DNA of 24,476 nucleotides from a virus (IMGVR_UViG_3300015245_000075:1-24476); one strand, 5' to 3'. Positions 1 through 24,476 are shown, counted from the first letter of the stretch. Made by a program: numbers and translations. Notes: a model not told the origin generated them from the sequence alone.

Positions 1-278
1 GGAAAAACGGTATTCGTCGTCAAGGTCAGCGCCGAGGTTGTGCCGGCCGATATAATCTGGCCGTTGGTATCCTTGATATTGATGGCGATTGCGGCCATTA
101 ATGCTCTGGCCGAATCGTTCAGGGATGACGGAGCTTGACCTTCGGCAAAATTGATCGTCGGGTCGGAACCACCGTTATTGCCAGCTGTAGTAGACCACTG
201 CCAGAGTGCGGCACCCGCAGGCCCACCTCCCAATGCTACCATCAAGAGAATGAGAAACTTAAAGATTTCCTTTTTCAT
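1..278 (-). CDS. Tail fibre/spike N-terminus with signal peptide, cut by window edge
   Basis: A minus-strand frame starts at the ATG at 278, with GGGG 5 bases upstream, and runs off the left edge after 92 codons. The first 23 residues look like a signal peptide (MKKEIFKFLILLMVALGGGP, then AGAA). From residue 25 it reads LWQWSTTAGNNGGSDPTINF, then AEGQAPSSLNDSARALMAAI. W..T...N...DPTI.(W/F).EG..PS..NDSARA.MA is the standard opening of many phage tail fibre proteins that attach to the tail. The fibre motif normally sits almost at the N-terminus, so the hydrophobic prefix is unusual. The receptor-binding part is outside the window. Confidence 0.8.
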   Translation of the reverse strand, partial: MKKEIFKFLILLMVALGGGPAGAALWQWSTTAGNNGGSDPTINFAEGQAPSSLNDSARALMAAIAINIKDTNGQIISAGTTSALTLTTNTVF

Positions 279-287
279 ATCGTCCCC

Positions 288-791
288 TTATTCGAACCGA
301 GCAAATTCACCATGCGTTTCTGCGGCGGCCTTCCGATAGGCGCTATGAGCCTCTTCTTTCGTGGCATATCTACCGAGCCTTACATGCTTTCCATGAAAGC
401 AAATGCGCGCTTCCCATAAATTGCGACTTTTTGAAACACCCTTGGCGCCAGATTGGTTATGTCGCCGGATGCCGGAATTGGCTTGATTTTCTGAAAGAGA
501 GGCCTCCCTCAGGTTATCCCAACGGTTGTCGTTTTTGACCCCATTTTTATGATCTATCAACTCTGACGGGTCCTCCCCCGTGACCATTTTCCAAATTATG
601 GAGTGGGCTGTGTATATTTGGCGATCAATCCTAATCTGAACGTACCACGTATCGGTGTTCCACCCAGCCGCATCGCCTATGCGCCTTTGTGCACAGCGCG
701 ATACTTTCCAGCGCAGAAGACCGGTCTCTGGCTCATATAAAAAGAGACTATGGAGATATTCCAGAGTTGGTAATGGCTTGCGATTTATCAT
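288..791 (-). CDS. HNH homing endonuclease with AP2 domain (copy 2)
   Basis: The 167-residue product starts at the ATG at 791, overlapping the lysozyme stop as TGATG; a TTG one codon upstream is also possible. It opens KPLPTLEYLHSLFLYEPETG with LLRW. The HNH region has AHSIIWKMVTGEDP, then LIDHKNGVKNDNRWDNLREA. The AP2-like domain is SGIRRHNQSGAKGVSKSRN, then WEARICFHGKHVRLGRYATK, ending THGEFARFE. It shares the same order of motifs as the copy at 1507-2007. The stop lies 9 bases before the tail-fibre start. It has the AT-rich composition of the other inserted endonuclease genes. Confidence 0.9.
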   Translation of the reverse strand: MINRKPLPTLEYLHSLFLYEPETGLLRWKVSRCAQRRIGDAAGWNTDTWYVQIRIDRQIYTAHSIIWKMVTGEDPSELIDHKNGVKNDNRWDNLREASLSENQANSGIRRHNQSGAKGVSKSRNLWEARICFHGKHVRLGRYATKEEAHSAYRKAAAETHGEFARFE

Positions 792-1510
792 CAAATAAAT
801 CCATATGAGCGCGCTATAGCGTTGGCTATTTGAGCCGATTGGCCAGTCCTCGCCTGCGGCATAGCGATCTGTTGAGGCGCGAGGAAGTCGGGACCGGACT
901 GGGCCGCAGCCTGTTGCTGTTGCCCGCCGCCGAGGCTTTTGCCCAAATCCCCGAGCGATGACGCCAGCGAACCCACGGGAGCCGCAGCGCTGGCCGCAAG
1001 GGATAGCGGGGCACTGGGCGCCGCCACAGATTGCGTCGGGTCGGCGGGATTGGTCGGATCAACTGGCGCGGGCGCGGCCCCCGTGGCCAAAGCGCCAACC
1101 GGCGCGCCGCCAATTTGACTGTATAGATTGGTCGCGTTGTTGAGCCGAGTGCCGGCAGAATTATCGCCGAACCGGATATAGGGACGCAATGCAGCACTAG
1201 CGCTCGCAACATCGGGGGCCGCGAGGAATCCAGCGCCGGCCTTGGCTTCCGATCCGTTCGTCATTTCATGACGGATGAAGTCCATTTGCGCTTCCGGATC
1301 AGTCGGGGACCGACCGCTATCCTTAGCGAATTTCTGTAGATTGTCCCATCGGTCTAGCCGAAATTGCAAAAGGCCGTGGGCATCCTCTTTTGGATTAACC
1401 GATGCCGCATTGCCGCCAGATTCCTGCAAGGCATGGCCGGCCAACGCAGCGGCCTGCGCAGGGGTATATCCCCTCGCAATAAAACCCTGCACCATCTCCA
1501 AACCGTTCAT
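791..1510 (-). CDS. Phage tail lysozyme / peptidoglycan hydrolase
   Basis: The 239-residue product has its catalytic-type domain at the N-terminus: LEMVQGFIARGYTPAQAAAL, AGHALQESGGNAASVNPKED, AHGLLQFRLDRWDNLQKFA. The GYTPAQAA.L.G....ESG followed by (G)LLQ(F/W)...R phrase is that of phage tail lysozymes; E30 in LQESGG is the likely catalytic glutamate. The C-terminal 130 residues are Ala/Pro/Gln low complexity, with no signal peptide. A virion-associated enzyme that opens the cell wall during DNA entry fits better than an endolysin, because it lies among ejection and tail genes. The start overlaps the HNH stop as ATGA, and the stop overlaps the next HNH start as TGATG. Confidence 0.82.
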   Translation of the reverse strand: MNGLEMVQGFIARGYTPAQAAALAGHALQESGGNAASVNPKEDAHGLLQFRLDRWDNLQKFAKDSGRSPTDPEAQMDFIRHEMTNGSEAKAGAGFLAAPDVASASAALRPYIRFGDNSAGTRLNNATNLYSQIGGAPVGALATGAAPAPVDPTNPADPTQSVAAPSAPLSLAASAAAPVGSLASSLGDLGKSLGGGQQQQAAAQSGPDFLAPQQIAMPQARTGQSAQIANAIARSYGFI

Positions 1511-2007
1511 GAAAATCTCGCATATTTGCCATACATTTCGAGTGTCTTAAGTCGATGGAACGCTATGGCCCCAGCGAGTGTTTTTGTCCTTTTCATTATG
1601 AAAACATCGCCCTTCCGAACTTGAACTTTCCACCGCTGACGGTCATCATCCCATCCTATTCCTTTATAGCCGCTACTGTTGTCGGATCGGATGCCGGTAT
1701 TAGCCGCGTTCAAACTTTTATTTGATGGCCGCAGGTTGACCCACTTGAGATTTGATTTATCTAAATCTTCATGGTCAATCATCGGCTGCCATAACCCAGT
1801 CATCCAAAGCCAGACGATTTGGTGACCATAATAGACAAATCCATCAACCCAAACTTTGATATAGCCCCGACCTTCGTTCCACCCAGCCTTCTCCTTCTCT
1901 CGGGGCCGATCGGGACGCGGATTGCACCACGAAAGAACGCCAGTCTCAGGGGCGTAATTGAATAACTCGCGAACGCGGTCAAATGTCGGGAGAGGTTTTT
2001 TGCTCAT
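1507..2007 (-). CDS. HNH homing endonuclease with AP2 domain (copy 1)
   Basis: The 166-residue product opens KKPLPTFDRVRELFNYAPET with GVLSW, a standard N-terminus for phage HNH-AP2 proteins. The HNH core is GHQIVWLWMTG, then MIDHEDLDKSNLKWVNLRP. The C-terminal AP2-like DNA-binding domain has NTGIRSDNSSGYKGIGWDDD then RQRWKVQVRK and ends MYGKYARFS. AAGG stands 3 bases before the ATG. The stop overlaps the lysozyme start (ATGA), so lysozyme translation is coupled to this mobile gene. It is clearly paralogous to the HNH-AP2 gene on the other side of the lysozyme. The DNA is AT-richer than its neighbours. Confidence 0.87.
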   Translation of the reverse strand: MSKKPLPTFDRVRELFNYAPETGVLSWCNPRPDRPREKEKAGWNEGRGYIKVWVDGFVYYGHQIVWLWMTGLWQPMIDHEDLDKSNLKWVNLRPSNKSLNAANTGIRSDNSSGYKGIGWDDDRQRWKVQVRKGDVFIMKRTKTLAGAIAFHRLKTLEMYGKYARFS

Positions 2008-2191
2008 CGTCCTTTTCGCCCTTATCCTGATCGCCTTGAAGTTATTGGCCGTCCAACTGGTATACTACGGCGGCCCGATGGCCGGTCTTATCATGGTTGC
2101 CTTGTTTTACACCATTGCCTGCTACATCGAACCTACCGCCGCGCCCCCGCGACCGCAGCCGGCGCGATCAAAGCCGGAATTCGGCTCGTAA
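2000..2191 (+). CDS. Possible small membrane protein, opposite strand (doubtful)
   Basis: The 125-base gap between the 906-residue protein stop and the HNH-AP2 start is not open on the minus strand. On the plus strand it is read by a frame with two hydrophobic segments (LLIVLFALILIALKLLAVQL and MAGLIMVALFYTIACYI) and a Pro/Arg tail. A TTG at 2000 has GGGAGAGG 4 bases upstream; the frame stays open back to a TTG at 1958. It overlaps the 3' end of the large internal gene for 59 bases and the first bases of the HNH gene. Third codon positions look GC-rich as in real genes. It could be a small membrane or lysis protein, or an accident. Confidence 0.25.
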   Translation: MLIVLFALILIALKLLAVQLVYYGGPMAGLIMVALFYTIACYIEPTAAPPRPQPARSKPEFGS

Positions 2192-4853
2192 TAGCCGCGC
2201 GCTTGGTCTGGGGACCGAAAAATAGTTGCGTTGCCTCCTTTGCCGCCCGCGCATCCTTGAGCGCACCAGCGGCCTTCTGTACTCCGTGGCCGACGATCGC
2301 CCCCGTGACGCCGTGAGCTCCAAACCCGAGCATGGCCCCGAGATTGTTCATCGCCTTATGCGCGATCTTGGCGCCGATGGTTGCGCTCCCCGATGGATTG
2401 GTGGTTCCCTTGAGTGGCGTCATGCGCCGATAGACCGCAGCCAGCTTGGCCATTTCATCCCGCTCCGCCTTGGTGAATAGGATCGAGGACAGCCCCTTGC
2501 CGCTTTCGTTCAGGAATTCATGCAGCCGCTGTGACAGCGCCTGCGCCTCGAACGGGATTTTGCCCTCGCCGGCATTGGTCAGCTTCTCCCACATGCCCTG
2601 CCGAACCGCCGTCCAGCTTTCCGGCGTCAGGTTCTGCTTGAGATGGGCCGCCAGCCGCTGCGAAATGCCCTTGTCGCCCTTGCCCGTGCGGGAATAAAGC
2701 ATGTCTGTCACTTCGATGGGCGACGCTGGCAGATGGCCGTCCGTACCAGCAATGCGCGCGATGGCTTTCTCAAGATCATTCGCAGGACGCCCAGCCGGTT
2801 CGGTCGCGCGCAGGTTCCGCGCATAGACCGCCATGGCCGAACGATCATCGGCGGTCAAAGCGCCCTTCGCCAAACTCGTTTGCAGGAAATTGTCGATCCG
2901 AGCCGCACGCTTGGCCGGCGAAAGTTCTGCATCGTCAACGTATTTGAACAGCCCGGACTTCCACTGCCCATATTCCTCAGGGCTCAATATCTTCTTGAGC
3001 CGACCGGCCACCTTGACCGAATCGCCAGTGCCGGGATTGGTCTTTGGCCCATATGAAAGCGCTTGGATTTGCTCCGGCGTCGCCTTGGTGTCGGAATATC
3101 GGCCTAGGATTTTCTCGATCGCCCGGCCAATCTCATCCCCCGGCTTGGCCGAATACATGTTCTTATATTCAGCGTGCGAGGCGCGCGCGGCGTCCTGCAA
3201 TTCTTTCGCCAATTTGGCGTCGCCGGAGAAATGGCCATTCGCAAGCCCGTCTGAAATCGCATTGTCGAATTCATGCAGGATGCGGCCCATTGCGCGCCAA
3301 TCGGACTTATCGCCAGACGCTATCCCTTTTTCCTTTGCGTCACGGTACATTGTTCCGAGTTGCTTACGGGCATCGTCTATCGCCCGCAGATCAATCGCGG
3401 GAGGCTTTTCAGCCGCCCCGACCATTTCCATCGGAATGCCGTGGGCCTCCGCAGCGGCCTTTAGAGCCTTCTCAGGGTTGATGCCCTGCGCAATCATCGT
3501 GTCGGAGAGTTCCTTGGCCGCCGCCGACTTCGCCAATTCCTCGGCACTCGCGCGCGGGGCGGCATCGTTCCGGAATAGGCCGCCGTTCCCAACGGTATTG
3601 TCGATAGTTTTGAGCGCCTTGGATGCAATTGATTCGTTGACTGGATCAACATGGATGCGCTCACTGGCGTCACCAGACGCAATGCGCTTGCGAACATCCG
3701 CCGCCAGCCCGCCCGCGAATTCGGGGTTCCAAACGCCCTCAACGGCATCCCGCGCCTTGTAAGCCTCTTTCGTTGCCGCCTTGGCCTCTGCCGCCCTTGC
3801 GGCGATTGCGGCCCCAGTCTGTTCCGCAGCATCAAACGGAGAGACCGGAGCCGCACCACCCCCAAGCCCACGCGCCAAGCTTTCGCCCTCAGCGCCGACC
3901 TGTGAGACCTGCGCAGCAGCGGCAGCCGCTCGCGCCGCCTCTTGCTGCGCCAATTCGGATTGAACCACCTGCCCGGCCGCCTGCGGGGCAGTGCGAGCGG
4001 ACGCGCCAGTCGGGTCAAGGGATTTGATGATATTGCCAGAAGCCTCGGCAACGGCCGCCTGCGCTTGCTGGTCTGCCTGCCTAGCAGTATCCTCAGCCGC
4101 CGTACCGCGCGCGCCGCGACGCATAATCTCCTTTTCTGCCTCAATGGCCGGATCATCCGTCTGATGTACCGGGATTTTTACGCCAGCGACTTCCTCGGTG
4201 ACGGAGGGAATGATTGGGGGCGGACTACGGAAATCCCGATATGCCTGCGCCAGTTTGCCGACCGCGCGGCCCGCCAGCGGCGCCGCAGCACCCACCACCC
4301 CGCCGACCGTGGCCGCCGTCGTCGGGTCCTCCCCGCGCACCAGCGCATCAGCGCCGCCCAGAACCGCGTTCGACGCCGCCCCACGGGCAACCATCTGCGG
4401 CAAGGTTCCGGTAAGACCGAACGCAGCCGGCGCCGCCATCATGGCCGGAATGGTCCCGGCGACGCCGCCCGTGATCTTGGCGGCCGTATCCACCACCGGA
4501 TGCGCCGCAGCGAACTTCTCATCCATCGCGTTCTGCTGGCGCAGCGACTCGGCCCGCCGTTCGGCGAATGTCGCGCCCTTCAATTGGTCCTTTTCGGCAA
4601 ATAGCGGATTGAGAACCGGCGCCAGCGCCGCGTTGGTCGCGGCATCGAGTTGGTTCAGCACCGCGCCGACAATCGGGACACCCGTCGCCGCCGAACGCGC
4701 AACTTTATTAGCCGTCACGGGCTCATCGGCCTTCGCGCCAGCGCCAATCGATGTCGCAATCTGCGCAACCGTCGCGTTCTGGTCCTCCGGCGAGAGTTTC
4801 AGGAACTCATCGCCGACCGTGACCGATTTATCGCCGATGGTAAGCGTCGGCAT
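2133..4853 (-). CDS. Large internal virion (ejection-type) protein, 906 aa
   Basis: The start is the ATG at 4853 (MPTLTIGDKSVTVGDEFLKL), with GGAG 9 bases upstream and a one-base overlap with the previous stop. The opening TIG.K.VTVGD.FL.LSPE.Q is a short N-terminal module seen on many phage internal proteins. A Gly/Ala hydrophobic stretch follows (GGVAGTIPAMMAAPAAFG; VGGVVGAAAPLAGRAVG), then long alanine-rich helices and another such stretch near the C-terminus (AMLGFGAHGVTGAIVG). These could insert in the host membrane during DNA ejection, as proposed for P22 gp16/gp20-type proteins; this is inference. No lytic domain is visible, as the lysozyme is a separate gene downstream. The opposite strand carries many long mirror ORFs. 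Confidence 0.72.
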   Translation of the reverse strand: MPTLTIGDKSVTVGDEFLKLSPEDQNATVAQIATSIGAGAKADEPVTANKVARSAATGVPIVGAVLNQLDAATNAALAPVLNPLFAEKDQLKGATFAERRAESLRQQNAMDEKFAAAHPVVDTAAKITGGVAGTIPAMMAAPAAFGLTGTLPQMVARGAASNAVLGGADALVRGEDPTTAATVGGVVGAAAPLAGRAVGKLAQAYRDFRSPPPIIPSVTEEVAGVKIPVHQTDDPAIEAEKEIMRRGARGTAAEDTARQADQQAQAAVAEASGNIIKSLDPTGASARTAPQAAGQVVQSELAQQEAARAAAAAAQVSQVGAEGESLARGLGGGAAPVSPFDAAEQTGAAIAARAAEAKAATKEAYKARDAVEGVWNPEFAGGLAADVRKRIASGDASERIHVDPVNESIASKALKTIDNTVGNGGLFRNDAAPRASAEELAKSAAAKELSDTMIAQGINPEKALKAAAEAHGIPMEMVGAAEKPPAIDLRAIDDARKQLGTMYRDAKEKGIASGDKSDWRAMGRILHEFDNAISDGLANGHFSGDAKLAKELQDAARASHAEYKNMYSAKPGDEIGRAIEKILGRYSDTKATPEQIQALSYGPKTNPGTGDSVKVAGRLKKILSPEEYGQWKSGLFKYVDDAELSPAKRAARIDNFLQTSLAKGALTADDRSAMAVYARNLRATEPAGRPANDLEKAIARIAGTDGHLPASPIEVTDMLYSRTGKGDKGISQRLAAHLKQNLTPESWTAVRQGMWEKLTNAGEGKIPFEAQALSQRLHEFLNESGKGLSSILFTKAERDEMAKLAAVYRRMTPLKGTTNPSGSATIGAKIAHKAMNNLGAMLGFGAHGVTGAIVGHGVQKAAGALKDARAAKEATQLFFGPQTKRAAITSRIPALIAPAAVAGARR

Positions 4854-6484
4854 CAGTTGATGCTCCACGGAATGGCCGCGCCGCCGATATTGACCGACCC
4901 TTTGGTGACGGGAGCCGCAGGTCCGGACCGCGAGCCCTCAAGGATGCGCTTGAATGCCGATGCCGCCTTCGGATTGAGCAATTCGAGAGGGTCCTTCGTC
5001 GTGCCCATGCCGCGATTATACTCGTCTCCCACCGCTGAAATACGGCTATTGAGCAGTTCTGCCGCCGACCGGATGGCCGATTTTAGCGCGGCCGGCGAAT
5101 CCGCCGCGTTGATCGCGTTCTCCCACTGGATGATATCGTGGACGTTGCCGCCCGACCCTCGAAACGCCCGCGTGAGTTCGTCCGCAACCGCCGTCCGCGC
5201 CGTCTGGAATTCCTTGAGGCCAGATTGATATTTCGGGTCAAATTGTTCCGCAATCGGATTGGCGACGTATTTGTTCCACGCCGGGAAACCGCTGTTGTTC
5301 AGCTTATCGACGGCGCCCTCAAGCGACCCCAGATGGCCGATCGCTGTATTGAACGCCGTCAGATTGTCCGCGCCCTTGCCCTTGGTGAACTTGGTGCGGG
5401 TCTCCTGCCTAGCCTTGAAATTCACCGCGTCGAACGTCGGGTCCTGCGTATGCACGGCCTCGCGGATCATCGCCGCATCCGGCGCGCGCGACGACGCCGA
5501 CGGATACTGCTCCCGGCCCTCAATGATGGCTTGGACTCGACTCTTTTGCGCATCGGTCAATTCGGGAGGTCCAGCGGGCGCGTTTACGCCGGCCGGCGGG
5601 TCCTTAAAGGTCCCGTCCTGCTCGTTATAGAGTTGGATGCGCTCCGCGCCGCTCAGGTCCTTGACCTTCACGACCTTGAATTTGTCCTTGCCGAGGTACT
5701 GCCCAATCGTCGCCTTGAGTAGCTCCGGGTTTTTGACAGACGCCGCCACAAGTTCGGCTGGCGCGCCAGCTTTCAAAAGCGCATTGGCCGTCAAATTTTG
5801 GCTTTGTGTCTGCAATGCCAAGTCATCCCGTTGTTTTAGGATACCGCGCGTCGCGGCACCCCCATCCCCACTCAATGCGCCGCCAACCCCCATTAAGAGG
5901 TCGGATATTTTTCGCATCGGGCCGATTGTGCCGGCAGAGGCGGGAGTCTGGGCAACGACGGGCGGCGCGGCCGGAACTCCCATCGGAGCCGCGCTGGGTC
6001 GGGATTGGGCGCTCAGGTCCGTAGGGCCGATCTCTGGTGCGTCGGCGGGACGCGGGCGGGGCAATGGCACCGCGCCGGGAGGCAACGGCCCACCGGGCGG
6101 TTCTGGCGGCGTCTGGGGCGGTGCCGCAAGCTGCGCAGCCAACTGCACGGACGGCGGAATACCGAACGGAGCGCTCGCGCCTTGGGCTGGCGGGGCCATG
6201 CCGGCGGGGCCGGGAACGCCGGTTCCCGCCGGGGCCTGATCCATCGCCAATTGAATGCCGGCGCTGTTCATGTCCGGCACACCGAACGGATTGATGCGCC
6301 GCTGATTCGCCCGCATCATCGTCTGGCCAGCGGCCTCACGTGCCGCTGCGGCCGCAGCCGCTTCCTGCTCAGGCGTCGGAGTTTGCGGCACATCTGGAAA
6401 GGGCGACGCGGCAGGACCGAACGCCGCTGGCGCGCCGCCGCCTTGCAGATTGGCCAACAAGTCTGTCATCCAGTTTTCGGCCAT
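4853..6484 (-). CDS. Internal virion (ejection-type) protein, 543 aa
   Basis: The ATG at 6484 directly follows the previous TAA, with GAGGG 8 bases upstream. Residues 1-200 are Pro/Ala/Gly-rich and disordered (PPEPPGGPLPPGAVPLPRPR). The rest is helical, with a compact C-terminal domain: LTAFNTAIGHLGSLEGAVDK, ELTRAFRGSGGNVHDIIQWE, SAIRSAAELLNSRISAVGDE. Domains of this type appear in large internal or injected proteins of podoviruses. The role as an ejection protein is inferred from composition, size and place between the S74 protein and a second large internal protein. No enzymatic motif is seen. It overlaps the next gene by one base (TGATG). Confidence 0.65.
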   Translation of the reverse strand: MAENWMTDLLANLQGGGAPAAFGPAASPFPDVPQTPTPEQEAAAAAAAREAAGQTMMRANQRRINPFGVPDMNSAGIQLAMDQAPAGTGVPGPAGMAPPAQGASAPFGIPPSVQLAAQLAAPPQTPPEPPGGPLPPGAVPLPRPRPADAPEIGPTDLSAQSRPSAAPMGVPAAPPVVAQTPASAGTIGPMRKISDLLMGVGGALSGDGGAATRGILKQRDDLALQTQSQNLTANALLKAGAPAELVAASVKNPELLKATIGQYLGKDKFKVVKVKDLSGAERIQLYNEQDGTFKDPPAGVNAPAGPPELTDAQKSRVQAIIEGREQYPSASSRAPDAAMIREAVHTQDPTFDAVNFKARQETRTKFTKGKGADNLTAFNTAIGHLGSLEGAVDKLNNSGFPAWNKYVANPIAEQFDPKYQSGLKEFQTARTAVADELTRAFRGSGGNVHDIIQWENAINAADSPAALKSAIRSAAELLNSRISAVGDEYNRGMGTTKDPLELLNPKAASAFKRILEGSRSGPAAPVTKGSVNIGGAAIPWSIN

Positions 6485-7609
6485 TTATGCGACCCTCAAT
6501 GCGCCGACGCCGCCGCCCATGGCCATCGCGCGGGCCTTATGGGTTGCGCGCCCGTAATCGACAAGCTTCAAGCCGGAGGGATGGGTATGTACGGCGTCCG
6601 GGACGTGTTGCTGGACCTCCTGTGCGAGCAAGCCAATCTGCGGGGTTTTCGATCCCTTCATATTGAACATATGAACGGTCTGCCCATCATGCAGTTTGCC
6701 GACGGGAACGATGTTCTCTTTCGCGCGAACGTCCGATAAGGCAAATATCGACGCAAGAGAATTTGCGCCTGTCCCCGCTGCGCCAAACCCGGACTTGATC
6801 GAATCCAGCCACGATGGCGTGGATGTCGTGGTGCCAGTCCCCTGACCACTCGTTTGCCCACCAAGGCCAGCGAGGCTGGTAGACGGAGCCAAAAGCGCCG
6901 ACAGATTGGCGTAGGGCTGCGAATACTGCGCATTGGCCGCGCCAAGTTGCGCCATCGCAGGCGATGTATAGAGCCCCGGGATTGCGCTCGCCGCCCCGAT
7001 GCCAGTCAGCCCGTTCGTCAACTGCTGCTGGTTCAGATTGTTGATGCCGGATGCCGTTGAGCCAGCACCCGAAAACAGAGCGTTGTTCGCGTTCGACATA
7101 TTCGCATAGTTTTGATTGTACTGGCTCTGGATCAGCGGCGAGATACCCTGCGTCAGGCCACGGCCGAGCGACTGCGCAAACGACCCCGCGCCGGACGGGT
7201 CACGGCCGGATGCCGCGTAAACGCCCTTCGTCCGATTGGTGATGTCGTCCATCGTTGTGTTGAGAGCATCGCCGAATCCCGGCGTCGTATACGGGTTGAG
7301 ATTTGCGCCGCTCGCCGTCGCACCCAGATTGCCCTTGAGGCTATCATATGCCGTATTGAGCATTCCGACTTGGCCGGAATTGTTCGTGTTGAACAGGTTC
7401 GAAATCGCGCCCGTACCAGCGGCACCGAAATTCGGCAGGTCGGACGTCGCCCCCGACAGATTGGTAAGCGCCGCCGACTGACCGCCAGTAACCGCAGTAT
7501 TCTGGTCGCCGTATGAATTGATGAGATTGCCGAGCAGTCCCTGTGCCGGCGCCCACGGCGCGGTCTGGCTCGTCTGTGATTGATTGGTGGTTTTGGTGCT
7601 ATCGGTCAT
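6485..7609 (-). CDS. Virion protein with C-terminal S74 chaperone-type domain
   Basis: The 374-residue product starts at the ATG at 7609, with GGAG 8 bases upstream, overlapping the previous stop as ATGA. Residues 1-285 are Asn/Gly/Ala/Gln-rich low-complexity sequence (NNLNQQQLTNGLTGIGAASA) with MTDSTKTTNQSQTSQTAPW at the front. From S292 the sequence reads SDVRAKENIVPVGKLHDG, then IGLLAQEVQQHVPDAV and GLKLVDYGRA. This is a minimal peptidase S74 / intramolecular chaperone domain, keeping the Ser and Lys (S292, K297) that form the self-cleavage dyad in endosialidase tailspikes. Here the domain is attached to an internal-type protein rather than a fibre. Such proteins occur near ejection proteins in P22-like phages. 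Confidence 0.8.
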   Translation of the reverse strand: MTDSTKTTNQSQTSQTAPWAPAQGLLGNLINSYGDQNTAVTGGQSAALTNLSGATSDLPNFGAAGTGAISNLFNTNNSGQVGMLNTAYDSLKGNLGATASGANLNPYTTPGFGDALNTTMDDITNRTKGVYAASGRDPSGAGSFAQSLGRGLTQGISPLIQSQYNQNYANMSNANNALFSGAGSTASGINNLNQQQLTNGLTGIGAASAIPGLYTSPAMAQLGAANAQYSQPYANLSALLAPSTSLAGLGGQTSGQGTGTTTSTPSWLDSIKSGFGAAGTGANSLASIFALSDVRAKENIVPVGKLHDGQTVHMFNMKGSKTPQIGLLAQEVQQHVPDAVHTHPSGLKLVDYGRATHKARAMAMGGGVGALRVA

Positions 7610-8022
7610 AAAATCTTCTCCAACTGCACCGTGCGGACTCGGTAACCTTCCAAAACACGTTCCCAACCGGCCCTACCGCGCAAAATGATCTTAGCACAGC
7701 CCTCGTCGCGCGCATATTCTTCGATCTTGACGTGGAAGCCCGACCAGTCCTGCATCCGGTCACCACCACATTGCCCCATCCAGCAAACCAACCCGCACCG
7801 CATCGGCACGAGTTCGGTTGTCATCGCCGCGTGAATATGCCCACTGTCCTCATCGACCGCGATCCAGATAAGGATTTTCCCGTACCGGACTTGCTCAAGC
7901 ATATCCTCCGGCATGAAGTCGCCACCGGCCGCATACCCGACGTCGATCAGGTCCCGCACGCGAGGCCATAGCCGACCGGCCATCTGGGGTTCGACGCATG
8001 CGACGGTAATGGCGGCTTCCAT
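7606..8022 (-). CDS. GNAT-like acyltransferase-fold protein
   Basis: The ATG at 8022 has GGAGG 5 bases upstream and follows the previous stop after one base, giving 138 residues. Two segments are typical of a small GNAT-fold family frequent in phage structural regions: LIWIAVDEDSGHIHAAMTTE, and the later IEEYARDEGCAKIILRGRAG then WERVLEGYRV. The GC..I...GR.GW.RVL phrase is the recurring part. The usual acetyl-CoA pyrophosphate loop (Q/RxxGxG/A) is not obvious, so catalytic activity is uncertain and a structural role is possible. The stop overlaps the next ATG (ATGA). Confidence 0.68.
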   Translation of the reverse strand: MEAAITVACVEPQMAGRLWPRVRDLIDVGYAAGGDFMPEDMLEQVRYGKILIWIAVDEDSGHIHAAMTTELVPMRCGLVCWMGQCGGDRMQDWSGFHVKIEEYARDEGCAKIILRGRAGWERVLEGYRVRTVQLEKIL

Positions 8023-8023
8023 A

Positions 8024-8329
8024 TCAGCCTCCGATGCAGAGAAAAGATAGAACAGTCCCGGCCGCGACGACGTTATGGCGGATCGTGAACGACCCTTGGA
8101 GAATATCTGCCGCCGCCACACGCGCCTGCGCCGCGACCGCCGCCGCGTTCTGCGGCTGCAAAAATACCCGGCAATCAATCGAGCAATTCACGAACGAAAC
8201 TACCGTCGAAGTCGGACCAACTGCCAGCGTCACATCCCCGACGCTGTTCTGCCGACCCTGCACAAGCTGGATAATCGCCTGCACGATTCGCCAGATGTTC
8301 GATTCGGCTGGTAACAGTTGTATCGCCAT
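8024..8329 (-). CDS. Small phage beta protein, 101 aa
   Basis: The product begins MAIQLLPAESNIWRIVQAII and has QLVQGRQNSVGDVTLAVGP, VFLQPQNAAAVAAQARV and GSFTIRHNVVAAGTVLSFLC. The pattern L..GR.N..G.VTL..G.T...V, then P.(T/N)A.AAA, then G.FTI.H is common in small proteins encoded near tail genes of podoviruses; their function is not known to me. No clear Shine-Dalgarno precedes the ATG, and the start lies 3 bases after the HNH-like stop. Expression may depend on coupling that once came from the gp10-like gene. Confidence 0.65.
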   Translation of the reverse strand: MAIQLLPAESNIWRIVQAIIQLVQGRQNSVGDVTLAVGPTSTVVSFVNCSIDCRVFLQPQNAAAVAAQARVAAADILQGSFTIRHNVVAAGTVLSFLCIGG

Positions 8330-8332
8330 GGA

Positions 8333-8791
8333 TCACACATTGGCCCATGAGTTGCCACGAATGGCTTGCCCCATAGCACCGGGGCTGATCCTAAATTTTT
8401 GGGCCAACGACCTGATGGTATGGTCAGAAGTCCCGCGAGCGTAAAGTTTGCGCGCCTCTCGAACGGTACTGGCGGTCAATTTGGCCGACCCGTTGGCCGC
8501 GCCAGTATTAAAATGTTCGCCGCTTGGCGGCTTGGACCATCTCCTTTCCGACAGATTTTCTGACATTCTTATGCATTTGACATTGCCTCGAGCATAAGGG
8601 CCCTTATCGCCATATCGCGCCATCACCAATTGACCGGCGCGGCATCCTCGCAAACTTGACCAATTTGGACCTAAATTTTCTTTCCACCATGCCACCCAAT
8701 CCTCAAATGTAAATTCAAAGGAAATGCCCCGTCTCTTGGCAGCGTGCTTCTGGTAGCTGAAATTCTGCTCATCTTTATTTTTGTAGGACAT
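8333..8791 (-). CDS. Homing-endonuclease-like protein with C-terminal HTH
   Basis: The ATG at 8791 overlaps the gp10-like stop (TGATG), with GGAG 7 bases upstream, giving 152 residues. The N-terminal part has SYQKHAAKRRGISFEFTFED and QLVMARYGDKGPYARGNVKC, typical of small phage endonuclease-like proteins; the GDKGPYA..NVK phrase recurs among them. The C-terminal 55 residues form a helix-turn-helix-like domain of the kind that ends many HNH homing proteins: SAKLTASTVREARKLYARG, then LAQKFRISPGAMGQAIRG and SWANV. I do not see a full canonical HNH triad, so nuclease activity is inferred. The DNA is AT-richer than the genes around it. The next gene starts 3 bases after its stop. Confidence 0.68.
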   Translation of the reverse strand: MSYKNKDEQNFSYQKHAAKRRGISFEFTFEDWVAWWKENLGPNWSSLRGCRAGQLVMARYGDKGPYARGNVKCIRMSENLSERRWSKPPSGEHFNTGAANGSAKLTASTVREARKLYARGTSDHTIRSLAQKFRISPGAMGQAIRGNSWANV

Positions 8792-10551
8792 CAAGTGTCT
8801 CCGGCTGGCTGGGCATTGGCTATCACCCCTCTGATGTACCTCCAAACTGAGCCTGCCGGCACCCTAATTCTTGCCTTCAAGAACTGCGCCTCAATATTCA
8901 CCGAGCAGTCGCCACGGCTATTGATCGCTATCTCCGGCGTATAATTCACCGCTTCCTGCGCCTGATTGCGATACCCGATCGACCCCATCGCGTCGGGCGA
9001 ATCTGTGTACGGCGTAATCCCGTCGAGGAAGATAAACGGCCCCAAATCCTGCTCTGGCGTCTCCACGATGGCCTCAATGTTCGGCCCTGTGAAAAACCCG
9101 AGAATGGCAGTCGGGCCAACAGCTGCAAGCGCGGCAACAGCTGCTGCCGAAATGCTATCCAGCGAGAATGGCAAAGCATCTATCGATCCGGCAATCAGGC
9201 CGCCGCTGGTATAGGCACCCGTAAACGCCACGTTCGTCGTCAGGGTAAACGGCCCGGCCCCGGCAATGGCCGTGATCGTGATATTCCCCTTGTTGATCGC
9301 CGCAGGAAGCCCCCCCGTGCCCGTGACGCCGCTAACCGCAATCCGGTCGTTGACCTGCAACTGTGTTTCGGTCGGCGCGCCGTCCGGCGGCACCGGCCCA
9401 GATACCCGCGCGATGCTCGCCACAGTGAGCACACAGAACCCGCCCGAGTTCGTGACGTTCGTAATGGCAATCGTCCCCGGCGCAATCGTATCCAGCGCCT
9501 CAAGCGTCAATCCAGGCTTGGCCAGATACCCGATATACTGCCCCGACATCGGCACCAGTGACCACGGCCGGTCTTTGATTGACCAATCGAACCACAGGAT
9601 TTTGTCGAACAGCCCCGCAGCGCCTTGCTGCGATTTATAGGCCCATCCGATCCGCGTTCCGGACGGGTCCGCAACACCGATCACAAGTTGCAGATTATTG
9701 CGATCCACGTCCTCGAAAAAGAACGCATCAACCTGCTCTTTGCCGATCGCTACCGGCTCGCCGCCGGACACGATGACCTTGAACCCCTGCGCCGACAGAA
9801 AGAAAGTCCGCGTCCCGGCGTTGACCACGGAATATTCCGCGAAGAGGGTATCCTGCGTCGAGATACGGGCGATTTGAAAGACTGCCGCTGACCCCGGCGC
9901 ATACGTGAGGCTCCGAATTGCCTCGTCCTGAAAAATCACACCGTAGGCATCGCCGCCAGATATCGCATGGCAAACGCCGCCGTCCGGAAAGCTCTGGAAA
10001 TCCGCCAGCCCAACACCGGCCGTCCAAGTCTCCGGCGCGAACAAATCCGACCACGCCACACGCCGCGAATCAGACAGAAGCTCCGTCAGCATCACAAACC
10101 CGTTGACGATGGCAATCTGCCCGGCTTGCGGCGGCGATCCGGCGAGGTCAACAAACGTCGTGCCCGAGGACAAGACAAACTTCTGCGGCACGGTGTTGAC
10201 CTGCACCGCCAGAACGAAGTCATTGAATTGCGCAAATTTCCAGTTCTTGTCCGACGGGATCGTGCCGTAGGCAACGCCGCCCTTACTCACATCTCCCCAC
10301 GCGAAGCTCGAGTTATCAAGTAAATAAAGCCGCGTGGACGTGCTCGCAAAAACCGCTATCGATCCATCCCCGCGCCGGGCGAAGAAGAACCCGCGACAAT
10401 TGGCTGGTAGGGCCTGCGTAAAGCCCACCAGCGATTTGAACGGCCCAAACCCGTCTCCCCGGGGAAGCACGCCGCTGGCGACTGCACACGCATTGATGCC
10501 GAGGTCGGTAAGGTCTGGGAGCCATGGACCAAAATTTATAATATTTGGCAT
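8791..10551 (-). CDS. Tail/DNA-stabilisation protein, P22 gp10-like
   Basis: The 586-residue product starts at the ATG at 10551 (MPNIINFGPWLPDLTDLGIN), overlapping the previous stop as TGATG. The opening F.PW.PD...(N) and the long beta-propeller-like region (RGDGSIAVFASTSTRLYLLD; WKFAQFNDFVLAVQVN; VIFQDEAIRSLTYAPGS; AQGFKVIVSGGEPVAIG) fit P22 gp10 / tail-hub family proteins that plug the DNA channel. About two-thirds along, an Ig-like domain appears inserted (NDRIAVSGVTGTGGLPAAIN, then GPFTLTTNVAFTGAYTSGG). P22 gp10 is about 470 residues, so the insert may account for the extra length. A ribosome site for the next gene is embedded in its 3' end. Confidence 0.75.
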   Translation of the reverse strand: MPNIINFGPWLPDLTDLGINACAVASGVLPRGDGFGPFKSLVGFTQALPANCRGFFFARRGDGSIAVFASTSTRLYLLDNSSFAWGDVSKGGVAYGTIPSDKNWKFAQFNDFVLAVQVNTVPQKFVLSSGTTFVDLAGSPPQAGQIAIVNGFVMLTELLSDSRRVAWSDLFAPETWTAGVGLADFQSFPDGGVCHAISGGDAYGVIFQDEAIRSLTYAPGSAAVFQIARISTQDTLFAEYSVVNAGTRTFFLSAQGFKVIVSGGEPVAIGKEQVDAFFFEDVDRNNLQLVIGVADPSGTRIGWAYKSQQGAAGLFDKILWFDWSIKDRPWSLVPMSGQYIGYLAKPGLTLEALDTIAPGTIAITNVTNSGGFCVLTVASIARVSGPVPPDGAPTETQLQVNDRIAVSGVTGTGGLPAAINKGNITITAIAGAGPFTLTTNVAFTGAYTSGGLIAGSIDALPFSLDSISAAAVAALAAVGPTAILGFFTGPNIEAIVETPEQDLGPFIFLDGITPYTDSPDAMGSIGYRNQAQEAVNYTPEIAINSRGDCSVNIEAQFLKARIRVPAGSVWRYIRGVIANAQPAGDT

Positions 10552-11243
10552 CAGCGACTCGCGTATTGCGAGTTCACCGGCTCCGTAAATGCACGATGCG
10601 GCGACCACCCAAACCGAGATATTCGCTGCTGCACCCGATAATATTCTGGGTGATCTACACCGCCTTCAAAAAAGGATGCAAGAGCACCCCGTCGCCCCTT
10701 GTATTCTATGACGAGGTTATTCCGCTGGTTTTGCGTCTGCTCTGGCGATGTTTCCCATCGGCAGTTTTCGGGGGAATATGGCCCGTTATTGTCCTTGCGC
10801 CCCAGAGAATATTTCCGCCGTCCCGGAGGCCTCATCCCCATATCTGCGAGGAAGTTCTCGAATACCTGCCATCGATCACAGACCTTGATGCCGCGCCCAC
10901 CGTAATTCGGATAGTTGGAGTGGTCTGGATTTTCGCACCGAGATCGCATTGACGACCAAGTGCGATGCTCGGTCGTCTTGGTACGGCCGTGGCGATGGTT
11001 GGCTAGTCCCCGCGCCCTGCCAAGTTCCTTGAAAACACACCCGCACGACATGCTGGTCCCAGCGGTGATCGTGTAACCGTTTATTGCCTTCTCTTTTCCG
11101 CAAGAGCATCGGCATAGCCAATAAATATGAACCGCGCCGGAGGGGAATTGGCGACGCTCAATCGGGCCTATCACATTCAACTTCCCGAATGATTGGCCGG
11201 TAAGGTCTCTGGTGGATGGACGAAGGCTGATAAATTTGGTCAT
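10551..11243 (-). CDS. HNH/AP2-like phage mobile endonuclease with zinc ribbon
   Basis: The 230-residue product starts at the ATG at 11243, 11 bases after the adaptor stop; a TTG at 11258 is an alternative. The N-terminal half opens with LTGQSFGKLNVIG, then a zinc ribbon (WLCRCSCGKEK...SMSCGC). The second half has RTWSSMRSRCENPDHSNYPN, YGGRGIKVCDRWQVFENFL and PENCRWETSPEQTQNQRNN. This combination is widespread in phage accessory proteins usually annotated as HNH- or AP2-like endonucleases; catalysis is inferred from family resemblance. The gene is inserted between the adaptor and the gp10-like protein. Its TGA overlaps the next ATG (TGATG). Confidence 0.75.
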   Translation of the reverse strand: MTKFISLRPSTRDLTGQSFGKLNVIGPIERRQFPSGAVHIYWLCRCSCGKEKAINGYTITAGTSMSCGCVFKELGRARGLANHRHGRTKTTEHRTWSSMRSRCENPDHSNYPNYGGRGIKVCDRWQVFENFLADMGMRPPGRRKYSLGRKDNNGPYSPENCRWETSPEQTQNQRNNLVIEYKGRRGALASFFEGGVDHPEYYRVQQRISRFGWSPHRAFTEPVNSQYASR

Positions 11244-11254
11244 ATTGATGTTTC

Positions 11255-11962
11255 TCAAAACTTCATGGCGACCGTGCGACCAGTCCCTCTTATTTTCGAG
11301 GCTTCGCCCTTGATTTCGTTATAGGCCCGTTCCGCCATCCCGCCGCTGCCCTCATCCGGAGACATCGCCGCAACCATTTTGTCGTTGCGGGTGAAATTCA
11401 GCGCAATCTCGTATTTGGCGCGCGACCGGATAAGCCGCTCCGCATCGTTCATCCATGGATTGGTGACATCCGCCAGCCCGGCAGGCGTCGCGAGGTCCGG
11501 CCCCGCGACGGCGAGATATCCGCCAATGGTCAAGGTATACGACGCAGCCGGCGGGGCCGGATAAATCACAATGGACTGGCCATCCCATCCCCACGAAGTC
11601 GGCGGCCCCGCCTGCTGGCCGGGGATGGTCGCCAGATAAACGTCCTCGGGAAAAACCCGCTCTAGTCGGCAAGGCGTATTGCCAAGCAGGTAATTGATCC
11701 AGTCAATCTTGTAGAGCAAGGGAATGCGCGCGTCGTCGGCGCCCGTGTAGATGTATTGCCCCTGCACCGTGTTGATCACAAACGGCGTCAAAGGGGAAAG
11801 TTCGTTAAAGCGAAAACGTTCTTTGGCATAAATTTGGATCGCGTCAGAAATGGCGTTCGTGATAACCGTAGGATACGCCCCGTCCGGGGCAAGGTCATTA
11901 CGCTGGCCGAGCTCGCTCGCGATGCGAGCGATCATGTCTGTTGCGGATTTCCCGGTGGCCAT
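11255..11962 (-). CDS. Head-tail adaptor protein, P22 gp4-like
   Basis: The 235-residue product begins with a helical segment (ATDMIARIASELGQRNDL; ITNAISDAIQIYAKERFRFN). It then has the strand motif TPFVINTVQGQYIYTG with LYKIDWINYLLGN, and the closing WGWDGQSIVIYPAPPAASY, TLTIGGYLAVAGP and a helical C-terminus. That layout of helices followed by an xF.T..GQ..Y segment and I.IYPAP is typical of gp4-like adaptor / head-completion proteins of podoviruses. These sit under the portal and carry the tail. Its place before a gp10-like gene agrees. The Shine-Dalgarno is weak (AGGA 11 bases upstream). Confidence 0.75.
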   Translation of the reverse strand: MATGKSATDMIARIASELGQRNDLAPDGAYPTVITNAISDAIQIYAKERFRFNELSPLTPFVINTVQGQYIYTGADDARIPLLYKIDWINYLLGNTPCRLERVFPEDVYLATIPGQQAGPPTSWGWDGQSIVIYPAPPAASYTLTIGGYLAVAGPDLATPAGLADVTNPWMNDAERLIRSRAKYEIALNFTRNDKMVAAMSPDEGSGGMAERAYNEIKGEASKIRGTGRTVAMKF

Positions 11963-11997
11963 AAGACGCCGTTCCTCATGGCGCTAATAAAACTAAC

Positions 11998-12459
11998 TCA
12001 ACTGCTAATGATCGACTGCCAAGTTCCGGCCGCCACACATACGAATGTGGCAGACCTTACCGCCGGGATCGGGAATGCGGTGTTGGCAGAAAGCAGGTTA
12101 ATGGCATCACCAGTAGCCGGGAAAACGTTCAGAGAGTCAGACGCATCGGCATTACTCACCCAGACCATCGTTCCAGGCCCGAACGATGTTCCGACGCCAG
12201 TAGAGCACAGCGGAAGCTTCACGCTATCGGCCGCCGTTCCAACAACTGTGACCCGGTTAAAGGCAGAAACCAGTTGTACCGCGCTGGTCTGGCCGCCGCC
12301 GGCAAAGGCCGTGATCGCATCCGTTACCGAAAGCCGCTCATAACCCATCTTCACGATGGAATTTTCGTTGGATGAATTCGTGCCCGTGATGTTCACGGCA
12401 TACGCCGCGCCAATCAGGCCCAGCGCGAGAATGATGGACGGCAGGAGGCGTTTCAGCAT
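11998..12459 (-). CDS. Small exported beta protein, 153 aa
   Basis: The start at 12459 has GAGGA 6 bases upstream and begins a signal peptide, MLKRLLPSIILALGLIGAA, with cleavage site YA before VNITG. An upstream ATG at 12495 would overlap the previous gene and bury the signal peptide. The mature region has alternating strands: SAVQLVSAFNRVTVVGTA, TMVWVSNADASDSLNVFPATG, AVRSATFVCVAAGTW. The last segment, a strand with a closing (G)TW.SI, is common in phage beta-sandwich proteins. Two cysteines (LPLCST, TFVCVA) could pair. It looks related in style to the preceding exported protein, but I do not claim sequence homology. Confidence 0.7.
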   Translation of the reverse strand: MLKRLLPSIILALGLIGAAYAVNITGTNSSNENSIVKMGYERLSVTDAITAFAGGGQTSAVQLVSAFNRVTVVGTAADSVKLPLCSTGVGTSFGPGTMVWVSNADASDSLNVFPATGDAINLLSANTAFPIPAVRSATFVCVAAGTWQSIISS

Positions 12460-12487
12460 CGGAAATCCTCGCGGTTGATGAAATAGA

Positions 12488-12826
12488 TCAGACATGTCCC
12501 CACGTAACAGAATCTATCTTGCGATAAATCTTGCAGCCGCCAATTGGCGTAATCCCGGTCAATTGTTCACCAGATGGCGCTACAGTTACGGGCGCGTTTC
12601 CGCCGTTATTGATATATTGAACCTCAACAACGTCGCCAAGATCGGTGCCTGCCGGCAATTCACAATAGACATCCGTAACGCCGCCATTTTGGCTCGTGTC
12701 GACGATAACAATCGTCCATTGGGAGTCGCGAGCAATAACTCCGGGAGATGTGAAGATCGCGTGCGCCGCACCCGCCGTGAGGGCAACGGCGAAAACCGTC
12801 GAGAGTATTTTTTTCCAGAAGTTCAT
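12488..12826 (-). CDS. Small exported beta protein, 112 aa
   Basis: The ATG at 12826 was chosen: AAGGAG lies 7 bases upstream, and it gives a clean signal peptide, MNFWKKILSTVFAVALTAG, ending AAHA before IFTSPG. A GTG two codons earlier is less likely. The mature part is beta-rich (WTIVIVDTS; GDVVEVQYINNGGNAPVTV) and resembles small phage decoration or cap domains. It has two cysteines (VYCEL, GGCKIY), enough for one disulfide. It lies between the decoration-like gene and another exported gene. An exported protein in the middle of a head-gene cluster is unusual; whether it enters virions or the periplasm is unknown. Confidence 0.7.
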   Translation of the reverse strand: MNFWKKILSTVFAVALTAGAAHAIFTSPGVIARDSQWTIVIVDTSQNGGVTDVYCELPAGTDLGDVVEVQYINNGGNAPVTVAPSGEQLTGITPIGGCKIYRKIDSVTWGHV

Positions 12827-12869
12827 CGTCACGCTCCTTTAAGCGGTCCTGATAAGAGAATTCGGACTG

Positions 12870-13289
12870 TTAGGACAGCCAGCCGCCCTCATAGAAAATC
12901 ACGCAGATGCCCTGTCCCGTGGTCGCCGCCGTGCCTGTCTGCGTGTACATCACGAACGGCAGCACGTCGCCGGCCGCCGTAAGCGATCGGCCGAATGAAC
13001 GGATCACCTGCGTCACGCCCGTCGCGGCTTCGTTCAGATCGCCCGCGTTCACGATGTTGTTGTATGTCGCAGCGACCGTGCCGATCGTGACGACATTGGT
13101 GGTCGCGGCGTTGAATACGGCGACGATTTCGACGAGCACGTTCTCGATAAAGGCGTTCTGAGGCAGGTAATTGTCGAACGCGATACCCGTCGCAATACCA
13201 GCATCGTTGAAGTTGAACGTCTTTTTCAGCGTGTTGACGACTTGGCGCGGGTCCTGCCGCGCAGCAACTCCGAGGACTCCGGTGGTCAT
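12870..13289 (-). CDS. Head decoration-like protein
   Basis: The 139-residue product lies directly after the capsid gene, with GGGAG 7 bases before its ATG. The sequence is beta-rich: an N-terminal TFNFNDAGIATGIAFDNYLP, then AFIENVLVEIVAVFNAATT, VVTIGTVAATYNNIVNAG and a hydrophobic C-terminus, GQGICVIFYEGGWLS. The pattern of LP.(N/G)AFI..V.V.V...FNA followed by a value-type strand is common among phage capsid-decorating proteins. Both that pattern and the position argue for a cement or decoration role; the exact family is not identified. Confidence 0.65.
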   Translation of the reverse strand: MTTGVLGVAARQDPRQVVNTLKKTFNFNDAGIATGIAFDNYLPQNAFIENVLVEIVAVFNAATTNVVTIGTVAATYNNIVNAGDLNEAATGVTQVIRSFGRSLTAAGDVLPFVMYTQTGTAATTGQGICVIFYEGGWLS

Positions 13290-13301
13290 TGTGCTGCTCC
13301 C

Positions 13302-14417
13302 TTAGAACGTTGACGCCGCGGCGTAGGTCGAAACGACGATCGTTCCGTAGTCCACCGCATTGTACCGGGTCTTTTTGAGACCGTGGATGGTGAGCGCGGA
13401 AATCTCCAACCGGCGCTTGTGGTCGAAAAGCTCCTCGTTCCAAGTCATCTTGGTCGGGCCGTTGTCCTGACCAAAGCCCATCATGGCCGCCTGCGCTCCG
13501 AGCAGCACAGCCCGCTTGACGGTCGGCACGTCGGCGCCGGCCGCCGAGACGCCGTTGGTGACATCGAACGCCTGACGGAGAATGACGCCGTTGTAGATGC
13601 CGATCGCGCCCGAGAAGATCGGATTGCCGGTCTGGCGCAGGCCCATATAGGCCGCCTTCTGCAGGTCCTGCCATTGGCCGGTCGAAGTGTTCCGGCGCAT
13701 TGACGTGACCTGGTAGGGATGGAGGTACATGCAGAACATGTCCTCCAAGGCGTTATTGAAGTCCGAACGCCCGCCCTCCCGCATCGACGTGCCCTTGTAC
13801 TGGATCGGGCGAAGCATCGGGGAAGCCGTGATGGCCGCCTCCTTCGCCGCGTCGATCAGGCCAAGGGTAAACGTGTCCGCCGAGGTCAGAAGGTCATCCG
13901 ACGCGCGGCCGGACTGGCGGATAATGCGGGTTGCCGACGGCGCCGTGACGCCATTCAGGCCAGTATAGCGGGGATCGGCCTGGACTGTGTAGCCGCACAC
14001 CTGATTGAAGAACTCGACCGAGTACCGCTTGGCGTACCAGTCGCGCAAACGGCCCTTGGCCACATCGCGGAGGTCCCACGGCACGCGCTGCTGATCGATC
14101 GTCCGGCGGGACTTGACGCCGACCACGCCCATCAGTTCGTTGATCACGAGGGCGTCCGAGTAGGTCGTCAGCGACTCACCGTTGCCCTCAGCCAGTTGGT
14201 TCTCGGTGAAACCAGCCTGCGCAAGCTGCATGACGATGGCGTAAGTGATCTGGTCGCCCGGGCCTTTGCTCAAGGCGTTCTGCAGATGGATGACCGAATT
14301 TTCGTCGCTGCCGATGAGGGGCCGAATGGCGGTGTATTTGAGGGCTTCCGTTTCCAGAACCCGCGCCCAGAGTTTTACCGCAAGGGCGTCATTTTGCGGG
14401 AAATTGGTCGTTGACAT
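13302..14417 (-). CDS. Major capsid protein, N4-gp56 family
   Basis: The 371-residue product opens MSTTNFPQNDALAVKLWARV and continues ETEALKYTAIRPLIGSDENS, which fits the start of the N4-gp56 / DUF4043 capsid family. Other family-like segments are KSRRTIDQQRVPWDLRDVAK, a long loop, EDMFCMYLHPYQVTSMRR, YNGVILRQA and the late KMTWNEELFDHKRRLEISAL. The fold is HK97-like and forms the icosahedral shell. AGGG lies 6 bases before the ATG and a promoter-like site about 210 bases upstream. It follows the scaffold only after a 2.4-kb stretch of exonuclease locus and small genes, whereas in P22 the two genes are adjacent. Confidence 0.92.
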   Translation of the reverse strand: MSTTNFPQNDALAVKLWARVLETEALKYTAIRPLIGSDENSVIHLQNALSKGPGDQITYAIVMQLAQAGFTENQLAEGNGESLTTYSDALVINELMGVVGVKSRRTIDQQRVPWDLRDVAKGRLRDWYAKRYSVEFFNQVCGYTVQADPRYTGLNGVTAPSATRIIRQSGRASDDLLTSADTFTLGLIDAAKEAAITASPMLRPIQYKGTSMREGGRSDFNNALEDMFCMYLHPYQVTSMRRNTSTGQWQDLQKAAYMGLRQTGNPIFSGAIGIYNGVILRQAFDVTNGVSAAGADVPTVKRAVLLGAQAAMMGFGQDNGPTKMTWNEELFDHKRRLEISALTIHGLKKTRYNAVDYGTIVVSTYAAASTF

Positions 14418-14628
14418 ATCGCACCCTGATTTTGGGCGGCCGCGAGCTGCGGGCCAAGCTCAGATTTTTGGATTGCCCCGGTTTACAGCCATGGGGCGGT
14501 GCGTTTCCCGTAAGTCACCCGGTCGTGGCGGCGGGTTATGCGACCCCGCTAACGCTGTGGAAGGAGGAATTATTTACCGGACCAAAATATCCGACCGCCG
14601 GCCCCTTCAAAAAGAACGGCACCAGGGC
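14418..14628 (-). other. Untranslated leader before major capsid gene
   Basis: The gap between the membrane-protein stop (14646) and the capsid ATG (14417) holds no convincing minus-strand gene; the longest frames are under 35 codons without ribosome sites. It holds the putative promoter at its upstream end and AGGG 6 bases before the capsid ATG. I see no clear terminator hairpin. The rest would be a long 5' leader whose possible structure I cannot judge. Confidence 0.45.
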
Positions 14629-14657
14629 TGTATAGATGGGTAACTTTATTTCGTCAA
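14629..14657 (-). promoter_or_regulatory. Putative sigma-70 promoter for the major capsid gene
   Basis: On the minus strand TTGACG (14657-14652) and TATACA (14634-14629) are separated by exactly 17 bases. The -35 matches 5 of 6 consensus positions and the -10 matches 4 of 6. It lies at the end of the membrane-protein gene and about 210 bases upstream of the capsid ATG, at the widest gap in the minus-strand genes. A dedicated promoter would supply the excess of capsid protein a virion needs. Evidence is sequence match and position only. Confidence 0.45.
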
Positions 14658-15011
14658 TGCCTGTTTCCTAGCAACGGCTTCTGCATATCGAATTCGGCGC
14701 ATTTCCTTTTCCGCTGCACGCTCTGCTTTTGTCATGGCCTTGCGCCGCGCGCGCCGCGCCGTCCGATGCCGGTAAAGCCAGATGATCGGCGCGACGAAAA
14801 TATAAAACGCGATCACGGCGGCACCCCGGATGAGGATATACAGGCAGACCAAGGCCAGCAGGACCGCCCAAATCGGAGCGCCGATAACCCCGAGGGCGAA
14901 TATCATCAGCGCACCGCCGCCGGTATCCCACCGTGGCCGCAACCAAAGCATCAAGACAACCGCCCCGACGCACGCGATGCAATATCCGATGAAGTCCGCG
15001 TCAAAATCCAT
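14646..15011 (-). CDS. Small membrane protein with basic cytoplasmic tail
   Basis: I take the ATG at 15011 (121 residues), which overlaps the previous stop as TGATG and has GGAGG 8 bases upstream; a TTG one codon earlier is the alternative. Three hydrophobic stretches are visible: IGYCIACVGAVVLMLWL, ALMIFALGVIGAPIWAVLLA with LVCLYILI, and AVIAFYIFVAPIIWLY. These are followed by a strongly basic tail (RARRKAMTKAERAAEKEMRR). The function is unknown; membrane insertion could serve lysis, exclusion or anchoring. The last codons contain the -35-like element of the promoter proposed for the capsid gene. Confidence 0.72.
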   Translation of the reverse strand: MDFDADFIGYCIACVGAVVLMLWLRPRWDTGGGALMIFALGVIGAPIWAVLLALVCLYILIRGAAVIAFYIFVAPIIWLYRHRTARRARRKAMTKAERAAEKEMRRIRYAEAVARKQALTK

Positions 15012-15229
15012 CAATTCATCCTCCGTGGCGGGAGACGATAGCGGATAACCCGATGGGTGTCCGGATCATCCTCGCCGTCGATCCAGTCGAAAAACTGATA
15101 TTCGACCGTTCGGAGCCAGACCTTGTACCGCGTCCGGCCATGGCGCAGTTCGGTGATGGCGTAGGCATCGACATAGACCGGCCGCCACGCGAACCACGGG
15201 AGCCAATTGGAATATGATTCGGTTGGCAT
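15011..15229 (-). CDS. Small hypothetical protein, 72 aa, aromatic-rich
   Basis: The ATG at 15229 directly follows the TAA of the exonuclease remnant, with AAGG 8 bases upstream. The 72-residue product is unusually aromatic and basic (SYSNWLPWFAWRPVYVDAYA; YQFFDWIDGEDD) and ends in HRVIRYRLPPRRMN. It looks like a small compact beta protein. No family is recognised. It overlaps the next gene by one base (TGATG). Confidence 0.65.
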   Translation of the reverse strand: MPTESYSNWLPWFAWRPVYVDAYAITELRHGRTRYKVWLRTVEYQFFDWIDGEDDPDTHRVIRYRLPPRRMN

Positions 15230-15385
15230 TTATCCGGCCTTCGGAATTGCGCCGCGCGAGAGAAATTCCCACGCCTCTTTTGTCCATTTGGCATCGGCGA
15301 GCGCGTGATGTTCGGTCGATGTCTGTTTGGGCAGTTCTGGATTGCCGACAAAATCGCAATATTGCTTTACATCGCGGCATGTCAT
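15230..15385 (-). pseudogene. C-terminal exonuclease remnant (51 codons)
   Basis: A 51-codon frame starts at an ATG overlapping the endonuclease VII stop (ATGA), with GGGAG 6 bases upstream. It opens MTCRDVKQYCDFVGNPEL and contains EHHALADAKWTKEAWEFL. Aligned without gaps to residues 109-142 of the complete exonuclease, 14 of 34 positions are identical, including the motif III pair (H26 and D31 here). Motifs I and II are missing, so it cannot be an active nuclease alone. The TAA stop is immediately followed by the next ATG. I read it as the displaced 3' end of the original exonuclease gene. Its start signals suggest it may still be translated. Confidence 0.78.
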
Positions 15386-15843
15386 TTGCGTCTCCCGTTC
15401 CGCTCGATATAGGCCGCGGCCTCGCGCAGTTTGTTGGGATCATCACAAAACAGCCCGATACCGAAATTGCACGAGCGGCAAAGCAACCCTCTTACAGAGC
15501 CCGTCTTGTGGTTATGATCCACAACGCAGTCTTGAGCGATATTACCCCCGCAGATTCCGCATTGGTCGCGGTGCTTCTGCCTCATCTTCAGGTAAAGCGC
15601 CTCACTGATCCCATAGAGCTTTTTAAGAGCGGAAACCTTTCCGTTAGTTAATCCGGTTGGGCGGACCTTATTCCGATATTTTGTCTTTACGGCGCGACTT
15701 TCTGGCGTAGACGGCTGCGGACCAATTCTCGCATTTCTAGCGCGCGTATGACGGCGGGCACATGTTTGGCATATCAAACGACCGCGCCGTTCAATCTTTG
15801 CAGTATTGCATATGCCACAGTTGGGCCGTCGCTTCAAAGGCAT
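15382..15843 (-). CDS. Recombination endonuclease VII-like His-Me finger nuclease
   Basis: I start the gene at the ATG at 15843 (153 residues), with GAGG 4 bases upstream, rather than at an upstream start deep inside the exonuclease. The C-terminal half, CGICGGNI...DCVVDHNHKTG then VRGLLCRSCNFGIGLF and NKLREAAAYI, is the endonuclease VII signature. DHNH is the His-Me finger and the two CxxC pairs bind structural zinc. The N-terminal part adds another zinc-knuckle-like set (CGICNTAKI...CQTC). T4 endonuclease VII resolves branched DNA before packaging, but small relatives also spread as mobile nucleases. The stop (ATGA) overlaps the start of an exonuclease C-terminal fragment, which favours the mobile reading here. 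Confidence 0.87.
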   Translation of the reverse strand: MPLKRRPNCGICNTAKIERRGRLICQTCARRHTRARNARIGPQPSTPESRAVKTKYRNKVRPTGLTNGKVSALKKLYGISEALYLKMRQKHRDQCGICGGNIAQDCVVDHNHKTGSVRGLLCRSCNFGIGLFCDDPNKLREAAAYIERNGRRK

Positions 15844-16301
15844 TTTGCCTCGTACTTCTGAGCTGTAGCAGCAACCCATTTTGCGTCACTGAGTGCATGG
15901 TGATCATCACCATCCGGCTGCTTCACATCTTTATGGCCGTTCATGTCCAGCCATTGACGAAGATCATAACAGATCATCGGCCACCCTTTCGGAAGGTCCA
16001 TCATCGTGCCGAATAACTGGCAGAGAACAACCCAATCATAATCGGCGTAGTAAGCCCAAAACTCAGGCTTGTCGCCAGCGAACTGTCGAACCGTTGCGGC
16101 TATTTCCGATCGCGTCGCACCGTGATTCAGCCAATCCAAATGCACGATAACGTTGTGCTGAACCCAATCACCGCCGCGCGATAGATCGGCCTCGTTGTTT
16201 TCGAGATAGAACGTCGCGCCATCCTCCCGCACCATGCCGATGCTCAAAAGGTCAATGGTTTTGCCGTCCTCAATGAATTCAGTATCGAAAAATACGCGCA
16301 T
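15834..16301 (-). CDS. 3'-5' exonuclease, Rv2179c-like (DEDDh)
   Basis: The 155-residue product matches the Rv2179c-like 3'-5' exoribonuclease family in length and motifs. FFDTEF supplies D6 and E8. LLSIGMVREDG is the usual second strand. ADYDW (D87/D89) is motif II and HHALSDAKW (H134, D139) motif III, so the acidic residues and the histidine needed for two-metal catalysis are all present. The family trims RNA or DNA 3' ends; its role in this phage is unknown. AAGGA lies 10 bases before the ATG, within the short segment between this gene and the divergent HNH gene. Upstream coupling is lost because the HNH gene separates it from the scaffold. It overlaps the endonuclease VII start by 10 bases. 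Confidence 0.88.
   Translation of the reverse strand: MRVFFDTEFIEDGKTIDLLSIGMVREDGATFYLENNEADLSRGGDWVQHNVIVHLDWLNHGATRSEIAATVRQFAGDKPEFWAYYADYDWVVLCQLFGTMMDLPKGWPMICYDLRQWLDMNGHKDVKQPDGDDHHALSDAKWVAATAQKYEAKCL
16276..16289. repeat. Direct repeat, left copy, flanking HNH gene
   Basis: The plus-strand sequence AATTCAGTATCGAA matches AATTCGGTATCGAA at 16836-16849 at 13 of 14 positions, in the same orientation. On the minus strand both encode F-D-T-E-(F) of the exonuclease start. This copy lies in the complete exonuclease. The pair flanks the opposite-strand HNH gene at a spacing of 560 bases. Confidence 0.7.
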
Positions 16302-16318
16302 CGGATATATTTCCTTTT

Positions 16319-16837
16319 ATGATTTGCAAAACGCCAAACTGCGAAAGACCAATCCACAATAAGCGCCTAGCGCTTTGTAAGCGCTGTTATTCCTACAAAT
16401 GGGCGATCGAGCGGGAGGCTTCCGACGCACCAAAATGCTCCATAGGAGATTGCCAATCCGTCGCTAGAGTTAAGGGATTATGCTTCATCCATTACAAGCG
16501 AGCGCGCCGTAACGGCGGAGACCCGTTGGCTGCGCCCGGACGAGGCTCCCCGGGAAAACGTCGCGGTATTCGCAGCATGAAGGGTGAATATATCACCAAC
16601 TCTGGTTATCGCCGGATCCGAACACCAGATGGCAAGTGGATTGACGAACATCGACATGTGGTCGAGATCAAACTTGGTCGAGAGTTGTTGCCAAGCGAAA
16701 ACGTACACCATATAGACGGCAGCAAACTGAATAACGATCCTGAAAATCTTGAATTGTGGATCAAGCCGCAGCCATCTGGCGTGCGGATTGAAGACGCGAT
16801 CACTTGGGCACGCGAGATCATCAGAAGATATACATAA
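16319..16837 (+). CDS. HNH homing endonuclease with N-terminal zinc knuckles, opposite strand
   Basis: This is the only well-supported plus-strand gene in the window. The 172-residue product starts with two cysteine pairs plus partners (CKTPNC...CKRC and CSIGDC...CFIH), which look like zinc-binding DNA-contact modules. The linker is basic. The HNH core follows: EHRHVVEIKLGRELL, VHHIDGSKLNNDPENLEL. Such proteins nick or cut DNA at one site and drive copying of their own gene. The surrounding DNA is visibly AT-richer than the flanking scaffold gene (27 of 60 bases are G or C at 16321-16380). No Shine-Dalgarno is seen before the ATG, so expression may be weak or leaderless. The gene sits between direct repeats made from exonuclease codons. 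Confidence 0.85.
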   Translation: MICKTPNCERPIHNKRLALCKRCYSYKWAIEREASDAPKCSIGDCQSVARVKGLCFIHYKRARRNGGDPLAAPGRGSPGKRRGIRSMKGEYITNSGYRRIRTPDGKWIDEHRHVVEIKLGRELLPSENVHHIDGSKLNNDPENLELWIKPQPSGVRIEDAITWAREIIRRYT

Positions 16838-16849
16838 TTCGGTATCGAA
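16836..16849. repeat. Direct repeat, right copy, flanking HNH gene
   Basis: This is the second copy of the 14-bp repeat (AATTCGGTATCGAA on the plus strand). It overlaps the last two bases of the HNH stop codon and lies in the 8-codon exonuclease remnant. It marks one insertion boundary: exonuclease-like coding sequence on one side, HNH sequence on the other. Confidence 0.7.
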
Positions 16850-16861
16850 CCAGATTCTCAT
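16838..16861 (-). pseudogene. 5' remnant of an exonuclease gene (8 codons)
   Basis: Immediately at the scaffold stop (ATGA at 16861-16858) a frame begins MRIWFDTE. The complete exonuclease 560 bases further on begins MRVFFDTEF. MR-[FW]-DTE is the start of the Rv2179c-like 3'-5' exonuclease family, with catalytic Asp and Glu. Homology stops exactly where the opposite-strand HNH gene ends: its TAA, read in reverse, forms the next codon, TTA. From there the frame runs antisense through the HNH gene to 16478 without any exonuclease resemblance. I read this as the front end of the original exonuclease gene, still coupled to the scaffold as other genes in the operon are coupled to each other. Confidence 0.7.
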
Positions 16862-18102
16862 TGCGGCACCTTGCCCATCATCCGGTCAAACTGATCCTTG
16901 GGGATGCTGTCGTAATACCGCTCGAATTCCTCCGGCGACATATCCGCGATGCGCTGCGGCGTCATATTGGCCCCAGGCGATCCGCCAGCGTCCGAAAGTG
17001 AGCGCGAGGCTTCCAGATTGTCCCGCACGGCGTTCAGTTGGTCCTTGACGGATGGCTGTTTCCCGCCAGCCGCAGGGGCCGCAGAGCCGTTGCCGGGCTT
17101 GGCCGCACCATTCCCGCCCCGGGCAGCCGCAGCCGCCTCAGCGGCCCCGCCATCAGCCTCAGCGGCCGCCTTGGGCTTCCACCCTCGAGCCTTGGCGAGA
17201 TTGGCGATCACGGCCGCGGGCGACCGGCCAGCGCCGATGGCCTGCCGAGCGACCAAAAGCTGCTCGTTCATGAACGTGCGCTGGATATTTTGGGATAGTT
17301 CCGCCTGTTCCTTCGGCGTCAACGTCGCGCACTGGGCCACGTCGTTGATATCGATATTCGCGAAGATATGCCCGAGTTCGGTGAACCTGGTCTCCCGCAG
17401 ATGCACGAATGCGTCGGTAAAGGTTGGGTCTGCCGCGACCGTGCGGCTGATATCGGCATCAAGGTCCTGCATGACCTGCCGCTCCTCGGTTTCGGCGGCC
17501 GAAACCTCTTGCTGCTTCTTCTGGCCGCCCTTGATCTCGTCTAGTTCCTTCCGGAACTGGCGGTTTTCCCATTGGGTATGCCCAATCGGGTCCTCATCGG
17601 CGTTCGGTTCCGGATCAGCAGGTTCCGCAGCGGCGGCCGCTGGCGCTGGCTTGGCCTGAATGGCCTCAAGCAGCATCTTCGTTCGCTCGTCCAGCCGCAG
17701 GCGGTCCTCTCGCTCCTTCTTGGTCTCATTGCGAGCGCCGTCGAGTAGCGCCTGCAGATCGGTACGGGCCTTCTCGGCTTTGGCGAGTTCCTTCTGGTGC
17801 CGGCCATAGCTGATCGTCTTGGGTTTGCGCTGGGTGCCGTCGGCAGCGGCAGGTTCGCGCTCTCCAGGCGCGGCGTCGCCATCGGCAGGCTCGCCCTCAA
17901 TTGGCTCATCGTCCGGGTCTGCATCCGGGTCGGGATCAATGGGCCCACCGGATGGGTCAACGTTGCCGCCCTCCGGCGTGCCACCCTCGCCTGCCTGCAT
18001 GGCGTCAAGCTGCGCCTGCTCCTCAGCCGTCAGGCCGTCGATCGGGGCCGGACCGGACGACGCGCCTTGATCGGTATCGGGGAGTTTCTCGGGGTTAACC
18101 AT
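16858..18102 (-). CDS. Scaffolding protein
   Basis: The 414-residue protein has the composition expected of a scaffold. Residues 1-105 are acidic and disordered (DPDADPDDEPIEGEPADG). Next comes a basic helical, coiled-coil segment (SYGRHQKELAKAEKARTDL; NETKKEREDRLRLDERTKM). A Pro/Ala/Glu linker and a helical region with FVHLRETRFTELGHIFANI follow. The chain ends in a helical C-terminus, PEEFERYYDSIPKDQFDRM. P22-like phages place the scaffold after the portal, as here. It would direct procapsid assembly and leave before DNA packaging. AAGGA lies 8 bases before the ATG. The stop overlaps, as ATGA, the 5' remnant of an exonuclease gene. Confidence 0.82.
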   Translation of the reverse strand: MVNPEKLPDTDQGASSGPAPIDGLTAEEQAQLDAMQAGEGGTPEGGNVDPSGGPIDPDPDADPDDEPIEGEPADGDAAPGEREPAAADGTQRKPKTISYGRHQKELAKAEKARTDLQALLDGARNETKKEREDRLRLDERTKMLLEAIQAKPAPAAAAAEPADPEPNADEDPIGHTQWENRQFRKELDEIKGGQKKQQEVSAAETEERQVMQDLDADISRTVAADPTFTDAFVHLRETRFTELGHIFANIDINDVAQCATLTPKEQAELSQNIQRTFMNEQLLVARQAIGAGRSPAAVIANLAKARGWKPKAAAEADGGAAEAAAAARGGNGAAKPGNGSAAPAAGGKQPSVKDQLNAVRDNLEASRSLSDAGGSPGANMTPQRIADMSPEEFERYYDSIPKDQFDRMMGKVPQ

Positions 18103-18319
18103 TTGATGCGTCCTTCACCGGCTCGAAATTGTCCGCGAAGTATTTGGCGGCGACCAACCATTTATCGTCATGGTTTGCCGGGTTGCGAGTGATCATGTCG
18201 CCGTCTTTCGGCGATCCCGCCTCTTTATCCGGCGCAGACACGCTCACGCGCGCCATATCGAATCCCGGCACCCACCGTGCCATTTCCGCTATTTGAGTTC
18301 GGCGATATTGCTTAAACAT
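18095..18319 (-). CDS. Conserved phage hypothetical protein, 74 aa
   Basis: The frame is open much further upstream, but the gene begins at the ATG at 18319. That ATG overlaps the preceding stop (TAATG) and has GGAGAG 7 bases upstream. The sequence MFKQYRRTQIAEMARWVPG, then GSPKDGDMITRNPANHDDKW, then VAAKYFADNFEPV resembles a small protein found beside portal/scaffold genes in many phages. The recurring features are the opening F..YRRTQIAEMR and the phrase GDMI.RNP.NH.D.WLV...YF..NFE. The function of that family is not known to me. The gene overlaps the scaffold start by 8 bases. Confidence 0.75.
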   Translation of the reverse strand: MFKQYRRTQIAEMARWVPGFDMARVSVSAPDKEAGSPKDGDMITRNPANHDDKWLVAAKYFADNFEPVKDASNG

Positions 18320-18702
18320 TACGATGCTCTCCGTTGATGCGACGCAGATTTTATATGATTTCCGATTTTCGACCAAGTGGCAGGGTCGAGCGGCCCCTCC
18401 ACAAGCGTTTGCGTGCTGTCGAAGTCCCGCAATAGAACCTCGCCGAGCGGCGGCCGCTCCATCGACGAGTAAACCAGGATTTCCCACGGCTTGAACAATA
18501 GCCGGACCTGTTCGAGGTATTTTCCCCGCCCCTCGCGTTCTTCCATCATCCGCCGACGGTCGCGATATTCGGCATTCGACGGGATGGCGGGCATCCGCTC
18601 CGGATCGGCAATCGTCACGCGGTCCCAGCGGTATAGGCCGACTAGTTCGGCGGCGAAGAAGTCTTGCGCATGGCGAAGTAGAGCGGAGTGGGAGCGGATC
18701 AT
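18319..18702 (-). CDS. Hypothetical phage protein, 127 aa
   Basis: The product is a soluble 127-residue protein rich in charged residues, beginning MIRSHSALLRHAQDFFAAEL and containing RDRRRMMEEREGRGKYLEQV, a strongly helical basic/acidic stretch. It then has a compact region with KPWEILVYSS and DPATWSKIGNHIKS. The start codon overlaps the previous stop (ATGA). The stop TAA overlaps the next ATG (TAATG at 18321-18317). No family is recognised. Its place in the portal-scaffold cluster suggests a minor head-assembly role, which is inference. Confidence 0.7.
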   Translation of the reverse strand: MIRSHSALLRHAQDFFAAELVGLYRWDRVTIADPERMPAIPSNAEYRDRRRMMEEREGRGKYLEQVRLLFKPWEILVYSSMERPPLGEVLLRDFDSTQTLVEGPLDPATWSKIGNHIKSASHQRRAS

Positions 18703-18920
18703 TTTTCACCGATAGTCGGCGATTTTCTCAATTCCAAGATTGCGTCCGGAACTTCGCTGGTGCGGCCTCGTGCAATTAGACCTTCGGCCAGTTTAGCGGC
18801 CACGGTAAGGGCATCATTTGCTAACCCTTCCATATGGTGTCCAGCATATTCGCTCAACACATATAGCTTACCGTCTATCGTGCGGTAATATCGTGGATCG
18901 TTGATAACGATGACATTCAT
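18699..18920 (-). CDS. Small hypothetical protein between portal and scaffold
   Basis: The 73-residue product begins MNVIVINDPRYYRTIDGK. Its ATG overlaps the portal stop (ATGA) and its own stop overlaps the next start in the same way. The N-terminal half looks like beta strands, and the second half (NDALTVAAKLAEGLIARGR) is an amphipathic helix. There are no cysteines, membrane segments or recognisable catalytic motifs. Coupling to the portal makes it a real gene with a likely structural or assembly accessory function, but the role cannot be told from sequence. Confidence 0.7.
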   Translation of the reverse strand: MNVIVINDPRYYRTIDGKLYVLSEYAGHHMEGLANDALTVAAKLAEGLIARGRTSEVPDAILELRKSPTIGEK

Positions 18921-21310
18921 TTGGTCGCGGCCTGTTTGTTCGGGTCAACAATCGGCGTCCGCGCCGCGACCATCCCCGCAACCCGCTTCTGGAACGCCGC
19001 AGCCAAATCGTGGTGAACGCCACCCGTCGCCGCCATGTGGTCGGTCAGCGCCCCGACGCGGTTCGTGTGCATCTTGTCTGTCGCCTCAATGTGCTTCGTC
19101 CGCGCGTTGAGGATATCCACCGCGCTTGATGCCGTGTCGTGGTGAATTCCCGCCGCCTCCCGCGCCGCCTTGGCGTGGATCAGGCCGACCTCGGCATCGC
19201 CCTTCTTGGCGTCGATCAGGAGTTTGCCGCGCTGCAGCGCGTTGTCGTGCTGCATATTCTGCGCAATCGCCAAATCATAGGCTGCCGTGCCCTGCTGCGC
19301 CCCGGCCTTGGCGTTGTTCATGTTCGCAATCGAGTCGTCCTTGCTGATCTCGGCCAGAACCTTCGCAACCATCAATTCCTTGGCCTTCTGCTGTTCCGCA
19401 GCCTTCGCCGGGTTGGGCGGCGTGGTCACGATGCGCTTGAACGCGGCGACCAGCGGCGCCGGCAGCGGCGAGTATTCGAGGATCATCGCCAGCAACTCGG
19501 GCTGGGTAACGAGCTGATCCTTGAACATCGGCAATAGCGACGAAATAATCAGCCAGTTCGCCTCTTTCTGGTTCGGCGAGGTCGGCGCGTCGTCAACCGT
19601 CACATCGTATTCTCCGGCCGTGACATCCTTCGCCAGCCGCACCGCGCCGGTATACTGCGGCCCGACAATCCGGATAATCCGCCCGTCGCTCATGCGGGTC
19701 TGAATCACGTTCAGCCGCATCCGGCCCAATATCTTCCGGTATCGCCGCAGCGCATCGAACAGCGTCGCCAGCACCGTCATGCCGGCCTGCTTGCGCATCG
19801 CCTCCACAACGCCCGGGTTCTGCATGTCCTGCTGGCCAAGCAACTCGAAATTGACCCCAGTAACCTGCGGGATGGCCGTTACCGCATATTGTAGTAGCGC
19901 CACATAGGCTGCCGCGTCGCCCTTGCCGGGCTTCTCCATGATCTTCGGCCGCTGCCCGCTCAGAGCGCCGTTCTTGAGCCAGGTAATCGTATCGGCGAGC
20001 GCATAGCCTTCCTCGGCTTCCAACTCGTCGTCAAAGGCATCCCGCTCCGCCAAGATACCGCCCTTGGCCGTGGAGTTCATGATGTGCATGACCTGCGCCA
20101 TGAACTTGTTCGCCCACATCTGCGGATCGCGCACCACCCGCGTCAAGCCGAACCACATCCGCTTCTTGGCGTCCCACTCGCCGGTAATGACGCCCCAGCT
20201 AAATTGCTGGCCCAGCGGGGCATTGCCGCCGCCGAGGTATTCATTCCCGAGGAACGCCTGCTTATAGGCCCGCTTGGTCATCTTCACGCCGTCGAGCCGG
20301 GGCTGGCCAGACAATCGGCGCATCCGGTCAAGCAGTCGGTATTCCTTCGGTGACATCTCGACCATTTCCTGCGATTGCTCGTCGGCAACCATGTAATACG
20401 GCTCCCGCTCCCACCACTGCATACAGACGATCGTAACCTCGTTGGTATCGTCCCAATCCAGATACGAATTCTTGCCGTCGCGGATGCGCTTTTCCTCGAT
20501 CGACCGAGGCCCGCTATCGTAATAAATCCCAGCATCCGCCCATGAGGCATCCAGCGCGCGGCGCGACTTGCCGGGGAACATCTGCATGGCGTCCGAAAGC
20601 GGCATCCGCCGAACCCGCGCCATGCGCCGGGCGTCAACGAGGTTCTTTTTCTTGGCCGTCCGGTCCCAGAAGAATTCCCGGCAGTCGAATTCCTCCTCAA
20701 CGTATTTCCCCTTAGCCCCGTACTCATAGGTCCAGCGGGATTCCGTCACGCCAATCCCCGTAATGGCGCATTTCTGGAACGCCTCCGACTGCTCATCCTC
20801 GCCGTCGCACTTCTGCCCCATCCACTTCGATGTACCCGATAGGATTTCCGAAACCATCGTGTCGTCGTTCTCCTCGGGCAGAAACACGATCTCATGCCGC
20901 CCGTTGATCTCCATGCCCGCGATGGCCTTGATGATCGTCAGAACCCGGTTGAAAACAACGTGAGGCCGGTTCGCGGCGTCAAGGATGGCCTTGTCCTCAT
21001 CGGTCAATTGCTCGCCCGCGACGAAGCCGAGATCATCCGTGGCCTGCGAGCGCCATGTGGCCGTCGCATCCGCGTCCGAATACCACCACCGCTGCAGAAT
21101 CATGAACTTGTCGCGCGGGCCGAGCAGGGAAACCGGCCGGGCCTGGATATCGTCGGCGTCGGTCGCCGAACTCTCGGAATTCCAATCATCTGCGTCTTTG
21201 TCGATGGATTTGCCGCCATTCTCGCCCGTAAAATAGCTGTCCCCACGGTCGGTTATGTCGTGATACTCAATATCATCAATCGTTTCACGGAGTGCGGGGA
21301 CACGCGCCAT
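18917..21310 (-). CDS. Portal protein, P22 type
   Basis: The 797-residue product has the size and layout of P22-family portals (P22 gp1 is about 725). The N-terminal region is acidic and disordered. The portal core includes WRSQATDDLGFVAGEQL, RPHVVFNRVLTIIKAIAGME and DCREFFWDRTAKK. The central segment, FSWGVITGEWDAKKRMWFG followed by RVVRDPQMWANKF, matches the family's P...ITG..D....G..R..kDpQ..N pattern. The C-terminal 200 residues are Ala/Lys/Gln-rich and helical, as expected for the barrel or clip extension. Twelve copies would form the vertex through which DNA is packaged and ejected. The Shine-Dalgarno is weak (GAG at -8). The stop overlaps the next gene as ATGA. Confidence 0.93.
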   Translation of the reverse strand: MARVPALRETIDDIEYHDITDRGDSYFTGENGGKSIDKDADDWNSESSATDADDIQARPVSLLGPRDKFMILQRWWYSDADATATWRSQATDDLGFVAGEQLTDEDKAILDAANRPHVVFNRVLTIIKAIAGMEINGRHEIVFLPEENDDTMVSEILSGTSKWMGQKCDGEDEQSEAFQKCAITGIGVTESRWTYEYGAKGKYVEEEFDCREFFWDRTAKKKNLVDARRMARVRRMPLSDAMQMFPGKSRRALDASWADAGIYYDSGPRSIEEKRIRDGKNSYLDWDDTNEVTIVCMQWWEREPYYMVADEQSQEMVEMSPKEYRLLDRMRRLSGQPRLDGVKMTKRAYKQAFLGNEYLGGGNAPLGQQFSWGVITGEWDAKKRMWFGLTRVVRDPQMWANKFMAQVMHIMNSTAKGGILAERDAFDDELEAEEGYALADTITWLKNGALSGQRPKIMEKPGKGDAAAYVALLQYAVTAIPQVTGVNFELLGQQDMQNPGVVEAMRKQAGMTVLATLFDALRRYRKILGRMRLNVIQTRMSDGRIIRIVGPQYTGAVRLAKDVTAGEYDVTVDDAPTSPNQKEANWLIISSLLPMFKDQLVTQPELLAMILEYSPLPAPLVAAFKRIVTTPPNPAKAAEQQKAKELMVAKVLAEISKDDSIANMNNAKAGAQQGTAAYDLAIAQNMQHDNALQRGKLLIDAKKGDAEVGLIHAKAAREAAGIHHDTASSAVDILNARTKHIEATDKMHTNRVGALTDHMAATGGVHHDLAAAFQKRVAGMVAARTPIVDPNKQAATK

Positions 21311-21318
21311 CGGCTATC

Positions 21319-21855
21319 TCACTTCTTTTTGGATTTCGCCTTGGTCTTTGGTGCCGGACCCGCTGCGACGCGGAGATCATTGTTTTCCTGCTTGATCGCC
21401 CGTAGGCGATTCTCGAAGTCTTGAAGGATCGAAATAAGCGAGATTTTCGGGATATCGAAGTCGCCGAGGACGCAGGTGTACAATTCGGAAATCTGACTTT
21501 CGATCTCGTTAACCTTCGACCGCAGCCCAGCCGGCTCATCAAGCCGCTCCGCCAGAGGCCGAACCCCCTCCGGCCACTCCCAACAATGCCCGTCGTCCTT
21601 GCCTAGTCCGATCTGCTCGACGAATTGCTCGTCAACCATGTCCCCGGCGTCAATGATGACCGTGAGCATCAGCGTGTCGCGCTCGCCGTGGCCCTGCACC
21701 AACGCAGGGAATGAGGTTCGACCGTTCCGGCCGTGGCCACGCCGCATGTGGTAGACGACGGTTTGGCCGACGCCGGGTAGCCGAGGACGCGGCGCATCGG
21801 GCTGGATTTCGGCCGCAGCCTCCGGATTCGTGGTCGCCAGCAAATGCCCGCTCAT
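21319..21855 (-). CDS. Phage protein with C-terminal coiled coil, upstream of portal
   Basis: The product is 178 residues from the ATG at 21855, chosen because GGAG lies 8 bases upstream; longer in-frame starts would overlap the 26-residue ORF. The N-terminal third has a compact conserved-looking segment (VGQTVVYHMRRGHGRNGR, then TLMLTVIIDAGDMVDEQF). The middle holds DGHCWEWPEG. The C-terminal 70 residues are heptad-like (LRSKVNEIESQISEL; LQDFENRLRAIKQENNDLR) and end in a lysine-rich tail, KTKAKSKKK. The gene stops 8 bases before the portal start. I do not recognise a family. Position and coiled coil would fit a head-assembly or packaging accessory role, which is inference only. Confidence 0.75.
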   Translation of the reverse strand: MSGHLLATTNPEAAAEIQPDAPRPRLPGVGQTVVYHMRRGHGRNGRTSFPALVQGHGERDTLMLTVIIDAGDMVDEQFVEQIGLGKDDGHCWEWPEGVRPLAERLDEPAGLRSKVNEIESQISELYTCVLGDFDIPKISLISILQDFENRLRAIKQENNDLRVAAGPAPKTKAKSKKK

Positions 21856-21875
21856 ATTTGATGCTCCGTTTGATG

Positions 21876-21956
21876 CTAAATCCAGCCGTACCATTTTGCA
21901 GCCCCAATGCCAATCATGGCCCAAAGCGCGAAGTTGATGGCGATGGCACCGCGCAT
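21876..21956 (-). CDS. 26-residue hydrophobic peptide, translationally coupled
   Basis: A 26-codon ORF starts at an ATG that overlaps the stop of the glycine-rich gene (TGATG at 21958-21954) and ends with TAG at 21876, 20 bases before the next start. The peptide begins MRGAIAINFALWAMIGIGAA and ends KWYGWI, one likely membrane-spanning helix with aromatic residues at its C-terminal end. No separate Shine-Dalgarno is seen, so it would depend on coupling. The same stop-start junction recurs throughout this operon, which supports it being a gene; the length alone does not. The function is unknown. Confidence 0.4.
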   Translation of the reverse strand: MRGAIAINFALWAMIGIGAAKWYGWI

Positions 21957-22993
21957 CAAGGATACGTCACAAGAACACAACCGGAAGCGCCGGCACCGCC
22001 ATTGCCACCCGCTATAATCCCACGGCCGCCACCCCCGCCAGCACCGCCACAGGAACCGCCAGCACCACCGGCCCCGCCATTCAAGGCGGCTGTGTCAGAA
22101 CCGCCACCTGCACCACCACCGCCCGCGCCGGCGTTAGCTGCCAAGTCTGTTCCGGCAGCGCCATTGCCACCGGCCCCACCATTGCCTGCTGCTGATGCAG
22201 AACCGCCCCCGCCTCCAGCACCTGGCGAAGTGCCGTTGCCACCCGCCGCGCCGTCGACGGTGGCTCCGATCCCGCCGCCAGTGCCATTGGCGCCGTTACC
22301 ACCGTTGCCGCCTGTTGTATCAAGAGTTGAACCTCCGAGCGAAGAACTGGTCCCTGCCCCACCACCACCACCTCCGCCAGTACTACCAGACGCTGGCGCT
22401 CCTCCACCCCTTCCTACTCCAGCAGGGCCAGACGCACCGGGAGCTCCCCTAGCTCCACGACCAGAGGCGGCACTTCCGCCAGCAACGCCCGCAGTGGCTA
22501 TTGCGCCAACCGCTGTGCAGGCAGCCACAGAACCAGCGGTACCGCCAGTGGCGGCGCTGGCACTACCACCTGCGCCGGCAACTATGTTCTTGCCTGTAAC
22601 GGTAGTGTCCGTAGCAGAGCCGCCAGTACCAATTACAATGCTAATTCCAGCAGCAGGTGTGACAGATACTGCTGCTGAGCAATAAGCTCCTGCTCCGCCG
22701 CTACCCCCTGCGGTTGTGCTAAGACCGCCAGCGCCGCCGTTGCCGCCTTCGCCGATGGCTGAAAACGTAGCTGTAGTGCAGCCTGCGCCGGGCGTAAACG
22801 TGCCGGAGGCGGTAAAGACCTGCGTACCCGGAGTGCAGGATGCGGCAACAATGCCGCCCCCCCCAAAGCCCGGACCCCCAAGGCCCTTAAATCCGGGTGA
22901 CCCAACCGAATTGCTGAATTGCGCCTGCGCGACCGACGCCCAGCAGATAAATAGAAGAGTGACCGCCCCGGTAATGATTCGCATAGCCTTCAT
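21956..22993 (-). CDS. Exported glycine-rich protein, tail-fibre-like
   Basis: The 345-residue product has a signal peptide (hydrophobic VTLLFICWASVAQA, then QFSNS). Next comes a short beta motif, QVFTASGTFTPGAGCTTATF, of the kind that opens glycine-rich domains in phage tail and adhesin proteins. About 260 residues of GGxG, GGNGG and GAGGGG repeats follow, and the chain closes with SGCVLVTYP, the short beta strand that typically ends such domains. Polyglycine sandwich domains of this type occur in phage receptor-binding tips; that link is inference from composition. Six cysteines lie in the mature chain. The start at 22993 has AGGG 7 bases upstream. The gene overlaps the next ORF by one base (TGATG). 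Its opposite strand gives a long proline-rich ORF that is only a mirror. Confidence 0.75.
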   Translation of the reverse strand: MKAMRIITGAVTLLFICWASVAQAQFSNSVGSPGFKGLGGPGFGGGGIVAASCTPGTQVFTASGTFTPGAGCTTATFSAIGEGGNGGAGGLSTTAGGSGGAGAYCSAAVSVTPAAGISIVIGTGGSATDTTVTGKNIVAGAGGSASAATGGTAGSVAACTAVGAIATAGVAGGSAASGRGARGAPGASGPAGVGRGGGAPASGSTGGGGGGGAGTSSSLGGSTLDTTGGNGGNGANGTGGGIGATVDGAAGGNGTSPGAGGGGGSASAAGNGGAGGNGAAGTDLAANAGAGGGGAGGGSDTAALNGGAGGAGGSCGGAGGGGGRGIIAGGNGGAGASGCVLVTYP

Positions 22994-23034
22994 TGTTGTG
23001 CCCTACTGCCGAGGCGAACTACATGGAAACATCT

Positions 23035-23400
23035 TTAATTCTGACGCTCACAACTAAATCTATCCCCTGTTCCGGATGAAATAATCGAGGCCGTGCTGAT
23101 GGTGATATTGACCGGCGTTGAGAACGACTGCCCCGCAGCCGTTGCCGTTCCAGGTCCCAGCGTCCACGACCCGGAGCCGCAGTTCGTTCCTGCGATGGTA
23201 GCAGCAGCACCGTTGAACGAAACACACATCAAATTTGCGGAGTTGTTCATAAGCATCAGGCCACGCACGTTGCCGCTGGTGAATATCGTCTGCGCCGTCC
23301 CGCCCGTTGTGATGGTCCCAGAGCAGTCCGCCGCCAGCGCCGCGCCAGCCGCTCCCCACCAAGCGAGCGCGGCAATAACCCATGATATAATTTTCCGCAT
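23035..23400 (-). CDS. Small exported cysteine-containing protein, function unknown
   Basis: The 121-residue product starts MRKIISWVIAALAWW and has a textbook signal peptide ending GAALA before ADCSG. The ATG at 23400 was chosen because GGAG lies 9 bases upstream. An in-frame ATG at 23409 abuts that GGAG and would be poorly initiated. The mature chain has four cysteines (DCSG, LMCVS, TNCGS, FSCER), an even number that suits disulfide pairing in the periplasm. The rest is Ser/Thr/Gly-rich beta-type sequence like that of small phage decoration proteins. It follows the SGNH gene by 54 bases and precedes the glycine-rich gene, which is also exported. No family is recognised. Confidence 0.75.
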   Translation of the reverse strand: MRKIISWVIAALAWWGAAGAALAADCSGTITTGGTAQTIFTSGNVRGLMLMNNSANLMCVSFNGAAATIAGTNCGSGSWTLGPGTATAAGQSFSTPVNITISTASIISSGTGDRFSCERQN

Positions 23401-23454
23401 TTTGGTCATCTCCAACCGTCCGGTTCCAAGGCATATACCACGATTTGACAAAAT

Positions 23455-24476
23455 CTAAGCGCGAACCAGCAAATTAGCCACCGCCGTCCCGATGTCCGGA
23501 TACCCATTCGCAGGCGGACCCTGATAGCCAGCAGCCATCGGGTGAAGCGTATCGAGATATGGAAACGTCGGCTGGATATTGGCGTAGCTGCCCCAAAGCG
23601 CCTTCATATTCACCAGCGAGCACTTGTTGCTGAGGCAAAGCGCATTCAGAACCGCGATATAGGTGTCCAACGTGCCGTTCGTGGCCTGCGTCGTATTGCT
23701 CGGAGGCCCGACCATCGCAACGTAGTCACCACTGACCTTCGCGGCGGTGATTGCGATTTGCAGATTGGCGGAATAGGTCGCCAGCGCTGTGCCATTGTTG
23801 CTATCGTTGATCGTCAGGTCGCCGAAAGTTGCGTCAGGCGCAATGAATTTCAGAGTCGGAATTGCGTCATAGACGTTGACGTTCGGCGTGAATATCGCGG
23901 CAGTAGCGCCGTAGACTGCACATTGAATGATATCGATCCCAGGGATCGTGCTGTCGTATGGGACAATGCCAGCGAAGAACATCTGGGCATCGTTGTTGGG
24001 GACCAAGTTGATCTGATGGATGCCCTTGGCGCAGGTAAAAGTCTGTTTCGCCCACAGCAGCGCGCCGCCGGAATTGGTATTGATGGTCCCGAGCGACGCC
24101 CCGCCGTCAACATTCGCAGTGCAGGTTCCGTTGCCGTTGTTCTTGAGGAAATAGACCTCGAACGTGTCGAAAACATATGTCGGAGTGAACGAGAAATTAT
24201 TCACCGCTCCCGGCGCGTAACGAATGACCTTGCCGCCCAATGATGTCAGGTTCGGATTCCAGTTCGCACCCTGCGCCAGCCTGGTATCATACCCCGTGAG
24301 CGTGATGCCAGCCGCGCTGTCATAACCCTGCGTGCCCCACCAGGAATTGGATGAGAGATAGCCGGGCGCCGCATTGAACCGCTGCATACCCTGCGGCCAC
24401 GACTTCTGCGCAGCCCCGTTGAGGTTCGATGTCCCAGACGTGCCAGCACCAGCGCCCATGCTGGTAGAATCGCCGA
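23455..24476 (-). CDS. SGNH/GDSL-type hydrolase, 5' end cut by window edge
   Basis: The frame is open to the right edge of the window. The first complete codons read GDSTSMGAGAG, which is block I of SGNH/GDSL hydrolases and supplies the nucleophilic serine. The ATG at 24459 is therefore internal and the true start lies outside. About 339 residues are visible. A later ...LTINDSNNG segment resembles the GxND block III, and DTLHPMAAGY near the C-terminus is the DxxH block V with the catalytic Asp-His pair. The stretch between carries beta-rich sequence (FEVYFLKNN, TCTANVDGG), perhaps a carbohydrate-binding or jelly-roll insert. The family hydrolyses esters; in phages such domains often sit on tail fibres or deacetylate surface polysaccharide. 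A role at the host surface is inference. The SGNH assignment is strong, the substrate unknown. Confidence 0.8.
   Translation of the reverse strand, partial: GDSTSMGAGAGTSGTSNLNGAAQKSWPQGMQRFNAAPGYLSSNSWWGTQGYDSAAGITLTGYDTRLAQGANWNPNLTSLGGKVIRYAPGAVNNFSFTPTYVFDTFEVYFLKNNGNGTCTANVDGGASLGTINTNSGGALLWAKQTFTCAKGIHQINLVPNNDAQMFFAGIVPYDSTIPGIDIIQCAVYGATAAIFTPNVNVYDAIPTLKFIAPDATFGDLTINDSNNGTALATYSANLQIAITAAKVSGDYVAMVGPPSNTTQATNGTLDTYIAVLNALCLSNKCSLVNMKALWGSYANIQPTFPYLDTLHPMAAGYQGPPANGYPDIGTAVANLLVRA

Follow-up and report, generated by a model that had tools for sequence, protein, structure and literature searches.

An intact phage exonuclease gene set between the remnant ends of a second copy: evidence consistent with homing elements that supply replacement gene ends

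Selfish endonucleases that lie in coding sequence are usually accommodated by introns, by inteins, or by leaving the invaded gene in working pieces. A different arrangement has been described in fungal mitochondria, where endonuclease open reading frames carry a foreign C-terminus and the displaced native C-terminus lies downstream; the cases are atp6 of Allomyces macrogynus and atp6, atp9, cox2 and nad3 of Glomus sp. (PMC3630166). In phages, essential genes bracketed by homing endonucleases are described as HEG-islands in ICP1 and others (PMC10448857). Free-standing homing endonucleases occur in T4-like phages, and in phage Aeh1 the mobE gene splits nrdA (review, PMC2988022). F-CphI of cyanophage S-PM2 is a homing endonuclease with an endonuclease VII motif (PMC6083498).

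The stretch of DNA analysed here, referred to as the window, is the 24,476-base IMG/VR virus record IMGVR_UViG_3300015245_000075. The phage encodes a capsid protein of the Phage_capsid_3 family and a portal of the P22 type. Along the minus strand, the portal gene is followed by the scaffold-position gene, the truncated start of an exonuclease gene, an HNH gene in antisense orientation, an intact exonuclease gene, the gene for an endonuclease VII-type protein, the truncated end of an exonuclease gene, a gene for a 72-aa protein, a gene for a 122-aa hydrophobic protein, and capsid (Table 1).

Table 1. Features of the exonuclease slot in the window and of the corresponding locus in a second phage record, L229
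Feature	Coordinates	Strand	Remarks
Scaffold-position gene	16858..18102	-	Between portal and major capsid genes; stop overlaps ATG of 5' remnant
5' exonuclease remnant	16838..16861	-	MRIWFDTE (8 codons); broken off within catalytic motif I
HNH endonuclease gene	16319..16837	+	172 aa, antisense; end flush with 5' remnant
New translation start region of intact exonuclease	16302..16318	-	AAGGAAA ribosome site at 16310-16316, between HNH ATG and exonuclease ATG
Putative substitute 5' end of intact exonuclease	16275..16301	-	Codons 1-9, MRVFFDTEF; substitution suggested by VF versus IW
Body of intact exonuclease	15978..16274	-	Codons 10-108, native-type; 69-73% to L121/L127/L133
Putative substitute C-terminus of intact exonuclease	15834..15977	-	Codons 109-155 and stop; motif III HHALSDA
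Endonuclease VII-type gene	15382..15843	-	153 aa from ATG at 15843; overlaps both neighbours
3' exonuclease remnant	15230..15385	-	51 codons, homologous to residues 109-end
72-aa gene	15011..15229	-	Downstream neighbour of the slot; 54% homologue in L044
L229 HNH gene	2680..2111	antisense	Sister of window HNH
L229 intact exonuclease	2698-3168		
L229 LAGLIDADG gene	3226-4026		In the position of endonuclease VII
L229 3' exonuclease remnant	in frame about 3990 to 4256		phrog_2259, E=3e-15

The junctions between these elements are tight. The scaffold stop and the ATG of the 5' remnant overlap in CAATGAGA, and the stop codon TAA of the HNH gene (plus strand, 16835-16837) lies in GATACCGAATTATG, immediately after the eighth codon of the remnant. 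The HNH and intact exonuclease genes are arranged head to head, with 17 bases between their starts. The ATG of the endonuclease VII gene sits within the end of the intact exonuclease gene (AAAATGCCTTTGA). Its stop codon and the start of the 3' remnant overlap in AAATGACATG, and the stop of that remnant adjoins the ATG of the 72-aa gene in GGATAAATGCC. The original prediction had placed the elements at these positions, and inspection of the sequence agreed with it for the ATGA overlap at the scaffold gene, the MRIWFDTE start, the end of the antisense HNH gene and the 51-codon frame that stops flush with the next gene. As the 5' remnant ends at codon 8 and the 3' remnant starts at codon 109, all original codon positions are present across the locus.

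The locus shares with the fungal mitochondrial type the succession of gene body, putatively foreign C-terminus, endonuclease ORF and displaced native C-terminus, and in both, the displaced terminus groups among native relatives, the inserted terminus with other lineages. It differs in being from a phage and in having two endonuclease genes in one exonuclease gene, of which the 3' one is of the endonuclease VII type and the 5' one is an antisense HNH gene. The Glomus endonucleases are LAGLIDADG or GIY-YIG proteins, and transcription of the hybrid genes was shown in Glomus (PMC3630166). As in HEG-islands, in which the endonuclease classes are interchangeable, the exonuclease of the window has an endonuclease gene on each side, and the two belong to different families; in contrast, a second copy of the bracketed gene is represented on either side by one of its ends, a case not found in the passages of the HEG-island description that were consulted (PMC10448857). 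With the free-standing homing endonucleases of T4-like phages and with mobE in nrdA of Aeh1 the locus has in common an endonuclease gene inserted in a phage coding sequence and, putatively, co-conversion of flanking sequence (PMC2988022). F-CphI, of the DHHRN family, is a precedent for homing by an endonuclease VII-type protein. In Aeh1 nrdA is left in pieces, whereas in the window the pieces would be relics and a complete gene is supplied. Both pieces of the Aeh1 nrdA are needed. No paper on replacement gene ends in phages was found in a limited search of the open-licence literature.

The intact exonuclease (16301-15834, minus strand; 155 aa) is of the RNase-AS-type DEDDh group and is matched over its full length by PF16473 (E=6.6e-13) and phrog_2259 (E=7.8e-49). 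It retains D6, E8, D89, H134 and D139, each of which is invariant in an alignment of 51 sequences. The structure model has a mean pLDDT of 96, with the putative substitute C-terminus forming the last two helices, and its best PDB match is mycobacterial RNase AS, 6s0m. The window protein thus resembles RNase AS (Rv2179c, PDB 4oke/6s0m) in fold (TM 0.92) and in all DEDDh residues and differs from it as a phage homologue with 37% identity. The remnants contain at most part of an active site.

Assignment of the 51-codon frame to the exonuclease family is based on a match to positions 130-174 of the 186 in the phrog_2259 profile (E=1.1e-9), a match to positions 111-155 of a family model built from the fetched homologues (E=4e-17), and a search of GenBank phages with the remnant alone, which gave 118 records at E<=0.01, the matches listed being annotated exonucleases. 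Hence the 3' remnant is not a chance match; the possibility that it belongs to an unrelated family was looked for and failed, and the identity of 14/34 residues to the intact copy claimed earlier was borne out. The last 47 residues of the intact copy, searched alone against GenBank phages, gave zero matches. Thus, the C-terminus typical of the family is found in the remnant, and the atypical one in the intact copy.

Relatives of the phage support the earlier proposal that a single exonuclease gene once filled the slot, and the condition set for abandoning it, that uninterrupted relatives never have an exonuclease there, did not hold. In records L044, L045 and L050 one uninterrupted phrog_2259 exonuclease gene directly follows the scaffold gene; L045 and L050 have the ATGA overlap of its start with the scaffold stop that is seen in the window, and in L044 the next gene is homologous to the 72-aa gene. 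The exonuclease of the slot relative falls in phrog_2259 (E=1.1e-34) but is of a distant type. The closest relative overall, L043 (portal 94%, scaffold 92% and capsid 98% identical), is a 65-kb record from which such an exonuclease and the 72-aa gene are absent. Thus, the slot is variable, and L043 is unusable as an empty allele. Homologues of the 72-aa gene were found in L044 and L214 only, the latter without the exonuclease, and an exonuclease search of the genome contigs gave two distant relatives only. No uninterrupted close relative of the window phage with an exonuclease of the type described below was found, and the native body is inferred through relatives that are ~73% identical.

Over codons 10-108, the intact copy has 69-73% identity to L121, L127, L133, L274 and L307, all of which start with M-x-IWFDTEF (IW type), like the 5' remnant; I3 and W4 of that remnant are common to the exonucleases nearest to the body of the intact copy. 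The nine nearest of 127 family members to the body are all of the IW type, which accounts for 18 of the 127. In an earlier set of 85 sequences, 11 of them IW, the top six were likewise all IW (hypergeometric 1e-6, a value that takes no account of relatedness among the sequences). The 3' remnant follows the same pattern, being 77-79% identical to L119, L123 and L121 (nearest relative 79%), and in the set of 85 it has four IW-type sequences as its nearest four. By contrast, none of the ten sequences nearest to the intact copy's C-terminus in that set is IW.

The disparity between the two parts of the intact copy is unusual within the family. Its residues 109-142 are 32-44% identical to sequences whose bodies match at >=65%. 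Among family pairs with a body identity of >=65%, 8 of 325 (2.5%) have a C-terminal identity of <=41%, as against 14 of the 16 such pairs that involve the intact copy; in the first set, none of 93 family pairs fell so low. Similarity to the native type is lost at codons 109-114, and the 3' remnant starts at codon 109. By identity, the nearest C-terminus is that of L229 (22/39), and the intact C-terminus, L229 and L002 have D-L-R-Q..L-D-x-N/K-G and Q-P-D in common.

In phylogenetic trees, the intact copy groups with L127 for the body (97/85) and with L002 for the C-terminus (96/89). Constraining the intact C-terminus with eight IW-type sequences was rejected (p 0.03), as was constraining the 3' remnant with the same eight (p 0.04), so that the short C-terminal tree cannot define the IW group. 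A single clade of the body with L002 was not rejected (AU p 0.15). When the intact copy was compared with L121 and L002 alone, the preset split gave a Fisher p of 0.014 and a free scan for the breakpoint a non-significant permutation p of 0.12. Base composition of the segments gave no separation of native from foreign parts. The original prediction had expected that, with separate insertions, the middle would group with native alleles and the ends would not. The middle does group with native-type alleles and the C-terminus apart from them; at the 5' end, the putative replacement comprises two or three residues only (VF versus IW). On short segments and with moderate support, the displaced terminus goes with native alleles and the inserted one with another lineage. 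These data provide moderate evidence that the product translated today would be a chimera of a native body and foreign ends.

The HNH protein matches PF13392 (HNH_3; E=2.5e-8) and phrog_20891 (E=8e-26). Its nearest relative found is the HNH protein of L229 (43-45% identity), which is its sister in the tree (94/86) and occupies the same motif-I codon of an exonuclease gene; other HNH relatives are located elsewhere, e.g. in L192. Three other HNH genes of the window are absent from L043, and the genes next to them keep their ends, with no duplicated terminus. Replacement of gene ends is thus not a general habit of the homing endonuclease genes of this phage. The endonuclease VII-type protein matches PF02945 at positions 4-81 of 82 (E=3.9e-19) and phrog_2914 (E=3e-28) and retains the DHNH...R...N motif. 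A scan of the viral contigs with this protein confirmed no relative, and among the matches listed from GenBank phages identity was at most about 36%. The context of insertion alone suggests that it is a homing enzyme rather than a Holliday-junction resolvase.

An independent second instance was found in L229 (IMGVR_UViG_3300012211_000004), whose portal is of the SPP1 type and which is therefore from a phage unrelated to that of the window. Its 5' remnant, a ribosome site and MTRFFYDTD from 2051, stops at the same motif-I codon as that of the window, and the remaining elements follow in the same order (Table 1). The stop codon TAG of the LAGLIDADG gene adjoins the native motif-II codons GCTTACGAC. 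The body of the L229 exonuclease is ~85% identical to the uninterrupted L295, and similarity collapses past the same P-M codon (the DNA alignment ends at 3036). The 3' remnant of L229 is not of the L295 type (35/68, 51%). The window and L229 are the only records with double remnants across all fetched loci. HNH-like motifs near an exonuclease gave six matches in these loci, L229 among them, and most were weak.

The arrangement is best explained by two homing elements that inserted separately, each with a substitute gene end, a reading to which a probability of roughly 0.6 is assigned. Alternatively, one HEG-bracketed HNH-exonuclease-endonuclease VII cassette may have replaced the middle of the native gene and left its ends in place, its cargo being a replacement allele of the target. 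HEG-islands that bracket essential genes are described (PMC10448857), the AU test above tolerates the window body with L002, and in L229 the allele type of the body differs from that of the remnants, as replacement of the whole gene would have it unless the relic drifted; there, such replacement fits better. In the window, however, both remnants share the IW type with the body, and the change of lineage in the intact copy at the point where the 3' remnant starts would be a coincidence if the whole cassette had been exchanged. The 3' endonuclease is an endonuclease VII-type protein in one case and LAGLIDADG in the other while the HNH is shared, which indicates that the elements are separable and argues against one fixed cassette. 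Moreover, a cassette that spreads by flanking homology must already reside inside an exonuclease gene. For the window, two separate insertions are therefore favoured, and exchange of a single cassette is considered rather unlikely.

Other explanations are far less probable. It is very unlikely that the insertions duplicated the gene's own ends and that the copy in use then diverged fast, with nothing foreign involved: divergence after insertion is allowed by the authors for some of the fungal hybrids (PMC3630166), but the divergent C-terminus shares motifs with L229 and L002 and groups with L002, which is not random drift, and the copy in use keeps all catalytic residues, the unused remnant being the canonical one. 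Joining of two phage strains with different exonuclease genes during assembly would be conceivable for a single metagenomic contig, and strain breaks at an exonuclease gene are seen in other loci (L005/L042). All junctions are nevertheless tight start/stop overlaps, and the recurrence of the same order and the same motif-I junction in a separate record from the unrelated L229 makes misassembly unlikely, to the point of being most improbable. Two self-splicing introns, the splicing of which would join the 5' remnant, the body and the 3' remnant into the native protein, are scarcely credible. In-frame joining of the three pieces, at codons 8/9 and 108/109, would be possible, but no group I, group II or other Rfam match was present in 14900-17100 on either strand at E up to 1, and a scan of L229 likewise gave no intron match. 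There is also almost no non-coding room, as the endonuclease VII gene overlaps both neighbours and the HNH gene leaves 17 bases, and even without splicing the exonuclease gene is complete and has a ribosome site, with the HNH gene antisense to it. An intein was rejected because each piece ends in a stop codon before the insert.

On the favoured reading of two separate insertions, the slot between the scaffold and 72-aa genes would originally have contained a single 'IWFDTEF'-type exonuclease gene of the RNase-AS-like DEDDh group. The HNH gene would have entered at the motif-I codons GATACCGA; for the endonuclease VII-type gene the site would have been codon 109, a conserved methionine (W-P-M). 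The probable source of each element is a related exonuclease gene in which that endonuclease was already present, with transfer by recombination. With such a donor, the element would bring its own version of the severed end. The replacement would comprise a ribosome site and MRVFFDTE at the front and a complete foreign C-terminus of 47 codons with catalytic motif III at the back, and the displaced native ends would be left as the remnants of 8 and 51 codons.

The endonuclease is envisaged to break the uninterrupted gene at the conserved codons. The break end on the side of the gene body would then pair with the donor exonuclease gene and copy the donor gene end together with the endonuclease gene, and microhomology of a few bases would serve to rejoin the far end. 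ATGA is common to the stop of the endonuclease VII gene and the native codon, and the HNH stop falls in GAATT. Such a mechanism would account for the hits at motifs, the foreign ends in use, the native ends outside and the endonuclease stops located on the junctions. Endonuclease activity, the order of events and expression of the locus are inferred from the sequence. The best inference is that the elements bring the means to repair the gene that they hit, and the survival of the gene seems to be due to the replacement for the severed piece that came with each invader.

It is tentatively proposed that phage homing endonucleases may have a third, splicing-free mode, in which they cut the codons of catalytic motifs and insert together with a replacement end, so that the gene acquires a new end instead of being destroyed. 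One HNH lineage may have specialised on motif I of RNase-AS-like exonucleases, with varied 3' partners, and repeated rounds may exchange exonuclease ends between phages. The question can be tested directly, since the reading predicts two target sites, each a few codons long, as well as a resistant allele and an enzyme that is chimeric.

If confirmed, the arrangement would represent a further answer to selfish endonucleases in phage coding sequence, one known in the literature found so far only from fungal mitochondria, with new ends at both termini of one gene and in two unrelated phages. Genes annotated as 'truncated duplicates' may then be relics of this kind rather than errors. The arrangement would also explain why, in this family, the ends of an exonuclease can follow different trees from the middle. 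With the same layout in a second, unrelated phage, replacement of gene ends looks like a way for endonucleases to persist within useful genes with no need of an intron or intein.

Besides the pair in the exonuclease slot, the 24 kb of the window contain four further endonuclease-like genes, three of which are clear HNH genes. L043, the closest relative of the window phage overall, lacks three of them. These genes have small overlaps with the genes on either side, and no duplicated gene ends are left beside them.

Further endonuclease-like genes of the window
Gene	Position	Strand	Remark
HNH gene	288-794	minus	clear
HNH gene	1507-2007	minus	clear
Endonuclease-like gene	8333-8845	minus	sole match is an uncharacterised PHROG
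HNH gene	10551-11258	minus	clear

Among the other loci, an endonuclease VII gene lies ~200 bases downstream of another exonuclease of the phrog_2259-type family in L014 (5353-5838) and also in L256, with no exonuclease remnant visible at this gene in either. An antisense HNH gene is located ~150 bases past an exonuclease of this family in L252 and L254 (3317-3808). Two strain versions, represented by L041 and L042 and by L005 and L006, have exactly 123 bases in common and then diverge; one includes a full exonuclease, whereas in the other the exonuclease is ended by the next gene after ~21 codons.

The portal gene of L111 (7301-8500) and L113 (2201-3400) includes an in-frame intein-like insert (GMGWCLSDD..LVRLPE...TGTPNHPVLTDMGWKRL) holding a long antisense reading frame, which could encode an endonuclease. 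The capsid gene match in L110 (12314-13952) is in three pieces, residues 9-133, 130-356, and 329-370, which suggests an insertion and a frame change.

L124 carries an orphan exonuclease C-terminus (4001-4186) that is 72% identical to the 3' exonuclease remnant of the window, and the similarity begins at the W-P-M codon, as at the window. No endonuclease gene is found nearby. The orphan C-terminus is possibly a relic of the process proposed for the window, in which a displaced native gene end stays behind, with the element having since been lost.
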